Assembly (NCBI RefSeq): GCF_900141705.1
Contig: NZ_FQYM01000019.1
Coordinates: forward strand, 1-64,000
Direction: 5' to 3'
Origin: Fibrobacter sp. UWP2
GTDB lineage: Bacteria; Fibrobacterota; Fibrobacteria; Fibrobacterales; Fibrobacteraceae
Length of the DNA stretch: 64,000 bases
Part shown: positions 1 through 64,000 of the stretch, in pieces
Layout: every line of letters begins with the position of its first letter
How positions within the stretch are numbered: the stretch's first letter is position 1
Position numbers and translations under genes: made by a program
The notes under the pieces: model-generated
Told to the model about the DNA's origin: nothing
The model's database searches: none
What the model saw: only the letters and a program-made list of their open reading frames with translations

Positions 1-297
1 AAGTCCGTGACTCCGCATACCGAATTCAAGGCCGAGATCTACGTCCTCACGAAGGACGAAGGTGGCCGCCACACGCCGTTCATGAACGGCTACCGTCCGC
101 AGTTCTACTTCCGCACCACCGACGTGACCGGCACTATCCAGTTGCCCGAAGGCGTCGAAATGGTGACCCCGGGTGACACCGTCACGATCCACGTGAACCT
201 CATCGCCCCGATCGCCATGGAAAAGCAGCTCCGCTTCGCTATCCGCGAAGGTGGCCGTACTGTTGGTGCTGGCTCTGTAACCGAAATCATCAAGTAA
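1..297 (+). CDS. tuf: Elongation factor Tu, C-terminal part (5' truncated by window edge)
   Basis: This is the last 98 residues of EF-Tu, the GTPase that delivers aminoacyl-tRNA to the ribosomal A site. The reading frame is open from base 1, so the gene starts outside the window. What remains is beta-barrel domain 3, recognisable from [23 protein letters not shown] and the terminal [13 protein letters not shown] stretch, which is close to the family consensus. The GTPase domain is not visible. The gap to rpsJ is only 9 nt, so tuf is read together with the S10 operon, an arrangement common in bacteria that keep str and S10 genes together. Confidence 0.97.
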
Positions 298-306
298 GGA
301 ATAATC

Positions 307-615
307 ATGGCTGGTGAACGCATCCGTATTCGCTTGAAGAGCTTCGATCATCGTATGATCGATCGCTCTGCTCAAGACATCGTGAATACAGCTAAGCAAA
401 CGGGCGCCCGTATCGCGGGCCCCATCCCTCTCCCGACGAAAGTCCAGAAATATACGGTGCTCCGCTCTCCGCATATCAACAAGACTTCTCGTGAACAGTT
501 TGAATCTCGTACGCACAAGCGTCTGATCGACATCCTCGATGCTACGCCGCAAACTGTTGATTCCCTCATGAAACTTGACTTGCCGGCTGGTGTCGAAGTC
601 GAAATTAAGGTCTAA
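307..615 (+). CDS. rpsJ: 30S ribosomal protein S10
   Basis: S10 is a small-subunit head protein that in many bacteria also binds NusB during antitermination. The 102-residue product has the usual length and the family features [14 protein letters not shown] near the N-terminus, GPIPLPT mid-protein and the RTHKRLIDI segment. The ATG follows an AAGGA ribosome-binding site 6-10 nt upstream. It is the first gene of the fused S10-spc-alpha operon here, directly after tuf and 5 nt before rplC. No separate promoter is evident between tuf and rpsJ. Confidence 0.98.
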
Positions 616-620
616 TAACA

Positions 621-1238
621 ATGAACGGTATTCTCGCAAAGAAGTTGGGAATGACCCAAGTGTTCACGGAACAGGGCGAATGCGTCCCTGTCACGGTTCT
701 CGAAGCCGGTCCGTGCGTGGTCGTTTCCCACAAGACAGAAGAAAAGGACGGTTACACTGCTGTCCAGATCGGCTTTGGTCTTAAAAAAGAACAGCGTGCC
801 AACAAGGCAGAGCTCGGCCACTTCAAGAAGGCTGATGTTGCTGTTCGTGAACACCTCGCCGAATTTGATGAAGCGGATCTCGAATCCTGGCCGGTTGGCA
901 AGGAATTCGGCGCCGCCGATTTCGCCGATGCCAAGATGGTGAATGTCTCTGGCATTTCCAAGGGTCACGGATTCTCTGGTGCCATCAAGCGCCACGGTTT
1001 CCACAGCGGTCCTCGTTCCCATGGTACGCACAACATGCGCGAACCGGGTGGTACGTCCGCTCACTCCTATCCGGGTCGCGTGTTCCCGGGCAAGCGTATG
1101 CCTGGTCAATACGGCAACAAGAAAGTGACCGTCAAGCACCTCCAGGTCGTCAAGGTTGACGGCGACCGCAACCTGATCTTCGTCCGCGGCGCAGTTCCGG
1201 GCCCGAAGAACAGCATTATCGTGGTGAGGAAAGACTAA
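621..1238 (+). CDS. rplC: 50S ribosomal protein L3
   Basis: L3 is an early-assembly large-subunit protein whose extended loop reaches the peptidyl-transferase centre. The 205-residue product starts MNGILAKKLGMTQVF, typical of the family, and has the conserved loop around KGHGFSGAIKRH and the GQYGNKKVT motif that contains the position often methylated on glutamine. Its TAA overlaps the rplD ATG by one base (TAATG), so translation is probably coupled. Start chosen at the first ATG after the rpsJ stop. Confidence 0.97.
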   Translation: MNGILAKKLGMTQVFTEQGECVPVTVLEAGPCVVVSHKTEEKDGYTAVQIGFGLKKEQRANKAELGHFKKADVAVREHLAEFDEADLESWPVGKEFGAADFADAKMVNVSGISKGHGFSGAIKRHGFHSGPRSHGTHNMREPGGTSAHSYPGRVFPGKRMPGQYGNKKVTVKHLQVVKVDGDRNLIFVRGAVPGPKNSIIVVRKD

Positions 1239-1858
1239 TGGCTAGTGCAAAGCTTTTCGCTGCAACAGGCGATTTTAAGAATGATATCCAACTCCCGGCT
1301 ATGTTCGACGAAGAAGTCAACAAGGTCTGCATGTACTTGCATATCAAGGCTATCTTGAACAACAACCGTCAGGGCACCGCAAAGACTAAGACCAAGTCTG
1401 AAGTCAGTGGCGGTGGCCAGAAGCCGTGGAAGCAAAAGGGCACGGGTCGCGCCCGCTCCGGTCAGAACACCTCCGCTGTGTGGGTTCGCGGTGCCAAGGC
1501 TCACGGTCCCAAGTCCCATGACTACTTTGAAAAGGTGAACAAGAAGGTCAAGAAGATCGCTTTCCACTCTGCCCTCGCTGCCAAGGCTGCCGAAGGCAAG
1601 GTGCAGGTGTTCGAAGCCCTCAGCTTCAATGCCCCCAAGACCAAGGACTTGCTTGCCGTTCTTACCAAGTCTGGTATTGAACAGCGCAACGTTCTCTTTA
1701 TCGTTAGCGTCAAGGATCAGAACTTGTACCTCTCTTCCAACAACATTCCTTGGTGCCGTTGCGCTCGCGTCGAAGACGTGAACACCTACGACGTCGTTCG
1801 TGCCAACAATGTTGTCATCTCTCAGGCTGCTCTCGCAGAGCTTGAAGGAGGCCGCTAA
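1238..1858 (+). CDS. rplD: 50S ribosomal protein L4
   Basis: L4 contacts 23S rRNA and lines part of the exit tunnel; in enterobacteria it also represses its own operon. The 206-residue product has the signature region KSEVSGGGQKPWKQKGTGRA followed by ARSGQNTS, the tunnel loop, at about residues 45-75. The region WVRGAKAHGPKSHDY corresponds to the usual GG-x-x-FGP segment but lacks the double glycine. It shares TAATG overlaps with both rplC and rplW, so its start and stop are well fixed. No S10 leader of the E. coli type is visible upstream. Confidence 0.96.
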   Translation: MASAKLFAATGDFKNDIQLPAMFDEEVNKVCMYLHIKAILNNNRQGTAKTKTKSEVSGGGQKPWKQKGTGRARSGQNTSAVWVRGAKAHGPKSHDYFEKVNKKVKKIAFHSALAAKAAEGKVQVFEALSFNAPKTKDLLAVLTKSGIEQRNVLFIVSVKDQNLYLSSNNIPWCRCARVEDVNTYDVVRANNVVISQAALAELEGGR

Positions 1859-2166
1859 TGAAAGAAATTCGTGAAATCCTCGTTGCTCCGCACGTGACCG
1901 AAGAAACCACCCGCAATATGGTGAATCCGAAGACTGGCGTGCGCAAGTACGTGTTCCGTGTAGCCATGGACGCTACCAAGGAAGACATCAAGGCTGCCAT
2001 CGAAAAGCGCTTTGACGTCAAGGTCTCCTCGGTCAATACTTTGATCAACCGCGGCAAGATCAAGCGCGTCCGCATGGGTGCTGCCGCTGGCAAGAAGTCC
2101 AACTGGAAGAAGGCCTACATCACACTTAAGGCCGGGCAAAAGATTGCCGAGTTCGAAGGAGTATAA
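1858..2166 (+). CDS. rplW: 50S ribosomal protein L23
   Basis: L23 sits at the tunnel exit and is the docking site for trigger factor and SRP. The 102-residue product has the family pattern: an N-terminal [14 protein letters not shown] block, the [20 protein letters not shown] helix-strand region and a basic loop [20 protein letters not shown] followed by YITL. It starts on the TAATG overlap with rplD and ends 2 nt before rplB. Trigger factor (tig), which uses this docking site, is encoded about 16 kb downstream. Confidence 0.96.
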
Positions 2167-2168
2167 TC

Positions 2169-2999
2169 ATGGGTCTGAAATCTTATCGCCCTCTTACCCC
2201 GACGCTGCGTTACAAGCAGATTGGTGACCGCAAGGAAATCACTGCCGATAAGCCGTACAAGCCGCTTACCGAAGGTATCAAGCGCAGCTCCGGCCGCAAT
2301 AACGTTGGTGAAATCACCTCCCGCCGTCGCGGTGGTGGTCACAAGAAGTTGTATCGTCTTATCGATTTCAAGCGCCAGTATGCCGGCATCCCCTGCACTG
2401 TCGAAACAATCGAATACGATCCGAACCGTACCGCTCGCATCGCTCTCGTCAAGTACGTGAACGGCAAGCGTGCCTACATCGTGGCTCCGGCCGACATCAA
2501 GGTCGGTGACGTGCTCAATGCTGGCGAAGGCGCCGAATTCCGTGTCGGTAACGCCCTTCCGATTCGCAACATTCCGCTGAACACTTTGATCCACAACATC
2601 GAAATGAAGCCCGGTAAGGGTGCTCAGCTCGTCCGCTCCGCTGGCGCTGCTGCAGAACTCGTTGCCAAGGACGGCAAGCTTTGCCAGGTCCGCCTTCCGA
2701 GTGGCGAAGTTCGCCTCATCTCCGAAGACTGCCTCGCTGTTGTCGGTCAGGTTTCCAATATCGATCACATGAATGAATCCTCGGGCTCTGCTGGCCGCTC
2801 TCGCTGGCTCGGCAAGCGTCCGTCTGTCCGCGGTGTCGTGATGAACCCGGTCGACCACCCGCTTGGTGGTGGTGAAGGACGTACCTCTGGTGGTCGTCAT
2901 CCGTGCTCTCCTTGGGGTAAGAACTCTAAGGGTGCCAAAACTCGTAACAATAAGCGTACCGATAAGTACATCGTACGTCGTCGTCAGAAGAGGGCCTAA
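2169..2999 (+). CDS. rplB: 50S ribosomal protein L2
   Basis: L2 is required for subunit association and peptidyl-transferase function. The 276-residue product has the expected length and landmarks: [14 protein letters not shown] at the N-terminus, [30 protein letters not shown], and the C-terminal [18 protein letters not shown] with the conserved histidine of the active-site-proximal loop, then the [11 protein letters not shown] segment. The ATG is 2 nt after the rplW stop. Nothing unusual. Confidence 0.98.
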
Positions 3000-3002
3000 T
3001 TC

Positions 3003-3284
3003 ATGTCGAGATCCCTTAAGAAAGGTGCGTTCGTGGATTCCCACGTTCTCAGCAAAGCCCAGGCTATGGCTAGCTCCGACAAGAAGCAGCCGATCAAGAC
3101 CTGGTCCCGTCGTTCCACAATCGTTCCGGATATGGTCGGACTCACTTTTTCCGTGTACAACGGCAAGCAGTTCGTGCCGGTCTATGTTTCTGAAAACATG
3201 GTCGGTCACAAGCTGGGTGAATTCTCCATGACCCGTACGTTCAAGGGTCACCGCAAGACCGAAACTGCTGCTGGAGGCAAATAA
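3003..3284 (+). CDS. rpsS: 30S ribosomal protein S19
   Basis: S19 forms a complex with S13 in the small-subunit head and contacts the A-site tRNA region. The 93-residue product begins [15 protein letters not shown] and has the conserved [30 protein letters not shown] and [13 protein letters not shown] blocks. The TAA overlaps the rplV ATG by one base, implying coupled translation. S13 is encoded later in the same operon. Confidence 0.98.
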
Positions 3285-3634
3285 TGCAAGCTGTAGCTAA
3301 AGTGAAAAACGTCCGTTACGGTGTGCGCAAGCTCCGCCGCGTCGTGGACTTGGTCCGTGGCAAGCGCGTTGATGAAGCCTTCGCCATGCTCTCCATTCTC
3401 CACACGCAGACCAAGGGTGCTCCGCTCGTCGAAAACGCCCTCAAGTCCGCAGTGGCCAACTTCAAGCAGAAGTCCGCAGCTCCGGTAACCGCAGAAGAAC
3501 TCGTGGTCAAGACCATCACTGCTGATGGCGGCACGATCATGAAGCGTATTCATCCGCGTTCCCAGGGTCGCGCTTTCCGTATCGAAAAGCCGCTTTCCCA
3601 CATCACCGTCATTGTCGCAGACAAGGAGAAATAA
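3284..3634 (+). CDS. rplV: 50S ribosomal protein L22
   Basis: L22 spans the large subunit and its beta-hairpin lines the nascent-chain tunnel. The 116-residue product shows the family elements [18 protein letters not shown] and LENAL-like [16 protein letters not shown], then the hairpin and C-terminal [19 protein letters not shown] followed by ITVIV. The hairpin arms are where macrolide-resistance mutations arise in other species; no unusual change is apparent by eye. It overlaps rpsS by one base and ends 2 nt before rpsC. Confidence 0.97.
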
Positions 3635-3636
3635 CA

Positions 3637-4296
3637 ATGGGTCACAAAACTCATCCTAATGGTCTTCGTCTTGGCGTAATCCGCGGTTGGGAATCCAAGT
3701 GGTATGCCGAAGACAATTTTGCCGATCTTCTTTACGAAGACATCGTGCTCCGTCGCTACTTGATGAAGCGTTTTGAACATGCCTCCCTCTCCAAGGTCGG
3801 CATCGAACGCACCGTCAAGAAGGTGAACGTCAACCTCTTTACCGCCCGCCCGGGTATCGTTATCGGTAAGAAGGGCGAAGAATTGGAACGCGTCAAGGGC
3901 GAACTCCAGTTCCTCACCGGTAAAGAAATCTATATTAGCGTCCACGAAATCAAGCGCCCGGAAACGGATGCCAAGCTCGTGGCCGAAAACATCGCTCGTC
4001 AGCTCGAAAAGCGTATTTCTTTCCGCCGCGCTATGAAGCGCGCCATCCAGAGCGCCATGCGCCTCGGTGTGGAAGGAATCAAGGTGCAGTGCGGTGGCCG
4101 CCTTGGTGGTGCCGAAATTGCCCGCGTCGAAAAGTATGCCGAAGGCCGCGTGCCTCTGCACACTCTCCGTGCTGACATCGATTACGCAACCTCCATTGCT
4201 AAGACCGTCTATGGCGCCATCGGTATCAAGGTGTGGGTCATGCACGGTGAAAAGATTGGCAAGGACGTCATGTCCGACAACAAGAGAGAGAAGTAA
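3637..4296 (+). CDS. rpsC: 30S ribosomal protein S3
   Basis: S3 lies at the mRNA entry channel. The 219-residue product starts [20 protein letters not shown] and contains the KH domain with its GxxG loop ([10 protein letters not shown], about residues 75-85), the C-terminal S3 domain with [13 protein letters not shown] and [20 protein letters not shown], and the terminal region KVWVMHGEK. Length is normal for bacteria without a long C-terminal extension. The start is 2 nt downstream of the rplV stop. Confidence 0.98.
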
Positions 4297-4298
4297 TT

Positions 4299-4712
4299 AT
4301 GCTGAGTCCTAAAAGAACATTACATCGTAAGCAGATGAAAGGCCGCATGAAGGGTGTTGCCTCCCGCGGCAATACCATGGCCTTTGGCGAATTTGGCATT
4401 CAGGCTCTTGAAAAGTGCTGGCTGACGGCTCGCCAAATCGAAGCGGCTCGTATCGCTATGACTCGTAAGATCAAGCGTGGTGGCCGCGTGTGGATCCGTG
4501 TGTTCCCCGACAAGCCGGTAACCCGTCACCCTGCCGAAGCCCGTATGGGTAAGGGCAAGGGCGCTGTGGAATTCTGGGCAGCCGTGATCCTCCCGGGTCG
4601 CATCATCTTTGAAATGGGCGGTGTCGAACGCGATCTTGCACTGGAAGCTCTCCATGTGGCAGCGCAGAAGCTCCCGCTTAAAGTTAAAATCATCGAAGAA
4701 TCGGAGATCTAA
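4299..4712 (+). CDS. rplP: 50S ribosomal protein L16
   Basis: L16 positions the A-site tRNA elbow. The 137-residue product begins [19 protein letters not shown] and has the conserved GLQALE-like region ([20 protein letters not shown]), [16 protein letters not shown] and [19 protein letters not shown], where the arginine hydroxylated by YcfD-type oxygenases in other bacteria lies. Its stop overlaps the rpmC ATG (TAATG). It is preceded by an AGAGAGAAG-like ribosome-binding site inside the end of rpsC. Confidence 0.97.
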
Positions 4713-4903
4713 TGAAAGCACGTGAATTGAAAGAACTGGGCGTTGACCAGCTCAAGGAAAAACTGGCTCAGTTGAATCTCGATTTATTCAATTACCGCAT
4801 GACTGCGAAGCTCGGTAATTTGGAAAAACCCTCTTTGATCCAGACGACCCGCAAGGATATCGCCCGTATCAAGACCATCCTCAGCGAAAAGGCCAAGGCA
4901 TAA
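4712..4903 (+). CDS. rpmC: 50S ribosomal protein L29
   Basis: L29 is a small two-helix protein next to L23 at the tunnel exit. The 63-residue product has the usual [20 protein letters not shown] opening and the [20 protein letters not shown] and [10 protein letters not shown] segments. It starts on the rplP stop (TAATG) and is followed by a 17-nt gap carrying the rpsQ ribosome-binding site. Confidence 0.96.
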
Positions 4904-4920
4904 GCCGGCAGGAGCAGGAA

Positions 4921-5175
4921 ATGGATAGAAACCTTCGTAAAGTCAAGCAGGGTGTTGTCACGTCCAATAAGATGGACAAGACTATCACGGTTGAGGTTGA
5001 AAACCGCAAGCGTCACCCGATGTACAACAAAATCATGACTACGACCAAGAAACTCAAGGCTCACGATGAAAACAACGAAGCCGGTGAAGGTGACCTGGTC
5101 GAAATCATGGAAACTCGTCCCCTCTCTGCAACGAAGCGCTGGCGCCTCGTCCGCATTGTGGAAAAGAAGAAGTAA
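4921..5175 (+). CDS. rpsQ: 30S ribosomal protein S17
   Basis: S17 is an OB-fold primary 16S rRNA-binding protein. The 84-residue product begins [20 protein letters not shown] and has the conserved [19 protein letters not shown] and [18 protein letters not shown] regions followed by RLV, with a lysine-rich end. The ATG is preceded by GCAGGAGCAGGAA; the CAGGAG element is the likely ribosome-binding site. Confidence 0.97.
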
Positions 5176-5196
5176 ACTCCTGGAGTAAGGCGAATT

Positions 5197-5565
5197 ATGA
5201 TTCAAGAAGAAACCAGACTCGTCGTGGCTGACAACAGTGGAGCCAAGGAAGTCGCCTGCATCCGTGTTTTGGGTGGCACAAACCGTCGCTATGCTAGCAT
5301 CGGTGATGTCATCAAGGTAGCCGTTAAAGACGCTATCCCCCAGAGCAAGGTGAAGAAGGGTTCCGTGGCCGACGCCGTCGTCGTGCGCACACGCAAAGAA
5401 ATCTCCCGTCCGGACGGAACGTTCATTCGTTTCTCGGACAACGCTGTGGTTCTCATCACCAAGGATGGCGAACCGCGTGGAACCCGTATTTTTGGACCGG
5501 TGGCTCGTGAGCTCCGCGAAAAGAATTACATGAAGATCATCTCCCTCGCACCTGAGGTTCTGTAA
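5197..5565 (+). CDS. rplN: 50S ribosomal protein L14
   Basis: L14 sits at the subunit interface. The 122-residue product starts [20 protein letters not shown] and has the family signatures [16 protein letters not shown] and [11 protein letters not shown], plus the C-terminal [14 protein letters not shown] block. The stop overlaps the rplX start by one base (TAATG). A TGGAGTAAGG ribosome-binding region precedes the ATG. Confidence 0.98.
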
Positions 5566-5864
5566 TGGCTAACATCAAAAAGAATGATAACGTCAAGGTG
5601 ATTTCCGGCGCCAACAAAGGCAAGACCGGCACCGTGATCAGTGTCAAGGCCGGCAAGGTGACCGTTTCGGGCGTTAACGTCTGCAAGCGTCACGAGAAGC
5701 CGAGCCAGACCAACCAAACTGGCGGCATCATCGAAAAGGAAATGCCGATTGATATTTCCAACGTGATGCTTCTCGAAGGCAATACGCCTGTTCGTACCCG
5801 TATCGTTCGCGAAAAGGGCAAGAAGGGCGTCCGCACCAGTGTCAAGACTGGAAAGGCTGTGTAA
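5565..5864 (+). CDS. rplX: 50S ribosomal protein L24
   Basis: L24 is an assembly initiator near the tunnel exit. The 99-residue product has the KOW motif near the N-terminus ([20 protein letters not shown]), then [20 protein letters not shown] and the IDISNVMLL segment. Start and stop are fixed by a one-base overlap with rplN and a 2-nt gap to rplE. Confidence 0.97.
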
Positions 5865-5866
5865 CT

Positions 5867-6406
5867 ATGAACCAGATGAAGCAATTTTATCTCGAAAAAG
5901 TCGTTCCGGCCTTGCAAGCAAAGTTTGCCTACAAGAACGTGATGCAGATTCCGCGTCTCGAAAAGATTGTCGTGAACATGGGCGTTGGCGCAGCTTCCCA
6001 GAACCGCAAGATTCTGGACGAAGCCGTGGATACCCTCACCGCGATCACCGGTCAAAAGGCAATCGTTACGAATGCCAAGAAGGCAATTGCCCAGTTCCAC
6101 CTCCGCGAAGGCATCGGCATCGGTGCCAAGGTCACCCTCCACGGTGACAACATGTGGGACTTCCTCTACCGTTTCATCAACATCGACCTTCCGCGTGTCC
6201 GCGACTTCCGTGGCCTCGCTCGTCGTGGCTTTGACGGCATGGGCAACTTCACCCTCGGCATCAAAGAACAGACGATCTTCGTCGAAATCGACATCGACAA
6301 GATCTCCCGTACGTTCGGTATGGACATCTCCTTTGTGACTTCCGCCAAGACGGATGACGAAGGCCGTGCCCTGCTCGAAGAACTTGGACTCCCCTTCCGT
6401 AAGTAA
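5867..6406 (+). CDS. rplE: 50S ribosomal protein L5
   Basis: L5 binds 5S rRNA in the central protuberance. The 179-residue product has the expected motifs: [50 protein letters not shown], and the C-terminal [20 protein letters not shown]. Length matches the family. It follows rplX by 2 nt and precedes rpsN by 9 nt. Confidence 0.98.
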
Positions 6407-6415
6407 GGTAATACC

Positions 6416-6601
6416 ATGGCAAGCAGAAGAATGATTGAAAAATGCAAGCGTACCCCGAAGTATACCGTTCGTGGGTATAACCGTTGCAAGCGTTGCGGTA
6501 GGCCGCACGCCTTTATGCGCCGCTTTGGCCTTTGCCGTATTTGCTTCCGCGAAATGGCACTCGCCGGCGAAATCCCCGGTATCACTAAGTCGTCCTGGTA
6601 A
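6416..6601 (+). CDS. rpsN: 30S ribosomal protein S14, zinc-binding short form
   Basis: The 61-residue product is the short, zinc-binding (C+) type of S14. It carries the zinc ribbon Cys-x2-Cys (KRCGRPHAF is preceded by CKRC) and a second Cys-x2-Cys in LCRICFREM. It starts [20 protein letters not shown] and ends IPGITKSSW, both typical of this form. Gram-negative Proteobacteria usually carry the longer zinc-free form in this position, so this is a lineage marker. No zinc-free paralogue is present in the window. Confidence 0.97.
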
Positions 6602-6612
6602 GGAGAGTACAA

Positions 6613-7008
6613 ATGGCAATGACAGATACAATCGCCGATATGCTCACCCGCATCCGCAACGCCTCCAAGGCTCAGTTGCCCGTGGTGGACATCCCTGCCA
6701 GCAACCTGAAGCGTGAAATCGCTCGCGTTCTGCAGGAAAAAGGTTTCATCAAGAAGTTCGTCGTCGTCGATGACGGCAAGCAAGGTGTTCTCAAGATCTT
6801 GCTCCGTTACACGAAGGGCGCTTCTGCAATTCAAGGCATCCAGCGCGTTTCTACACCGGGTCTTCGTCACTATGTTGACGTGGCCAAGCTCCCGCGTGTC
6901 CGTAACGGCCTCGGCTATGCCATTATCTCCACATCAAAAGGCGTGATGACCGACCACGAAGCCCGCGAACAGAAGGTGGGTGGTGAAGTCCTCGCAAAGG
7001 TCTGGTGA
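6613..7008 (+). CDS. rpsH: 30S ribosomal protein S8
   Basis: S8 binds the central domain of 16S rRNA; in E. coli it represses the spc operon. The 131-residue product starts MAMTDTIADMLTRIRNASKA and ends with the conserved ISTSKGVMTDHEAREQKVGG and EVLAKVW. Both regions are diagnostic. It lies 11 nt after rpsN, with AAGGAGAG as the ribosome-binding site. No spc-type repressor site was examined in detail. Confidence 0.98.
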   Translation: MAMTDTIADMLTRIRNASKAQLPVVDIPASNLKREIARVLQEKGFIKKFVVVDDGKQGVLKILLRYTKGASAIQGIQRVSTPGLRHYVDVAKLPRVRNGLGYAIISTSKGVMTDHEAREQKVGGEVLAKVW

Positions 7009-7016
7009 GGTAGAAG

Positions 7017-7556
7017 ATGTCCCGTATCGGAAAAGCTATTATCAATATCCCGGCTGGCGTTAAAGTCGCCGTCAATGGTCAAAACATCAAGGTTGAAGGT
7101 CCCAAGGGCAAGCTCGAGACTACAGTTCATGAACTGATCCAGATCAAGCTCGAAGGCGATCAGCTTTCCTTCAGCCGTCCGAACGATGAAAAGTTCACCC
7201 GCGCTATGCACGGCACCACTCGCGCTCTCGTGGCCAACATGGTCGAAGGCGTGACCAAGGGCTTCCAGAAGACTCTGGAAATCGTTGGCGTGGGCTACCG
7301 CGTCGAGCAGAAGGGCAAGGACCTGAACCTCGTTCTCGGTTTCTCCCACCCGGTTATCTTCAAGGCTCCGGAAGGCGTCGAATTGAAGGCTGTTGACCCG
7401 CTGAAGATCACGATCTCCGGCATCGACAAGCAGAAGGTTGGCCAGGCTGCCGCGGAAATCCGCAAGTACCGTCGTCCTGAACCGTATAAGGGCAAGGGCA
7501 TTAAGTACGAAGGCGAAATCGTCCGTCGTAAGCAAGGTAAGAAGACAGGTAAATAA
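7017..7556 (+). CDS. rplF: 50S ribosomal protein L6
   Basis: L6 lies near the GTPase-associated centre. The 179-residue product has the tandem L6 fold: MSRIGKAIINIPAGVKV, VEGPKGKL, the central GFQKTLEIVGVGYR, LGFSHPV and the C-terminal signature RRPEPYKGKGIKYEGE. Length is normal. The gene is separated from rpsH by 8 nt and from rplR by 9 nt. Confidence 0.98.
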   Translation: MSRIGKAIINIPAGVKVAVNGQNIKVEGPKGKLETTVHELIQIKLEGDQLSFSRPNDEKFTRAMHGTTRALVANMVEGVTKGFQKTLEIVGVGYRVEQKGKDLNLVLGFSHPVIFKAPEGVELKAVDPLKITISGIDKQKVGQAAAEIRKYRRPEPYKGKGIKYEGEIVRRKQGKKTGK

Positions 7557-7565
7557 GGGTAAACT

Positions 7566-7937
7566 ATGACTGCAATCGCTAAAAAAAGAATCCAGTCCAG
7601 AATCGCACGCCACGAACGTGTGCGCAAGTCTGTTGTCGGAACTGCAGAATGCCCTCGTTTGGCTGTTCGCCGTTCCTTGTCTCACATGATCGCCCAGATT
7701 GTCGATGACGAAAGCAACAAGTCTCTCGTTCAGCTCTCCACGACTGCCAAGGAATTCCAGGGCAAGTTCGGCGAGATGACGAAGACGGAGCAGGCTAAGC
7801 AGCTCGGTCTCCAGGTTGCCGAAGTCGCCAAGTCCAAGGGCATTGAATCCGTGGTCTTCGACCGCGGCGGTTACATCTATCACGGTCGCGTTCAGGCTCT
7901 CGCTGAGGGAGCTCGTGAAGGCGGACTCAAATTCTAA
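7566..7937 (+). CDS. rplR: 50S ribosomal protein L18
   Basis: L18 binds 5S rRNA together with L5. The 123-residue product has the basic N-terminus, the conserved [19 protein letters not shown] block, and the C-terminal [20 protein letters not shown] plus AREGGLKF ending, which is characteristic. The stop is 10 nt before the unusual TTG start of rpsE. Confidence 0.97.
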
Positions 7938-7947
7938 GAGGTACACT

Positions 7948-8430
7948 TTGGAACGCGAAGCTCAAGTTTCTGAATTTGAAGACAAGGTTGTACACATCAA
8001 CCGTTGCTCCAAGACTGTCAAGGGTGGCCGTCGTATGTCCTTCAGCGCTCTCGTTGTCGTTGGCAACAAGAACGGCAAGGTCGGCGTTGGTATCGGTAAG
8101 GCTAAGGAAGTTTCCGAAGCTATCCGCAAGGGTACCGAAGCTGCCCAGCGCAACATTGTCGAAGTCCAGCTTTTGGACGGCACCATTCCTCATGACATCG
8201 AAGTCAAGAGTGGCTCTACCCGCATCCTTTTGATGCCGGCCGCTCCTGGTACCGGTGTTATCGCAGGTGCTGCTGCCCGTGCTGTTCTCGAACTCGCCGG
8301 TGTGCGCAACATCCTCACAAAGATTCACGGCTCCTCCAATCCGGGCACTGTTGTCAGCGCTTGCTTGGAAGGCCTGCTTTCTCAGAAGAACAAACAGGAC
8401 TGCGCCAAGTTGCGCGGTTTCGAAGCCTAA
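7948..8430 (+). CDS. rpsE: 30S ribosomal protein S5 (TTG start)
   Basis: S5 affects decoding accuracy and mRNA helicase activity at the entry channel. I place the start at TTG 7948, giving 160 residues beginning (M)EREAQVSEFEDKVV; this follows an AAGAGG ribosome-binding site 7 nt upstream and begins just after the rplR stop. No ATG in frame lies near; an upstream in-frame extension would run inside rplR and is rejected. Landmarks are INRCSKTVKGGRRMSFSALV, the GVGIGKAKEV loop and GTGVIAGAAARAVLELAGV with the following KIHGSSNP. Confidence 0.95.
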   Translation: MEREAQVSEFEDKVVHINRCSKTVKGGRRMSFSALVVVGNKNGKVGVGIGKAKEVSEAIRKGTEAAQRNIVEVQLLDGTIPHDIEVKSGSTRILLMPAAPGTGVIAGAAARAVLELAGVRNILTKIHGSSNPGTVVSACLEGLLSQKNKQDCAKLRGFEA

Positions 8431-8443
8431 GGAGTAATACAAA

Positions 8444-8623
8444 ATGAAGAAAGTTCGTATTACTTTGATCAAGGGTACCGTTCGTCGCCTTCCGATGCAC
8501 CGCGCCAACGTGGCTGCACTCGGTCTCCGCAAGATCGGTCAAACTGTTGAACACAATCTGACCCCCGCCATCCAGGGCATGATCAATGCCGTGGCCGACA
8601 TGGTCAAGGTCGAGGAGATTTAA
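8444..8623 (+). CDS. rpmD: 50S ribosomal protein L30
   Basis: A 59-residue protein read between rpsE and rplO. It starts MKKVRITLIKGTVRRLP and continues with LGLRKIGQTVEHN, the canonical L30 pattern in which the LGLR-K segment contacts 23S rRNA. Ribosome-binding site AAGGAG lies 12 nt before the ATG. The stop is 1 nt before the rplO ATG. It is easily missed because of its size but the position between S5 and L15 is exactly that of rpmD in other bacteria. Confidence 0.96.
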   Translation: MKKVRITLIKGTVRRLPMHRANVAALGLRKIGQTVEHNLTPAIQGMINAVADMVKVEEI

Positions 8624-8624
8624 G

Positions 8625-9065
8625 ATGGAACTGAATACTCTCAATCCTGGCAAGGCTGCCAAGGGCAAGGGCCGCAAGCGTATCGGTCGTGGCCCGGGTT
8701 CCGGCTGGGGCACCACCGCTGGCCGTGGCCAGAAGGGTGCCGGTGCTCGTAAGAGCGCTAAGGCCGGTCGTGTCGCCTTCGAAGGCGGCCAGATGCCGAT
8801 CCACCGTCGTATTCCGAAGCGCGGCTTCAAGCATGCCGGCATTGAATTCCAGATCGTGAATATCAAGCGCCTCGCTGCTACCAGCGTGACTGAGTTCGAC
8901 GCACAGGCTATGTTCGACCAGGGCCTCATCAAGGATATCGATCGTCCCGTCAAGGTGCTCGCATTCGGTACCATCGAAAAGGCCATCAATGTAAAGGTTA
9001 ACGCTATCAGCGAAAAGGCAAAGGCTGCCATTGAAGCTGCTGGCGGCAAAGTCGAGATCATCTAA
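8625..9065 (+). CDS. rplO: 50S ribosomal protein L15
   Basis: L15 is a late-assembly large-subunit protein. I start it at ATG 8625 (MELNTLNPGKAAKGKGRKRI), 1 nt after the rpmD stop, giving 146 residues; a longer frame reaches back into rpmD and is rejected. The glycine-rich N-terminal region GRGPGSGWGTTAGRGQKGAG, then RVAFEGGQMPIHRRIPKRGF are diagnostic. The TAA overlaps the secY ATG. Confidence 0.97.
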   Translation: MELNTLNPGKAAKGKGRKRIGRGPGSGWGTTAGRGQKGAGARKSAKAGRVAFEGGQMPIHRRIPKRGFKHAGIEFQIVNIKRLAATSVTEFDAQAMFDQGLIKDIDRPVKVLAFGTIEKAINVKVNAISEKAKAAIEAAGGKVEII

Positions 9066-10426
9066 TGGAAGCTCTCAAGAAAGCTATCGATGCGTTCATC
9101 AATGCGTTCAAGATCGAGGACTTGCGTAAGAAGTTGCTCTTTACGCTTGCCATCCTCATCGTGTACCGTATTGGTGCCCACATCACCATCCCTGGAGTGA
9201 ACGCTGCCGTTTTGGCAGAGTACTTCAAAAACTCGAACAACTTGTTCGGCCTGTATGACTCTTTCACGGGCGGTGCGTTTGCTAAAGCGACCGTGTTCGC
9301 CCTGGGTATCATGCCGTACATTAGCGCGAGCATCATCATTCAGTTGATGGGCTCCGTTATTCCCGCCATCCAGATGCTTCAGAAGGAAGGTCAGGAAGGC
9401 CGTGCGAAGCTGAACCAGTACACCCGTTACTTCACGGTGGTTCTTTCCGCCTTGCAGGGATGGGGCATTTCTGTGTGGCTTTCCTCCCTTAAGGTGACGA
9501 CTGCTTCCGGTGTCGGTGTATCGGCCCTTGCGGACGATTTCGCGACTGGCGCCGGCAACATCGGCTTCCGTTTACTCGCTACCCTGACCTTCACCGCAGG
9601 TACGGTGTTTGTGATGTACCTCGGCGAACAGATCACCTCTCACGGTGTGGGTAACGGTATTTCTCTTATTATCTTCGCCGGTATCGTCGGCGGCCTTCCG
9701 CGGGCCGTCTTGGCAGAAACGGAAATGTTGAAGGAAGGCATCCAACCGCTCGCCATCGAGATCTTTATCTTGGCTATCGTGGTCGTGATTGTCGGATTCA
9801 TCGTCTTCGTGGAGCAGGCGACCCGTCGCATTCCACTCCAAAGTCCTCGCAGGACCGTCGGAAACAAGGTTATGGGTGGTCAGTCCAGCTATTTGCCCTT
9901 CAAGGTGAATACCGCTAACGTGATTCCCGTGATCTTCGCAAGCTGCATCATGTTCATTCCAGCAATGATTGCATCGTGGTTCCCGAACGTGTCTGCTATG
10001 CAGGCTTTTGCCACTGCGTTCATTCCGGGACACATCAGCTACAGTGTAGCCGATGCCCTCCTCATTATATTCTTCACCTACTTCTACACGGCAATCCAGT
10101 ACAACCCTAACGACATTGCCGAAAACCTGAAGAAGTCCGGTGGGTTTATTCCGGGGATCCGTCCGGGTAAGCAGACGGCAGAATACATTGACCATATTTT
10201 GACCAGGATTTCACTTCCGGGCTCTCTGTACCTCGCTTTTATTAGCGTCGGACCGCTCCATTTGAAAGCCGCACTCAATATGAGTTTCTATATTGGGGGC
10301 ACCTCGGTCTTGATCGTGGTCGGTGTTGCTCTGGATACGCTTCGTCAACTCGAAGCCCAGTTGCATACCAAGAATTATGAAGGTTTCTTGAAGCAAGGCC
10401 GCATTCGCGGCAGGATGGCATCTTAG
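9065..10426 (+). CDS. secY: Protein translocase subunit SecY
   Basis: SecY forms the channel of the Sec translocon in the inner membrane. The 453-residue product has about ten hydrophobic segments and the family signatures [20 protein letters not shown] near residue 80-100, [15 protein letters not shown], the cytoplasmic loop with [20 protein letters not shown] followed by SSYLPFKVN, and [18 protein letters not shown]. It overlaps rplO by one base and infA by one base, so it sits inside the translation operon as in most bacteria. It would translocate the many signal-peptide proteins encoded in this window. Confidence 0.98.
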
Positions 10427-10644
10427 TGGCTAAAGAAGAAGGCATTCAAGTAGAAGGCGTTGTGTTGGAAGCACTTCCGAACGCGTTCTTCCGAGTGCAG
10501 CTCGGAAATGGTCACGAGATCCTCGCCCATGTTTCAGGAAAGATGCGTCGGCATTTCATCCGAATTTTGCCGGACGATAAAGTGTTGGTAGAAATCTCTC
10601 CCTACGACCTCAATCGTGGGAGAATCACTTACCGTTACAAGTAA
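10426..10644 (+). CDS. infA: Translation initiation factor IF-1 (GTG start)
   Basis: IF-1 is an OB-fold protein that blocks the A site during initiation. The 72-residue product has the family core [40 protein letters not shown] and the C-terminal [12 protein letters not shown]. The start is GTG on the secY stop codon (TAGTG overlap). In many bacteria adk and map lie between secY and infA; here they are absent and the genes are directly fused. Confidence 0.97.
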
Positions 10645-10671
10645 TAGGTATTTTCAAAGAAGGTCAAACCT

Positions 10672-10788
10672 ATGAAAATCAAAGCCTCCATCAAACCCAG
10701 ATGTGAAAACTGCAAGATCATCCGTCGCAAGGGTGTATTGCGCATCATCTGTTCGAAGAACCCCCGTCACAAGCAGAAGCAGGGATAA
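10672..10788 (+). CDS. rpmJ: 50S ribosomal protein L36, zinc-binding form
   Basis: A 38-residue protein between infA and rpsM, beginning [20 protein letters not shown]. It carries the zinc-ribbon pattern of the C+ form: Cys11, Cys14, Cys27 and His33. Ends RHKQKQG, typical of the family. An AAGAAGGTC ribosome-binding region lies just upstream. Position and sequence make the assignment secure despite its size. Confidence 0.96.
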
Positions 10789-10797
10789 GGAGATCGT

Positions 10798-11166
10798 ATG
10801 GCACGTATAGCTGGTGTCGATTTGCCGAAAAACAAGACTGTCGAGTACGGTCTGACGGCAATCTATGGTGTCGGTCTGTTCACCGCAAACAAGGTCTGTG
10901 CTCAGCTGGGCATCGACAAGAACAAGAAGTGCGATGACCTCACCGAAGAAGAACAAGGTAAGATTCGTCATCTCTTGGAAGACGAATACTCTGTGGAAGG
11001 TCAGCTCCGCGCAGAAATTACCTTGAACATCAAGCGTTTGCAGGATATTGGCTGCTATCGCGGCATTCGCCACCGCAAGGGACTTCCGGTCCGCGGTCAG
11101 CGTTCCCGCACCAATGCCCGCACTCGTAAGGGCCCCAAGAAGACTGTGGCTAACAAGAAGAAGTAA
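10798..11166 (+). CDS. rpsM: 30S ribosomal protein S13
   Basis: S13 partners with S19 and contacts the P-site tRNA and subunit bridges. The 122-residue product starts [20 protein letters not shown] and has the helix-two-turn-helix region IYGVG, then the C-terminal [20 protein letters not shown] and [13 protein letters not shown] tail. Ribosome-binding site AAGGAGA precedes the ATG. Begins the alpha-operon part of the cluster. Confidence 0.98.
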
Positions 11167-11177
11167 GGAGATTCATC

Positions 11178-11621
11178 GTGGCTGAAGAAGAAATCAAGGA
11201 AACTGCTGCCGCTGCTGAAGCTCCGGCCGCAGCCGCTACTGAAGAAGTTAAGGTCAAGAAGGGCAAAAAGCGTATTGACGTCCAGGGCATCGCCTGCGTG
11301 TTCGCTTCCTTCAACAATACAATCGTTTCTATCACCGACGCTCGCGGTAACGTGGTCGCTTGGGGCTCGCCCGGTAACTCCGGTTTCAAGGGCTCCCGCA
11401 AGAGCACTCCGTTTGCTGCTCAGCTCGCCGCCGAAACTGCTGCCCACAAGGCATTTGACCTCGGCATGCGTAAGGTGGACGTCCGCGTGAAGGGCGCTGG
11501 TGGCGGTCGTGAATCCGCTGTCCGTGCTCTCAAGAATGCGGGCCTCGAAGTTCTCTCTATTCGAGACGTGACGGGCATTCCGCACAATGGTTGCCGTCCT
11601 AAAAAGAAGAGAAGAATCTAA
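11178..11621 (+). CDS. rpsK: 30S ribosomal protein S11 (GTG start, acidic/Ala N-terminal extension)
   Basis: S11 lies on the platform near the mRNA exit. The core is typical: [52 protein letters not shown] and the C-terminal [13 protein letters not shown]. The GTG start at 11178 follows AAGGAG and gives 147 residues, which includes an N-terminal extension of roughly 30 residues rich in Ala, Glu and Lys that is longer than in the usual ~129-residue S11. No rpsD follows; the next gene is rpoA. Confidence 0.96.
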
Positions 11622-11639
11622 TCCAAAGAGGTATCGCCA

Positions 11640-12614
11640 ATGATGTGGAAATCACTTCAGATGCCGCGCAGCTTCCAGAAAGTTGAGACCGGCGAAGACG
11701 GCCGCTACGCCAAGTTTGTCGTAGAAGCCCTAGAACGTGGCTGGGGTATCACCCTCGGCAACGCCCTCCGTCGCACGCTCCTCTCTTCTCTGCAAGGCGC
11801 AGCTATTGTCTCCGTGAAAATCGAAGGCGTAGAAAAGGAATTTTCTACAATTCCGGGAGTCAAGGAAGATGTCACCGACATTATCCTGAACTTGAAGAGC
11901 ATCCGCGTGAAGCTCCTCTCCGACCACGACGAAACCCTTCACCTGGACGTGTCCGGTGACGGTGAAGTCACGGCGAAGGACTTCGTGGACAATCCGAACG
12001 TCACTATTTTGACTCCGGATGTCCATATCGCGACATTGAACGGCAACGCTTCTCTGTCTATGGATGTGAAGATCTCCTGCGGTCGTGGCTACGTCACCGC
12101 CGATGAATTGAAGGACAAGGACGCTCCGATTGGTGTGATCGCCATGGACGCCAACTTCAACCCGGTGCAGAAGGTCGCTATGCACATCAGCGATACCCGC
12201 GTTGGACAGCGTACCGATTTCAACCGCCTGGAACTTGAAATTACGACTGACGGTTCCATTGACCCCGAAGACGCTCTCGCCTATGCCGCGAAGCTCCTCG
12301 TGGACCACCTAGAAATCTTCATCAACTTCGAAGGCGATCTCGAAAGCCCCGAAGAACTGGAGATGGACGAAGAACGTCAGCGTATTGCAACGCTCCTCCG
12401 CACTCGCGTGGACGAACTTGAACTGTCCGTTCGTTCCAGCAACTGCCTCCGTATGGCCAACATCCATACCGTTGGCGAGCTTGTGCGCAACAAGGAAAAC
12501 GATATGCTCAAATACAAGAACTTCGGCAGGAAGTCCTTGGTGGAACTTAACGAGGTGTTGACCTCCATGTGCCTCTCTTTTGGCATGGACGTCGATGACT
12601 ACTTGAAGGATTAA
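11640..12614 (+). CDS. rpoA: RNA polymerase subunit alpha
   Basis: Alpha scaffolds RNA polymerase assembly and its C-terminal domain binds UP elements and activators. The 324-residue product has the N-terminal dimerisation domain with GWGITLGNALRRTLLSSLQG, and the C-terminal domain with ELELSVRSSNCLRMANIHTV and LKYKNFGRKSLVELNEVL. In the usual alpha operon rpsD precedes rpoA; here rpsK is directly followed by rpoA with an 18-nt gap. ATG 11640 is followed by an M-W-K start that is slightly longer than many homologues; an ATG further in (MPRSFQK) is an alternative start. Confidence 0.97.
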   Translation: MMWKSLQMPRSFQKVETGEDGRYAKFVVEALERGWGITLGNALRRTLLSSLQGAAIVSVKIEGVEKEFSTIPGVKEDVTDIILNLKSIRVKLLSDHDETLHLDVSGDGEVTAKDFVDNPNVTILTPDVHIATLNGNASLSMDVKISCGRGYVTADELKDKDAPIGVIAMDANFNPVQKVAMHISDTRVGQRTDFNRLELEITTDGSIDPEDALAYAAKLLVDHLEIFINFEGDLESPEELEMDEERQRIATLLRTRVDELELSVRSSNCLRMANIHTVGELVRNKENDMLKYKNFGRKSLVELNEVLTSMCLSFGMDVDDYLKD

Positions 12615-12616
12615 CA

Positions 12617-13087
12617 ATGAGACACGGTGTAAAAAACAAGAAATTGGGCGTGAATGCCCAGCACAAGCGTGCCATCCTCCGCGCTCTTACCACTTCTATT
12701 CTTGAGAAGGGCATGGAAGCGGAACAGACCGCCCGCTACGTGCGCACGACTCTCCACAAGGCTAAGATTGTTCGTAGCAATGTGGACCGTATGATTACCT
12801 ATGCAAAGAAGGGCGACCTCTCTGCCCGTCGTGAAGCTGCCCGCTTCATCACGAGTCCGAAGGTCCTCCAGGATTTGTTCAACACAATCGGCCCGCGTTA
12901 TGCCTCCCGCAATGGTGGTTATACACGCATCATCAAGCTCGGTCCGAACCGCGCCGGTGACGCCGCTGAAATGGCCTTGATCGGTCTCGTCGAAGACGAA
13001 ATCGTTGCCAAGTCCAAGAAGGCTGCCGAACCTGCCAAGTCCGAAGCCGTGAGCATGGTCGAAGGCGAAAGCAAGTCCGCCAACTAA
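12617..13087 (+). CDS. rplQ: 50S ribosomal protein L17
   Basis: L17 is the last gene of the operon. The N-terminal 120 residues match the family: MRHGVKNKKLGVNAQHKRAI, EQTARYVRTTLHKAKIVRS, and ASRNGGYTRIIKLGPNRAGD. A C-terminal tail of about 35 residues rich in Lys, Ala, Glu and Ser is longer than in E. coli L17. It starts 2 nt after rpoA and is followed by a strong hairpin terminator, so the operon ends here. Confidence 0.97.
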   Translation: MRHGVKNKKLGVNAQHKRAILRALTTSILEKGMEAEQTARYVRTTLHKAKIVRSNVDRMITYAKKGDLSARREAARFITSPKVLQDLFNTIGPRYASRNGGYTRIIKLGPNRAGDAAEMALIGLVEDEIVAKSKKAAEPAKSEAVSMVEGESKSAN

Positions 13088-13104
13088 TCATTAGGCGATT
13101 TTAA

Positions 13105-13147
13105 AGTTGGTTCGTCGGTTCCCCCGGCGGGCCACTTTTTTTATTTT
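13105..13147 (+). terminator. Rho-independent terminator of the ribosomal operon
   Basis: A two-part hairpin: outer stem AGTTGG/CCACT, inner stem CGTCGG/CCGGCG with a TTCCC loop, followed directly by a T-tract. It lies 18 nt after the rplQ stop. Confidence 0.85.
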
Positions 13148-13257
13148 TTGTCATAGTCGTGTCTTTTTAGTGTAAATCGTTGATTATCAGCACTTTCCAA
13201 GGATTTCTTTTTGTATTTTTGTAAGGATTGCGACTATCAAGGACGAGTCATTTTTAT

Positions 13258-14424
13258 ATGCATTTTTTTGTTATTGCACTTTTGGCTGCTTTTTCGACGC
13301 TTTTTGCGGGCGATATCTCTTCGTTGTCGAGTTTGGCGTCGGGGAACCAGAGTACCATTGCCCGTGGTAACGCCTCGCTTACGCCGACTTACGCCGAATT
13401 GACGGTGGATTCCAACTATGTGTTGGGTCCTGGTGATTTTTTGGACTTGATGCTCGAGGAGAAATATCTCTCGGTTCAAATCTACCCGGACGGATCTATT
13501 GCCATTGAAGAGTGCGGTGCGGTCAATGTGGGCGGCAAGACTCTTGCCGAGGCACGCCAGATTATTTTGGACTTGGTCTCAAAGCGTTACAAGCGTGAGT
13601 ATTGTTTTGTGCAGCTCGCCGCCCTTAAAAAGTTCCGCGTAAACGCCATGGGCGCCGTTTCACTGGTGGGTCAGCACCAGGTGGAACCGCAAACCCGTTT
13701 GAGCATGTTCATTCGCCAAATCAACGGCACGCTGGTCAACGCGAATACCGAGGATATCCAGGTGATTCGCGGGAAGGACACGCTTCATGTGAACTTCAAC
13801 GACATTACCACCAAGGGCGATTTTGAGAACGACATTATGCTTGAGCAGGGCGACAAGATTTATGTGCCCTTCGTGACCATGGGCAACAACATCTCGCTTA
13901 TTTTCCCGGGCTACCGCACGAGCGTTGCCCATTCTCCCGACAAGACCTTGCAGGATTACTTTGAACTTTCTGGAGCTTCCAGGTTGCACAACTATGGCTA
14001 CAAGGCGGCCTGCGTGCGTGAACCGGGGGAGGCTCCCCGTTGGATATCGCTTGCTGAGATGAAGGATACCAAGGTTGCTCCGAATACCGAGGTGGAATTC
14101 ACGGTGCAGGAAATGCTTGTGTACGTGGGTGGCGCCGTCGCCATGATTGGCCGTCTCCAGTACAATCCATCGTGGCATGCCCTTGACTACATTGCCGCCT
14201 CCGGCATCAATACCATCACGGGCTCGTGGAACCAGGTGAAGGTGTGGCGCGGCAACAAGCCCAAGGCCATCTCGGTCAAGGTGGCAGAAGACCAGATTTT
14301 GCCGGGCGACTACATTGAAATTCCCAAGAGCCGCTATGAATCGTTCAAGGATTTCACCTTGTTCATTGCATCCCTCCTGACCGTCGTCTCGTCGGCATTC
14401 ATCATTTACGTCAACTACAAGTAG
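13258..14424 (+). CDS. Polysaccharide biosynthesis/export protein (Wza-like outer-membrane secretin-type)
   Basis: Predicted channel protein for export of capsule or exopolysaccharide. The 388-residue product has an N-terminal hydrophobic signal (MHFFVIALLAAFSTLFAG), a polysaccharide-export domain at about residues 54-125 (NYVLGPGDFLDLML, SIAIEECGAVNVGGKTLAEA), two SLBB-like segments at about 130-215 and 295-350, and a C-terminal hydrophobic helix at about 365-388. ATG 13258 is chosen because AAGGACGAG lies 10-18 nt upstream; an in-frame TTG at 13228 is possible but poorly spaced. There is no lipobox cysteine, unlike typical Wza. It forms an apparent operon with the next two genes (gaps 3 nt). 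Confidence 0.85.
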   Translation: MHFFVIALLAAFSTLFAGDISSLSSLASGNQSTIARGNASLTPTYAELTVDSNYVLGPGDFLDLMLEEKYLSVQIYPDGSIAIEECGAVNVGGKTLAEARQIILDLVSKRYKREYCFVQLAALKKFRVNAMGAVSLVGQHQVEPQTRLSMFIRQINGTLVNANTEDIQVIRGKDTLHVNFNDITTKGDFENDIMLEQGDKIYVPFVTMGNNISLIFPGYRTSVAHSPDKTLQDYFELSGASRLHNYGYKAACVREPGEAPRWISLAEMKDTKVAPNTEVEFTVQEMLVYVGGAVAMIGRLQYNPSWHALDYIAASGINTITGSWNQVKVWRGNKPKAISVKVAEDQILPGDYIEIPKSRYESFKDFTLFIASLLTVVSSAFIIYVNYK

Positions 14425-14427
14425 TAT

Positions 14428-15630
14428 ATGGAAAAACAGGAATCTATAGGCTTTATTGAACTTTGCTTGCGGGTTCTAAACAACGACCTGAAGCATTTCA
14501 AGCTGTGCTGCGCTATTGTCCTTATTCCGACCATAGCTGTATTCGTTGCGGTCATGTGGGTCATTAAGCCTTGTTACCGCGCATCGGCGATAGTGACTCC
14601 TCCCGCTGCCGACAATACCATGAGTTCGCTGAACGCATCCCTGAGCAGCAGCTTGGGTGGAATGAGTTCCTTGTTGGGTTTGTCGTCGAACGAGAATGAC
14701 GCCAATGCGGTTTGGACGATCCTCAATAGCTGGGAACTGCATGACCAGGTGATTCGCGAGTTCAATCTGAAAGAGCACTACGAGTTTGATGGCGATTTTC
14801 ATGCCGACTTGCTGAAGAAGTTCCGCAAGAATTTTGGACTTGAATGCAACGACGAGAATATGTTCGTCATTACCGTTGAAGACGAGGACTATGCCCTTGC
14901 CGCCAAGATGGTCCAGTTCATGCTCGACAAAGCAGATTCCGCTTTTAACCATTTTAAGACGACTCAGGCCCGCCAAACGCGCGAGTACTTCCAGTCAAGG
15001 CTTGACTCCTGCGACAAGGACCTGGATTCCCTTTTGGCGAAGTTTGTGAAGTTCCAAGTGGACAACAACTTTTATGATCCCGAAATCCAGATGGAATCGA
15101 CCATCAAGTATATTGCCGAATTGCAGGCGAAACGCGATGAAGTCGGAATCGAGATGGCGTACGAGAAGGCTAACCGCGGTGCGGACTCCAAACGCTACGA
15201 TGAACTTTCTAAACGTTACAATGGCATTAACAACGCCTTGAATGGGACGCTTGGCGGTCGCCACAAGAAAATGGGCATGGTCGCTCTCAAGCAGTCCCCT
15301 GAATTGGGTGCCGAGTATATGCGCATTGAGGCGCAAATCCGTGTTCAGGAGTCCCTCTACAAGTTTTTGCGCCAGCAGAGTGAACAGCTCCGCATAGAGG
15401 AGTCCAAAATGCTCACGAACCTGCATGTGATTGAACCGCCTTGGGCGAACAACAAAAAAGTATTCCCGCTTCGCGGCGTGACTTTGATTTTCACGGTGTT
15501 TGTTTCGTTCCTTTTGGCGTCCATTATATGCAGCGTTATGGAGTACCTCCGTTCCGAGGAATCTACTGATTCCACCGTGGCTAAGGAATGGCGCGTTTTC
15601 AAGGGATTTTTTAAGAAATCCAAGGTGTAA
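14428..15630 (+). CDS. Wzz-type chain-length determinant / polysaccharide co-polymerase
   Basis: Predicted inner-membrane regulator of polysaccharide chain length. The 400-residue product has a first membrane segment at about residues 26-50, a periplasmic region of about 290 residues with helical, coiled-coil-prone sequence, and a second membrane segment near 350-372 preceded by the proline-rich IEPPWANNKKVFPLRG, the usual Wzz boundary. There is no C-terminal tyrosine-kinase domain, so this is a PCP-1 or PCP-2b-like protein. It begins 3 nt after the export protein and ends 3 nt before the polymerase. Confidence 0.85.
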   Translation: MEKQESIGFIELCLRVLNNDLKHFKLCCAIVLIPTIAVFVAVMWVIKPCYRASAIVTPPAADNTMSSLNASLSSSLGGMSSLLGLSSNENDANAVWTILNSWELHDQVIREFNLKEHYEFDGDFHADLLKKFRKNFGLECNDENMFVITVEDEDYALAAKMVQFMLDKADSAFNHFKTTQARQTREYFQSRLDSCDKDLDSLLAKFVKFQVDNNFYDPEIQMESTIKYIAELQAKRDEVGIEMAYEKANRGADSKRYDELSKRYNGINNALNGTLGGRHKKMGMVALKQSPELGAEYMRIEAQIRVQESLYKFLRQQSEQLRIEESKMLTNLHVIEPPWANNKKVFPLRGVTLIFTVFVSFLLASIICSVMEYLRSEESTDSTVAKEWRVFKGFFKKSKV

Positions 15631-15633
15631 CCC

Positions 15634-16983
15634 ATGTTAGGATGGGTAGTGGCATACCCGGTAACGTCGGCCTTTTTGCTGGTGTCTTTTTTTTGCCTAC
15701 TGCAGTCGTGGTGGTTTAAGCGCGATTTTTTTAGCCCAATGACGGTGTACTGCTTTTCGCAGTGCATTACCCTTGCCATCGCGTATTTGCAGTTGGACAA
15801 GGCCATGTCGGATTTTAAACCGCTCACATGGATGGTTTGGATTTTGGGGTTCCTTTCGTTTTGCACTGGTTGCGGGCTCGCCAAGTTGCTTGCCAAGTCG
15901 AAACACTTGCCTACCCGCGTGGCGGCGGCTATTCCACCCAAAAATTACAACTGGAATTTGCATGTCCTTTTTTCTTTTGTTCCCTTTTTCATTTTTTTGC
16001 TGGGCGTCTATGGCGTGATCACGGTTGCCGGCAACCTTTTGGTGTTTACCGACAATCCGGCACGGTGGATGGACAAGAGCGTGAACTACGGCTACTACGC
16101 CTTGTTTGTGAGCTCAGGTCCCTTAGTGGTGTTGCTTTTTGGTGTGGCGAGTTTTAGCTCGTTCAACAAGTGTGTAGCTGCAAGGCGTGTGGCGAAGTTG
16201 ATGGTTCTTGTGACGATCGTCCTCAATTTGATGGCCTACCCGAATCGAACAGGATTATTTTTTAACTTGGGCTTTTTGCTGATATTTATAAACTTTTTGT
16301 ACAAAAAAATTTCGCCCGTGGCGATCATGCTCGTTTTGGTTGCGGCCATATCGGCGTTTATCGGTATTAGTAATTTGAGAAACCAATATGGTGGGGGCAC
16401 TGCCGAGGGCAAGGCCATGAATGTGGTGGTCAAACTTCCGTACATGTACGTCGCAAACAATTACTGGAATTTGGACTATGCGGTTAATTCGCCAACCGAC
16501 AGAGAAATCCACCCGTTCACTTATGGCATTGACTTTTTTAGCGGGGTATTGGAGTATGCCCGCATATCGAATTCCTTCAAGACGTCTTTGGGCTGGGACA
16601 CCCCCTTTAACGACAGAATCCAGAAGGTGAACGGATTCAACACGGTAAACTATTTGTGGGACGTCTACAAGGATTTCCGTCTTTTTGGTGTTTTCCTGTT
16701 GCCTTTTTTGTGTGGGCTGGCGCTTTCGGTTTTGTACCTGCGGATGTGCAAGCCGTTTACACCCAGGCAAGTAACTTTGTACACTTACTTTGTCTATTTT
16801 GTGGGTTGGTGGTTTTTTACCTCGGGCTACAAGCAGGGGGTATATGTGCTTTGGCTGCCGGTGGTCTTTTTTATTACCACGGTGTGCATGGGTCGCCGCA
16901 AGCTAAAAGCGGATGCGCTTGTTTGCGATAAAGTAAATAACGAGGATGACGCTCAAAAAAACATCGCCGCTCAATGTGAGTAG
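15634..16983 (+). CDS. O-antigen/oligosaccharide repeat-unit polymerase (Wzy-like)
   Basis: A 449-residue multi-pass membrane protein with about ten to twelve hydrophobic segments and a long periplasmic loop at about residues 255-345 (NYWNLDYAVNSPTDRE, YGIDFFSGVLEYAR). This loop organisation, with a conserved YGIDFFSG-like stretch, is typical of the oligosaccharide repeat-unit polymerase family that links lipid-carried repeat units. Sequence identity is low in this family, so the call rests on topology and context: export protein and Wzz directly upstream, Wzx convergent downstream. Its 3' end overlaps the convergent flippase gene by 81 bp. Confidence 0.75.
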   Translation: MLGWVVAYPVTSAFLLVSFFCLLQSWWFKRDFFSPMTVYCFSQCITLAIAYLQLDKAMSDFKPLTWMVWILGFLSFCTGCGLAKLLAKSKHLPTRVAAAIPPKNYNWNLHVLFSFVPFFIFLLGVYGVITVAGNLLVFTDNPARWMDKSVNYGYYALFVSSGPLVVLLFGVASFSSFNKCVAARRVAKLMVLVTIVLNLMAYPNRTGLFFNLGFLLIFINFLYKKISPVAIMLVLVAAISAFIGISNLRNQYGGGTAEGKAMNVVVKLPYMYVANNYWNLDYAVNSPTDREIHPFTYGIDFFSGVLEYARISNSFKTSLGWDTPFNDRIQKVNGFNTVNYLWDVYKDFRLFGVFLLPFLCGLALSVLYLRMCKPFTPRQVTLYTYFVYFVGWWFFTSGYKQGVYVLWLPVVFFITTVCMGRRKLKADALVCDKVNNEDDAQKNIAAQCE

Positions 16984-18135
16984 CGGGATGTTGCTAGCGG
17001 GGAGTTGACGTGCCCCCAGAATGCAAACGGCAATGTTGAACACCCCGCCGAGGGTAATGAAAAGCCCGTAAAGGACGGTTCTTTTTTCTTTGAGCATGGT
17101 CGAGATCATGGACATGCGCATGGCTTGCAGTACAAGCGATGCCGTGAGCATGCGGAGGCATGCCGAACTAACGGCGAGCACGTCAGTGGTCCAGGGGGCG
17201 CCAAAAAAGATGATGCGGAGCGTGTATTGCGGGACCAGCCAGAACGGGGTGGTGGCGAGCACAATGAACAGCGTGAAAATGAACTGGTCGCGCACATGGA
17301 TTTTGGAACTGTCGGCTTGGTGGAGCGTAATGAGGCTCGACGAAATAAAGTGCACCATGAGTCCCGAGGCGAGGATGACCAGTTTGTGTGCAAAGTTGTA
17401 GGCTCCCAAGAATTCGGGCGGGGCAAAGTGCGAGGCGGTGTAGAGCCCTACGGGGAGGTAGGCGAAGCTTGCCAGGCTCGCCACGGCGTAGGGGAGCGCC
17501 GACTTGAACATGAGTGCAAAAAAGCGCTTGGTTTTCCAGGTGATGTGGAATACTTTGCGCGAGAAGGCGTTGCCTACGCCAAAGCCGAATGCCGGCAAGG
17601 CCGCCACGACCATGGCCATGGCGATGGCGGGGATGGAGTCCAGGTGGAAGTAGCAGAGGGCTACACCCATGATGGTGGTGTAGGCTATGGTGTGCAGTAC
17701 CTTGGAGATGAGCAGTTTTTTCCAGAAGTTGCCGCAAATGAAGAACCAGTCAAAAAAGGCGTGCTGGAACAGGAGCCCGAGGGCGAGCACGAGTTCGCCT
17801 TCGAAGACGGGGCTGTCACGGCGGATGGTAAAGGCGAACACCACCATGGCGAGTGCCGCCACGGCTGTCATGGAGAGCCTCAGCTGCAGCACATTGGTGA
17901 ACAGGCTTCCTTGCGTGGCGCGTTTGCCAAAGTAGGCGAGGATGAGCGTCGCCATGCCAAAGTCGGCGATGGCGCAAAAAATGGTATAGTCGCTTTGCAA
18001 AATGCCAAAGTGCCCAAAATTGACAATTCCCAGGTTGTTGGCGATAATATTCTGCACAAGCACAGAAACGCCTTGGATGAGAATGTTCACCAAAGAAATG
18101 AATACGCCAATCTTTATGTTCTTGAATACTTCCAA
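16903..18135 (-). CDS. Polysaccharide flippase (Wzx / MATE-like, polysaccharide_synt family)
   Basis: A multi-pass membrane protein predicted to translocate lipid-linked oligosaccharides. Features include the N-terminal NILIQGVSVLVQNIIANNLG segment, followed by FGHFGIL, and about twelve to fourteen hydrophobic segments. The open frame extends back through the tRNA-Leu gene, which cannot be coding, so I place the start at TTG 18135 (410 residues, LEVFKNIKIGVF); no ATG lies near the first membrane segment and the ribosome-binding site is weak, so the start is uncertain. It is convergent with and overlaps the Wzy-like gene by 81 bp and is divergent from tRNA-Leu. Confidence 0.75.
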   Translation of the reverse strand: MEVFKNIKIGVFISLVNILIQGVSVLVQNIIANNLGIVNFGHFGILQSDYTIFCAIADFGMATLILAYFGKRATQGSLFTNVLQLRLSMTAVAALAMVVFAFTIRRDSPVFEGELVLALGLLFQHAFFDWFFICGNFWKKLLISKVLHTIAYTTIMGVALCYFHLDSIPAIAMAMVVAALPAFGFGVGNAFSRKVFHITWKTKRFFALMFKSALPYAVASLASFAYLPVGLYTASHFAPPEFLGAYNFAHKLVILASGLMVHFISSSLITLHQADSSKIHVRDQFIFTLFIVLATTPFWLVPQYTLRIIFFGAPWTTDVLAVSSACLRMLTASLVLQAMRMSMISTMLKEKRTVLYGLFITLGGVFNIAVCILGARQLPASNIPLLTLSGDVFLSVILVIYFIANKRIRF

Positions 18136-18156
18136 CGAGGGATAAAATAGATGTTT

Positions 18157-18191
18157 TTGCCGACAAAAGCCAGTGATATTTGCTAATTTTG
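18157..18191 (+). promoter_or_regulatory. Promoter-like motif upstream of tRNA-Leu (TTG-N24-TAATTTTG)
   Basis: TTG at 18157 and TAATTTTG at 18184 precede the mature tRNA 5' end by 11 nt. TAnnTTTG is the Bacteroidetes -7 consensus. The 24-nt spacing is longer than the usual 19-21, so confidence is moderate. Confidence 0.45.
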
Positions 18192-18199
18192 GGTGCGGA

Positions 18200-18282
<83 letters not shown>

Positions 18283-18318
18283 TGCATATTCAAACAAAAA
18301 CGTCTAATCGGAGCTTAT

Positions 18319-19575
18319 ATGTCCGTCGAAATCAAAGAAACCAGCGCCACGGTGCGTACTCTTGAAATCTCCATTCCGCAGGCCGACCTCGCTGCCCCCT
18401 TCGAAAAGAAGCTGAGCCAGTATAAGAAGCAGGTCGCCTTGAAGGGATTCCGCCAGGGCATGGTCCCCAAGGCCATGATCTTGAAGCAGTTCGGTGACTC
18501 CATCCGCCACGAGGTGGTGAACGAGACCGTCGACAAGGTCGTTAGTGAAGAACTGAAGAAGGCGAACATCATCCCCGTGGGCCAGTTGAAGGTCACCAAG
18601 TTCAACGACGACAAGGAAACGGCTGTCACCCTGACGGTCGAAGTCGAAATTGACCCGGAAATCGACATCAAGGGTTACGAGAACCTGGGCATCACTGTTC
18701 CGGCGACCGCCGTTCACGAAGAAGAAGTGCAGGACGAGCTCAACCGCATGATCCAGATGTGGAGCCGCGACGAGCACGTGGACCGCGCTGCCGCCAAGGG
18801 CGACGTGGTCGTGGGCAACTACATCGAAGTGGTGATTGACGGCGAAAAGCAGGAACTCCCCGAGAACAAGGAATTCCGCAGCCTCCTCGGCGAAAGCGCC
18901 TCCCCGGGATTCGACGAAGGCCTCATGGGTACTTCTGCCGGCGAAAAGAAGGAAATCAACTTTAAGTACCCCGATGACCACAAGGACGAACGCTACCGCG
19001 GTAAGACCGCCCAGTTTAAGGTCGAGATTACCGATGTGCGCGAAGTGAAACCGCCCAAGTTTGACGAAGAATTCTGCAAGCAGATTGGCGTGAAGGACGA
19101 AGCCGAACTCAAGAACAACATCACCGAGAGCCTTGCCAACCGCAAGCAGGACGAGGCCAAGAACAAGGCCATTAACGAAGCCATTGACAAACTCATTGAA
19201 GCGAACCCGTTCGAAGTGCCGCACGCCCGCGTGGTGGACCTCATCAAGTGGACCATCAACCGCAATGTGCAGGATCCGAAGGACGCCGTGGAACCGACCG
19301 AAGAACAGATCGAGAGCCTCTCTGGCGAAGCTATCCACGAAATCAAGAAGCACCGCATTTTGGAATTCGTTGCCACTAAGGAAAAGATCAAGCCGTCTCA
19401 GGATGCCGTGGACGAACGCCTCAAGATGATGGCCCAGGCTTACCAGATCGATTTCGAGACCCTCAAGGGTCATATGCGCCAGTCCGGCCGTATCAACGGT
19501 CTCCGCGAAGAACTCCGCTTCCAGATGGCTGGTGAATTCCTCGTGGGCATCCGCCCTGCCGCAGAAACCAAGTAA
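18319..19575 (+). CDS. tig: Trigger factor
   Basis: Ribosome-associated chaperone with peptidyl-prolyl isomerase activity that docks on L23. The 418-residue product has the N-terminal ribosome-binding signature GFRQGMVPKAMI at about residue 44-55, a central FKBP-type domain at about 155-245 (GFDEGLMGTSAGEKKEINFK), and a helical C-terminal domain. ATG 18319 follows a TCGGAG ribosome-binding site; the open frame reaches back through the tRNA and is not coding there. It heads the tig-clpP-clpX-lon cluster, the conserved order in many bacteria. Confidence 0.96.
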   Translation: MSVEIKETSATVRTLEISIPQADLAAPFEKKLSQYKKQVALKGFRQGMVPKAMILKQFGDSIRHEVVNETVDKVVSEELKKANIIPVGQLKVTKFNDDKETAVTLTVEVEIDPEIDIKGYENLGITVPATAVHEEEVQDELNRMIQMWSRDEHVDRAAAKGDVVVGNYIEVVIDGEKQELPENKEFRSLLGESASPGFDEGLMGTSAGEKKEINFKYPDDHKDERYRGKTAQFKVEITDVREVKPPKFDEEFCKQIGVKDEAELKNNITESLANRKQDEAKNKAINEAIDKLIEANPFEVPHARVVDLIKWTINRNVQDPKDAVEPTEEQIESLSGEAIHEIKKHRILEFVATKEKIKPSQDAVDERLKMMAQAYQIDFETLKGHMRQSGRINGLREELRFQMAGEFLVGIRPAAETK

Positions 19576-19588
19576 TAGAGGTTAGTCG

Positions 19589-20179
19589 ATGATTATCCCT
19601 ACCGTCATTGAGACCACCGGGCGCGGTGAACGCGCCTACGACATCTATTCCCGTCTCCTCAAGGAGCGCATCATCTTTTTGGGTACGCCCATCAACGATG
19701 AAGTGGCCAACAACGTGATGGCCCAGTTGATATTCCTTGAGTACGAGAATCCGGAAAAAGATATCACGCTGTATATCAACAGCCCGGGTGGTTACGTTTC
19801 GGCAGGGCTAGCCATTTACGACACTATGCAGCATGTGCGCCCGAACATCGCGACCATCTGCATTGGCAGCTGCGCCTCCATGGCCGCGGTGCTCCTTGCT
19901 GCCGGGACCAAGGGCAAGCGCTATGCACTCCCGCATTCCCGCATCATGTTGCACCAGCCCTCGGGTGCCGCCACGGGCCAGTCTACCGACATCCAGATTA
20001 CCGCCAAGGAGATTGTGCGTACCAAGGATACCTTGACCGAGATTATCGCAAAGCATACTGGCAAGTCTGTTGACGAAGTGCGCTCCAAGATCGATCGCGA
20101 CTTTTATATGGGTCCCGAGGAGGCCAAGGCGTTTGGCGTTATTGACGAAGTTTTTGTTCCGCGTAAAGAGGGAGTGTAA
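19589..20179 (+). CDS. clpP: ATP-dependent Clp protease proteolytic subunit
   Basis: Serine peptidase forming the tetradecameric barrel used by ClpX. The 196-residue product has the catalytic triad in place: Ser97 in [11 protein letters not shown], His122 in [10 protein letters not shown] and an Asp near residue 171 in the [13 protein letters not shown] region. The family motif begins GSCAS rather than the commoner GQAAS. There is an N-terminal stretch of about 15 residues, processed in homologues. It lies 13 nt after tig and 3 nt before clpX. Confidence 0.97.
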
Positions 20180-20182
20180 CTC

Positions 20183-21502
20183 ATGTACCGTAGCGGGAAA
20201 AATCATCCGTCCGTGACTTGCAGTTTTTGCGGCAAGCCAGCCGAACAGGTCGAAAAAATGATTACCGGAGCCGGCGTTCACATTTGCAGTGATTGCGTCG
20301 CTATGTGCTACCGTATCATTGAAGAAGACCGCTCCCGCTCCATGCAAGAGAAGGCGGCCGCTGAAGCCGCTGTGCAAAAGCCGCTCCCGCTCCCGACCGA
20401 GATCAAGGCCCACCTGGACGATTTTGTGATTGGACAGGATGCCGCCAAGATGGCGCTCTCGGTGGCGGTCTACAACCACTACAAGCGCTTGCGTTACAAG
20501 CAAACTCACCACTCCGAGAATGACGTGGAAGTCGAAAAGTCGAACCTGTTGCTCGTCGGCCCGACGGGTAGCGGCAAAACTCTTTTGGCGCAGACCATGG
20601 CGCGTTTTTTGGATGTGCCTTTTACCATTGCCGATGCGACCGTGCTTACCGAAGCGGGTTACGTGGGCGAGGATGTTGACAGCATTATTGTGCGCTTGCT
20701 GCAGGCTGCCGATTACGATGTGGCCAAGGCCGAGCGCGGCATTATCTTTATCGACGAAATCGACAAGATCGCGCGCAAGACGGCGAACCCTTCCATTACT
20801 CGCGACGTGAGTGGCGAAGGCGTGCAGCAGGGCCTTTTGAAGCTTTTGGAAGGGACTGTTGCCGCGGTGCCGCCCAAGGGTGGCCGCAAGCACCCCGAAC
20901 AGCCGCTGGTGCAGGTGAACACGAGGAACATTTTGTTCATTTGCGGTGGCGCCTTTGAGACTCTCGACAAGATCATTGCGCAGCGCGTGAACAAGGGCGG
21001 CATGGGTTTTGGTGCCGACATTCGCAGCGAAAGCGACAACACGCTGAGCGAACTCTTTAGGCAGCTGGAACCCGATGACCTCATCAAGTTCGGTTTGATT
21101 CCCGAGATTGTAGGCCGCTTGCCGATTGCCGTTGCCTTGGAGGAACTTGATGAGACGGCGCTCCTCAATATTTTGACGCAGCCCAAGAATGCACTGGTAA
21201 AACAGTTCAAGAGTCTCTTTGCTATGGACGGCATTGAACTCGAATTCGAGGAAGGCGCCTTGAAAGAGATTGTGCGCGAGACCATGAGCCGTAAAACCGG
21301 TGCCCGTGGGCTTCGTTCCGTGATGGAGAAGACCTTGCAGCAGGCCATGTTCGACATGCCTGGCGCCGGCGTCAAAAAACTCGTGCTCACCGCCGAGATG
21401 GTCAAGAACGGCCTCAAGCCGCTCGCCGTGACCGAGAAGAAGTCCAAGAGGAAGTCCAAGAGCGAGTCCGGCAAGGATGCTTCGGGCAAGAATGTAGCGT
21501 AA
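20183..21502 (+). CDS. clpX: ATP-dependent Clp protease ATP-binding subunit ClpX
   Basis: AAA+ unfoldase that feeds substrates to ClpP. The 439-residue product has an N-terminal four-cysteine zinc-binding domain (CSFCGKP, then ICSDCVAMC), Walker [11 protein letters not shown], the pore-loop [10 protein letters not shown], Walker [12 protein letters not shown] and the sensor region with [13 protein letters not shown]. The Lys/Ser-rich C-terminal tail is longer than usual. It follows clpP by 3 nt and ends at a hairpin before lon. Confidence 0.97.
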
Positions 21503-21504
21503 GA

Positions 21505-21563
21505 GACCGCTCGTTCGTTACACTTGATATTTGGCCGTTCGGTAAGTCCCGAGCGGTCATTTT
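21505..21563 (+). terminator. Long-loop hairpin after clpX
   Basis: GACCGCTCG (21505-21513) is the exact reverse complement of CGAGCGGTC (21550-21558), followed by ATTTTTCT. The 36-nt loop makes it an unusual terminator. The 5' arm, with the preceding GA, recurs after pta (see repeat entries). Confidence 0.6.
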
Positions 21564-21580
21564 TCTATTATTAGGTTCGT

Positions 21581-23938
21581 ATGGCTTTTGATTTTACAAA
21601 AACTTTCCCCTTGCTCCCGCTTAGGGATGCTGTTGTGTTCCCGTATACGACCCGCAGGATTTTGGTGGGTCGTGAGATGTCGCTCCGCGCCTTGGAATAT
21701 GCCGAGAACCACGATAACGAAATCATCCTGGTCGCCCAGAAGGACGTGTCGCAGGAAGAACTCCAGAATCCGATGCTCGACTTGTACTCGGTGGGCGTCG
21801 CTGCCCGCGTTTCGAATGTGACTCCGTTCCCCAACGGCTGCGTGAAGGTCGTGCTCGAGGGCGTCGAAGTGGTGGACCTGCGTTCGATTTTGGTGCAGGA
21901 CGGTTTTTTGCATGTGACGATTTCGCCCCGCAAAATGCAAATCCCCACCAACGCCAAGACCAAGTCTTTTGACGAAGTGCTTGCCAGGTTCCGCGACTAC
22001 GCGACCAAGCGGAACATTGCCGAGGGCATGGTGGACGCCTTCTTTGGCATGGAGAACCAGCTGAACGCCTTTTACGGGATGATCCCGTTTTTGCAGGTGT
22101 CGCTTGCCGAGAAGCAGAGCTTTTTGGAGGTGACGACCCTCGAAGAGATGTCGCTCAAGCTCCTCACACTGATGGAAGTCACTGAGGACAACGACAATGT
22201 AATGGTGCGCGTGCAGCAGAACGTGCGCCAAAAGATGGCGCAACAGCAAAAGGAATGGTTCATCAGCGAACAAATCCGCCAGCTGCAAGACGAGCTGGAC
22301 GGTTCGGAGGGCGCGGCGAACGAGCCCGACATGCTGCTCCGCAAAATCAAGGCGAAAAAGTTCAGCCCTACCATTGTCGAAAAGCTGGAAGAAGAAATCA
22401 GCCGCATGAGGCTGATGCAGCCCACGAGCCCCGAATACGCGGTGAGCCGCAATTACGTGGACTGGTTCCTTTCGCTGCCCTATGGCGAGTACACCGATAC
22501 CGTCCTCAACATGAAAAAGGTGAAGAGTGAACTGGATTCCAAGCATTTTGGCTTGGACAAGGTGAAGGAACGCATCATGGAATATGTGGCGGTATTAAAG
22601 CTTACCGGTACGGAACGCCGTGCGCCCATCCTTTGCCTTGTGGGCCCTCCGGGCGTGGGCAAGACGACGCTTGTGGAGTCGATCGCGATCGCCATGCAGC
22701 GTAACTTTGTGCGCATTACTTTGGGTGGCGTGCGCGACGAGGCCGAAATTCGCGGTCACCGCCGCACCTACATTGGCGCCATGCCGGGCCGCTTTATCCA
22801 TGCGCTGCGACGTGCCAAGTGCATGAACCCGGTCATTTTGCTCGACGAGATCGACAAAATGGCGAGCGATTTTCGCGGTGACCCCGCCAGCGCCCTGCTC
22901 GAGGTCTTGGATCCCGAACAGAACCACGATTTTACGGACCACTTTATGGAAGTAGGTCTCGACCTCTCCCGCGTGTTGTTCATTGCGACGGCGAATTCTG
23001 AAGCCGAGATTCCCGACGCCCTGCGCGACCGCTTTGAAGTGGTGCGCCTGCCGGGCTACTACCCGCACGAAAAGCTCCAGATTGCAAGCAAGTTCCTTAT
23101 CCCGCGCATTTGCGAACGCACGGGTGTCAAGCAAAAGGAACAGGTGGAGTTTGGCGACGACATAATCAAGAAGGTCATTCGCGAGTACACCCGTGAGGCG
23201 GGCGTGCGTGAGCTGGAACGCACCTTGGAGAGCGCTGTTCGCCACCGTGCTAAAGAGATTGTGATGGGCAAGAAGGTCAAACCGCAGGTGACCGAAAAGC
23301 AACTGCAAGAGTACCTGGGCGCCCCGCGCTTCCTCGATAGCCAGCTGCCTGAACCGGGCCGCCCCGGCGTGGTAACGGGTCTGGCCTGGACCAGTGTGGG
23401 AGGCGAAATTTTGCCCATCGAGTGCATGCTTTTGAGCGGCAAGGGCCAGATCATTATGACCGGCAAGTTGGGCGACGTGATGAAGGAATCGGCGCAGATT
23501 GCGGTAAGCCTGGTGCGCGAGCGTCTGCAACGCTTTGGCATTGACCCCGCGATTGTGAAGAAGACCGACATCCATATCCACGTGCCCGAAGGCGCTGTGC
23601 CCAAGGACGGGCCTTCTGCCGGTATCGCCCTCACGCTTTGCCTTTTGAGCGCGTTCACCAAGACGCCTATTCCGCCCGACATTGCCTTTACGGGCGAGGT
23701 GAGCCTTACGGGTGCATGCCTCGCCATTGGCGGGCTCAATGAGAAAGCTTTGGCGGCCTTGCAGGCGGGCGTCAAGACGCTGCGCCTTCCGGCACAGAAC
23801 AAGAAGGATGTGGACGAACTTCCAGCACCTGCGAAGAAGGGCCTCAAGATTTATACGCACAAGCACATAGATGAAATCATCAAGGTCTTGTTCCCCAAAC
23901 CCTCCAAAAGGAAACAAAACGCAAAAACAGAAAAGTAG
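21581..23938 (+). CDS. lon: ATP-dependent protease Lon
   Basis: Cytoplasmic AAA+ serine protease. The 785-residue product has the N-terminal LON substrate-binding domain (LPLRDAVVFPYTTRRILVG), Walker A GPPGVGKTTLVES, Walker B-like NPVILLDEIDKMA, and the C-terminal protease domain with the catalytic Ser in PKDGPSAGIALTL and Lys in GGLNEKALAALQAG. Length is close to the family norm. It lies 78 nt after clpX, beyond the hairpin, and 9 nt before the transporter gene, so it may be transcribed separately from clpX. Confidence 0.97.
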   Translation: MAFDFTKTFPLLPLRDAVVFPYTTRRILVGREMSLRALEYAENHDNEIILVAQKDVSQEELQNPMLDLYSVGVAARVSNVTPFPNGCVKVVLEGVEVVDLRSILVQDGFLHVTISPRKMQIPTNAKTKSFDEVLARFRDYATKRNIAEGMVDAFFGMENQLNAFYGMIPFLQVSLAEKQSFLEVTTLEEMSLKLLTLMEVTEDNDNVMVRVQQNVRQKMAQQQKEWFISEQIRQLQDELDGSEGAANEPDMLLRKIKAKKFSPTIVEKLEEEISRMRLMQPTSPEYAVSRNYVDWFLSLPYGEYTDTVLNMKKVKSELDSKHFGLDKVKERIMEYVAVLKLTGTERRAPILCLVGPPGVGKTTLVESIAIAMQRNFVRITLGGVRDEAEIRGHRRTYIGAMPGRFIHALRRAKCMNPVILLDEIDKMASDFRGDPASALLEVLDPEQNHDFTDHFMEVGLDLSRVLFIATANSEAEIPDALRDRFEVVRLPGYYPHEKLQIASKFLIPRICERTGVKQKEQVEFGDDIIKKVIREYTREAGVRELERTLESAVRHRAKEIVMGKKVKPQVTEKQLQEYLGAPRFLDSQLPEPGRPGVVTGLAWTSVGGEILPIECMLLSGKGQIIMTGKLGDVMKESAQIAVSLVRERLQRFGIDPAIVKKTDIHIHVPEGAVPKDGPSAGIALTLCLLSAFTKTPIPPDIAFTGEVSLTGACLAIGGLNEKALAALQAGVKTLRLPAQNKKDVDELPAPAKKGLKIYTHKHIDEIIKVLFPKPSKRKQNAKTEK

Positions 23939-23947
23939 GTCACGAAC

Positions 23948-25357
23948 ATGGAACGCGAAAGCTTTAAATCGAGATTAGGTTTTGTGCTTATTGCCGCCGG
24001 TTGTGCCATAGGCCTTGGCAACGTGTGGCGTTTCCCCTACATTGCGGGCCAGTACGGCGGTGCCGCCTTTGTGCTCCCGTACCTGGGATTCTTGATTTTG
24101 TTCGGGTTGCCCGTGTTGATGGCGGAACTCGCGGTAGGTCGCGGCGGTCGTAGCGGTGTCGCCATGGGTTTCGACAACCTCGAAAAACCGGGGACGCACT
24201 GGCACAAGGCCAAGTACCTTTTGATTTTTTCGAACTACGTGCTTATGGCATTTTACAGCGTGGTCACGGGATGGATGTTCTACTACTTCTACAAGATGGT
24301 CACCGACCAGAGCTTTTTGAAAGGGACGCCCGAACAGATTGCGGCGGGCTTCGGCGAGATGCTGAGTAACCCCGCCCTCCTCATTTTTTGGATGACCATT
24401 GCGATTGTGCTCGGCCTTGGTGTCGTATCGCTCGGCCTCCAGAAGGGTGTCGAGAGCGTTACCAAGAAGATGATGATTTGCCTACTCGGCATCATGATTC
24501 TTCTTGCCATCCGTGCGGTGACGCTCCCCGGTGCCGACGAGGGCCTTCGCTTTTACCTGCTGCCCTCCCTTGAACGCCTGACGCAGTCGGGCAAGGGTGT
24601 GGGCGAGGCCATATTCGCGGCCTTTGCGCATGCGTTCTTTACGCTCAGCATCGGTATCGGTAGCATGGCGATTTTCGGTAGCTACATCAAAAAAGATCAT
24701 TCGCTCCCCAAGGAGGCGGCGAGCGTTTGCGCCCTCGATACTTTTGTCGCCCTCATGGCGGGCATCATCATTATCCCCTCGTGTTTTGCGTTTGGCCAGG
24801 AACCGGGGCAGGGACCGGGACTTATCTTTGTGACGCTTTCTAACGTGTTCGCGCAAATGCCCGCGGGCAGGTTCTGCGGTTCCGCGTTCTTCCTGTTCAT
24901 GAGCTTTGCCGCGCTCTCCACGCTCATCGCGGTGTTCGAGAACATCGTCTCGTTCTGGATGGACCTCAAGGGCGTGCCCCGCAAAAAGTCGGCGGCATGG
25001 AACATCTTGGTGGTCATTCTGCTTTCGCTCCCGTGTGCGCTCGGTTTCAACGTGCTCTCGGGATTCGAGCCGTTCGGCCCGGGCAGCTGCGTGTTGGACC
25101 TCGAGGACTTTTTTGTGAGCAACACCATGCTCCCGCTGGGCGGCATGTTCTTTGCTGTGTTCTGCAGCAGCCGTTACGGTTGGGGCCAGGAGAATTTCTT
25201 CAAGGAAATCAATACCGGCAGGGGGCTCAAGCTCCCCGTTAACGGGTTCATCAAGGTGTATTTCAAGTGGATTTTGCCCGCCTTGATTGCAGTGCTTTTG
25301 GTGCAGGGCTACATGAGCAAGTTCGCCCCGGAGCTTTGCGCTAGGATATTCGGATAA
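23948..25357 (+). CDS. Sodium-dependent transporter of the neurotransmitter:sodium symporter family
   Basis: A 469-residue inner-membrane protein with about eleven to twelve hydrophobic segments. The first contains the family signature GCAIGLGNVWRFPYIAGQYG, where sodium ions and substrate bind. The GGAAFVLPYL region and MAELAVGRGGR are also typical. Substrate cannot be read from sequence; characterised bacterial members move amino acids. Starts 9 nt after lon and is followed at 4 nt by the YggS-type gene, so these three genes may be co-transcribed. Confidence 0.93.
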   Translation: MERESFKSRLGFVLIAAGCAIGLGNVWRFPYIAGQYGGAAFVLPYLGFLILFGLPVLMAELAVGRGGRSGVAMGFDNLEKPGTHWHKAKYLLIFSNYVLMAFYSVVTGWMFYYFYKMVTDQSFLKGTPEQIAAGFGEMLSNPALLIFWMTIAIVLGLGVVSLGLQKGVESVTKKMMICLLGIMILLAIRAVTLPGADEGLRFYLLPSLERLTQSGKGVGEAIFAAFAHAFFTLSIGIGSMAIFGSYIKKDHSLPKEAASVCALDTFVALMAGIIIIPSCFAFGQEPGQGPGLIFVTLSNVFAQMPAGRFCGSAFFLFMSFAALSTLIAVFENIVSFWMDLKGVPRKKSAAWNILVVILLSLPCALGFNVLSGFEPFGPGSCVLDLEDFFVSNTMLPLGGMFFAVFCSSRYGWGQENFFKEINTGRGLKLPVNGFIKVYFKWILPALIAVLLVQGYMSKFAPELCARIFG

Positions 25358-25361
25358 AAAA

Positions 25362-26126
25362 ATGGAATTCACGCGTGAACAAATGGCCGCCCATTTGGCG
25401 ACCCTCGAAAACAGGATTGGTGAAGCTTGCAAAATTGCGGGGCGTTCCCGCGATTCGGTGAAGCTCGTTTGGGTCTCGAAGTTCCACCCGGCAGAAGCTG
25501 TGGAAAATGCGATTGCGCTCGGTGCGACCGACTTTGGCGAGAACCGTGTGCAGGAGGCGGAACTCAAGTTTTCGCAGCCGCTCATGGCAAAAAACGGTGA
25601 GCGCGTGCGCTGCCACGTGATTGGCCCCGTGCAGAGTAACAAGCTCAAGAAGGCGGCGATTGTCGCCGACTGCATCCATTCTATCGCAAGCATGGAAGCG
25701 GTCGAGAAACTGGAAAGAGTCTGCGCGGCGCTCCCCGGCAATAATGCTGACGGGACCCAGGGCAAAGTCCTCAGCATCCTTTTCCAGGTGAACGCCGGCG
25801 AGGAGGAAACCAAGAGCGGCCTCGACGTGCACGAGGCGGAAGCGTTCCTTGCGGGTCTGGAGTCGCGTGGGGCATCCGCTTTCCCGCACCTGCGTTTTTG
25901 CGGGCTCATGACCATCGGCAAAAACACGGGCGTCGCCGAGGATTCCCGCGAGTGCTTCGCTTTTTTGCGCAACCTGCGAGACAAGTTCCTCGCGAAGGGC
26001 GGTGTGTTCAAGGACTTCACCCAGCTTTCGATGGGCATGACGCTTGACTTGGAAGTCGCTATAGAAGAAGGCTCCACCATGATTCGCGTGGGCACGGCGC
26101 TTTTTGGCGAACGTGATTACACCTGA
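25362..26126 (+). CDS. Pyridoxal-phosphate homeostasis protein (YggS/PLPBP family)
   Basis: A 254-residue TIM-barrel PLP-binding protein thought to balance vitamin B6 and amino-acid pools rather than catalyse a reaction. Diagnostic segments are LVWVSKFHPAEAVENAI with the PLP lysine, FGENRVQEAELKF, HVIGPVQSNKLKKAA, SGLDVHEAEAF and the C-terminal LSMGMTLDLEVAIEEGSTMI followed by RVGTALFGER. The HVIGPVQSNK segment differs from the commoner HFIGHLQSNK. Its stop overlaps the NERD gene start by one base. Confidence 0.93.
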   Translation: MEFTREQMAAHLATLENRIGEACKIAGRSRDSVKLVWVSKFHPAEAVENAIALGATDFGENRVQEAELKFSQPLMAKNGERVRCHVIGPVQSNKLKKAAIVADCIHSIASMEAVEKLERVCAALPGNNADGTQGKVLSILFQVNAGEEETKSGLDVHEAEAFLAGLESRGASAFPHLRFCGLMTIGKNTGVAEDSRECFAFLRNLRDKFLAKGGVFKDFTQLSMGMTLDLEVAIEEGSTMIRVGTALFGERDYT

Positions 26127-26977
26127 TGGCCACAATTTGCTTCGCCGCTGCTCTTTTTTTGATTGTTGTCCTCCTAGTTGCTACCAGGAAACGGAAACCT
26201 CGTGAAAAACAGAAACCGCATGCGGTTCAGGTCCGGTGCGGTGACCGGGGTAAAGAACAGGCGCACTACGGCGAGGAGTATTGGACTCCGACGCATGTGG
26301 AATTCCTGGAAGAGGACGCTCCTTTTTTGAAGGGGTGGGCCGTAGGTGTGGACGCCGCCCTCGCGTATGACCACGATGGGTCTTTTGGAGAAGCCGCCAC
26401 GTCGGCTATTGTCGACGAGGTTGCCCGCAAAAGCAAGCGCCGTTACCATATTTTGCAGAATGTGTACATCGCGACCCACAGGGGCTATACCGAGATCGAC
26501 GCGGTGCTTTTGCACGAAACGGGAATCTACGTTTTTGAGACCAAGAACATATCGGGCGAGATTTCGGGCGAACTCGGCGAGGAACGCTGGGAACAGCATT
26601 TGGGCGAAGTCACCCGACACACCTTGTACAACCCGGTACGCCAAAACCAAGGGCACATGGGAGCGCTTTTGCGCCATTTGGAAATCCACCTCTCCAATGC
26701 GGTCATCTATTCTTTTGTGGTCTTTAGCGACCGTTGCACTTTAAGGCGCGTGCCCGCCGTGGGAGAGTTTGGGAATTACGGAAACGGCTGGCGGATTGTT
26801 CACTACGGTGAATTGCGTGAAGCGCTTGCCCAAGCCATGCGGCAGCGTGAACCTGTGTTCTTGGCAAAGCAGGTCGATAAATGGTTTAAGCAGTTGCGCC
26901 CCTGCGTGGAAGTGGGCAATTCGGTAAGGCGCGCCCACAGCAAGAGTCTCAAAAAGATGTACGGCAAGCGCGGCTAG
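26126..26977 (+). CDS. NERD-domain (nuclease-related) membrane protein
   Basis: A 283-residue protein with one N-terminal membrane segment (residues 3-17) and a cytoplasmic-facing NERD domain at about residues 105-210. The PD-(D/E)xK-like core is visible: TEIDAVLLHETGIYVFETKN contains the Asp and Glu-x-Lys positions. A basic C-terminal tail follows. NERD proteins are poorly understood and linked to DNA processing. It overlaps the YggS gene by one base and its 3' end overlaps convergent rsmA by 4 nt. Confidence 0.8.
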   Translation: MATICFAAALFLIVVLLVATRKRKPREKQKPHAVQVRCGDRGKEQAHYGEEYWTPTHVEFLEEDAPFLKGWAVGVDAALAYDHDGSFGEAATSAIVDEVARKSKRRYHILQNVYIATHRGYTEIDAVLLHETGIYVFETKNISGEISGELGEERWEQHLGEVTRHTLYNPVRQNQGHMGALLRHLEIHLSNAVIYSFVVFSDRCTLRRVPAVGEFGNYGNGWRIVHYGELREALAQAMRQREPVFLAKQVDKWFKQLRPCVEVGNSVRRAHSKSLKKMYGKRG

Positions 26978-27753
26978 CCTACAATGACCTTGTAAAACTC
27001 CAAAAAGCGTTCGGGGCTCAGTTCCTCGGCGCGCACGGTCGCTGGGTAGTCCAAGAGTTCGATGGCTTCTTGGATTTTCTTTTTGTTATAGGCCTTGCCA
27101 AAGGAGTTGGCGAGCGTCTTGCGTTTTTGCGTGAACGCTGCCCGTACAAAATCAAAGTAGCCCTCGGGTACTTCCAGCGGTTTTTCGCGGGGAGTGAGGA
27201 GCATGGTGGCGCTGTCCACGTTGGGCCTGGGCGTAAAATGCTCGGGGCCAATCTTCCGCAAAATCTGCGTGTCGGCAAACGCGCTCACCAGTACAGACAA
27301 ACTTCCATAATTGCTGGAGCAGGGGCTTGCGCAAATACGTTCTGCCACTTCGAGCTGCACCATACCCATAAAGCCTTTGGTCATGTGCAGTCGCGGCATG
27401 AGTCCGGCAACAATCGCCGTGCTTACGTTGTATGGCAGGTTGCCTGTGACCCAGGGCTTTTCGTGTGCATTCAAGAAAGCCTGCAAATCGAACTTCAAAA
27501 AGTCGATGTTTTCAATGTGGAAGTTCTCGCGGCCCTTGAACTTTTCTTGCAATACCGCTACGCACTGTTCGTCAATCTCAACAGCGGTGATGTCGAGCCC
27601 GCGGTCTAGCAGGTGCTCGGTGAGCGCCCCGTGCCCCGGACCAATTTCAAGAACGGCCTCGCTCGCTTTGGCGGGGAGGTCGCCTGCAATCATTTTTGCT
27701 GTAGGTACGTCCAGGAAATTCTGGCCAAATTTGCGGCGCCGGGCTCTATCCAT
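26974..27753 (-). CDS. rsmA: 16S rRNA (adenine1518-N6/adenine1519-N6)-dimethyltransferase
   Basis: Methylates two adjacent adenosines in the 3' hairpin of 16S rRNA (also called ksgA). The 259-residue product has GQNFLD near the N-terminus, the SAM-binding motif VLEIGPGHGALTEHLLDRG, and the active-site motif TGNLPYNVSTAIV. The ATG at 27753 is preceded by a weak ribosome-binding site; TAAATTTG (27766-27759) lies only 5 nt before it, so the mRNA may be leaderless. Confidence 0.95.
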   Translation of the reverse strand: MDRARRRKFGQNFLDVPTAKMIAGDLPAKASEAVLEIGPGHGALTEHLLDRGLDITAVEIDEQCVAVLQEKFKGRENFHIENIDFLKFDLQAFLNAHEKPWVTGNLPYNVSTAIVAGLMPRLHMTKGFMGMVQLEVAERICASPCSSNYGSLSVLVSAFADTQILRKIGPEHFTPRPNVDSATMLLTPREKPLEVPEGYFDFVRAAFTQKRKTLANSFGKAYNKKKIQEAIELLDYPATVRAEELSPERFLEFYKVIVG

Positions 27754-27758
27754 GCTCG

Positions 27759-27766
27759 CAAATTTA
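27759..27766 (-). promoter_or_regulatory. TAnnTTTG promoter-like element before rsmA
   Basis: On the minus strand the sequence TAAATTTG ends 5 nt before the rsmA ATG. TATAAT also occurs just upstream at 27776-27771. Either element would give a leader of about 0-11 nt. Confidence 0.4.
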
Positions 27767-29335
27767 GAACATTATAAAGCCGCCAATCGAGACCGCCATT
27801 TCGCTGTGGTCAGAGAAGCTGCCGAACGGGTTCTTGAGGAACTGCTTGGTGAACACCATTTCGAGGGCGGCGCACTCGTACTGGAAGCGCGCGCCAAGGT
27901 TCACGTCCGTTTTGCCCGAAGTGATGTCGATGCTCTGGATTGTGGTTTCGTGCAGTTTGAAATCTTCGAAACTAAAGAGTCTCCATGTGTGGTTGGCACT
28001 GGCAAATGCCATAATGTGGCTGCCCAGGGCGACTTCGCCCAAGATATTTGGGGCGGTGTAGAGGCCGTACAGGTTTTGCTTGCCTCGATAATGCTTTAGG
28101 GGGTCAAACACCACAAACGGCAAGGCTGTATTGAGGCCTAAGAAAATGCGGGCTTTTTCGGATTTGAGAATGTTCGAACCCACGTTGAATTCGGGAACGA
28201 GTTCAAAGTGGGCAGTGGTGTCGGCTGTAACGCGGTTGTGGGTGACAATGTACTTTTGCCCATCAATTACTTCGAATGACTTAGTAGTGGTTTCGAGTTC
28301 AGCGTTATGTCGCATGGCCGATATATTGAGTGCCCATGCAAATTTCGGGTTGTTTGTTTTGGACAAGGTAAATGTTCCTCCCAGGTCCCAAATACGGGCT
28401 TCGCTAATGGTATCGGGGGAGGAATAGTAGGCGATGTCTTTTGGCCTGACAAAGTTGAGGTTGAACCCTACATCAATGTAGCTCGCCTTGAACGAAATGG
28501 CGCCGCCAACGAGAGTCCCCCCTTCGGTGGACTTGGCGGTTTGTTCGTAGTCGGCGTACTCGGCATAGTTCCAGTTTTTGCCGACGGCGGCGTTCAAGTA
28601 GAAGCCGATGCTGTTAAATGCCATGCCGGCGGTAAGCAGGCCTAGGTCCTGGGAGTTGTCTAGGGCAATAAAGTAGGTGCTGTTCTCCCCGAATGCAACG
28701 GCTCCCGAGTTTTCGACAGGTTCAAAGTAACCGAATTTGAGTCCATGCATTTTGTGCGGGAGGGCGATGTTGTCGCTCACGGTGTTTGGAGCGGCTTGGT
28801 TTCCTACAATGTTGTAGGCAGACCCGTGAAGCATGTCGAGCGGGTGCGGTTCCTTTACGGGATCCACCGGGAAAGTACTCGTGTCGACAGGAATAACGAC
28901 CGGCTCGGGTGTAGGAGCGGTTGCCAAAACGGGCGCAGGCTCTGGAGCTGGCTCGGGGATAAAAGCTGGTGCAGGTTGCTGTTGTGCAGGCTGAGGTTCA
29001 GGTTGTGGTGCCGCCGTTTGTTCCGGGACGGGTTCCATGGGCACGAACTCGGGTGCCGGTGCTGCTTGTTCTGCAGGTGCATATTTTTCGGTAGCGGGTT
29101 CGTAACCTTCTGCGGGTACGGCCGCCGGGTCGGCGTATTCAGGCGCGGGGGCTTCCTGCTGGTATGCTTGCGGTTCTACGGCGTTGGTCGGTTCGGCATA
29201 TGCCGGTTGCGCCTGCTCCACGGCAGGGGCCGGTTCTGCAACGGGTGCGGGTGCCGGCACCGGGATGGCTTGCTGTGCGCTTACGCTTGCAGCGGAAGCG
29301 AGCGCGATAACGAATAAATTTTTTTTCAAGTTCAT
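27764..29335 (-). CDS. Outer-membrane beta-barrel protein with Pro/Ala/Glu-rich N-terminal region
   Basis: Predicted exported protein of 523 residues; family not recognised. An N-terminal signal (MNLKKNLFVIALASAASVSA) is followed by about 140 residues rich in Pro, Ala, Glu and Gln (for example PVPAPAPVAEPAPAVEQ), resembling periplasmic spacers that span or bind peptidoglycan. Residues from about 190 to the end are strand-rich with alternating hydrophobics and end in a C-terminal Phe (GGFIMF), typical of an outer-membrane barrel. No strong ribosome-binding site precedes ATG 29335; TATGTTTA lies 7 nt upstream. Confidence 0.7.
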   Translation of the reverse strand: MNLKKNLFVIALASAASVSAQQAIPVPAPAPVAEPAPAVEQAQPAYAEPTNAVEPQAYQQEAPAPEYADPAAVPAEGYEPATEKYAPAEQAAPAPEFVPMEPVPEQTAAPQPEPQPAQQQPAPAFIPEPAPEPAPVLATAPTPEPVVIPVDTSTFPVDPVKEPHPLDMLHGSAYNIVGNQAAPNTVSDNIALPHKMHGLKFGYFEPVENSGAVAFGENSTYFIALDNSQDLGLLTAGMAFNSIGFYLNAAVGKNWNYAEYADYEQTAKSTEGGTLVGGAISFKASYIDVGFNLNFVRPKDIAYYSSPDTISEARIWDLGGTFTLSKTNNPKFAWALNISAMRHNAELETTTKSFEVIDGQKYIVTHNRVTADTTAHFELVPEFNVGSNILKSEKARIFLGLNTALPFVVFDPLKHYRGKQNLYGLYTAPNILGEVALGSHIMAFASANHTWRLFSFEDFKLHETTIQSIDITSGKTDVNLGARFQYECAALEMVFTKQFLKNPFGSFSDHSEMAVSIGGFIMF

Positions 29336-29342
29336 AGTAATT

Positions 29343-29350
29343 TAAACATA
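29343..29350 (-). promoter_or_regulatory. TAnnTTTA promoter-like element before the Pro/Ala/Glu-rich protein gene
   Basis: On the minus strand TATGTTTA ends 7 nt before the ATG at 29335, consistent with a very short or absent leader. No matching upstream TTG element was found at the usual distance. Confidence 0.3.
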
Positions 29351-29483
29351 GATAAAAAAAGGGCGTAAGGAACGATTTTTGTTAAAATTCCTTTACTTTT
29401 TTTGTCTGAGAACGGGATTTAACGGCTGGAATATACATAATGAAATATTTGCTATTTTAAAGCTGTAAAAAAACGAGGTTTTT

Positions 29484-31046
29484 ATGCTTATCGCCATGCA
29501 AGACGTAATGAAGCTGTCTGGGGTTTCTTTTGGTACCAGCGGAGCCCGTGGGCTTGTAACCGCCATGACTGACCGCGTGTGCTATGTTTACGCCCGTTCG
29601 TTTATCAAGTATTGCGAGGCGAGCTACAAATGCGAACAAACGATTGCGATTGCAGGTGACCTTCGCCCCAGTACAGGACGCATTTTGCAGGCGCTGGTGC
29701 AGGCGGCAAACGACGCCGGCTGGAAGACCATTTACTGCGGGCGCATCCCGAGCCCTGCCATCGCCCTCTACGGTCTCGACAAGCACTTGCCCACGATCAT
29801 GGTCACGGGGAGCCACATTCCTGCCGACCGCAATGGCATCAAGTTCAACCACCCGGATGGCGAAATCTCCAAGAAGGATGAACAGGGGATCGTTTCGCAG
29901 CAGGTGGAAGTCGACGAATCGTTGTTCGATGCCGCCGGCATGCTCAAGAACGCCCCCGCCCTCCCTGCCGTGGAAGCCGAGGCCGAGGAAACGTACTGCA
30001 AGCGCTACCCCGACTTTTTTGGGAGCGACGCCCTGCACGGGCTTACCATCGGCGTGTACCAGCATTCCGCCGTGGGCCGCGATATTGTGGTCCGCGTGCT
30101 TGAGAGCCTTGGCGCCACGGTAAAACCCTTTGGTCGCAGCGAGACTTTTGTGCCGGTCGACACCGAGGCCATCCGCAAGGAAGACGAGGAACTGGCTCGC
30201 GAATTCTCCCACAAGGATTACGTGGACGCCATTTTTAGTACCGACGGCGACAGCGACCGCCCGCTTTTGGCCGACGATGCCGGCATGTGGCTCCGTGGCG
30301 ACGTGCTCGGGATTTTGGCCGCACAGGCGCTGGGCATCAAGCGCATCGCGACTCCCGTGAGTTGCAACACCTCCCTCGAAAAATCGGGCAGCTTCGAAAA
30401 GATTTGCCGCACCCGCATTGGCAGCCCCTACGTGATTGCTGGCATGGAGAGCCTTGTGGTGACAAACACGGCTGACCTCCCTTCGGGTGAGTTCCCGGCG
30501 GTCGCGGGCTACGAGGCGAACGGCGGCTTTTTGCTGCAAACGAACCTCACGCGCCCCTTTGCCGATGGCTCGTGCCGCACGCTCAGGGCTCTCCCCACGC
30601 GCGATGCATTGCTCCCCATGATTGCCGTGATGGTGCGGGTGCATGACGAACGCATGTGCGTCGTGGACTTGCTGCGCAAGCTTCCCAAGCGCTTTACCGT
30701 GAGTGACCGCCTCAAGGAATTTCCGACCGAACTTTCGAAGGCGAAACTCGCCGAGATTCGCGAGCAAAAGCTGGGCGAAAAACTTTTTGGCGCCCTGACC
30801 GCCAAGCCCTCCAAGTTTGTCAAGCGCGGCGAGGACCCCGCAAACAACAAGCCCTTCGAAGGCAAGATCGTCTCGCTCAACGAGGTCGACGGCTACCGCA
30901 TGGAATTTGACTCGGGCGATATCGTCCACCTGCGCCCCAGCGGCAATGCCCCCGAGTTTCGTTGCTACGTGGAGACCGAGTCCAAGGACCGTAGCGCCGA
31001 ACTTTTGGCCGAATGCCTCAAGATTATGGAAGGCTGGCGAAAGTAA
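29484..31046 (+). CDS. Phosphohexomutase (phosphomannomutase/phosphoglucomutase family)
   Basis: Predicted to interconvert hexose 1- and 6-phosphates for polysaccharide precursors. The 520-residue product has VSFGTSGARGLV at the N-terminus, the phosphoserine loop in MVTGSHIPADRNG, the metal-binding loop STDGDSDRPLL and the sugar-specificity loop GYEANGG. GYEANGG differs from the GEESGG-type loop of well-known PMM/PGM enzymes, so the exact substrate is open. ATG 29484 follows an ACGAGG ribosome-binding site; other in-frame ATGs follow within nine codons. It may supply precursors for the polysaccharide genes at 13-18 kb. Confidence 0.88.
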   Translation: MLIAMQDVMKLSGVSFGTSGARGLVTAMTDRVCYVYARSFIKYCEASYKCEQTIAIAGDLRPSTGRILQALVQAANDAGWKTIYCGRIPSPAIALYGLDKHLPTIMVTGSHIPADRNGIKFNHPDGEISKKDEQGIVSQQVEVDESLFDAAGMLKNAPALPAVEAEAEETYCKRYPDFFGSDALHGLTIGVYQHSAVGRDIVVRVLESLGATVKPFGRSETFVPVDTEAIRKEDEELAREFSHKDYVDAIFSTDGDSDRPLLADDAGMWLRGDVLGILAAQALGIKRIATPVSCNTSLEKSGSFEKICRTRIGSPYVIAGMESLVVTNTADLPSGEFPAVAGYEANGGFLLQTNLTRPFADGSCRTLRALPTRDALLPMIAVMVRVHDERMCVVDLLRKLPKRFTVSDRLKEFPTELSKAKLAEIREQKLGEKLFGALTAKPSKFVKRGEDPANNKPFEGKIVSLNEVDGYRMEFDSGDIVHLRPSGNAPEFRCYVETESKDRSAELLAECLKIMEGWRK

Positions 31047-31072
31047 TCGCGTATTTTTTGTATTTTGATGGT

Positions 31073-31993
31073 ATGCTGAAGAAACTTCTTGTATCCGCCC
31101 TTGCCGTAGGTTCGCTCGCTTTTGCCGGCGAGTATTGGCATGTGGCTCCGGGCGGCACCACCATGAAGTTCCTCTCGATGCACGTGGCGCCGCGTACCGC
31201 CGCCATGTCGGGGGCGGGTATCGCCGATGCGGCCCGAGTCTCTGAGGTCAACAGGAACCCGCTCGCCATGGGCGTCGCCGATACGCCCGAGTTCGGGTTG
31301 AACCAGATTGTTTTTGATGGTGTCGGTACAGACAAGTTCACCTCGGTCTATTTTGGCCATCCCGTGGGCGAAAGCTTTGTGGCGTCGGGCGCCGTGGAAT
31401 TTTTGGGCTACGACGAAATTGAGGGCCGCGACGAGAACGGCCTCAAGACCGACGACTACAGCGCCTACGCCTGGGCGGTGCAGGCGGGTTTCGGCAGCCG
31501 CTGGGACGTTTTGAACTGGGCGCTAACGGCGCGTTTTGCCACACAGACCATTGACGACCAGACCGCCTTCGCCTTTTTGGCCGACGTGGGCGGCTCTTAC
31601 CGCGTGAACAAGTACTTTGCCTTTGCCACAACGCTCACCAACGTGGGTTACGTGACGGAATACGAGGATGTCAAGGAGGCCGCTCCCATGGCGGTGCAAG
31701 CGGGCGTTTCCGGGTTCATCCCGTTCATTGACCGCTGGGCTTTGCACCTCTCTGCCGACGCCTACCGCCGCGCCGATACCGATGCGCAGTGGCTCTTTGG
31801 CGGCGAACTCGCCTATGCCGAGGCGCTGATGCTCCGCGCCGGTTACGCCGTGCGCACCGAGAATGGTACCGAGAACGGCATCAGCTGCGGTTTGGGAGTC
31901 GTGTTCGGGATGATTGTGTTCGACTACGCGTACGAACCGCGCCCCGCCTTTGAAGGGGGCAACCATTACTTCTCCCTGGGAATGAAGTTCTAG
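31073..31993 (+). CDS. PorV/PorQ-like outer-membrane beta-barrel protein (UPF0164-like)
   Basis: A 306-residue predicted outer-membrane protein. It starts with a signal peptide (MLKKLLVSALAVGSLAFA) followed by the family pattern around KFLSMHVAPRTAAMSGAGIA and VNRNPLAMG, typical of PorV/PorQ/UPF0164 proteins. The end is FSLGMKF, with the terminal Phe usual in barrels. ATG 31073 is chosen over upstream in-frame starts inside the mutase gene. PorV acts as a shuttle for type IX secretion in Bacteroidota; whether this copy does so is unknown. It is convergent with the next gene, 4 nt apart. Confidence 0.75.
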   Translation: MLKKLLVSALAVGSLAFAGEYWHVAPGGTTMKFLSMHVAPRTAAMSGAGIADAARVSEVNRNPLAMGVADTPEFGLNQIVFDGVGTDKFTSVYFGHPVGESFVASGAVEFLGYDEIEGRDENGLKTDDYSAYAWAVQAGFGSRWDVLNWALTARFATQTIDDQTAFAFLADVGGSYRVNKYFAFATTLTNVGYVTEYEDVKEAAPMAVQAGVSGFIPFIDRWALHLSADAYRRADTDAQWLFGGELAYAEALMLRAGYAVRTENGTENGISCGLGVVFGMIVFDYAYEPRPAFEGGNHYFSLGMKF

Positions 31994-31997
31994 GGAT

Positions 31998-32972
31998 TCA
32001 CTGCGCCATAGCTTTGTATGGTACCCCAAATTCATTCTTCTTTATCAAATTGTACAGGTTGCTGCGGCTGATGCCCAGGGCGCGTGCGGTTTGCATCTTG
32101 TTGCCGCGGAACTTTTCGAGGGTGCGTTCAATGATTTTCCAGTCGGGAGGGGGCGTGCGGAATGTCGCCCCGCGGTACACAGGGTTATGGTTGTCTTCGC
32201 CACAGAGCGGAACAGCGAATTCTTCACCCAGGATTTCGCATAGGGTAATGCCGTGGGGTTTCAAGAGGGTGTAGCGCTGTAAGACGTTTTTGAGCTGGCG
32301 GATGTTCCCAGGCCAGCTGTAAAGGCGTAGCCGTGCGAGTTCCGTCGCCGAGAGGGCTTCGCGCGGTTCACTGCCTTCACGCGGTTCGCAACCTTCGTTT
32401 GCAGGTGTGGCATCGACTGACTCGCGCGCCTCCCGCCACAGCTTCTGTGCCAGCTCCTCGAAGTCGCCGCGCTCGCGCAGGGCGGGAAGCTGCACGGGGA
32501 AGGCGTTCAATCTAAAGTACAGGTCTTCGCGGAACCGCCCCGCCACAACTTCTTCCTTGAGGTTCTTGTTGGTGGCGCATACTAGGCGGAAGTCCACCGG
32601 GATGCTCCTCGTCGCGCCCACGGGCATTACCGCCCGCTCCTGCAGTATGCGCAGGAGCCGGCTTTGGCTCTCGTAGGGCAGTTCCCCGATCTCGTCCAAA
32701 AAAAGGGTGCCGCCCTCCGCCGCCCGCACGACCCCGATTTGGTCCGCGGTGGCGCCGGTGTAGGCGCCGCGCTTGGCGCCCTCGAGTGTGCTTTCGATGA
32801 GGTTCTTGGCAATGGCCCCGCAGTTCACGGCTATAAAGGGCCCGCCGGGGCGCGGACCCGCTCTGTGGAGGAACCGCGCCGCCACCTCCTTGCCCGTGCC
32901 CGATTCACCTTGGATCAGCACCGTTATGGAGGATTTTGCCGCTATTTGGAGTAGATCATTTGCTGTTTTCAT
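31998..32972 (-). CDS. Sigma-54-dependent transcriptional activator without sensory domain (PspF-like architecture)
   Basis: A 324-residue AAA+ enhancer-binding protein. Walker A is GESGTGKEVAARF at about residue 21, the sigma-54 loop reads GAYTGA instead of GAFTGA, Walker B is GGTLFLDEIGEL, and a Fis-type helix-turn-helix with ARALGISRSNLYNLIKK closes the protein. No receiver, PAS or GAF domain precedes the AAA+ core, as in PspF, so control must come from a partner protein or from expression. Ribosome-binding site AGAGG precedes the ATG. The RpoN gene is not in the window. Confidence 0.92.
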   Translation of the reverse strand: MKTANDLLQIAAKSSITVLIQGESGTGKEVAARFLHRAGPRPGGPFIAVNCGAIAKNLIESTLEGAKRGAYTGATADQIGVVRAAEGGTLFLDEIGELPYESQSRLLRILQERAVMPVGATRSIPVDFRLVCATNKNLKEEVVAGRFREDLYFRLNAFPVQLPALRERGDFEELAQKLWREARESVDATPANEGCEPREGSEPREALSATELARLRLYSWPGNIRQLKNVLQRYTLLKPHGITLCEILGEEFAVPLCGEDNHNPVYRGATFRTPPPDWKIIERTLEKFRGNKMQTARALGISRSNLYNLIKKNEFGVPYKAMAQ

Positions 32973-33023
32973 GCTGCCTCTACCCTATAAACGGATTTTT
33001 GCCCTTTTTTGTTCCCCCTTTTA

Positions 33024-33055
33024 TTGCTATTTTTACGCCCGCGCCAATAATTTTA
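33024..33055 (+). promoter_or_regulatory. Promoter-like motif upstream of the lysC leader (TTG-N21-TAATTTTA)
   Basis: TTG at 33024 and TAATTTTA at 33048 with 21-nt spacing match the FCB-type consensus. A start near 33060 would place the first leader hairpin at the RNA 5' end. Confidence 0.5.
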
Positions 33056-33059
33056 CATT

Positions 33060-33178
33060 GGAGCACCACAAAGTGGCTGGCTAGGTGGGTAGCCTTGGGC
33101 AGCGCCCCGAACGGGGTGCGGACTATGAGTCAAGTAGTCCTGCTCGAAGGTGAGAGGCCGGCGGCCCAAAAGGAAAAA
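33060..33178 (+). ncRNA. Highly structured 5' leader upstream of lysC (candidate cis-regulatory RNA)
   Basis: About 119 nt between the predicted start site and the lysC ATG hold consecutive hairpins: CCAC/GTGG (33066-33076), GGCTA/TAGCC (33079-33094), GCGCCCC-GAAC-GGGGTGC (33102-33119), GGACTA/TAGTCC (33120-33140) and GGCC/GGCC (33156-33166). An alternative long-range stem CCTTGGGC (33093-33100) with GCCCAAAAGG (33164-33173) would enclose the third and fourth hairpins and bury the ribosome-binding site, and competes with the second and fifth. It does not match the lysine or SAM riboswitch consensus by eye. Confidence 0.5.
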
Positions 33179-34501
33179 ATGAGTCAAAGAATCGTATGCA
33201 AGTTCGGTGGCAGCTCTGTCGCCGATGCCGGCCAGTTCAAGAAGATCAAGGCCATCGTTGAATCCGACAAGAATCGCAAGATTATCGTGGTTTCGGCCCC
33301 GGGCAAGAGAAATCCCAAGGAAACGAAGCTCACCGACCTCCTCTACAGCACCTATGACCTGGCCAGCAAGGGCCTCGATTTTAGCGCCCCGTGGAACCTG
33401 ATTCGCAGCCGCTACGACGAGATCTGCAAGGACCTCGGTCTCGAAAACAAGCTCAACGAGGACCTCGACAGCCTCGAGGACAAGCTCAAGAACCATCCCG
33501 AGTCCGTGAGCACCGACTTCCTCGTCTCCCGCGGTGAGTTCCTGTGCGCCCGCCTCATGGCCAAGTACCTGGGTGCCAACTTCGTCGACAGTTTCCCGCT
33601 CATCACGTTCGACGACAAGTACCGCATCGCCCCCAGGACCTACGAAGAAATCGCCAAGACTTTGGGTGACGAGAACCAGCTCTACGTGCTGCCCGGCTTT
33701 TACGGCAGCAACCTCCGTGGCGAAGTCAAGACCTTCAGCCGTGGCGGCTCCGACATCACGGGCGCAATACTCGCTAACGGCATCGATGCCGCCAAGTACG
33801 AGAACTGGACCGATGTTTCGGGCATGCTCATGGCCGACCCGCGCATTGTCGAAAACCCGCTGCCCATCGAATACGTGAGCTACCGCGAAATCCGCGAACT
33901 CGCCTACTCCGGCGCAAGCGTGCTCCACGACGAATCCATCGCCCCTTGCCGCGCGAAGAAGATTCCCATCAACATCCGCAACACGAACCGCCCCGAAGAC
34001 GCGGGCACCATTATCGGCCCCACTCCGGAAGAATCCAAGCTCCCGATTACGGGTGTTGCCGGCCGCAAGGGCTTCTCGATGATCTACATCGAAAAGTCCA
34101 TGATGAACAAGGAAGTGGGCTTTGGTCGCCGCGTGCTCGCCGTGCTCGAAAGCGAAGGCCTCTCTTACGAACTGTGCCCGAGCGCCATCGACTCCATGAG
34201 CATCGTGGTGGATAGCAAGGCTCTCGACGCCGTGCAGGATGTGGTCCTCGAAGACATCACGCAGCAGATGCGCCCCGACCGTATCAAGGTCTTCCCGGGC
34301 ATCTCGCTCATCGCGACTGTCGGTCACGGCATGACGAACAAGATCGGTGTGGCTGCGAAGCTCTTCACCGCTCTCGCCGAGAACAAGGTGAACGTTCGCA
34401 TCATCGACCAGGGTTCTTCGCAGATCAACATCATCACCGGTGTTGACGAAGCCGACACCGAGAAGGCTATCAAGGCCATCTACGGCGCTTTCGTGAAGTA
34501 A
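33179..34501 (+). CDS. lysC: Aspartate kinase, monofunctional
   Basis: Catalyses the first step of the aspartate pathway to Lys, Thr, Met and diaminopimelate. I choose ATG 33179 (MSQRIVCKFGGSSVADAGQF), preceded by AGGA, giving 440 residues. The kinase core includes KFGGSSVAD near the N-terminus and FSRGGSDITGAILA at the substrate site. The C-terminus carries two ACT-like segments, the usual site of lysine feedback (residues from about 290, including GFGRRVLAVLESEG and VGHGMTNKIGVAAKLFTALA). The frame is open further upstream through the leader, where another ATGAGTCAA occurs at 33125. Confidence 0.93.
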   Translation: MSQRIVCKFGGSSVADAGQFKKIKAIVESDKNRKIIVVSAPGKRNPKETKLTDLLYSTYDLASKGLDFSAPWNLIRSRYDEICKDLGLENKLNEDLDSLEDKLKNHPESVSTDFLVSRGEFLCARLMAKYLGANFVDSFPLITFDDKYRIAPRTYEEIAKTLGDENQLYVLPGFYGSNLRGEVKTFSRGGSDITGAILANGIDAAKYENWTDVSGMLMADPRIVENPLPIEYVSYREIRELAYSGASVLHDESIAPCRAKKIPINIRNTNRPEDAGTIIGPTPEESKLPITGVAGRKGFSMIYIEKSMMNKEVGFGRRVLAVLESEGLSYELCPSAIDSMSIVVDSKALDAVQDVVLEDITQQMRPDRIKVFPGISLIATVGHGMTNKIGVAAKLFTALAENKVNVRIIDQGSSQINIITGVDEADTEKAIKAIYGAFVK

Positions 34502-34535
34502 TGTCACTGCGAGCCCTGCAAGGGTTCGGCAATCC
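34502..34535 (+). repeat. REP-like palindromic repeat after lysC
   Basis: Sequence of the type TGTCACTGCGAG...GGCAATCC immediately after the lysC stop. Similar TGTCATTGCGAG-n-GCAATCC elements occur as dispersed intergenic repeats in many bacteria. Only one copy is in this window. Confidence 0.4.
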
Positions 34536-34547
34536 AAAGATTAAAAA

Positions 34548-34577
34548 ACGTCTCGCCTTGGGCGGGACGTTTTTTTT
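34548..34577 (+). terminator. Rho-independent terminator of lysC
   Basis: Perfect hairpin ACGTCTCGCC-TTG-GGCGGGACGT (one T-G wobble) followed by eight T residues. Confidence 0.9.
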
Positions 34578-34676
34578 GACAATGCAGGAATTTAATAAGA
34601 GGACGGCACCTTCGAAGTCCCGCTCTACAGCAAATAATCCATCCGGATATCCTGCATGTTTTCGAACAAATTAGCA

Positions 34677-34703
34677 TAAAACAAAAGGGCCTTGCGGCCC
34701 TTC
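34677..34703 (-). terminator. Rho-independent terminator of dnaN
   Basis: On the minus strand AAGGGCC-GCAA-GGCCCTT is followed by TTGTTTT, 23 nt after the dnaN stop. The 34578-34676 stretch between the two terminators holds nothing recognisable. Confidence 0.85.
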
Positions 34704-34725
34704 TGTTAAATTTGCCCAGTCGGCA

Positions 34726-35847
34726 TTAGTCGTCGGTCAAGTGCGTCGGCATCAAAAGGAAGCTGAAGCCCAGGTCTTCGCCCACCGGTTCAATGATGCA
34801 GGCGCCAATCGGGTTGTTCATCTTCATGATGGTCTCTTCGCTCTTGCACATGCCGAAGATTTCGGTGATATAGCGACCGTCAAAGCCAATGCTGAAGCTG
34901 CCTTCGCCGTTGTGCGTTACGGCGAGGGCTTCGCGGGAATCGCCGCCCACATCCGGGTCGCTCGCGCTGAGTTCCATGGTGTTGCCGTCAATCTGCAGGC
35001 GGACCTTGTGGGTACGGGCGTTCGCCATAGAGATCACGCTGCGCATCTTGTTCTCGAATTCCACGGTGTTGAGCTGCACGGTGCGCTCGAACGTTTGCGG
35101 AATCACTGCGCGGTAGTTGGGATACGGTCCTTCGAACAGCTTGGAGATCACTTGCGTGGAGCCGGTGCTAAAGAGGATGTGCGTTGCTGAGGTGCGGACC
35201 TCGATGGTGGCATCGGGCTTGGCCATATGCAAAATGTGCTGCAGCGCCTTTTTGGGGATGATGGCGCCATTGGCAAGCGTCGCCCCTTCGCGGTCGATGG
35301 TGGCGCGACCCAGACGGTGACCGTCGGTCGCAATCATCGAGATCTTGCCGTCCTTCGCCTCGAGGAACACGCCGTTCAGGCTGAGGCGGATGGAGTCGGT
35401 GGAACAGGCGAACATGGTCTTCTCGGCGAGGAACGCGAGTTCGCTGGTGGAGAAGGTGAGGGATTCGCCGTCCTGCACTTCGGGGAACGGGGGGAAGTCG
35501 CTTGCGTCAAAGCCGGTGATGGATGCCTTGCCGCGTTCACTCCACTGGATCTTGGCGAGGTAGTCCTGCACGTCGACGCTCACCGTGGTGATGCTCGGGT
35601 CCACGAGGCTCTTCACGAGTTCCAAAAGCTTGCGGGCGTTAATGACGACGGAGCCGTCGCGTTCGCCCTGCACTTCGACCTTGACCCTGATACCGAGGTC
35701 CAAGTCGGTAGCGCTCACTTCGAGGAAGTTGCCCTCGAGACGGAGCGAGAAATTGTTGAGAATCTGGATGGTGGACTTGTTGGGAACTGCATTAATGGCA
35801 GACTGCAACACGTCGAGGAATACGTTTTTTTCGATTTGGAACTTCAT
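34726..35847 (-). CDS. dnaN: DNA polymerase III beta subunit (sliding clamp)
   Basis: Ring-shaped processivity clamp of replication. The 373-residue product starts MKFQIEKNVFLDVLQSAINA and has three clamp-fold repeats, with conserved regions such as ATDGHRLGRATI and RYITEIFGMC; it ends with PTHLTDD rather than the usual PMR-x terminus. Ribosome-binding site AAAGGGG lies inside the end of the small gene just upstream, so translation may be coupled. dnaA and gyrB, frequent neighbours of dnaN at the origin, are not here. Confidence 0.95.
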   Translation of the reverse strand: MKFQIEKNVFLDVLQSAINAVPNKSTIQILNNFSLRLEGNFLEVSATDLDLGIRVKVEVQGERDGSVVINARKLLELVKSLVDPSITTVSVDVQDYLAKIQWSERGKASITGFDASDFPPFPEVQDGESLTFSTSELAFLAEKTMFACSTDSIRLSLNGVFLEAKDGKISMIATDGHRLGRATIDREGATLANGAIIPKKALQHILHMAKPDATIEVRTSATHILFSTGSTQVISKLFEGPYPNYRAVIPQTFERTVQLNTVEFENKMRSVISMANARTHKVRLQIDGNTMELSASDPDVGGDSREALAVTHNGEGSFSIGFDGRYITEIFGMCKSEETIMKMNNPIGACIIEPVGEDLGFSFLLMPTHLTDD

Positions 35848-35850
35848 AAA

Positions 35851-36003
35851 CTATGCACCCCTTTGAATCAAAGTCGTTCCCACAAAGAAAATCACTGCGA
35901 TTGCGGCCAAAGCCACAATAATCCACTTGTTCATGGAATTTGTCTTTTTAGGCACAAAATTTTTGGCGTTCTGTTTGGCGCGCCTACGTTCACTTCGGCT
36001 CAT
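35851..36003 (-). CDS. Small single-pass membrane protein upstream of dnaN (uncharacterised)
   Basis: A 50-residue reading frame on the minus strand, ending 3 nt before the dnaN ATG. It begins MSRSERRRAKQNAKNFVPKK, a strongly basic N-terminus, and then carries one hydrophobic segment at about residues 26-44 (WIIVALAAIAVIFFVGTT), ending QRGA. A TGGAGAC ribosome-binding site lies upstream at good spacing and the dnaN ribosome-binding site overlaps its 3' end. These features argue for a real gene. I do not recognise a family; positive-inside topology predicts a cytoplasmic N-terminus. Confidence 0.7.
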   Translation of the reverse strand: MSRSERRRAKQNAKNFVPKKTNSMNKWIIVALAAIAVIFFVGTTLIQRGA

Positions 36004-36015
36004 ATTAAGTCTCCA

Positions 36016-36046
36016 TTGTTTTTACGCTTAAAAACTACTATTTTTG
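36016..36046 (+). promoter_or_regulatory. Promoter-like motif (TTG-N20-TATTTTTG) for the coiled-coil/LytM operon
   Basis: TTG at 36016 and TATTTTTG at 36039 with 20-nt spacing match the FCB-type consensus. On the opposite strand TAGTTTTT (36037-36030) may serve the small gene and dnaN, so the divergent promoters would overlap. Confidence 0.5.
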
Positions 36047-36066
36047 AAGGAGAACGAGGTTTTTTT

Positions 36067-36342
36067 ATGGATAAAACGACGTTAAATAAGCTCAAAAACA
36101 AAGCGGCGGGGTTTGCCTCCGGTGCGCTTACTCGGGTGGAGCTCGTAGCAGAAGAAAACCGCCTCAAGCAAAAGTTCCAGGCCCTGGGCCAAAAGCTGTA
36201 TTCGGCTGTGCAGGGGGACCTTTTGAACGCCATGAAGGACGACCCGCTGGTGGTAGCCCTTTTGGGGGAGATTGAAGAGACCAAGAAGAAAATCGCCGAC
36301 CTCGAAAACAAGATCGAGGGCAAGGGTCCGGAAGCCAAGTGA
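36067..36342 (+). CDS. Small coiled-coil protein of unknown function
   Basis: A 91-residue, mainly helical, charged protein starting MDKTTLNKLKNKAAGFASGA and ending in a Lys/Glu-rich stretch (EIEETKKKIADLENKIEG) with heptad-like spacing. No signal peptide or membrane segment. ATG 36067 is preceded by AAGGAGAACGAGG. The stop TGA overlaps the GTG start of the LytM gene, so the two are coupled and probably functionally linked. Family not recognised. A much longer open frame in the same phase runs back across dnaN but is antisense to it and rejected. Confidence 0.75.
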   Translation: MDKTTLNKLKNKAAGFASGALTRVELVAEENRLKQKFQALGQKLYSAVQGDLLNAMKDDPLVVALLGEIEETKKKIADLENKIEGKGPEAK

Positions 36343-37163
36343 AGAAGGTCGAGATACACGTATTCCCCGACAAGACCACGGGCAGCAAGAACTACAGGTT
36401 CTCGTTTGTGGGCCTTGTGGTCGCCGTCGTGTGCGTCGTGCTCGCCGTGGTAGGCTTTTTTGTTTTTTCGCCCGACCGCATTGCCGACAACCTCTCCAAC
36501 GGGAACGCGCTCGCGGTGTACCGCCAGAACAAGGTCATTAAAAAAGAGATCAAGCAGATTCGCGAATCGGTGGACGAGTCCATTTTGCAGGCCGAAGAGA
36601 TCCGCTCGCTGCGCGACAGCACCGTCTACATGGGCGGACTCGGTTTTACGCTCGAGGAGACGACGAACGAGGTGCTCGAGGGTCCTCGCAAAAGCTTGAA
36701 CGAAATGGAAAAGACCTTCCACAAGCTCATAGACCGCCTGGAGGGCGACTCCGCCTTGGCGGCCGCGATTCCCGTGATTCACCCGTTCAAGAACGGGCAT
36801 GCGGTCAAGAACCGCTTCGAAATGATTTACGATCCGTTCACCGAGCAGGAACTGCCGCACCGCGGCATCGACTACGTGGCGCAGGTGGGCGATACCGTCG
36901 TGGCGACGGGCGCAGGCACCGTGGTCGAGGTCCGTTCCCATCGCGGGTTCGGGCTCTCCATGAAAATCGAGCACCTTCCCAAGGTCCGCACGTTCTATGC
37001 GCATCTGGGCAAGGCGCTGGTGCAAAATGGTGCCAAGGTCAAGCGTGGTGACCCCATCGCCATCATTGGCGAGAGCGGTCGCGAGTCCAGCGTGGGCTTG
37101 CACTACGAAATCCGCCTAGACGGCGTGCCCATCAACCCCGAAGACTATTTTATAACAAAGTAA
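36339..37163 (+). CDS. M23/LytM-family peptidase-like envelope protein, possibly catalytically altered
   Basis: A 274-residue protein with one N-terminal membrane anchor (residues 22-43), a helical coiled-coil region (about 55-125) and a C-terminal LytM domain (about 150-274). In the domain, zinc-ligand positions His and Asp are present in PHRGIDYV, and His in FYAHL; the final HxH motif, however, reads GLHYEI, so the first His, a catalytic residue in LytM, is replaced by Gly, as it is by another residue in the amidase activator NlpD. GTG start overlaps the upstream stop by 4 nt. Likely a cell-wall hydrolase or an amidase activator. Confidence 0.85.
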   Translation: MKKVEIHVFPDKTTGSKNYRFSFVGLVVAVVCVVLAVVGFFVFSPDRIADNLSNGNALAVYRQNKVIKKEIKQIRESVDESILQAEEIRSLRDSTVYMGGLGFTLEETTNEVLEGPRKSLNEMEKTFHKLIDRLEGDSALAAAIPVIHPFKNGHAVKNRFEMIYDPFTEQELPHRGIDYVAQVGDTVVATGAGTVVEVRSHRGFGLSMKIEHLPKVRTFYAHLGKALVQNGAKVKRGDPIAIIGESGRESSVGLHYEIRLDGVPINPEDYFITK

Positions 37164-37175
37164 CAGGAGCTGCTT

Positions 37176-38129
37176 ATGGCCTCTTCTCCGTTTGAACAGA
37201 ACATCATTGCCATGGTGTGGGATTGCGACAAGACGCTTATCAGCTCTTACATGCAGGAGCCCCTGTTCCGCCATTTTAATGTGGACGGCGCACAGTTCTG
37301 GAAAGAGGTGAACGGCCTCAAGGCATACTACGGCAGGCAGGGAATCTCGGTGAACCAGGACACCAGCTACCTGAACCATATCTTGACCTACGTGAAGGCT
37401 GGTCTCTTCAAGGGGCTAAACAACCGCCTGCTTCGCGAATTCGGCAAGGAGCTCGTTTTTTACCCGGGCCTTCCGGAATTCTTTGGCGAAATCAAAAAGC
37501 TCATTGAGGACGATCCCAAGTACAAGGCGTTCGACATCCGCCTGGAACATTACGTTGTTAGTACCGGTTTTGCCGAGACCATTCGCGGGAGCGCCATAGC
37601 ACCTTTTGTTGAGGGTATTTTTGGTTGCGAGTTTATTGAAGTCCCTGCGTCGGTGGGCTACCCACAAGACGGGGACTCCGGGCACGGCGAGATATCGCAA
37701 ATAGCCTGCGCCCTCGACAACACTTCCAAGACCCGCTACCTGTTCGAGATCAACAAGGGCAGCAACAAGTACCCCGACACCATCGACGTGAATTCGACGA
37801 TTGCACGCGAGGTGCGTCGCGTGCCCTTCGAGAACATGGTGTATGTGGCCGACGGCCCCTCGGACGTGCCCGCCTTCAGCATTTTGAACTACAATGGCGG
37901 AAGCACGTTCGCCGTGTACCCTGCGGGCGATGTGAATGCCTTTAAGCAGGTGGACGCGCTGCGCCGCGACGGCCGTGTGCAGATGTTCGGCGAGGCCGAC
38001 TACCGCCCCGCCAAGCAGTCGTGGCTGTGGCTGACCGAAAAGGCGCGTGCCATCGCCGACTCGATTGCCGCCAAAAAGCAGGCCGCCATCAAGAACAGCG
38101 CCAGCAACCCTCCGACACACCTGAACTAG
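37176..38129 (+). CDS. HAD-superfamily phosphatase-like protein
   Basis: A 317-residue cytoplasmic protein with the HAD motif I WDCDKTLIS (nucleophile Asp16, general acid Asp18) near the N-terminus and motif III/IV-like VYVADGPSDVPAFS near residues 220-235. It has the DxDKT form seen in phosphoserine-phosphatase-like and related HAD enzymes; a large insertion between motifs I and II forms a helical cap. The substrate cannot be read from sequence. Follows the LytM gene by 12 nt with an ACAGGAG ribosome-binding site, so probably co-transcribed. Confidence 0.85.
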   Translation: MASSPFEQNIIAMVWDCDKTLISSYMQEPLFRHFNVDGAQFWKEVNGLKAYYGRQGISVNQDTSYLNHILTYVKAGLFKGLNNRLLREFGKELVFYPGLPEFFGEIKKLIEDDPKYKAFDIRLEHYVVSTGFAETIRGSAIAPFVEGIFGCEFIEVPASVGYPQDGDSGHGEISQIACALDNTSKTRYLFEINKGSNKYPDTIDVNSTIAREVRRVPFENMVYVADGPSDVPAFSILNYNGGSTFAVYPAGDVNAFKQVDALRRDGRVQMFGEADYRPAKQSWLWLTEKARAIADSIAAKKQAAIKNSASNPPTHLN

Positions 38130-38142
38130 GGCGCGAGTTTAT

Positions 38143-38150
38143 TATATTTA
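38143..38150 (+). promoter_or_regulatory. TAnnTTTA promoter-like element of the rng leader
   Basis: TATATTTA at 38143 would give a start near 38155, exactly at the 5' strand of the closing stem of the leader. No clear TTG element lies at the usual upstream distance. Confidence 0.35.
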
Positions 38151-38287
38151 GCTTACCCTAGGTCGGTGGTGGCGGACGGGCGGTACTTTCCGTCAACATG
38201 CGCTGCCGGCTCGGAAGCGTTCCATACTTTTGGAAGGCTTTTTAGGGTATTTACTATCAAGTTTTGCTTTTACTTTTAGGAGTTTTA
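38151..38287 (+). ncRNA. Structured 5' leader upstream of rng (candidate cis-regulatory RNA)
   Basis: TACCCTA (38154-38160) pairs perfectly with TAGGGTA (38243-38249) to close a multi-branch structure. Inside are GGTGGCG (38168-38174) with CGCTGCC (38201-38207, two G-T wobbles), stacked on GACGG/CCGTC (38175-38194), and TTCCA/TGGAA (38220-38235). The closed element is about 96 nt and ends 38 nt before the rng ATG, so it can influence translation or transcript stability. RNase E autoregulates through its leader in E. coli; this leader does not look like that one by eye. Confidence 0.45.
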
Positions 38288-39823
38288 ATGGCAAATAAGT
38301 GTAAGCGCGGAATCTTGATTAGCAAGACGCCCTACGAAAAGCGCATCGCCATCATGGAAGACGGCGAACTTGCGGAATTGGTCGTAGAGAGCGTCTCGTC
38401 TACTCGAGTTCTGGGCAATATATATAAGGGTGTCGTTCAAAAGGTGCTCCCCGCCTTGAAGGCCGCGTTCATCGATATCGGTCTCGAAAAGGCAGGGTTC
38501 CTCCATCAGGACGATGCCATGGACAGGAACGAGTTGTTGCGTCGCGAATATGGCGACGACGACGACGAGGGCGGCACTTCCAAGGAAGTCTCCATTGACG
38601 AGATTCTCCAGGAAGGCCAGGAAATCATGGTCCAGGTGGTCAAGGAACCGATCAGCACCAAGGGCGCCCGTTTGACGACGCACTTGAGCTTTGCCGGGCG
38701 TTTCCTTGTGTGCATGCCCGGCACCAACTTCATTGGCGTTTCAAAGCGTGAACGCGACCCGGCCAAGCGCCGCGAGTTCAAGAAGGTGGTTCGCCGCCTC
38801 AAGGCCCGCGACGTGGGCTACATCGTGCGCACTAACGGCCTCAACGAGTCGGAGTTCGAAATCAGCAAGCAGATGCGCGAACTCGAGAGCAAGTGGGAAC
38901 AGACGAAGTACAACTTCGAGAACCAGCCTGCCGAGACCTGCATTTACGAGGAGTCGGATTCCATTGAACAGACGGTGCGCGAATACTTCGGTGACAACAC
39001 CGACTACGTGTACATCGACAACCGCGACGAGTACTTCGCCCTTCGCGACTACCTCAAGGTGCTCTCGCCCGACAAACTCGACAAGGTGAAACTCTGGAGC
39101 AGCAGCGAAAGCCTGTTCGAATACTTCAAGATCGAGAACGACTACGCCCGTTCTTTGCAGCGCCAGGTACCGCTCCCGCGAGGTGGCAATCTAGTGATTG
39201 AACAGACCGAGGCGCTCGTGTCCATTGACGTGAACACCGGTCCCAAGGTGCACGGCAAGGACCAGGGCAAGATTATCCTCGAAACAAACATTGACGCCTG
39301 CCACGAAATCGCAAAGCAGCTCCGCCTGCGCGATGTGGGCGGTCTCATCATCATCGACTTCATCGACATGGAAACGGACGCCGACCGCGAGGCGGTGTAC
39401 CAGGAGTTCCGCAAGGCGATCCGCCGCGACAAGGCTCCTATTAGCCCGGCCCCCATCAGCCAGTTCGGCCTCATGGAAGTGACCCGCAAGCGCGTCCGCG
39501 TGAACCTCATGACCGAGAAGACGGAACTCTGCCCCATTTGCCACGGCGGTGGCCGCATCCCGACCATGGAATCCACGCTTGGCATGATTGACCGCTGGAT
39601 GGCCCGCGCCCGCGCCAAGGGACACATCCGTGAAATCACGATGGTCGTCGGTACGCAGCTCGTGGACGTGCTCTGCCGCGACATGGCCCGCATGTTCCAC
39701 TACCTGGAGTACAAGCATGGCATGAAGATCAACCTGGTGGAAGACGATCATGCCCATACGAACCAGTTTTGGATGTACAACAAGGCCAACGAGGACATTA
39801 CCGAAGAATACAACTTCGCCTAA
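38288..39823 (+). CDS. rng: Ribonuclease G/E family endoribonuclease
   Basis: Cleaves single-stranded, AU-rich RNA and processes 16S rRNA ends. I choose ATG 38288 (MANKCKRGILISKTPYEKRI), preceded by TTTAGGAG, giving 511 residues. It has an S1-like RNA-binding domain at about residues 35-130 (VLPALKAAFIDIGLEKAGFL, ISTKGARLTTHLSF), the RNase H-like catalytic region with IIIDFIDMETD, and the zinc-link CPICHG near residue 420. No C-terminal scaffold domain follows, so it is RNase G-like. A hairpin terminator lies after it. Confidence 0.94.
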   Translation: MANKCKRGILISKTPYEKRIAIMEDGELAELVVESVSSTRVLGNIYKGVVQKVLPALKAAFIDIGLEKAGFLHQDDAMDRNELLRREYGDDDDEGGTSKEVSIDEILQEGQEIMVQVVKEPISTKGARLTTHLSFAGRFLVCMPGTNFIGVSKRERDPAKRREFKKVVRRLKARDVGYIVRTNGLNESEFEISKQMRELESKWEQTKYNFENQPAETCIYEESDSIEQTVREYFGDNTDYVYIDNRDEYFALRDYLKVLSPDKLDKVKLWSSSESLFEYFKIENDYARSLQRQVPLPRGGNLVIEQTEALVSIDVNTGPKVHGKDQGKIILETNIDACHEIAKQLRLRDVGGLIIIDFIDMETDADREAVYQEFRKAIRRDKAPISPAPISQFGLMEVTRKRVRVNLMTEKTELCPICHGGGRIPTMESTLGMIDRWMARARAKGHIREITMVVGTQLVDVLCRDMARMFHYLEYKHGMKINLVEDDHAHTNQFWMYNKANEDITEEYNFA

Positions 39824-39849
39824 TAGAACCGCTTGTTGCAAACAAATTA

Positions 39850-39880
39850 AAGGCGCCTCGCATAAAGCGATGCGTCTTTT
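39850..39880 (+). terminator. Rho-independent terminator of rng
   Basis: Hairpin GCGCCTCGC-ATAAA-GCGATGCGT with one mismatch, followed by CTTTTTT, 28 nt after the stop. Confidence 0.8.
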
Positions 39881-39930
39881 TTAGTGCTATCCAGAACAAC
39901 GAATTGCGAAGGATGTAGGGATGCAGTAAA

Positions 39931-39968
39931 AGAAAAAGCCTGCGGCAAGGGCCGCAGACTCTTTTTTT
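39931..39968 (-). terminator. Bidirectional terminator of the first fibro-slime gene
   Basis: CTGCGGC/GCCGCAG hairpin (39940-39957) flanked by A- and T-tracts on both sides, 18 nt below the stop of the first fibro-slime gene. It may also stop read-through from rng. Confidence 0.85.
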
Positions 39969-39985
39969 GATTGGGTTTTTAAACG

Positions 39986-42900
39986 CTAGTCGTTGACATC
40001 GATCTCATGCTGGACAGCCTTGCCGCGGCGCACGCCCATCAAGAAGTCTCGTACCGATTCCTTGATGACTTCGCCGGCGACGGTAATGGTGTATTCCAGG
40101 CGGGAGATGTACACGCCCGTACCGACCAACTTGCCGTTGCTCGAACGCATATTCCAGGCGAGGAAGATGTTGCCACTGTTGGTAAGGCAGTTCTTGCCTT
40201 CGCCATAGATGCCTTCGTCGGCGCACGTGAACGAGCCTGCTTCACCGTTAATATAGTGACCCAGGTGACTGTAGTAGTGCGTGCGGTACCTGAGCACGAT
40301 TTCCTCGGGCTTGATCACAGAGGTGAGACCCTTGGCGAATTCGTCGATGTTGCTTGCGTTCAGGTTGCCCGACTTGATGGAGTTGATAATCAGGTTGCTG
40401 ATGCCGTATTCCTCGAGTTTTTCGGCGCTGATGGCTCCGCTTGCAATGGAGTCGAGCACGCTTTGCTCGGTGGCGTACGGGTAGGTGACCACGGTGTCGC
40501 GGCTCAGGTCAATGGCTTCTTGGACAAGTTCTGCGATGGTGTTCATGTCGTCATTCGAGAGACCTAGGGTTTTGTAGTTGCTCGCAGTGATGACCCCTGC
40601 CATAATGCCCGCCACGACATCTTCCGAGAGGTTGCTTTGACCGAGTTGGTCGTTGCGGATGTCCTCGAAGAGTTGCAGTGTGGCGACGTCCTCAGAAATC
40701 TTGTTGATGGTGACGACCGAGTCCTTCATGTAGCGCTCGATGAGAGCTTGCAATGTGGCGACTTCCTCGGTGGTCTTGTTGTTGACCAGGGAGGCGAGCG
40801 TAAAGCCAATGAGGTTGCCCTGCACACCCAGGGAGTCGGCAATCTGCTTTGCGGTCAGGTTCGAGTCGGCACGCATGGGCTGCGTTGCAGAATCGCTCTT
40901 GACAATGGGGTTCTCGTTGTTGAGCAATACCACGCCAGGGCTGGTTGTTGTTGTGGCCTGGTCACCCGTGATGGGCACCCACTGGTTCCATAGGTGCGGC
41001 TTGTTCTTGAGCAGGCTCTTGTCTTCGGCTACGGTTCCACCATCTTCGGCCGGGGTAAAGCGGACGATGTCGCCGACTTCGGGCACGTATTCTCCGGCGC
41101 CCTGCGAAACATACACGAGCGTGAGTTTGCTTCCGCTGACAGTGTGATCCCTGGAGGTCGGGAGCTTGAGTTCTCCCTGGCTCTTGAACTGCAGCATGTC
41201 GTCGCTGAATTTGCCGTCAATGGGTTCGGAAACCGTCAGGTCCAGAATGTGCTTGGTACCGTCGATGGTCTTGCGGGCTCGGGTTACCACAGGGCCGATG
41301 CCGTCGGAAATGGGCTCGTTTCTGATGATGAAATGGTAGTCCTTGCCGCTTTCCTTGTACGTGATGTACGTGGTCATGGTGCCGGGGGCGTCGGAGCCGT
41401 CACCGGTGAACACCTTGCTCCCGAAGCCGCAGCTTTCGCCTTCGCCGCAGTTGCCAGGAACCGTGATTGTGAGAATGGTGCCGCTGGCATCCAGGTGTTT
41501 TTCCATGGGGAACTGCTCGCCAAAGTAAACTTGCAGGGAGTCGAGCACGTTCTGGTTGTCAAACGCCTTGTCGAATTCCATTTTGAGCTTGTCACCGCGG
41601 CCATCGCCGTTGCGGTCGCTGATGATGGCGAGCTTCACGTGCGGAATCGGCGGTTCGGTAAAGTTCAAGTTGGTCCAGAATGCCTTGACATTGCCGCTGC
41701 CGGTAATGGTCAGGTTCGCCCCGGCCACATTGCCGTTCGCCATCACATAGAACGTGGCGTGCTTGTCGATGGAGTCGAGGGCGACGCTTGTGATGCTCTT
41801 GCCGTTTTCATCGGTGATGAATACGAGCGGGTTGTCGACGGCGATTTTGATGGTCTTGTTGTACTTGGTCCATTTCACGTCCTTGTCCTTGAAAGTGATG
41901 TTGACCTTGTACATTTCGTAAGCCCACTTGCCGATGGTCGCCTGGTTGCCCACGACTTCGAGACCGTCCTTGTCGCCAATGAGTTTCCAGTTTTCGTCGG
42001 CGTAGGCGATGGCGGGGGCGTTGCCCGGCACAATGATTTCGACTCTCTTCTTTTGGCTGCCCTTGGATTTCAAGGTGATTTCCAAGAAGTAGTGACCCGG
42101 CGGCAGGTCGGATTCGTCGACAATCTTTGCAGAGTCGATAGTGAAAGTGGTGTCGCTTGTGATTTTGATGCCCGCATGGTAGGTATGACCGGGAAGGAAT
42201 TCCTCGTCGACCGTGCTGCCCACAAAGCGGTAAGTGGAGGGGCCGCCCGTGGTGTCGGTCTTGGTCTGGTCGGCGTCAAAGTCGCAGTTGAGCACGTCCT
42301 TCTTGTTGATGGACCAAATGTTGTAATCCTTGACGCCAAGTGCCTGCTGAATCCAGGTGAGGAACATGGAGGCGTCGGTGTGCAGGTCCATGGAGGTGCG
42401 CATCTTGAAGTTCGAGGAACTCTGGTGGCGTTCGGCATAGAAGATGTGGAAGGGGTAGGTCTCGCCCGGGGTAAGCCCCAGGGTATCCAAGTTTACAGAG
42501 CCCGCCACCTGTGCGTGCTGACCGCCGATGTCCACCACCAACTTTTTGTTGATGAACACCCACACGTCGTCGTCGCCCAGGAACTCGAAGTACTGGCCGG
42601 GAACGTAGACGAACTTGGCTTGGAACTTCATGGTAAAGCCGAAGTTGTGCCTTCCGTTGTCGCTACCACCCGACAAATTGTCGTAGAAGGGGTTCGGGAC
42701 AGTCCCGCCTTCATCCAAGAATTTGAAATCGTCCAAGAGGAACATGCCGCCTCTGTTGACCTCGTTGCCCTTAGAAATGCGGTCCTTGGAAATCTCGGCA
42801 AGCCAAAAGCCTTCGTCATCCAAAGAAATGGCGAGGTCGCGGCAAGCGGCGTTGGTGTAGATGTTGCCCGCGGCGTCTTGCCCGGCAACCACAGGGAGGA

Positions 42901-43675
42901 ACCAGTAGTCCAAATGTTCTGTAATTGTACATTTTTCGGGGAATGGGGTTGCCCTGACTGGCACGCCGTTGGGACCCAGGTCCTTTTGGACCATGCCCCT
43001 CATGGGGCTTGAACTACAACCACCTGAACCAAAGTCGTCACTAATGGCGAAGCCGACGGCGTATGGGCTTCCCAAGCCCACCTCTGGGTCAAGTTCCTTG
43101 GCGCCATTATTGAAGGTTGTGTCTTCTACGCCATTCCTGGTTCTTACTGAAAAGGTTCCGTCTTTTTTGTTGCCATGCAGCCAGTCGAACATCATCACCG
43201 AGATGTTCCTCAAGGGGCAGTCGCCCAGCACGTTAGGGTATTCCGATGTGACTTCGGGAGCGTCGTTCTCGTAGCCACGAACCCAGATGGTGTTGCCGAG
43301 GGCGGCGACGCTGTCGAGGGAGAGTTCCTCGGTCACGGGGAGGGCGCCCGTGGCGACTTCCTCGGAGCCTTCTCCGCCAACGTAGATGTTGCCGATGGTC
43401 TGCTTGAAGCGGACCGTGAAGTTGGCGTCTTTCTTGTCGGTTTTTGCCTCGAACCATCCGCAGTAATCCTCTACGGCGGTCATTGTAATCTCTTTGCCGT
43501 CAATAATCATGATGGCAGAGGTGTTTGTCCAGAAAGGCATGAAACGAATAGTCGTGTTACCGCTATTCGTTGGGCCGGCACCACCAGGATTGTCCCTGCC
43601 ACCGGCCTGCGCAAAAGACATAACTGTTAGGGTCAAGCATATAACCAGACCCTTATATAGGGACTTGTACCACAT
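39986..43675 (-). CDS. Giant secreted fibro-slime domain protein 1
   Basis: A 1229-residue exported protein (start ATG 43675, chosen by analogy with the next paralogue; ATG 43681 is an alternative). The signal peptide MWYKSLYKGLVICLTLTVMS is followed by an N-terminal module with DYCGWF, a fibro-slime domain (about residues 305-430: [33 protein letters not shown]), Ig-like middle modules, a calcium-loop-like [10 protein letters not shown] near residue 683, a helical stretch rich in Ala/Leu/Glu, and a C-terminal module with [20 protein letters not shown] that looks FlgD-like. Fibro-slime proteins of Fibrobacter succinogenes are found at the cell surface. The last 12 residues differ from those of the next two paralogues. 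Confidence 0.88.
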   Translation of the reverse strand: MWYKSLYKGLVICLTLTVMSFAQAGGRDNPGGAGPTNSGNTTIRFMPFWTNTSAIMIIDGKEITMTAVEDYCGWFEAKTDKKDANFTVRFKQTIGNIYVGGEGSEEVATGALPVTEELSLDSVAALGNTIWVRGYENDAPEVTSEYPNVLGDCPLRNISVMMFDWLHGNKKDGTFSVRTRNGVEDTTFNNGAKELDPEVGLGSPYAVGFAISDDFGSGGCSSSPMRGMVQKDLGPNGVPVRATPFPEKCTITEHLDYWFLPVVAGQDAAGNIYTNAACRDLAISLDDEGFWLAEISKDRISKGNEVNRGGMFLLDDFKFLDEGGTVPNPFYDNLSGGSDNGRHNFGFTMKFQAKFVYVPGQYFEFLGDDDVWVFINKKLVVDIGGQHAQVAGSVNLDTLGLTPGETYPFHIFYAERHQSSSNFKMRTSMDLHTDASMFLTWIQQALGVKDYNIWSINKKDVLNCDFDADQTKTDTTGGPSTYRFVGSTVDEEFLPGHTYHAGIKITSDTTFTIDSAKIVDESDLPPGHYFLEITLKSKGSQKKRVEIIVPGNAPAIAYADENWKLIGDKDGLEVVGNQATIGKWAYEMYKVNITFKDKDVKWTKYNKTIKIAVDNPLVFITDENGKSITSVALDSIDKHATFYVMANGNVAGANLTITGSGNVKAFWTNLNFTEPPIPHVKLAIISDRNGDGRGDKLKMEFDKAFDNQNVLDSLQVYFGEQFPMEKHLDASGTILTITVPGNCGEGESCGFGSKVFTGDGSDAPGTMTTYITYKESGKDYHFIIRNEPISDGIGPVVTRARKTIDGTKHILDLTVSEPIDGKFSDDMLQFKSQGELKLPTSRDHTVSGSKLTLVYVSQGAGEYVPEVGDIVRFTPAEDGGTVAEDKSLLKNKPHLWNQWVPITGDQATTTTSPGVVLLNNENPIVKSDSATQPMRADSNLTAKQIADSLGVQGNLIGFTLASLVNNKTTEEVATLQALIERYMKDSVVTINKISEDVATLQLFEDIRNDQLGQSNLSEDVVAGIMAGVITASNYKTLGLSNDDMNTIAELVQEAIDLSRDTVVTYPYATEQSVLDSIASGAISAEKLEEYGISNLIINSIKSGNLNASNIDEFAKGLTSVIKPEEIVLRYRTHYYSHLGHYINGEAGSFTCADEGIYGEGKNCLTNSGNIFLAWNMRSSNGKLVGTGVYISRLEYTITVAGEVIKESVRDFLMGVRRGKAVQHEIDVND

Positions 43676-43720
43676 TCCCATCGCTCCTCTCAAATAGAAA
43701 CCCAACCATTAGGGCGATGT

Positions 43721-43753
43721 GTTAAATATCACATTTTCAAGGGTGAAAGTCAA
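43721..43753 (-). promoter_or_regulatory. Promoter-like motif for fibro-slime gene 1 (TTG-N22-TATTTAAC)
   Basis: Read on the minus strand; TTG (43753-43751) and TATTTAAC (43728-43721). Part of a shared pattern in front of the three paralogues. Confidence 0.4.
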
Positions 43754-43859
43754 CCAAAATTTACTTTTCATAAAAAAATTATGTGTAAAATCAACAAAAA
43801 CCGCCACTTTTGAGGTGACGTTTGCTGCTTTTGGCCAGCCATGGAACAGAAAGTTCCGT

Positions 43860-43884
43860 AAAAAGGCTTATTTTTGCCTTTTTT
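43860..43884 (-). terminator. Terminator of fibro-slime gene 2
   Basis: AAAAAGGC and GCCTTTTT arms with an 8-nt loop, 8 nt below the gene 2 stop. Read on the minus strand it ends in a T-tract. An AT-rich stem, so moderate confidence. Confidence 0.6.
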
Positions 43885-43891
43885 GGGCGAT

Positions 43892-46800
43892 TTAAAGCCC
43901 AAAGTCCATGGCGTTCGCTTTGCCGCGCCGGACCCCCCATAGGAAGTCGCGGGTCGATTCCTTGACTGTTTCGCCCGCAATGGTGATGGAGTATTCTAGG
44001 CGGGAGATGTACACGCCGGTACCTACCAGCTTGCCGTTGCTTGTCCGCATGTTCCAGGCGAGGAATATGTTGCCGCTGTTGGTGAGGCAGTTCTCTCCCT
44101 CCCCGTAAACCTTTTCGTCGGCGCAGGAGAAGGAACCCGATTCCTTGTTGATAAAGTGGCCCAGGTGACTGTAATAGTGCGTTTGGTAATTGAGCACTAT
44201 TTCGGTTGGGTTCACGACGGAAATGAGTCCCTGGGCGAATCCGTCGATATTCGTTGCGTTGAGGTCGCCTTTTTTGATGGATTGGATGACTTGGTCGCTA
44301 ATGCCGTAATCCTTGAGCTTCGCGTTGGAGATGGTACCGTTCGCGATGGCGTCCAGCACGCTCTGCTCTGTGGCGTAGGGGTAGGTGATCGCGGTGTCGC
44401 GACTGTTTTCTACGACGGTGTTGACCAGTTCGTTGATGGTGGCCACGTCCTCGGCGGAGAGACCTATGGTGGTGTAGTTGGTGGCGGTTATGGTGCCGGC
44501 CATGATACCCGCTAGGGCGTCTTCCGACAGGTTGCTGCCGCCAATGTTGTCGTTCAGAATGTCGCTAAACACCTGCATGGCGGCGGAATCTAGGGGCATT
44601 TGCGTGACGGTGACAACGGAGTCGGTCATGTAGCGCTCGATAAGCGCCTCGAGAGTCTCGATTTCTTCGGTGGTCTTGCTGGTGACGAGGGAGGCGAGGG
44701 TAAAGCCGATGAGGTTCCCCTGCACGCCCTTCTCAGCGGCCAGCTGCTTGGCGGTGAGGTTGGTGTCGGCACGCACGGGGGTGGAAGCCGTCTCGGTGTT
44801 GGTGTACTTAAAGGTAGAATCGTTGGTGGGGTCCATTACGATAACGCCCGGGCTGGTGACTGTCGTGGACTGTTCGCCGTTGATTTTGACCCAGGGGTTC
44901 CACAAGTGGGGCTTGTTGCCTACGGGGTCTAGCGCAGTGGTGGGGCTCGCTTCGCTGGGAGTCAATCGCACCAGGTCGCCCGCGTCGGGAATGTATTCGT
45001 CGGCGCCCTGGGTCACGAATATGAGTGTCAACTGGTTGCCGCGGCTTTCGTGCCCGCGGGATACGGGCACCCGCAATACCCCGTTGCTGGAATACGCAAT
45101 CATTTCGTCGCTATAGCCCTCTTGGAGGGTTTCGGAAAAGGTGAGGCTCAAAATGTGCTTGTTGCCGTCGATGGTCTTTTTCGCCTTGGTCACGATGGGG
45201 CCGATGCCGTCGGCAATGGGCTCGTTGCGGATGGTGAAGTGGTAGCTTTTGCCGTTCTCCCTGTAGGTCACGTAGGTGGTCATGTTGCCGGTGTAAACGC
45301 CGTCGGTTCCGCCCGTGAAAATCTTGGTGCCAAAACCGCAGGTCTCGTTCTCGCCGCAGGTGCCCGGGGCCGTCAAAGTGATGCTGGTTCCGTTGTTCGT
45401 AATGTTGAACTGCCTTTCCATGGGGAACTGCTCGCCAAAGTACACCTGCAGGGAGTCCAGGACGTTTTGGCTGTCAAAGGGCTTGTCGAAGGCCAGGTCG
45501 ATCTTGTCGCCGCGCCCGTCGCCGTTGCGGTCGTAGATGGTGGCGGTCTTTACGTGGGGTACGACCGGCTCGGCAAAATTCAGGCGAGTCCAATAGGCCT
45601 TCACGTTGCCGCTCCCCGTTGCGGTGAGGGTGGCGTTCTCCACCGGGCCATTGGCGATCACGTAGAATACGGCGTGCTTTTCGGCGTCCATGGTCACGGA
45701 GGAGATGGACTTGCCGTTTGCATCCACAAGGGAAACCAGCGGGTTGTCGATGGCGAGCCGGATGTTCTTGTTGTAGTTGGTGAGCTTGGCCGACTCATCC
45801 TTGAAGGTCACGTGGACCTCGTATTTTTCGTAGGCCCACTTGCCAATCTGCAGGGAATCGCCAGAGACTTCGGTGCCTAGGATTTTCCAGTTGGAATCGG
45901 CGTAGGCGATGGCCGGGGCGTTGCCGGGGACGGTGATTTCCACCTTGGCGGTTTGGTTGGGGTCCGATTTCAAGGTGATGTACAAGAAGTAGTGGCCCGA
46001 GGGCAAATCGGAGTAGTCGACTATCCTTACGGAGTCAATGGTGAACGTGGTGTCGCTGGTGATGTTGATGCCTTCGAAATAGGTTACCCCGGACTTGAGC
46101 GTGGTATCGATGGTGCTGCCCACTAGGCGGAACGTGGATGCGCCGCCGGTGGTGTCGGTGGTGGTTTGCGCCTGGGCGGAAAAGTCGCAGCTGAGGGCGT
46201 CCTTCTTGTTGATTTGCCAAATGTCATAGTCGGTTTTGCCCAGCGCCATCTGGTTGGGAGTGAGGAACATGGATGCATCGGCCTGCAGGTCCATGGAGGT
46301 GCGCATCTTGAAGTTGCCCTCCACCTTGTAGCGCTCGGTGTAGAAGATGTTGAACGTGTAGGTTTGGCCTGCAGTGAGCCCCAGGGTATCCAGGTCTACC
46401 GAGGCGCTGCGGCGGTCGTGCACGCCGCCGATGTCCACTACCAGCCTGCCGTCGATAAACACCCAAACGTCGTCGTCGCCCAAAAATTCAAAGTACTGGC
46501 CCGGCACGTACTCGAACTTGGCCTGCACCTTCATGGACATGCCGTAGTTGTGGTATGCCCTGTTGCTGCTCTTGCCGCTGCCGTCAATGCCCGTAAAGCC
46601 GCTGGGGATGGAATCGTAATAGGGGTTCGGGATTGTCTTTTCGTCGTCCAGGAACTGGAAGTCGTCTATGAGGAACATGCCTCCGCGGGCGTCGCCTGTG
46701 GATTCGCCGGCGTCGCGGTCCATCTGGGCGCGCCAAATGCCGTCGTCGTCTAGTACAAGGGTCATGTTGCGGCATGTGGCGTTGGTGTAGCTCCTGCCGT

Positions 46801-47629
46801 TTTTGACGGCGAGGGTTTCGGGAATAAACCAGCGGTTCAGATACTCGGCATTTTTGCATTGGCCTTCCCAGTCAAAACTCTCGTTGCGGACGGGCACGCC
46901 GTTTGGCCCCAGAGTGGGCAAGACCATGCCGTTGATTACCGACTTGCCATCGTTATTGCAGCCGCCGGTCTCGTTGCTATTGCTGCCCTTGGTGCCCTTG
47001 GGCGTGGAATTGGGCCAGCACAGGTTATTGTTGTCGCCGCCAAAGTCACTGCTGATGCCGTCGCCGCCGCGCGATGCGGTGCCGCCCAGTTCTGCGGCGC
47101 GGGTCTGGGGGTTGTATTTTTCGGCGTTGCTGTACGAGCCGTCGTACCAGTCGAACATCATCACGGGCAAGTCTTTTACGGGGCAGTCCCCCAGTACACC
47201 CGGGTGGGCCGAACTGAGTTCGGGGGCGTCGGCCTTGAACGCGCGAACCCAAATGGAATCGCCTTCGGCGAAGATGCTGTCGATGGGGATTTCGTTGTCG
47301 ACGGTAATGGCGGATTCCTCGATGCCCACCATGCCGTAATACTTGTAGCCGATGGTCTGCTTAAAATAAAGCATGGAGGTTTGTTCGAGTGTGACGTTCG
47401 CCTTGAACCACCCGCAATAATTGTCGACCTTCTTCATGATGGCGGTGGAATCGCCGTCCACGTAAATAATGGCGGACGTGTTGGTCCATGGTGTCATGAA
47501 AAATACGGTCTTGCTTTTCCCGGCTGCAGACGAGGGCTCGTCGTCGTTGTATCTCCCTGGTTGAGCCTGCAGGCTTGTTGCGAGGGCAAGCCCGAAGGCA
47601 AGCCCCACGGCTAGTTTGCTATACCACAT
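43892..47629 (-). CDS. Giant secreted fibro-slime domain protein 2
   Basis: A 1245-residue paralogue of the previous protein and its closest relative by eye. Signal peptide [21 protein letters not shown]-terminal DNYCGWFKA module; an Asn/Gly-rich loop with [16 protein letters not shown]; fibro-slime domain at about residues 313-441 ([40 protein letters not shown]); Ig-like middle region; [13 protein letters not shown] at about 700; helical segment; C-terminal FlgD-like module with [13 protein letters not shown] ending [15 protein letters not shown] 47629 follows GGAG. Probably exported; binding ligand unknown. Confidence 0.88.
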
Positions 47630-47648
47630 CCCATCACTCCAAGTGTTT

Positions 47649-47677
47649 AAAAATTATTTGCACCAATAATTTGACAA
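47649..47677 (-). promoter_or_regulatory. Promoter-like motif for fibro-slime gene 2 (TTG-N18-TAATTTTT)
   Basis: On the minus strand; TTG (47677-47675) and TAATTTTT (47656-47649). The region 47690-47800 is strongly AT-rich. Confidence 0.45.
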
Positions 47678-47837
47678 AAGAAAAATATTTTAAAATTCGT
47701 CAAAATTCAATAGTTTTTATACATAAGTGTGTAAAAACTTTTTGCAAATGGCGGAAAAATGCGTGTTTTTCGCGCATTTCGGGAATTTTTGCCCCGTAAA
47801 GTGCCCGTGAGGGGTGCGGCAAAAAAGGGACTACAGA

Positions 47838-47869
47838 AAAGGCACCCCATATTTATACAGGGTGCCTTT
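47838..47869 (-). terminator. Terminator of fibro-slime gene 3
   Basis: Perfect 10-bp arms AAAGGCACCC/GGGTGCCTTT with a 12-nt loop, 32 nt below the gene 3 stop. Read on the minus strand a short T-run follows. Confidence 0.8.
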
Positions 47870-47901
47870 GGTTCTTGGAGTGTATAGAAATATATTGAGA
47901 C

Positions 47902-50900
47902 TTAAAGCCCAAAGTCCATGGCGTTCACATTGCCGCGGCGTACCCCCCAGAGGAAGTCTCTTGCCTGCTTGCTGATGGTGTTGCTGTTGACCGAAATCTT
48001 GATTTCGAGACGGGCGATGTAAATGCCCGTGGCGGCCAGGCGCCCCCCGCTTGAACGCATGTTCCAGGCGAGGAAGAACCGTCCGTTGTTTTCAAGGCAG
48101 TCGCTGGCGCCGTCGGCCTTGAAAATGTCGTCGGTGCAACGGATGGAGCCTTCGTCGCGGTTCACAAAGTGGCCCAGGCTCGTATAGTAGGTCGCCCTGT
48201 ACCAGAGCTCGGTATTGTCGGCGACGGTTACGGCGATTTGTTCGATGTCGGCCTCAGAACCACTCTCGTAATAGCGCAGGTTTTCTTTGGTCAGAAGGCC
48301 GTTCTCGTAAGCGTCCACAATAATGTCGGGGAGGCCCAAACGGTCCTGGGCGTCGTCAATGGAGAGTTTCCCTGCACTCACGGCGTTCAGGATCTCTTCA
48401 AGGGTGTAAGTGTCATGGGGGTCGCCGTTTTCGACGGCCTCTTTGTCGGTGTATGTCGTTTTGCCTTGGACCGCTTTGACAATCTCTGCAATCTCGTTAC
48501 GGACAAGTGAACCCATATCGAGGTCGCCCAGGTAGTGACCTTGCGTGCCGTAAATGGCGGCGACCTGCTGTGCCGTGAGTTTTTGCTCGCCGCTCACCAA
48601 CTTGGGGACGGTCGCCGATTCGCTCCTTACAATGGCGCTTGCGCTGTCAAAGACATCGGAATGCCTGTCAAGAACTACGACTGTGGGGCTTGTGATACGC
48701 ACGCTCTGTTCACCGGTGATGCGTGCCCACGGGTTCAGCTCGTGTGGCGGAACGTTGACCAGGTCGAGTGCGAGCCCTCCAATGGAAGGCGGCGTAAAGC
48801 GGATGGAGTCGCCCACGGTCGGTACTACGTCATGGACGCTTCCCTTGACATAAATCAATGTCCATTGGTTTGCCGAGGATGTGGCAATGTGGGCGGGTTG
48901 AATCAGGTTGCTCAACTGGCTTGTGGCGCTGTTGTTGCGGAAGCGGAAGAAGTCGACATTGGCGCCTTCCTTGTTGATTCCTTCGCTGAACGTCAGCTGC
49001 AGTTGTGTGTTGCCGTCATCCGAAATGGAAATCTCGGCGGCGGTAATGACCGGGCCCACCTTGTCGGTAAGCTGCCCCTCGACAGGGAATACGGCGGTGG
49101 ATTTGTCTTCGGGATCTGTATAGGTGTACCAGATGTTCAGTTTGCCAGAATAGGGGCTGGAGGCGCCGCCGGTGAAAATGCCCCTGCCAAAGCAGTTCTT
49201 GGCGGCGACGATGGTGGCGACGTCTTCGCCAATTTTGTATGTGACTTTGTTGAAGCTGTTGTTCTTGGGAAGCGTGTAGGCGCTGTCGTTGATGCCAAAG
49301 ACGAACTTGAGTGAATCAAGAACGCTGGAATCACTCAGCGGTTTGTTGAAGTGGATCCAAATGCTATCGCTTCGTCCATCCCCGTTGCGGTCATAAATGT
49401 AGGCGCTCTCGATTTGCGGAACAGGCGGTTCCTTCATGTTGATTTGCGTCCACAGGGCCTGCTTGTTCTTGGAGGAAATTGACGAGATGGTCAACGTGGC
49501 GTTTACGATTTCGCCGGTGCCCCTAACAAAGAAGTTCGCCTTGCCGGAGTCGAGTACGACCTCGGTGATGGGGTTCCCCATGGAGTCGCAGGCGATGAGG
49601 AGCGTGTCGGAGGTCTTGATCTCAACCTTGATACCGCTGTAAATGCTGGCCCATTCTTCGGCATACATGATGCTTACGGGGTACGAGCGGCCAGCCCACA
49701 TCTTTTCGTTCTTGTTCAAATTGAGCGGGAGTGTGTCGCTGCTGACATTAAAGACCATGGAGTCGTTTTCGAGCAGGCTGCCGTACGGGTACCAGTACTT
49801 GTCAAAACAGAGGGAGTCCGTTTCGTCTTCCGATTCGATGTTCAAAATGCAATAGCTGGAGTCCTTTACGCCTGAGAAGGCGATGTTCGGGAATTCGTAC
49901 GGGTCCACGGTAAAGTAAACATCCTTGAAGTCGTTGGGGTTCGTCTTGAGGGAAACGCGGACAAAGTAAGTTCCCGGCGGCAGCGCCTTTGCCTTGGTGA
50001 TGGCCTTGGGGTCAATGGTAATCATGGTGAAGTCGTTGCCGATGGTGATGCCATTGTAGTAGAGGGAATCCAGTATGTTCAAGGCGACGCCCTTGCCGCT
50101 AAGGCTTCTGCCAAAGAGGACAAAGTTCGAGGGGCCTCGCTCGGTGTGTTCCAGTTCTGGAGTCGACGAGAAGTCGCAAGCCAGTTTGCGCTCACGAATA
50201 ATCTGCCACACTTCCTTCTTGATGATCTTGGGGGCGTCCGAAATGTCGGTCAACAGCATGCTCGATTCCACATGCAAGTCGATGGACGTTTTCATCATGA
50301 AGTTCGAGGCTTCGCGCTTGCGTTCGGCGTAAAAGATGTGGAAGTTGTAGGTGGAGTCTTCTTCGAGGCCCAGCTTGTCGAGGTTGACGCTTTTTTTCAC
50401 CTTCTTGTGCTGGCCGCCAATGTCCACGACCAGTTTATTGTCGATGAACACCCACACGTCGTCGTCGCCGTTGAACTCAAAGTACTGCCCCTTCACGTAC
50501 TGGAAGGTGGCCTGGATTTTCATGGCGAAACCGAAGTTGTGGTAGCCGCGGCCCGAACCTGCGTACAACGAATCGTAATGCGGGTTCTCTATGGTGCCTG
50601 CACTGTCGAGGTAGCGGAAGTCGTCGAGAAGGAATAGTCCCTGCTCGGGGCTCTCGTCGTCGATTTGCGCATACCAGAATCCTTCGTCGGTGAGGCTGAG
50701 CGGGATTTCGCGGCAGGTGACGTTCGTGTATTCGTTGCCGGCGTCATCCTTGGCGAGAACCTCGGGCAAGAACCAGTCATTCAAGTGGGTGGCGTTTGTG
50801 CAGTTGCTGGGGAAGTTGGAGGCGCGTACGGGGACACCGTTGGCGCCCAGTTCCTTTTCGACCATGCCTGTCATGGGGTCGGCTTCGCAACCGCTCTTGC

Positions 50901-51852
50901 CAAAGTCCTGACTTGTGCCTTCGCCGTACATGGGGACGCCGCGTACATCGAACCCGGTGCGGCCCGCGCCTTTTTTGCGTTGCCATTCTTCGTAGGCGTC
51001 CTTGGTGCCGTCGGAATTTACGGTGCCGTCGTACCAGTCGAACATCATCACGGGTAAGTTTTTAATGGGGCAGTCGCCCAATACTTCGGGATACTCGCTA
51101 AAGAGTTCAGGGGAGCCGAACTGGAATCCCTGTACCCAGATAGTGTCGGTGAGGGCGGCGATGGAATCAAGGCTGATTTCTTGGTCAGGTGAGATTTCTT
51201 CTTTGGTAGGGCCCTCGATGCCTACGGAAGTCCCGCCGATAGTTTGTTTGAAATAGACGTAGAACTCGCCTTTGGGGGGCGTAATCTTGGCTTCGAACCA
51301 TCCGCAGTAATTGGGGACGGAGGACATGTAGCTTTCGCTGCCGTTTACGTACAAAAGGGCGTTGGTATTGCTCCAGGGCGCCAAAAAGCGGATGACTTTC
51401 TTTTGAGAAACGGGAATGTCCAGCTTGGTGGGTGAAATGGTTAGGGTGCTGTCGTCGTTGATGATAATCCAGACTTCGGCAATGGCCTGGCTGTCGACTC
51501 CGTTTTGGTAATCGGGGAAGAGCTCCGCCAAATACGGTTCGTGTCCTTCGTTCAAGTTGGTTTTGCAGGAACCCTCGTTGCAGCCAAGCCCAAAGCGGAG
51601 CTGGCGTACGGTTTCGCGCCCTTCGCGGTCGGAACCTTCAAGGCGTTCTTGCTTGAACTCGATGGTGAACATGTCGTCTTCACCACGGGTCAGGGAATGA
51701 TACTTGAAATTAGATTCGTTGTCGGCGTAATAAATGGTATTTCCGCCGTCATAAATGACGTGGGCGATAGCTACATAATCTGCGGCACTCACGCAAACAA
51801 CTAACGGGGCGAGGCACAACACCAAACCCCGGAGCAGGCCTTTAATCCTCAT
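47902..51852 (-). CDS. Giant secreted fibro-slime domain protein 3, with extra N-terminal domain
   Basis: A 1316-residue, more divergent paralogue. The signal peptide MRIKGLLRGLVLCLAPLVVC is followed by about 115 residues not present in the other two (from DYVAIAHVIYDGGNTIYYAD to about the LDIPVS segment), then the shared N-terminal module with NYCGWFEAK, fibro-slime domain at about 400-522 ([39 protein letters not shown]), Ig-like modules, DRNGDGRSDS at about 817, and a C-terminal module with LAATGIYIARLE ending RRGNVNAMDFGL. ATG 51852 is preceded by AGGAGAA. Part of a three-gene tandem array. Confidence 0.87.
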   Translation of the reverse strand: MRIKGLLRGLVLCLAPLVVCVSAADYVAIAHVIYDGGNTIYYADNESNFKYHSLTRGEDDMFTIEFKQERLEGSDREGRETVRQLRFGLGCNEGSCKTNLNEGHEPYLAELFPDYQNGVDSQAIAEVWIIINDDSTLTISPTKLDIPVSQKKVIRFLAPWSNTNALLYVNGSESYMSSVPNYCGWFEAKITPPKGEFYVYFKQTIGGTSVGIEGPTKEEISPDQEISLDSIAALTDTIWVQGFQFGSPELFSEYPEVLGDCPIKNLPVMMFDWYDGTVNSDGTKDAYEEWQRKKGAGRTGFDVRGVPMYGEGTSQDFGKSGCEADPMTGMVEKELGANGVPVRASNFPSNCTNATHLNDWFLPEVLAKDDAGNEYTNVTCREIPLSLTDEGFWYAQIDDESPEQGLFLLDDFRYLDSAGTIENPHYDSLYAGSGRGYHNFGFAMKIQATFQYVKGQYFEFNGDDDVWVFIDNKLVVDIGGQHKKVKKSVNLDKLGLEEDSTYNFHIFYAERKREASNFMMKTSIDLHVESSMLLTDISDAPKIIKKEVWQIIRERKLACDFSSTPELEHTERGPSNFVLFGRSLSGKGVALNILDSLYYNGITIGNDFTMITIDPKAITKAKALPPGTYFVRVSLKTNPNDFKDVYFTVDPYEFPNIAFSGVKDSSYCILNIESEDETDSLCFDKYWYPYGSLLENDSMVFNVSSDTLPLNLNKNEKMWAGRSYPVSIMYAEEWASIYSGIKVEIKTSDTLLIACDSMGNPITEVVLDSGKANFFVRGTGEIVNATLTISSISSKNKQALWTQINMKEPPVPQIESAYIYDRNGDGRSDSIWIHFNKPLSDSSVLDSLKFVFGINDSAYTLPKNNSFNKVTYKIGEDVATIVAAKNCFGRGIFTGGASSPYSGKLNIWYTYTDPEDKSTAVFPVEGQLTDKVGPVITAAEISISDDGNTQLQLTFSEGINKEGANVDFFRFRNNSATSQLSNLIQPAHIATSSANQWTLIYVKGSVHDVVPTVGDSIRFTPPSIGGLALDLVNVPPHELNPWARITGEQSVRITSPTVVVLDRHSDVFDSASAIVRSESATVPKLVSGEQKLTAQQVAAIYGTQGHYLGDLDMGSLVRNEIAEIVKAVQGKTTYTDKEAVENGDPHDTYTLEEILNAVSAGKLSIDDAQDRLGLPDIIVDAYENGLLTKENLRYYESGSEADIEQIAVTVADNTELWYRATYYTSLGHFVNRDEGSIRCTDDIFKADGASDCLENNGRFFLAWNMRSSGGRLAATGIYIARLEIKISVNSNTISKQARDFLWGVRRGNVNAMDFGL

Positions 51853-51896
51853 CCGATTCTCCTATTCCCTAACTCAACCAAATCCCAGACTTGAGC

Positions 51897-51926
51897 ATAA
51901 AATAGATTTTTATTCTTGATACTCAA
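51897..51926 (-). promoter_or_regulatory. Promoter-like motif for fibro-slime gene 3 (TTG-N19-TATTTTAT)
   Basis: On the minus strand; TTG (51926-51924) and TATTTTAT (51904-51897), giving a leader of about 40 nt. Confidence 0.45.
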
Positions 51927-51968
51927 AGAGTTATGAACTTCCGGCGAGGTAAAATTTTGTTTAGGTAG

Positions 51969-52000
51969 TTGCCGTTTCCGTTGTACATGATGTAAATTGG
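51969..52000 (+). promoter_or_regulatory. Promoter-like motif for pta (TTG-N21-TAAATTGG)
   Basis: TTG at 51969 and TAAATTGG at 51993, 21-nt spacing, giving a leader of about 75 nt to the pta ATG. A TTGGAA/TTCCAA palindrome spans 51997-52012. Confidence 0.45.
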
Positions 52001-52082
52001 AAGTTTTTTCCAAAAAAAGGCGTGTTTTGCTGTTTTCAAAAAACCTAATTTTAAAGGCGTAAATTCAAAATTGGAGATACCT

Positions 52083-53483
52083 ATGAATCGAGTTTATTTG
52101 GTTGCCGCTGCCGAAGCGGAAATGGCCGCTAGGGTCGAAGTCGTAAAGGGTGCTGTTGCCATGGTGGGTCAGAAGGCCGCCGTATACAAGCCGCTCGCCG
52201 CCGTGAGTGCAGCTGATGCCGCCGAGCAGATCAAGGCCGGTGCCGATGCCGCCCTCATGGAAAAGATTTGCGCCGACTTTTTGAAGCGGGATTTTGACGC
52301 TGTTGATGTGGTGATTGTGGAAGGCGCCGCCGGCATGAGCGCTCTCGTGGGGCAAAAGTTCAACGAAAAACTTGCCACAGCCCTCGATGCCAAGATTTTT
52401 GCCAACGGCGAAGATGCCGACCTGTTTTGCCATAGCCGCCTTTTGAAGTGCGAAAAGTGCCTTGCCGCCGACCTCGCTGAACCTGCCGCCGAACGCAAGA
52501 CGAGCCAGGCGATGTTCCGTGCGGGTCTTTTGGTGAAGGCTTCCAAGGCGGTCAAGCGCATCGCCCTCCCCGAAGGCAGCGAACCGCGCACCGTGCAGGC
52601 TGCCTGTCTCGCCGTGGAACGCAAGATTGCGACCCCGGTTCTCATCGGCAAAAAGGCTGAAATCGAGGCTACGGCAAAGTCCGTGGGCGTGACGCTGCCG
52701 GCCGGCATCGAGATTATTGAACCCAGTGCCGAACTCGCCGAAAAGTACGTGCCGACGCTCGTGGAGCTCCGCAAGGCCAAGGGCATGACTCCGGAACTCG
52801 CCCGCGCCGCCCTTGCCGACAACGTGATGCTTGCGACCATGATGCTCAAGTTCGGTGAAGTGGACGGCCTCGTGAGCGGCGCCATCCACTCTACCGCCGA
52901 TACGCTCCGCCCTGCCCTCCAGATTATCAAGACGGCTCCGGGCGTGAAGTCGGTGAGCTCCGTGTTCTTTATGTGCATGCCTGGACAAACCTACATTTAC
53001 GGCGACTGCGCCATCAACCTGAACCCGACCGCCGAGGAACTGGCCGGCATTGCCATGCAGTGCGACGACACCGCCAAGGCGTTTGGACTCCCGAGCCGTG
53101 TGGCGATGCTCAGTTACAGCACCATCAACAGCGGCAAGGGTCCGGATGCCGACTTGGTGAAGGCCGCTACGGCCATGGTCAAGGAAGCCCGCCCCGAAAT
53201 GCTTGTGGATGGTCCGCTGCAGTACGACGCCGCCACGGTGCCGAGCGTGGGTTCGCTCAAGGCCCCGAACAGCCCGGTGGCCGGCAAGGCGACAGTGTTC
53301 GTGTTCCCCGACTTGAGCGCGGGCAACATTGGTTACAAGGCGGTGCAGCGCTCGGCTCAGGGCACGATTTCGATTGGACCGATGCTCCAGGGCCTGGCGA
53401 AGCCGGTGAACGACCTCAGCCGCGGGGCGCTTGTCGAAGACATCGTGTATACGATTGCCCTCACTGCCGTCCAGGCACAGTAG
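52083..53483 (+). CDS. pta: Phosphate acetyltransferase
   Basis: Converts acetyl-CoA and phosphate to acetyl phosphate, the step before acetate kinase, and contributes to acetate production. ATG 52083 ([20 protein letters not shown]) follows GGAGA and gives 466 residues. The C-terminal catalytic domain from about residue 145 has [44 protein letters not shown]-like conserved helices and [18 protein letters not shown]. The N-terminal part (about 140 residues) is a shortened P-loop-like region, so the protein is much smaller than the ~700-residue enterobacterial Pta. No acetate kinase gene adjoins it. Confidence 0.92.
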
Positions 53484-53516
53484 AGACCGCTCGGGTTGAA
53501 CTCGGGAGCCGCTTCT
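53483..53516 (+). repeat. 34-bp repeat copy 1 (after pta)
   Basis: Starts GAGACCGCTCGGGTTGAACT and ends GGGAGCCGCTTCT. It matches copy 2 at 53576-53609 with one mismatch. It begins on the last base of the pta stop codon. Confidence 0.85.
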
Positions 53517-53542
53517 CTGGTAAACCCTCGCTCTCGCGCCCG

Positions 53543-53562
53543 CCCCTGATTAAGATCAGGGG
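53543..53562. repeat. Perfect palindrome CCCCTGAT-TAAG-ATCAGGGG
   Basis: An 8-bp stem between the two 34-bp repeats. No T-tract follows on either strand, so it is not a standard terminator. Confidence 0.8.
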
Positions 53563-53575
53563 CTTGCCGCTCACG

Positions 53576-53609
53576 GAGACCGCTCGGGTTGGACTCGGGA
53601 GCCGCTTCT
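53576..53609 (+). repeat. 34-bp repeat copy 2
   Basis: One mismatch to copy 1. It overlaps the last two bases of the minus-strand gene that follows. The first 11 bases, GAGACCGCTCG, also occur at 21503-21513 directly after the clpX stop codon. Confidence 0.85.
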
Positions 53610-54396
53610 ATTTCTTGTCGAGTTTGGCGTTGATCTTTTTTTGCAGCTCTTTGAGCTGCCAGCGTCCGCGTTTGTCTTCGAGGAAGTAGCTGGTGCGAAT
53701 CCCGCGGGCCAGCCCCCGGTCAATGATGTTCAGGGCGTCGGCGTAGCGCTTTTGGTCAAAGCGGAGCTCCGCCAAAAAAAAGTAGGTGTAAAGATCTCTC
53801 GGGTCGTTCTTCAATGCCAAATTGAGGTAGTAGTCGGCAGAATCCTTTTTAGGCCACGAGAGGACGATGGGAATGTAGGGGAGCAGCTGGTGCGCCCTTC
53901 CTAAAATCTGGTAGTCGTTTGTGGACTTGGCGATGTCGCGAACGCGTGCGGCGACGCCCTCCTTCACGGCGGCGAGAGGGTTCTTCTCGGCACCCCACAT
54001 GGAGAGCGAAGAAGCGTAGATGTGTGAGATTTCCTTGTTCTTGGGGAACTTCAGGTAGGCAGCTTCGCTAATGTTCTTGAGCGAGTCCAAATGAATTTTG
54101 CGTTTGTTCTTGTCGAAGCGGGTAAACCGGAACGCAAAGTAGTAGGATTTGACGTAGCCCTCGGTGGCTTTTTCCAAAATCGAGGAATCTTCCATGGCTT
54201 TGCGGTAGGCGTCCTTCATCAAGTGGACGTTTTTGATGTCGGCCTTGTCTCCGTTGGCTCCCTCTGCACGCACGGCGTAGCAGGAATCTGCAAAACGCAG
54301 ATTCTCGTTGGCGAACAGGAACATTGCCGCCAGCAAAAGAAATCCAAACAATTTAGAGACTAACCCCATTGGAATAAAGCAATCCTTTTTTTTCAA
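53608..54396 (-). CDS. Exported TPR-like repeat protein of unknown function
   Basis: A 262-residue protein with an N-terminal signal (about residues 10-28, SKLFGFLLLAAMFLFA) and a helical remainder with repeat-like segments, including SADYYLNLALKNDPRDLYTY and KRYADALNIIDRGLARG near the C-terminus, which resemble tetratricopeptide repeats. Arg/Lys-rich C-terminal tail. ATG 54396 is used; an ATG nine codons in (MGLVSKLFGF) is an alternative. It lies 36 nt below the phosphofructokinase gene on the same strand. Family not recognised. Confidence 0.65.
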   Translation of the reverse strand: MKKKDCFIPMGLVSKLFGFLLLAAMFLFANENLRFADSCYAVRAEGANGDKADIKNVHLMKDAYRKAMEDSSILEKATEGYVKSYYFAFRFTRFDKNKRKIHLDSLKNISEAAYLKFPKNKEISHIYASSLSMWGAEKNPLAAVKEGVAARVRDIAKSTNDYQILGRAHQLLPYIPIVLSWPKKDSADYYLNLALKNDPRDLYTYFFLAELRFDQKRYADALNIIDRGLARGIRTSYFLEDKRGRWQLKELQKKINAKLDKK

Positions 54397-54432
54397 AATA
54401 GTAATAAATTTCTTGAATTTAACAAGAACAAA

Positions 54433-55770
54433 CTATTTTGAGCCTTTCCCTTTACCAGAGAAGTAGTCCTGCTGGCGCGTTGCCCCCAAAACGGCATGCC
54501 ACAGCGTGCCGTTGGGGTCGATTTTTTTACGCTCGTTGACGGCGTATTCAATAGGAACGTGCGTAAACGCCCCGTGCATGCTTCCGACGACCATGTCGGT
54601 TTTGCCAGCCATGCCAGCGTGGACCGCACATTCGGCGAGCTGGAAGCAGAAAATGGCGTCGGTTCCCTTGGCGGGGATGCTCCGCACCATATAGCTCGGG
54701 TCAAAGTACTTGATGTTGATTTCTTTGCCCACTTCCTTGAAGTGCTCGTTGATTTTTTCGGTGAGGAACTCGCCGATGTCGTTTTTCAAGATGTTGCCGC
54801 TTGCGTCGCGACGTTCTTCCTGGTCTTTAAAGAGGTCTTGCCCGGCGCCTTCGGCAACGGCAATCACGGCGTGTGTCTTGCCGCTGCTGTAACGGCTCTC
54901 GAGTGCCTTGAACAAAGAATCTAGCGTGAACGGAACCTCGGGCACCAGGCAAAAATTCACTACCGTGGTGGCGAGGCTTGCGTAGGCGGCGATAAAGCCG
55001 GAGTCGCGCCCCATCAGCTTTACGAGGCCGAGCCCGTTAAAGGCGCCGTTGGCTTCGTTGTGGGCGCTGGTAATCACATCGGTTGCGCTCAGCACTGCGG
55101 TCTCGAAACCGAAGGTTCGGTCGATCAAGTTCAAGTCGTTGTCGATTGTTTTGGGGATGCCTATGATCGAGATTGGCTGTTTGCGCTTTTTGACTTCTTC
55201 GGCAATGGCGTGGGCGCCGCGGAGCGTGCCGTCACCACCTATGCAAAAGAGCATGTTGATGTTCAGGCGCATGAGCGTGTCTACCATGACGGCGGGGTCC
55301 TGCATGCCGCGGGAACTCCCGAGGATGGTGCCGCCGTCTTCTTGGATGGCGTCAACTACGTCGGGATTCAACACAATGGGGGCGTGCCCGTAGGAGGGGT
55401 TCAGGCCGCGGTATCCGTAAGGTATGCCAAAGATGTTCCTGACGCCGTAGTCGAACCAAAGCACTTGCACCAGGCCCTTGATCACGTTGTTCAGGCCGGG
55501 GCAAAGCCCTCCGCAAGTCACGATACCGGCACGGGTCCAGGCGGGGTCATGAAAGATGGTTTCGCGCGGACCGGCGGCCTCGAGGGAGGGCACATTGATA
55601 CCGTGCTTCAAAAACTTTTGGATACGTTGGACATCTGTCGTGAGGCTTACGCAGTCGGCGTCAGAGGCGAAGGGAATGCCCTTCATGGGGGACTTGAGTG
55701 TGCCTGTCCCGACAGTTTCAATGGATAGGTCGAACTTTTCTGGATTTTGCAGAATATCTTCTTGTGTCAT
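54433..55770 (-). CDS. 6-phosphofructokinase (ATP-type Gly, with Lys in the TIDND motif)
   Basis: A 445-residue enzyme of the group that includes PPi-dependent and long ATP-dependent phosphofructokinases. The nucleotide-site motif reads GGDGTLRGAHA, with the Gly that favours ATP over pyrophosphate, and the catalytic motif is PKTIDNDLNLIDRTFGF, with the Lys found in PPi enzymes and in some ATP enzymes such as that of trypanosomes. It catalyses fructose-6-phosphate to fructose-1,6-bisphosphate. It follows the histidine kinase gene by 30 nt and precedes the TPR-like gene, so it may belong to that transcription unit. Confidence 0.85.
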   Translation of the reverse strand: MTQEDILQNPEKFDLSIETVGTGTLKSPMKGIPFASDADCVSLTTDVQRIQKFLKHGINVPSLEAAGPRETIFHDPAWTRAGIVTCGGLCPGLNNVIKGLVQVLWFDYGVRNIFGIPYGYRGLNPSYGHAPIVLNPDVVDAIQEDGGTILGSSRGMQDPAVMVDTLMRLNINMLFCIGGDGTLRGAHAIAEEVKKRKQPISIIGIPKTIDNDLNLIDRTFGFETAVLSATDVITSAHNEANGAFNGLGLVKLMGRDSGFIAAYASLATTVVNFCLVPEVPFTLDSLFKALESRYSSGKTHAVIAVAEGAGQDLFKDQEERRDASGNILKNDIGEFLTEKINEHFKEVGKEINIKYFDPSYMVRSIPAKGTDAIFCFQLAECAVHAGMAGKTDMVVGSMHGAFTHVPIEYAVNERKKIDPNGTLWHAVLGATRQQDYFSGKGKGSK

Positions 55771-55800
55771 AGTCTACATCCTAAGTTGCAAAAGTCAAAA

Positions 55801-57612
55801 CTAAATGGACAATGGTGGGAAGTGGATCTTGGTGCGAAGCCCAGGGTTCGCGTTTTCCACCTCGATTCGCATGTTCGAGAGCGTGCAAAGTTTTTTCACC
55901 ATCGAAAGGCCGATGCCCGTGCCTTGCGTAGTTCGTGTCATCTCGTTTTCAACACGGTAAAATTCCTGGAAAACCTTCTTCATCTCGGACTGCGGGATGC
56001 CCGGACCGTAGTCGCGGACGGCGAGGTACACGTGGTCCACATCCAGGCGGAGCTCGATGACGATCATCTTGTAGTCGGCCTTTGCCGAGAACTTGAGCGA
56101 GTTGTCCACGAGGTTCGTCAAGATCTGCATAATGGCGTCGCGGTCCATCATGAGCTGGATGCTGTTTACTTCGGTGTCGCACGACACGGTAAGTGAGAAT
56201 CCATGGTCCTCGATGTTCTTAGTGTACATCGTCACAAAGTCGTCGAGTACCGCCTTGGGCCTGTCTTTTTTGATGTTTGCTGTCCAGCGGTTTCCATCGA
56301 GTTTGGAGAGGTTCAGTACATTTTGAATGAGACGCGTGAGCCGGTCGGATTCGCTTGCGATTTGCGAATACTTTTGCATGCGTTTTTCGTCGGTCATCTT
56401 GCCGCTGCTCATTTGCAAAAGTTCAGCACTCATCTTGATGGCGGTTAACGGCGTCTTGAGCTCGTGGCTCACAGCCGAAATAAAGTCCTGGCGCTTTTTT
56501 GCCATTTCCACTTCGCTTTGCGTGAGGCGGTAGATGGCGATGAGGCCGCCGCCGAGCACAAACAGCACCACTATGCCAAGGAACAGCAAAAAGACGCTGC
56601 TGGTGAGGTTGCTGCTCTTTTTCATGTACATGGTCAAGTAAATTTTGTTGAGCGGGGGCATGAGGGGGACCGAGAGAATCTTGGTCGAGTAGTCGGGCCT
56701 GCCGAACATGAGCAGATCCTCTTGCGCGGTCGAGAAGCCGAGAACCAGGTCTTTTTCGAGCGGGTAGAATTGCGTTTCGTTTTTGACGAGGTTGCTCAGG
56801 TATATGCGGAGGTTTACTACATAGCCTTGCACAAAGAGCTCGCTGCCACGGCGCACGTTACGGAAGAACACGACGTACTGGTTGTTGAATACCGCTTGGA
56901 ATGGTTCTATTTCGACTTCCTTTGCCCTGGGCAGGTCGCCCAATGAAAAGTCCAGCGTGTCGGTCTTCATGAGTTCGGCATTAAAGGCGAACGATTCCAT
57001 TTCGGAAGTTTGTTCAAAACGGTTGATGCGGCCAGTCTTCTTTTTCTTGCTTTTTGTGTTGTTGCGAATTTTGGGGTCGTGTTTGTACACACGGTCAATA
57101 ACGGTCTCCACGGAATCGCGCGGTTGTGCGTTTGCTTCAATCCCCTCGTTTCGAACACCGAGTTCGTCAAGGATGTTGTTGATCTTGAAGCGCACTTCTT
57201 CGCGCTTGGTTCGCTCGGCAGGGGAAATCTGTTCCAGTAGGATTTCGCCGAATCTTCCTTCGGGCAAAAACGGCGTGCGGAGCGAGTTGTCGGGGGCAAG
57301 CTGGAAGTGCCCGATGAGACCGGCGTACTGGCTTGTGATGGGGTAGTCCACCAGTTCCGAGAGTGTATTTTCTTCGCCGCCAATGACCTGGATGGTGCGG
57401 ATGAACCCGTACTCCGAGTATGAACGTTTGTCCTCAATGGCGAGGTCCTTCGCAATTTGCTGGTTCAGCGTGTTGGCGACGAACATAGCATGACCCTGGT
57501 ACAAGGAGTTTGTACCGAGTTCCAACTGCGAATACGCCTGGTAGAGGAGAACTACCAGGGGTAAGGCGATGACAGCAAAGATTGCTGCGAATATTAGGTG
57601 GATTTTGCGCAT
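55801..57612 (-). CDS. Sensor histidine kinase
   Basis: A 603-residue inner-membrane kinase. TM1 spans residues 5-26, a large periplasmic sensor region follows to about residue 345, and TM2 lies at about 346-367 (VFLLFLGIVVLFVLGGGLIA). The HisKA box SAVSHELKTPLTAIKMSAEL is at about residue 395, then N-box LTNLVDNSLKFS, G1 DYGPGIP and G2 GTGIGLSMVKKLC. The Asp- and Arg-rich periplasmic domain is not recognised. Its start overlaps the response-regulator gene by 19 nt, so the two form a two-component pair. Confidence 0.93.
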   Translation of the reverse strand: MRKIHLIFAAIFAVIALPLVVLLYQAYSQLELGTNSLYQGHAMFVANTLNQQIAKDLAIEDKRSYSEYGFIRTIQVIGGEENTLSELVDYPITSQYAGLIGHFQLAPDNSLRTPFLPEGRFGEILLEQISPAERTKREEVRFKINNILDELGVRNEGIEANAQPRDSVETVIDRVYKHDPKIRNNTKSKKKKTGRINRFEQTSEMESFAFNAELMKTDTLDFSLGDLPRAKEVEIEPFQAVFNNQYVVFFRNVRRGSELFVQGYVVNLRIYLSNLVKNETQFYPLEKDLVLGFSTAQEDLLMFGRPDYSTKILSVPLMPPLNKIYLTMYMKKSSNLTSSVFLLFLGIVVLFVLGGGLIAIYRLTQSEVEMAKKRQDFISAVSHELKTPLTAIKMSAELLQMSSGKMTDEKRMQKYSQIASESDRLTRLIQNVLNLSKLDGNRWTANIKKDRPKAVLDDFVTMYTKNIEDHGFSLTVSCDTEVNSIQLMMDRDAIMQILTNLVDNSLKFSAKADYKMIVIELRLDVDHVYLAVRDYGPGIPQSEMKKVFQEFYRVENEMTRTTQGTGIGLSMVKKLCTLSNMRIEVENANPGLRTKIHFPPLSI

Positions 57613-58322
57613 TCAGGTGCGGAACGCATCTGGTAGCCTTCGCCACGGAACGTGACCAAGAGCTTCGGGTGCGCAGGATCGTCTTCGATCTTCTTGCGGA
57701 GCTTGGTGATGTGGATGTCAACGGTACGGGTGTCGACCGATTCGGCATTCTCGTAACCCCAGACCTTGCGGAGCAGTTCGGCGCGCGGTACGGCGTGGTC
57801 ACGGTTGTTCCACAGGTATTCGAGGATTTCAATCTCCTTGCGAGTGAAAGCGAGTTCTTCTTTACCGCGGGTGCCGGTGTATTCGCGGAAGTTCACGCGG
57901 AGATTGCCTGCGGCGAGTTTGCCCTCGTTCTCGAGGGACTGGCGGCTACGGCGGAGCACAGCCTCGATGCGGGCGAGGAGCATGGGCACGGAGAACGGCT
58001 TCGGGATGTAGTCGTCGGCGCCGAACTTGAGACCGTTGATAATGTCTTCGTCGGCATTCTTGGCCGAGAGGATGATGATGGGGAGGCTTCTGTCTTTTTC
58101 GCGAATCTTGTCGCAAACGGTAAAGCCGTCCATGCCCGGGAGCATCAAGTCAAGGAGAACAAGGCCGTATTGACCGGAGAGCGCTTCGGTAAGGCCGCTC
58201 TCGCCATCGGCCACGTGTTTGACAGAGTAACCATTCAGTTCGCAGAGGTCCACGAGACCTTCGGCAATGGCGATTTCGTCTTCGATAATGAGAATGCTAG
58301 TGCTGCTAGTGTTTTGTGCCAT
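57594..58322 (-). CDS. Response regulator, OmpR/PhoB family
   Basis: A 242-residue transcription factor. ATG 58322 (MAQNTSSTSILIIEDEIAIA) is chosen; the frame extends upstream into the barrel-protein gene but lacks coding character. The receiver domain has acidic DE at about 14-15 (IEDE), phosphoacceptor Asp in LVLLDLMLPGMDGF and Lys in the FGADDYIPKPFS region. The C-terminal winged helix has AELLRKVWGYEN and VDTRTVDIHITKLRKKIEDD, typical of OmpR proteins. Overlaps the kinase gene by 19 nt and lies 25 nt below the barrel-protein gene. Confidence 0.94.
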   Translation of the reverse strand: MAQNTSSTSILIIEDEIAIAEGLVDLCELNGYSVKHVADGESGLTEALSGQYGLVLLDLMLPGMDGFTVCDKIREKDRSLPIIILSAKNADEDIINGLKFGADDYIPKPFSVPMLLARIEAVLRRSRQSLENEGKLAAGNLRVNFREYTGTRGKEELAFTRKEIEILEYLWNNRDHAVPRAELLRKVWGYENAESVDTRTVDIHITKLRKKIEDDPAHPKLLVTFRGEGYQMRSAPECAKST

Positions 58323-58347
58323 TTTATGTTGTTCCTTTGAAACTTGA

Positions 58348-59184
58348 TTAGATTGCGAGACCGCCGCCGAGTTCAACAGCCATGTTGCCACTGCTGAATT
58401 CTTCGGGATAGTCGCCGCCAATGTAGTACTTGAAGTTCGAGTAGATGGCGATGGGGATAATCGGGAGTTTGAAGCGAGCTCCCACGAGGATGTGTCCGCC
58501 GACGCTGGTTTTGAGTCCTTCTTTCAAAGCCTGGTCCTGTACGCGCTGCTTCATGGTGTCGCCAAGTCCGTTGACCTTGGGCTGGAGTTCGAGCATCTTG
58601 GCTTGGATTGCCTCGGCGTCAAGACCTTCGGTGTTCTGCAAGCCGGCGATTTCCTGGATAAGTCCTGCAATTTCCGGGTCGTCCACCAGTGCGCTCACAA
58701 AGCCCTGGTTCAACACGAAGGAATTTGCATGGATGGAGAGGCCGCCACCAATATAGGGTCGAATGATGGGAAGCATCGTGAAGGGGTAGGTGATTGAAAT
58801 GTCGCCCGTCATGGTGACGAATTTCGGGTTGGCCTTGCCAAACGGGGTTCCGCCAATTTCAATTTCGAGGGGGAGTTCCTGATATGTTCCGTTTGTGGGA
58901 TCCTTTACCCAGAGGCTAGCATCGTACGAGCCGAACTGGAAGTTCAACGTACCTTCAATGTCAATGATGGGGAGCAGGTCAACCCACAGCTTGAAACCAA
59001 AACCTTGCATGGTTCCGTCAAAACCTTCGTGGCTGAACTTGAGATTTTCGGCCACTTTTTGCGGGGTGGAGGCTGCGTCCAACTTGCTGCCAAAGCTCGG
59101 GGAGTAGTGCGCGCCAATGCCAATGATGGCGAACGACTGGCTCGCGAGCAAAGCGGCCGCGGCAATCAAAACCTTGAAATTCAT
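58348..59184 (-). CDS. Outer-membrane beta-barrel protein of unknown function
   Basis: A 278-residue protein with signal peptide MNFKVLIAAAALLASQSFA and a strand-rich mature part in which glycine and aromatic residues alternate. A helical insertion (about residues 170-230, including NTEGLDAEAIQAKMLELQPK) interrupts the barrel. It ends MAVELGGGLAI. It heads the run that continues with the two-component pair (25 nt gap), so the barrel protein may be regulated by or sense for it. Family not recognised. An AAGGAGAGAT ribosome-binding site precedes ATG. Confidence 0.7.
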   Translation of the reverse strand: MNFKVLIAAAALLASQSFAIIGIGAHYSPSFGSKLDAASTPQKVAENLKFSHEGFDGTMQGFGFKLWVDLLPIIDIEGTLNFQFGSYDASLWVKDPTNGTYQELPLEIEIGGTPFGKANPKFVTMTGDISITYPFTMLPIIRPYIGGGLSIHANSFVLNQGFVSALVDDPEIAGLIQEIAGLQNTEGLDAEAIQAKMLELQPKVNGLGDTMKQRVQDQALKEGLKTSVGGHILVGARFKLPIIPIAIYSNFKYYIGGDYPEEFSSGNMAVELGGGLAI

Positions 59185-59276
59185 AAATCTCTCCTTGGTA
59201 AAACTCGTGTGTTGAAACTACATAAAAAAAAGCAAAAAGGCACGCCCTGATTCTTGAAAAAACAACTTTTTAACGG

Positions 59277-59301
59277 AAAAAAGCGTGCCGAAGCACGCTT
59301 G
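59277..59301 (-). terminator. Terminator of the COG3014-like lipoprotein gene
   Basis: AAGCGTGC-TTCG-GCACGCTT on the minus strand, followed by a T-tract; a TTCG tetraloop. It separates this gene from the barrel/two-component run. Confidence 0.9.
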
Positions 59302-59355
59302 TTTCTAAATGTTTGCGGTAGTTCGCCCGAAAGTCGCTTTGAGCCCGCCTCGGTC

Positions 59356-60750
59356 TTACTTGATGGCCGGGATGATGAGGAACACCTTTTGGCCTTTTTT
59401 CACAGGGATCTTGTCGAAGTTGTAGACGCCGACAGTCTCTCCATGCGAACCTTGGGCGGCGACGCTCACGCTGTGGCTGCCAGGTTCTACAGGCATACGG
59501 GTCATGTAGAAGGAGTTGGGGAGGAAGAGCCCCACGCGGAGGTCCGCCTGCTCCAGCTGGCCTTGAGCCACATCGACGCCGATGTTCTTGATGAGGTCAA
59601 AGATGCCGTTGCCGGTGTTGGTCGCCTGTTTTGCCTTTTGGGCGGCGATGGTGCGCGTAATGACGCGGATCGCGGTGCGTGTGATGGTCGAAGTCTTTTC
59701 GTCTTCCATGTTGCGCTTGAGCTCGTCGTCCACCGCCATCACCTTTTCGGGCTTAATGCGGGTTTTGCCGTCGAGGCTCACCTCGAACTTGCTTACACGG
59801 CTGTGGTGGTCGCGGACTTCGGGGAGAGCGAACCCGATGTGGAAAGTCTCGCTCCCGGCTCCCGGGACTATCGGCGCTACGAGAGTGAAGCTGGTCCTGT
59901 TGCCGGTCTCGCCGTCCTTGTAGTAAAGGTTCATCACCCCGCCTGAGATGAACGTGCCGGAGAGGTACATCTCGCCGAGGATGGGGCTGTGGCCCGCATA
60001 GCCAATGACGATAATCTCCTGGCCCAGTTCCTGCACGGCGGTCGCCTTGGGCGTGCTGGCAAGTTCTGGCTTGTTCAGTGCGCGAATGTCGTCTTCGCGG
60101 TCCATGCGGCGCAAGCTCTCGGTAACGAACTCGAACACCTCTTTGGGGACGCCCATCTTACTCTCGTCGTAGGCCTTAATCGCCTTGTAATACGAGATGG
60201 CGGCATCGTCCTTCTCGCCGTCCAGGTCGTAGACTAGCGCCGAGAGGTAGCGCAAAAAGCCGTTGTCGTTTACTTTGTCCTGATCCTTTTGGTACAGGGC
60301 GTTCATCGCAATTTGCGAACGCTTGACTTCAACGAGGGCCCCGTCCAAGTCGGCCTTGGCGAGATAGTTCAGTATTTGCAACTGGTACAAAGTCAAGAGC
60401 TCAAAGGGTCTGGCGCGGTACGGGCGCACGTTGTCGTTGGTTAGCAGCGCGGCGGCCTCGTTCGTGACGGATTTCGTATAAAGGTCCTCGTAGATTTTTT
60501 CGGCCTTCGCGAAATTCTTGATGCTCTCGTCAAAGTTCCTGTTGTAGTGGTGCAAAACGCCTAGGTCGTAGTAGTAAAGGAACTCGCTGTTGGAACCGTA
60601 AAGGTCTTCCTTTTGGTCCTTCACTTCGGCAATGGTGGCGTCGAAGCCTTTTTTTTCGAGTGTTGGGGCCAAGGTCTCATAACGCGTCATGGACTTGTTG
60701 GCGCACGACGCCAACAGGAATGCGGTAAACAACAGGAATATCCGTTTCAT
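59356..60750 (-). CDS. Lipoprotein, COG3014-like, of unknown function
   Basis: A 464-residue protein with a lipoprotein signal; the lipobox is LLASC with Cys at residue 16. The N-terminal half is helical with repeat-like segments (HYNRNFDESIKNFAKAEKIY), the C-terminal half is strand-rich and ends VFLIIPAIK. It resembles an uncharacterised family often encoded next to LpoB. Its position 89 nt below lpoB on the same strand supports that. Role likely in the envelope; no catalytic motif seen. Confidence 0.75.
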   Translation of the reverse strand: MKRIFLLFTAFLLASCANKSMTRYETLAPTLEKKGFDATIAEVKDQKEDLYGSNSEFLYYYDLGVLHHYNRNFDESIKNFAKAEKIYEDLYTKSVTNEAAALLTNDNVRPYRARPFELLTLYQLQILNYLAKADLDGALVEVKRSQIAMNALYQKDQDKVNDNGFLRYLSALVYDLDGEKDDAAISYYKAIKAYDESKMGVPKEVFEFVTESLRRMDREDDIRALNKPELASTPKATAVQELGQEIIVIGYAGHSPILGEMYLSGTFISGGVMNLYYKDGETGNRTSFTLVAPIVPGAGSETFHIGFALPEVRDHHSRVSKFEVSLDGKTRIKPEKVMAVDDELKRNMEDEKTSTITRTAIRVITRTIAAQKAKQATNTGNGIFDLIKNIGVDVAQGQLEQADLRVGLFLPNSFYMTRMPVEPGSHSVSVAAQGSHGETVGVYNFDKIPVKKGQKVFLIIPAIK

Positions 60751-60839
60751 AGCGTTGTCCTAGATTGCGGAGGTGGGGTATTACCCTTTGCCCCATTCTA
60801 CATTACACATTTCACACTACACATTGCAGTGCAGGTGCT

Positions 60840-61448
60840 TTACATCTTCACGCTGGACTGGGACACGTACTTCTTGATCTTCTTGTCGCCGATCCAAACC
60901 TTCTTGTGGCTCTGGATGTCAGTGAGTTCCATGTCGACCTGGTAGTAGATGACCTGTTCGCCACCTTCCTGGTCCACGATGGAGTTGAGCGTGCCGGTGA
61001 GCATGAGGTCGGCGCCGATTTCTTGACCGGCGTCCTTGCGGGTCTCTTCGGTGGCGTTGCCGGCCTGGCTTGCGAGCTCGTCACGGAGTTCGGTGCGTTC
61101 CTCGGCATTTGCCACAAAGTCGGCCTTGCCGCTGTTGATGAGGGCGCGTTCAATGTCCTTGATGAACGTCTCCACGTTGATGTGTTCGTGGCTCTTGTTG
61201 CGGACCTTGCCAATCACCACGGTCGGGACCTGGCCGTTCTTTTGCTGGAGCATGGTCTGGTACCACGGACGGTTGAGGCAGTCGGTAATCATTTCGTCCG
61301 CGACGAGGCGGGAGTCGGTATCGTTCCAAGCGCCAGAGAGGTCGGTGACGGAGTTGGAGTCAATGCGGGAAACCTTCTTGCCGCCGCTGGAGCAGCCGAC
61401 GAGGAAGGCGAGAGAGGCGCAAAGGCAGAGTGTCCAAATCTTAGACAT
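60840..61448 (-). CDS. lpoB: Penicillin-binding protein activator LpoB-like lipoprotein
   Basis: A 202-residue outer-membrane lipoprotein; the lipobox is FLVGC (Cys at residue 19). Mature-part motifs match LpoB: DSRLVADEMITDCLNRPWYQ, VPTVVIGKVRNKSHEHINVE, and LTDIQSHKKVWIGDKKIKKY near the end. In E. coli LpoB activates the peptidoglycan synthase PBP1b from the outer membrane. Whether the partner exists here is unknown. Lies downstream of the PEGA gene, separated by a hairpin terminator, and upstream of the COG3014-like gene. Confidence 0.82.
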   Translation of the reverse strand: MSKIWTLCLCASLAFLVGCSSGGKKVSRIDSNSVTDLSGAWNDTDSRLVADEMITDCLNRPWYQTMLQQKNGQVPTVVIGKVRNKSHEHINVETFIKDIERALINSGKADFVANAEERTELRDELASQAGNATEETRKDAGQEIGADLMLTGTLNSIVDQEGGEQVIYYQVDMELTDIQSHKKVWIGDKKIKKYVSQSSVKM

Positions 61449-61492
61449 GATGATTCTCCTGTTTTGAATTTAATTACATGTAAATATTAGTT

Positions 61493-61523
61493 AAAAAAGG
61501 CCCTCCGGGGGAGGGTCTTTTTT
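61493..61523 (-). terminator. Bidirectional terminator between the PEGA and lpoB genes
   Basis: GGCCCTCC and GGAGGGTC arms, GGG loop, flanked by A- and T-tracts. It lies 41 nt below the PEGA stop and above lpoB. Confidence 0.85.
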
Positions 61524-61563
61524 AATTGCGGCTCAAACACCGGCAGAAGTGCCGTGTGGGCTG

Positions 61564-62100
61564 TTATTTTTTCTTCTTGCCCGAGGTGGCGTCAAGCTCG
61601 ATTTCGACAGTCTCTTCGCCTTTCACGGTCACGAGAGTTTCGGCAGACTTGCGGTTGGAGCATTCGGCACGCACCACGTGGTCGCCAGCATCCAGGTTGT
61701 GGATGGTGAGCGGAGCGCCGTCGGTCTTGTCGGCCTGGTCGCCATCGACGAAGATGATGCACTTGCCCGGCTTGGTCGAGACCTTGATGTGACCCTTCGG
61801 GATCTTGGTACCGAAGTCGAAGGTGTTGCGCTTGTCGTTACCCGGCCAAACGTTCACGCGCTGGTTCACCAGTTCGTAACCCTGGTCAATCACCACGAGA
61901 GTCTGGCGGCCCGACTTGACGCTCAAGTTTTCAATGGGGCTCTTGCCGAGATTCTCGCCGCCCAGGTAGACTTCGCTGTTAGGCGGGTTGGTAATGATGT
62001 TGACAACGGCCGGCTTGCCGCGCGGAGGTGGGTCGTCGTCAGCGACGGCGGCGGTAAAGAGGAATGCCACCATGAGGGCAAAAACATAGAGCTTTTTCAT
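61564..62100 (-). CDS. Exported PEGA-domain protein
   Basis: A 178-residue protein with signal peptide MKKLYVFALMVAFLFTAAVA and two PEGA-like beta-sandwich domains: the first has VVNIITNPPNSEVYLGGENL and the second GHIKVSTKPGKCIIFVDGDQ. The C-terminal Lys-rich tail is short. PEGA domains occur in envelope and S-layer-associated proteins and their function is generally unclear. Divergent from the ABC-class ATPase gene across a 141-nt intergenic region; separated from lpoB by a terminator. Confidence 0.82.
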   Translation of the reverse strand: MKKLYVFALMVAFLFTAAVADDDPPPRGKPAVVNIITNPPNSEVYLGGENLGKSPIENLSVKSGRQTLVVIDQGYELVNQRVNVWPGNDKRNTFDFGTKIPKGHIKVSTKPGKCIIFVDGDQADKTDGAPLTIHNLDAGDHVVRAECSNRKSAETLVTVKGEETVEIELDATSGKKKK

Positions 62101-62241
62101 TGAGTACTCCTATTTTGTTTGTACACTTAAAATAATGTCCAAAATGGAATTTAATTCTTTTTTTTGTCGGTGGGTATTAAAATGCCGAAAAAAGTCTGTA
62201 AAAACGTGCGAAATCCATTGCCGATTTGCTAAACTTTGAAC

Positions 62242-63981
62242 ATGAAGGCTCTTTATCAAAAAATTCGCACGCTGAATGGCAAAAACTACGGGCTCTACAA
62301 GTCGCTGTCCGAAAAAGAATGGGATTTTGGAGACTTTTCGCTCTCGTTCTTGCATGTGCAGGGCGACCCGTTTGCCCCTGCCTCCCGCGTGATGGTAAAG
62401 GCGACGCTCGCCCAACTTGGTTACACCTCGGAGTGGAGTGGTTCGTTTGAACGCCGCCTTGCGTTGAGTGATTTTTTGTTACGCCGCCTGAGCGCCGCCG
62501 TGTGTGAACGTTACCCTGAAAAGGATGCTGCCGTGGTATTGGCTGTGCCGGGACCGGAGATGCTGGTGCGGAATTCTCTTTGGATAGATAACGGCGAGGT
62601 CAGGGCATGCCTTCAGGTTCGGCTCCCGGGTGACGGGCGCAAGATTCAGGCCGAGGCCGCCGCCGAGATTTTGACAATGGTTCTGCCCGACCTGGTTTCT
62701 ACACTATATAATAGTAGTAGCCAGAGCGAGGGCGGTGTTTGTGCCGAGCTTTTAAAATACTACCATGTTGTGGCGGAGCGGTCTGCCATATTGGAAGTTT
62801 TAAAAAAACGCGGCTTGGTCGCCTTTGTGCCCGATGGAGCCGTGTTGCCCCGGGCGTCGGGTCTGTCCAGTAAGCCCTTGGAAGGGGCTGTCCCGTTTGT
62901 GACGCCTGCCGAAATGGGAATTACTTTATCTGTAAATGGTCGCGAGATTCGCGGGATGGGGATTCCCGCAGGTGTCACTGTGATTACTGGCGGGGCTTTC
63001 CATGGGAAGTCTACGTTGTTGCAGGCTTTGGTCAGTGCGGTCCACCCGCATGTGCCGGGGGATGGTCGCGAGGGGATTGTGGTCGATGAATCCGCTGTCC
63101 GTGTTGGCGTCGAGGACGGCCGCAGTGTGCGCGGGACCAATATCTCTGCCCTAGTGCGCGATTTGCCGGGTGGCGTCTCGACCAAGGCCTTCACGTCGCT
63201 TTCGGCTTCGGGGTCCACGAGCGAGGCGGCGAACCTTATGGAGGCGATGGAAGCAAGGTGCCGCACGTTCTTTATTGACGAGGATTCCTCGGCAGTGAAT
63301 TTTTTGATTCGCGACCAACGCGTCCGCGAACTTTTGGGTGACGACCACGAGCCTTTGATTCCGTTAACAGACCGTATTCGCGAAATGGCCTCTGCAGGCT
63401 GCAGCTTTATTATTGTAGCGGGGGCCTGTGGCGATTTTTTAAGTATCGCAGACAACGTGATAACCATGGTGAATTATCGCGCTGAGTGCGTGACCGCCAA
63501 GGCGCGTGAGCTGTTCGGGAATGCTGCCGCAAAAGCGCTTGATGCGCAGTCTTTGAACCTCAAGCCCTTTGCCGTGCCCGCCTGCCGCGCCATGCTGGAT
63601 TACATCAAGCCTTTGCAGGGAGGCTTGCGCCCGGCTTCTGCTGTGGAGCGCCAGGTCAAAGTCAAGTTGAATGGCGATAGTTTGTTGCAAATCGGTTTTC
63701 TTGTTTCTGATACGGGGCGCATTGCAACGCTTGTCGACAAGGCGCAGCGCCTGGGTGCCGGGCTTATGCTTTTGAACCTTTGCCAAACTGCCATAGGCAA
63801 TGCCGATGCTGAGTCATTGGGAGAATCTATTGCCTCTGCAGTTGTTACTTTGTACGAAAAAATGAGGAACGTGGGTTTTCGCAACTTGCCGCAGGGCATG
63901 AGCCGTGATATGAGCCTTCCTCGCCCCATAGATATAATGTGTGCGCTTTTCCGCCTTGGCGAACAGCCTCGCAAGTGGTAA
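62242..63981 (+). CDS. ABC-class ATPase of unknown function (COG3044-like)
   Basis: A 579-residue soluble protein with a single ABC-type ATPase. Walker A is GGAFHGKSTLLQAL near residue 256 and the Walker B region reads RTFFIDEDSSAVNFLI near 342. The N-terminal half is a separate domain typical of the COG3044 family, whose biological role is unknown. I use ATG 62242; a TTG two codons earlier is in frame. There is no clear ribosome-binding site; TAAACTTTG lies 3 nt before the ATG. The final 19 nt of the window hold no further gene. Confidence 0.8.
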   Translation: MKALYQKIRTLNGKNYGLYKSLSEKEWDFGDFSLSFLHVQGDPFAPASRVMVKATLAQLGYTSEWSGSFERRLALSDFLLRRLSAAVCERYPEKDAAVVLAVPGPEMLVRNSLWIDNGEVRACLQVRLPGDGRKIQAEAAAEILTMVLPDLVSTLYNSSSQSEGGVCAELLKYYHVVAERSAILEVLKKRGLVAFVPDGAVLPRASGLSSKPLEGAVPFVTPAEMGITLSVNGREIRGMGIPAGVTVITGGAFHGKSTLLQALVSAVHPHVPGDGREGIVVDESAVRVGVEDGRSVRGTNISALVRDLPGGVSTKAFTSLSASGSTSEAANLMEAMEARCRTFFIDEDSSAVNFLIRDQRVRELLGDDHEPLIPLTDRIREMASAGCSFIIVAGACGDFLSIADNVITMVNYRAECVTAKARELFGNAAAKALDAQSLNLKPFAVPACRAMLDYIKPLQGGLRPASAVERQVKVKLNGDSLLQIGFLVSDTGRIATLVDKAQRLGAGLMLLNLCQTAIGNADAESLGESIASAVVTLYEKMRNVGFRNLPQGMSRDMSLPRPIDIMCALFRLGEQPRKW

Positions 63982-64000
63982 AAAAAGCTGATTGCTGGAT

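Follow-up and report, generated by a model that had tools for sequence, protein, structure and literature searches.

A covarying structured RNA in the lysC leader of Fibrobacter, an orphan riboswitch candidate of an unlisted family

The lysC leader of Fibrobacter sp. UWP2 (33075-33166, plus strand, in the 64,000-nucleotide stretch of contig NZ_FQYM01000019.1 that was analysed, here termed the window) is a real structured RNA; its fold consists of a closing stem P1, a conserved internal loop, a helix P2 with a bulged G, and a tip formed by the hairpins P3 and/or P4. On sequence comparison, it is an unlisted RNA family of a known kind, a cis-regulatory leader RNA and orphan riboswitch candidate, and on balance we favor the reading that it is a cis-acting leader RNA of a new family that controls lysC translation in Fibrobacter and one neighboring genus. 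The leader folds at -50.1 kcal/mol, compared to -42.0 ± 3.4 kcal/mol for dinucleotide shuffles (z = -2.36; two of 200 shuffles as low), in agreement with the original prediction of a structured leader between the promoter region and the lysC start codon (ATG at 33179).

The 5' strand of P1 (33075-33085; GGCTG, bulged G33080, CT, bulged A33083, GG) shows compensatory changes and pairs with the 3' strand CCGGCGGCC (33158-33166), which lies two bases 5' of the ribosome-binding site; the individual pairs are 33075-33166, 33076-33165, 33077-33164, 33078-33163, 33079-33162, 33081-33161, 33082-33160, 33084-33159, and 33085-33158. Across the distinct leaders, the end of P1 and the conserved AAAGG ribosome-binding site are separated by one to three bases. 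P1 contains G-U pairs and bulges and is weak alone; it is regarded as a marginal helix because its mean calculated pairing is 0.36, versus 0.65 for P2. The internal loop has a 5' side of unpaired, conserved bases (UGGGUA, 33086-33091) and a conserved 3' side (GAGAGG, 33152-33157); this combination occurs in the window and in most members, and CAAGUA/CAGGGG takes its place in a sub-clade that lacks P4. Helix P2 joins GCCTTGGGC (33092-33100) to a 3' strand (33142-33151) with the invariant bulged G33146, present in 26 of 26 distinct leaders; its pairing is maintained in 100% of cells, with 16 double-change branches. Hairpin P3 (GCGCCCC-GAAC-GGGGTGC, 33102-33119) shows compensatory changes at four of its seven pairs where it is present, and hairpin P4 (GGACTAT-GAGTCAA-GTAGTCC, 33120-33140), which carries a 7-nt loop, at five of seven, with 12 double-change branches for the six inner pairs; these two strong hairpins had already been drawn in the original prediction, and covariation confirms them as real and conserved. 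Since P3 is absent from half of the distinct leaders and P4 from one sub-clade, the core of the element comprises P1, the internal loop and P2. The P4 loop region of the window (33125-33133) reads ATGAGTCAA, identical to the first three lysC codons (33179-33187); this repeat is located 54 bases upstream of the lysC start, in frame, and is not conserved in relatives.

Helix counts were based on an alignment of the 26 distinct leaders. The helices P1 to P4 are paired in 97.9% of the cells, and 14 pairs have changed on both sides, compared to 6.8 in shuffles and five at most in slid controls; RNAalifold, used independently, lengthened P1 through two bulges, and with this extended P1 double changes are found at 17 of 32 pairs. 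Because the genomes are related, a tree-based null model was used to account for kinship, with columns evolving independently on the lysC tree in 200 simulations. On this tree, P1, P2, and P4 together accumulated 33 branches with pairing-preserving double changes where 1.5 were expected, and 99.5% of their cells are paired versus 81.6% in the simulations; none of the 200 simulations reached either value. As a caveat, an all-against-all covariation search with no structure prior left most individual pairs non-significant; this blind search is underpowered because the sequences are closely related, and the support therefore applies to the proposed structure as a whole. The RNA lies on the lysC sense strand, since G-U combinations occupy 244 cells and A-C combinations three. 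The proposal of a candidate new RNA in the lysC leader has thus gained abundant compensatory changes in its stems across relatives.

A lysC gene was identified in 156 of the 168 Fibrobacterota genomes, and its upstream regions were compared across the phylum; in addition, the element was searched with a covariance model. The model search recovered it from 71 of the 80 Fibrobacter genomes and from each of the three genomes of a neighboring genus (g24); an alignable leader of approximately 100 nt occurs in nearly all Fibrobacter and all three g24 genomes. Each genome carries one copy, and every fetched copy stood directly before lysC or was cut by a contig end; an apparent second copy in one genome (G152) was a truncated remnant of another lysC leader where a contig ends, and a match of 20.7 bits in another (G080) proved spurious on alignment. 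Elsewhere in the family the leader is short, and the ATG soon follows a promoter-like box. Among the nine Fibrobacter genomes without a match, six yielded no lysC match, two had lysC or its leader cut by contig ends, and one, G031, is the sole true absence found, with an intact lysC behind an unrelated leader. This G031 leader (L101, G031:C44:46500-48200, minus strand) forms three consecutive hairpins roughly 130 nt ahead of the lysC start, each with GAGUCAA as its 7-base loop, as on P4 of the window.

Several leaders depart from the main form. In the G024 leader (L025), tip and 5' loop have the form of the P4-less sub-clade, and P2 and the 3' loop that of the main type, which suggests recombination inside the element; the leader of G165, a member of genus g24 (L063), has the P4-less form that is known otherwise from a Fibrobacter sub-clade, its two congeners have the main form, and a transfer of lysC together with its leader is possible. 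The 20-60 nt upstream of the core are highly variable in relatives (e.g., L016, L034, L037, and L007); hairpins such as GGCGACCGCAAGGTCGCC appear to be inserted between promoter and core, and in one group the 5' part is wholly different. The flank CAGACATAGAC was considered as a separate genome-wide element and discarded, as genomes that carry it have it nowhere but at the lysC leader. In metagenome-assembled genomes, several assemblies break inside the lysC leader (contigs L024, L026, L027, L030, L141, and L151), probably because the leader and the start of lysC are near-identical among co-occurring strains.

The gene downstream (33179-34501, plus strand) encodes a monofunctional aspartate kinase of 440 amino acids (NF006540, 529 bits against a cut-off of 434; Pfam AA_kinase and ACT domains), and a LysC protein query against the window genome, G000 of the genus Fibrobacter, returned lysC as its sole match. 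A predicted intrinsic terminator, also readable in the sequence (AAAACGTCtcgccttgggcgGGACGTTTT, 34545-34573), follows the gene and suggests that lysC is transcribed alone. The ribosome-binding site, AAAGGA (33169-33174), was read directly from the sequence, and AAAGG is kept in every distinct leader. A TATTTTTAC box at 33028-33036 is the likely promoter element (-7/-10) of lysC; it also stands before lysC in many of the family's genera that do not have the RNA element. The transcription start first predicted at 33048-33055 appears doubtful by comparison with this better-conserved box, since its TAATTTTA lies within a small hairpin, P0 (CCAAT-aattttac-ATTGG, 33044-33061), outside the conserved core; at the P0 position, most relatives have a predicted hairpin with unrelated stem sequences, and the others have a different one or no clear hairpin. 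The divergently oriented neighbor in the window (31998-32972, minus strand) encodes a short sigma-54 activator-like protein with AAA+ and Fis-type HTH domains and no match to a receiver domain. The gene upstream of the leader differs among relatives (one main context in 30 genomes, a second in 20, and several singletons), and sequence identity further upstream did not rise above shuffle level among relatives; the leader thus goes with lysC, and not with its neighbor.

No known family accounts for the element, as had been anticipated. None of the Rfam 15 families, T-box included, reached its gathering score over the window leader, the scan of the window returning a tRNA at 18203 only, and the leaders of five diverse relatives had no Rfam match either; the near-misses Vax2os1_2, a SAM-SAH fragment, and ZFAT-AS1_3 were chance or fragmentary matches. 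The lysine riboswitch (L box, RF00168) was not detected in the leader at gathering score or at E values up to 10, nor in any of the 168 Fibrobacterota genomes, and was recovered in all controls (E. coli, B. subtilis, T. maritima, and L. lactis); the original prediction had likewise set the leader apart from this riboswitch. The SAM-I riboswitch (RF00162) was found in none of 39 relatives, and SAM/SAH (RF01727) matched a 20-base fragment only, at 11.6 bits versus a cut-off of 40. The element model gave no match at E 0.001 in 395, 247, and 298 genomes sampled from three other phyla (940 genomes around Bacteroidia, Spirochaetaceae, and Gemmatimonadetes MAGs), phyla that offered no positive control for the search. 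Across 84,980 species genomes, a pattern scan yielded 50 loci, of which the known Fibrobacter locus alone scored; the others remained at or below 15.2 bits. No description of a Fibrobacter lysC leader RNA was found in the literature searched.

The lysine riboswitch resembles the Fibrobacter element in being a structured lysC leader that plausibly takes part in feedback control of the aspartate pathway; however, it is larger, with 182 model positions compared to the 92-nt core described here (about half), and it forms a large multi-helix junction instead of two stacked helices with a variable tip. Compact translational riboswitches of the SAM-II, preQ1, and SAM/SAH types have an aptamer that abuts or contains the ribosome-binding site; the Fibrobacter element is similarly short, has conserved unpaired bases, no terminator, and a closing strand that adjoins the ribosome-binding site, but it has no sequence or covariance match to these types and follows a different helix plan. 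In its general description, a metabolic gene's leader RNA with a conserved and covarying structure, it agrees with riboswitches; orphan riboswitch candidates from comparative genomics have been proposed on the same type of evidence, a covarying leader RNA upstream of a metabolic gene, and the main texts of two such studies contain no lysC or Fibrobacter case (PMC2864571, PMC8632094). The distribution of the lysC element is far narrower than that of most such candidates.

Taken as a cis-acting leader RNA, the element is probably a metabolite riboswitch of a new family. The internal loop would be the likely binding pocket, and the P3/P4 tip would be expendable. An effector, most likely a small aspartate-family metabolite such as lysine, would bind and lock P1; the locked P1 would hinder ribosome loading, and less lysC would be translated. 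A marginal P1 fits a closing stem that is stabilized by a ligand or a protein, and since no terminator is predicted within the leader, control of translation or stability appears favored. As lysC is the sole aspartokinase found, and neither lysine nor SAM-I riboswitches were detected, an end product of the aspartate family, such as lysine, is the most plausible and most natural effector. More specifically, and more tentatively, the element could represent a new riboswitch class for an aspartate-family end product that evolved within the Fibrobacteraceae, either a lysine sensor not homologous to the known one or an RNA sensor of threonine or diaminopimelate, the first of its kind. Against a riboswitch stands the fact that G031 manages with an unrelated lysC leader, and that no conserved alternative pairing emerged to give a classical two-state switch; moreover, riboswitch classes are seldom confined to two genera and a single gene, a pattern that would fit a protein-binding autoregulatory site as well.

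This narrow distribution helps the main rival explanation, that LysC itself or another RNA-binding protein binds the leader and thereby represses or protects the lysC mRNA. Protein-bound autoregulatory leaders are known from ribosomal protein operons, and confinement to one gene, one lineage, and one copy per genome is typical of autoregulatory sites. The P4 heptaloop, GAGUCAA or GAGGAAA, is common to most members, and GAGUCAA loops recur three times in the hairpins of the otherwise unrelated lysC leader of G031; however, P4 is not essential, given that a whole sub-clade lacks it and that its loop varies in G125 and G128, and the best-conserved part of the element is an internal loop within the closing stem, as in an aptamer. 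Elsewhere in G000 and G031, GAGTCAA shows no obvious excess of hairpins among the matches listed, and GAGUCAA hairpins were accordingly dropped as a regulon motif. A protein site is a possible but rather unlikely explanation. A constitutive structure that senses nothing, and that serves lysC mRNA stability, ribosome access or a released small RNA, appears less probable still: a stable 5' structure on a highly conserved gene, and the different hairpins that G031 has instead, would suit such a role, but conservation of the unpaired loop positions and of the bulged G equals that of the stems, and stability alone requires neither.

The switch envisaged in the original prediction, in which the conserved hairpins would alternate with a long-range stem of CCTTGGGC (33093-33100) and GCCCAAAAGG (33164-33173) that hides the ribosome-binding site, is very improbable as a conserved mechanism. 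The stem can be drawn in the window species, where forced folding gives near-equal energies (-48.2 kcal/mol for the long-range stem versus -48.5 kcal/mol for the conserved fold), and 83% of its cells can pair across the alignment; yet 23 of 26 distinct leaders cannot form its outermost pair, two inner pairs are broken in eight and four of them, it cannot form in the P4-less sub-clade, and its covariation is at chance (reached by 38-140 of 500 shuffles and 34-48 of 200 lysC-tree simulations). It occupies the P2 5' strand, the P1 3' strand, and the ribosome-binding site, and thus clashes with covarying P2 and P1, which need the same strands; its predicted occupancy of the ribosome-binding site averages approximately 0.4%. 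The long-range stem is a species-level alternative at most. A 4-bp alternative between GGGU in the loop and GCCC in the P1 3' strand can form in 93% of cells and was rejected because it shows no covariation; across relatives, no conserved alternative pairing or sequestering stem for the ribosome-binding site was found, and P1 adjoins that site. That the region is coding, as an N-terminal extension of LysC or a leader peptide, can practically be dismissed. The lysC frame is open upstream in G000, with an in-frame ATG at about 33125, but one-base indels (alignment columns 13, 92, and 100) and the gain or loss of P3 and P4 break any common frame, the LysC start is conserved in genera without the leader, and substitutions keep the pairing. 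A leader-peptide attenuator was rejected because indels between relatives break the frames and the leader contains no terminator-like site.

Fibrobacter species are dominant fiber-degrading bacteria of the rumen and gut, and in them the route to lysine, threonine, and methionine is entered through lysC alone; in a lineage where lysine riboswitches are not detectable, RNA structure precedes this same gene. As a compact RNA of defined fold, the element is open to testing, with natural variants and its natural loss from G031 at hand. Should lysine prove to be its ligand, the element would have solved independently in evolution the task that the L box performs; should it be threonine or diaminopimelate, the ligands sensed by RNA would gain a new one.

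Follow-up and report, generated by a model that had tools for sequence, protein, structure and literature searches.

Results

A structured RNA in front of rng

Directly upstream of rng, a gene for an enzyme of the RNase E/G family, the genome of Fibrobacter sp. UWP2, a member of a genus of gut bacteria, contains a region that is predicted to fold into a compact RNA. This raises the questions to which gene the RNA belongs and whether the enzyme could act on it. The window, i.e. the whole stretch of DNA that was analyzed, comprises 64,000 nucleotides (positions 1 to 64,000 of contig NZ_FQYM01000019.1). The features discussed below are the following.

38143–38149, forward strand: TATATTT, promoter -10-like element (18 sense versus 2 antisense occurrences in 112 upstream regions)
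38145–38247, forward strand: divergent copy of Fibrobacter-1 RNA (RF02983), 77.8 bits at a gathering score of 77.9, E 4e-17, model positions 1–102 of 102
38154–38160, forward strand: 5′ strand of the closing stem P1, from the minimum free energy (MFE) fold; over the family 98% of the cells are paired and 3 of 7 pairs covary, in an anchor-based re-alignment that was built knowing the structure and leans towards it
38161–38174 (family core 38162–38166), forward strand: 5′ strand of the long-range helix P2; double changes in all 5 core pairs and 95.9% of the cells paired in the unmodified MAFFT alignment of 44 leaders
38179–38194, forward strand: hairpin P3, GGCGG-UACUUU-CCGUC, loop at 38184–38189, invariant over all 44 distinct leaders; outer pair covarying (G-C/U-A)
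38199–38211 (family core 38206–38210), forward strand: 3′ strand of P2, from the MFE fold and the unmodified MAFFT alignment
38213–38242, forward strand: hairpin P4 with the upper stem UUCCA/UGGAA and the loop UACUUU at 38225–38230, which is likewise invariant over the 44 distinct leaders; with covariation
38243–38249, forward strand: 3′ strand of P1, from the MFE fold and the same anchor-based alignment as the 5′ strand
38271–38276, forward strand: extra UACUUU 5′ of AGGAG, from the sequence; absent from some relatives
38278–38282, forward strand: AGGAG, Shine-Dalgarno (SD)-like, from the sequence
38288–39823, forward strand: rng, RNase E/G family protein of 511 aa (TIGR00757, 431 bits, cut-off 326)

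The 96-nt structure has an MFE of -47.6 kcal/mol, which was matched by none of 200 dinucleotide shuffles (z -4.29). For the region 38151–38290, 1 of 200 shuffles was as stable (z -3.66). The preliminary description of the locus had proposed that TACCCTA/TAGGGTA closes a structure of about 96 nt, and this was borne out by P1. It had also placed TTCCA/TGGAA correctly (38220–38224/38231–38235). The helix GGTGGCG/CGCTGCC that it had named exists at 38168–38174/38201–38207 within the longer P2, but the proposed extension by GACGG/CCGTC was wrong. In the MFE fold, CCGTC is not paired with GACGG (38175–38179), but with GGCGG (38179–38183) around the six-nucleotide loop UACUUU, and the outermost pair of this register is kept in 44 of the 44 distinct leaders, with changes from G-C to U-A. 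In the window, P3 sits on the long helix P2, and the same hexaloop tips both P3 and P4. The 12-mer of P4 occurs once in the genome. The possibility that UACUUU is a frequent hairpin loop of this genome was considered and rejected, as 2 such hairpins were found versus 0.6 expected in 464 kb.

The RNA is a divergent member of RF02983

No known family had been recognized for this RNA, which turned out to be incorrect: RF02983 matches over its whole model with the E value given above. At the Rfam gathering threshold, only a tRNA is found in the window, and RF02983 misses the threshold by 0.1 bit. In a relaxed search the second-best Rfam match had an E value of 1.3, and RF00040 (rne5, the E. coli rne leader) yielded no match up to E 10 in the region 38050–38400. 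Fibrobacter-1 RNA was reportedly described by Weinberg et al. 2017.

The window copy has the lowest score of the 55 copies in the genus, and it deviates from the model by its longer P2 and by a broken local hairpin in addition to the missing 0.1 bit. It shares with the family the genus, the outer stem P1, both UACUUU hairpins, and the genomic place, which is 5′ of rng on the same strand as for the 54 members above the cut-off. On this orthology, the RNA is counted as a divergent member of RF02983. The Rfam entry itself differs from the present data in two respects. Its structure line lacks P2 and instead contains a local hairpin between P1 and P3, and its type, "Gene; sRNA", ignores the link to rng.

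Covariation supports P1 and the long-range helix P2

Removal of 11 identical copies from the 55 leaders left 44 distinct leaders for a covariance analysis, as had been suggested for this locus, and the analysis supports P1 and P2. The scores for P2, and for P2, P3, and P4 together, were calculated with P1 left out from the MAFFT alignment unchanged. P2 reached a covariation score of 0.736 versus a shuffled mean of 0.424 (0 of 500 shuffles reached it) and a slid maximum of 0.365. The slid control weighs more, because related sequences can beat such shuffles. For P2, P3, and upper P4, the score was 0.341 versus 0.182. Further pair types were no more numerous than in the shuffles, 126 and 243 of 500 of which reached the count. 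RNAalifold recovered P2, P3, and part of P4 from the MAFFT alignment. It also paired the 5′ strand of P1 with the SD motif, and this pairing was discarded after it had been traced to a one-base misalignment of the 3′ strand of P1. P2, which the preliminary description had glimpsed, is thus supported by covariation in the compared sequences.

The long-range P2 and the local hairpin (P2′) overlap by up to three pairs. Over the family, about 90% of the cells of the local hairpin are paired in the anchor-based alignment. Most leaders accommodate a three-pair P2 together with a shortened local hairpin, while the window has the long P2 and a local hairpin that is broken by two G-G oppositions.

The RNA is very probably a cis-acting leader of rng

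The preliminary description had placed a promoter so that transcription would start at the closing stem. In the window, 4 nt separate the end of TATATTT from TACCCTA. Across the 44 distinct leaders, the CCCYAG core of P1 starts 5 nt past TATATTT in 42 and 6 nt past it in the window and one other leader. In a sample of about 464 kb of this genome, in which genes were called by a simple script, TATATTT was 9-fold enriched on the sense strand. Near-fixed spacing and strand enrichment together lead us to expect the transcription start at P1. A scan with the sigma-70 consensus, which is unlike TATATTT, found no promoter in the window. A literature search for transcription starts or promoters of Fibrobacter succinogenes found nothing. 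As a side observation, TATATTT often lies 32–36 nt before start codons and looks like the usual -10 element of the sampled genome.

All 55 copies of the RNA lie directly upstream of rng and on its strand, and in the 44 distinct leaders the 3′ strand of P1 ends 34–52 nt 5′ of the start codon. In the window, no terminator-like site is found between the structure and rng. Because of the uniform position, the promoter spacing, the covariation, and the absence of a terminator-like site in the window, the view that a structured leader is transcribed together with rng is well supported. Position, covariation, and protein family agree in pointing to a structured 5′ leader in cis of an RNase E/G gene, and on these comparisons we consider it very probable that the RNA acts in cis.

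The preference for a cis-acting leader bears on the Rfam type, according to which the RNA would be a trans-acting small RNA with the loops as seed regions. Conserved unpaired loops would suit this function. However, a position directly upstream of rng on the same strand in 55 of 55 cases, a distance of 34–52 nt from P1 to the start codon, and the lack of a terminator-like site in between in the window speak against it, and we regard it as highly improbable. A processed fragment of the leader that acts in trans is possible.

Distribution of the leader and two types of RNase G

RF02983 was found in 55 of 167 genomes of the phylum, all of them among the 80 genomes of the genus Fibrobacter, with one copy each and 54 over the cut-off. 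The covariance-model search found no copy in 87 genomes of the phylum outside the genus and in 14 control genomes; weak relatives may have been missed, because Infernal was run with stricter filters. The rng gene is present in 78 of the 80 genus genomes. The RNA is combined with a single-unit RNase G in 55 of the 80, a fused RNase G without the RNA is found in 20, and in 2 (G025, with rng cut by the contig end, and G072) a single-unit RNase G has a leader with P1 only. The remaining 3 could not be classed, as G051 and G068 had no rng match and the match in G054 was limited to 53 residues. The two P1-only leaders (L083 of G025 and L062 of G072) lack the arms P2–P4 and are natural deletions, recombinants, or assembly effects.

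The leaders with the RNA, including their AU-rich tails, had a mean z of -1.6, and 15 of 55 were below -2, at no more than 40 rough shuffles per leader. A conserved UACUUU at the SD motif was considered as a further element and rejected, because only 30 of the 55 have the hexamer at a distance of up to 25 nt from the start codon.

The window Rng is RNase-G-like in size, and on the RNase G equivalog model it scores 362 versus 594, which is below the cut-off. Its residues D314/D357 and C415/C418 align with D303/D346 and C404/C407 of the E. coli enzyme. D303 and D346 are catalytic residues. Among the single enzymes of the genus, D357 is present in 45 of 45 rows reaching it and D314 in 45 of 46. 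At the position equivalent to F67, a Phe is present in all 56 genus rows and all 23 outgroup rows having the residue. In PMC5222698, RN|WUU is given as the core motif shared by about 22,000 RNase E sites, and its U+2 is read by a uracil pocket that F67 and K112 form. AC|UUU of both hexaloops fits this motif.

The 20 fused enzymes (1029–1037 aa) are head-to-tail in-frame fusions of two RNase G copies. The loci include L286, L288–L293, L295, and L299–L303, for example L288:920–4024 on the forward strand. In the N half, the two Asp residues that align with the catalytic D303 and D346 of E. coli are kept in 20 of 20, and the F67-equivalent Phe is replaced in 20 of 20 (V 18, I 1, S 1). In the C half, the F67-equivalent Phe, K112, and the 5′-sensor residues R169/T170 are kept in 20 of 20, a Lys occupies the D346 position in 20 of 20, and D303 is also lost in 9 of 20. 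Judged from the alignment, catalysis and RNA reading appear to have been separated by nature onto the two halves of the fused enzyme. An AlphaFold2 model of the fused enzyme (12 sequences) was of too low quality to be informative, with a mean pLDDT of 51.6 and a pTM of 0.27.

None of the 20 fused-type leaders has either UACUUU hairpin loop. A clear 5′-proximal stem is predicted for 19 of them, 14 with a z below -2, and the leader of G053 has no convincing stem (-2.4 kcal/mol). The leaders of G027 and G029 show a P1/P2/P4-like architecture with unrelated letters, several others have a P4-like stem with another loop, and seven consist of P1 alone. UACUUU as such has not been purged, because 10 of the 20 fused leaders carry it just 5′ of the SD motif.

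Leader and rng seem to have been exchanged together

In the rng tree, the N halves of the fused enzymes form one group (SH-aLRT 100) and so do the C halves (SH-aLRT 99); these values come from a quick method, the genus rows with a single enzyme do not come out as one resolved group, and the outgroup row G125 carries a wrong label. In contrast, the fused genomes are scattered in the trees of Lon (63 rows) and RpoB (36 rows). Grouping of the fused genomes was rejected with 35 RpoB rows including 12 fused (p 5e-66; 6 changes, or 7 if G053, dropped as a suspect contig, is kept) and with 38 of the 63 Lon rows including 14 of the 20 fused (p 1e-93; 6 changes). The short RpoB contig of G053 (L227) falls almost identically with G059 in the tree, which is not the case for Lon, and it is probably a contaminant in the assembly. 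As the genomes are mostly metagenome assemblies, some misplacement in the trees is possible. The strong conflict of the rng tree with the Lon and RpoB trees indicates that rng alleles were exchanged between lineages.

A fibro-slime gene lies downstream of rng on 10 of 13 fused contigs and 23 of 40 others, and a HAD gene upstream on 6 of 13 and 17 of 40, respectively, with counts limited by contig ends and the 2.5-kb flank; counted among the 40 others are a contig from outside the genus, a contig that has only the 3′ part of rng, and two P1-only cases. HAD was also considered as a species marker and given up, as it was too often missing from the stretches compared. Because both types share neighbours at many loci, replacement in place, with leader and gene jointly, is the simplest account, and rng alleles and their leaders seem, from these comparisons, to have been exchanged in this way between lineages. 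That leader and gene travel together supports cis linkage and lends no support to the idea that the loops were lost several times independently. G024, which branches deepest within the genus in the Lon and RpoB trees, has the RNA, which suggests, without proof, that the RNA preceded the fusion. In the window itself, the region 39986–51852 encodes on the reverse strand three consecutive large proteins of 1239, 1245, and 1316 aa that contain a single fibro-slime domain (TIGR02148) apiece.

Discussion

A possible self-control of RNase G

The preliminary description had seen in the leader a candidate for autoregulation, and this appears plausible on the circumstantial fit between leader and enzyme: the loops are invariant and RN|WUU-like, and they are lacking where the catalytic half of the enzyme has lost the Phe of the uracil pocket. 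We propose, with the case evenly balanced, that RNase G limits its own mRNA by binding or cutting the twin loops. Transcription would start at or within a few nucleotides of P1, and the 5′ end, base-paired in P1, would be hidden from attack that depends on a free 5′ end. P1 and P2 would hold P3 and P4 so that two identical single-stranded loops are presented, and the identical protomers of an RNase G dimer could engage both loops together (two-site direct entry) and bind or cut them at AC|UUU. Plentiful free RNase G would then lower rng expression; if the enzyme is busy elsewhere, the leader would survive and more enzyme would be made. By analogy, a two-site substrate would be expected to look like this leader, with a sealed 5′ end followed by a pair of identical loops that both fit RN|WUU. 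RNase E is described in PMC3997798 as controlling its own mRNA via a leader hairpin, and its cleavage is believed to be more rapid if two single-stranded segments of a substrate are in contact with the enzyme.

A further-reaching version is tentative, and we consider it doubtful. Each of the twin loops would dock on one of the identical sites of the RNase G dimer, and the RNA would thereby meter the free enzyme. In the one-chain hybrid, with a catalytic N half that lacks the Phe and a C half that would be a pseudo-nuclease with the pocket, this symmetry would be gone and the loops would have been discarded, with the 5′ stem mostly staying. Two cassettes, the RNA with the single RNase G and a loop-less leader with the hybrid RNase G, may accordingly have replaced each other across Fibrobacter; as part of the same version, this is equally tentative.

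Several observations argue against a reading of the loops by RNase G. The loops are more constant than the degenerate RN|WUU needs, even at positions at which variation is allowed, and this constancy also suits a tertiary contact or another ligand. In G025 and G072, the arms are missing next to an RNase G of the single type, the UACUUU close to the SD motif is poorly kept, and the RNA-type leaders as a whole exceed rough shuffles only mildly in stability. The uracil pocket of the C half might serve the active site of the N half. In addition, because leader and rng are adjacent and move together, a single hitchhiking event may account for the absence of the loops from the fused allele.

The constancy of the letters, including those of the junction UCGGA, would also be expected if another RNA-binding protein or a small molecule read the loops or the junction, with P2 versus P2′ as a switch, and the two helices indeed compete for up to three positions at which both are mostly paired over the family. 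Nevertheless, this competition is avoidable through the three-pair P2 with a shortened hairpin, and the hairpin of the window copy is interrupted at two positions. Moreover, the RNA occurs upstream of rng only, once per genome, and no terminator-type expression platform precedes rng in the window, so that another binder has a small chance of being right. The persistence of the 5′ stem where the arms are gone, in G025 and G072 and in nearly all fused leaders, instead draws attention to stability. Stabilizing 5′-terminal stems are known (work cited in PMC3997798), and the leader might mainly block RppH- and 5′-sensor-dependent decay by its stem, with the arms adding stability and no feedback. 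Such a role is improbable in our view, as it leaves two invariant identical loops and the covarying P2 unexplained, and the fused leader of G053 lacks a convincing stem.

Comparison with other leaders and outlook

A comparable system is the E. coli rne leader, which likewise precedes an RNase E/G gene and has a hairpin that is believed to be recognized by the enzyme (PMC3997798). It is unlike the Fibrobacter leader in its length, 361 nt from the start to the start codon (PMC10989929) versus about 130 nt from the presumed start here. The Fibrobacter leader has two identical loops and a 5′-terminal closing stem, and its self-control is a proposal. The rne 5′-UTR of Synechocystis is similar in that a U-rich leader sequence is under feedback, but that system is described in PMC10989929 as a U-rich element with premature termination. 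In Fibrobacter, the U-rich loops belong to a defined fold, and the window has no terminator-like site from this fold to rng.

As a family, the RNA was known from Rfam. Literature searches that covered part of the literature, with the original family description outside their scope, yielded nothing on its connection with rng, on the long-range helix, on a reading of twin loops, on a fused RNase G with half-inactive chain, or on an exchange of the alleles, and a paper on Fibrobacter and RNase G contained nothing on this leader. An RNA family listed only as an sRNA thus gains a gene, an added helix, and a candidate job. The alleles that are scattered among close relatives are matched pairs for a comparison of leader and enzyme. 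If RNase G reads the twin loops, the leader would illustrate, in compact form, two-site direct entry and the self-control of an RNase beyond the groups in which it has been studied.
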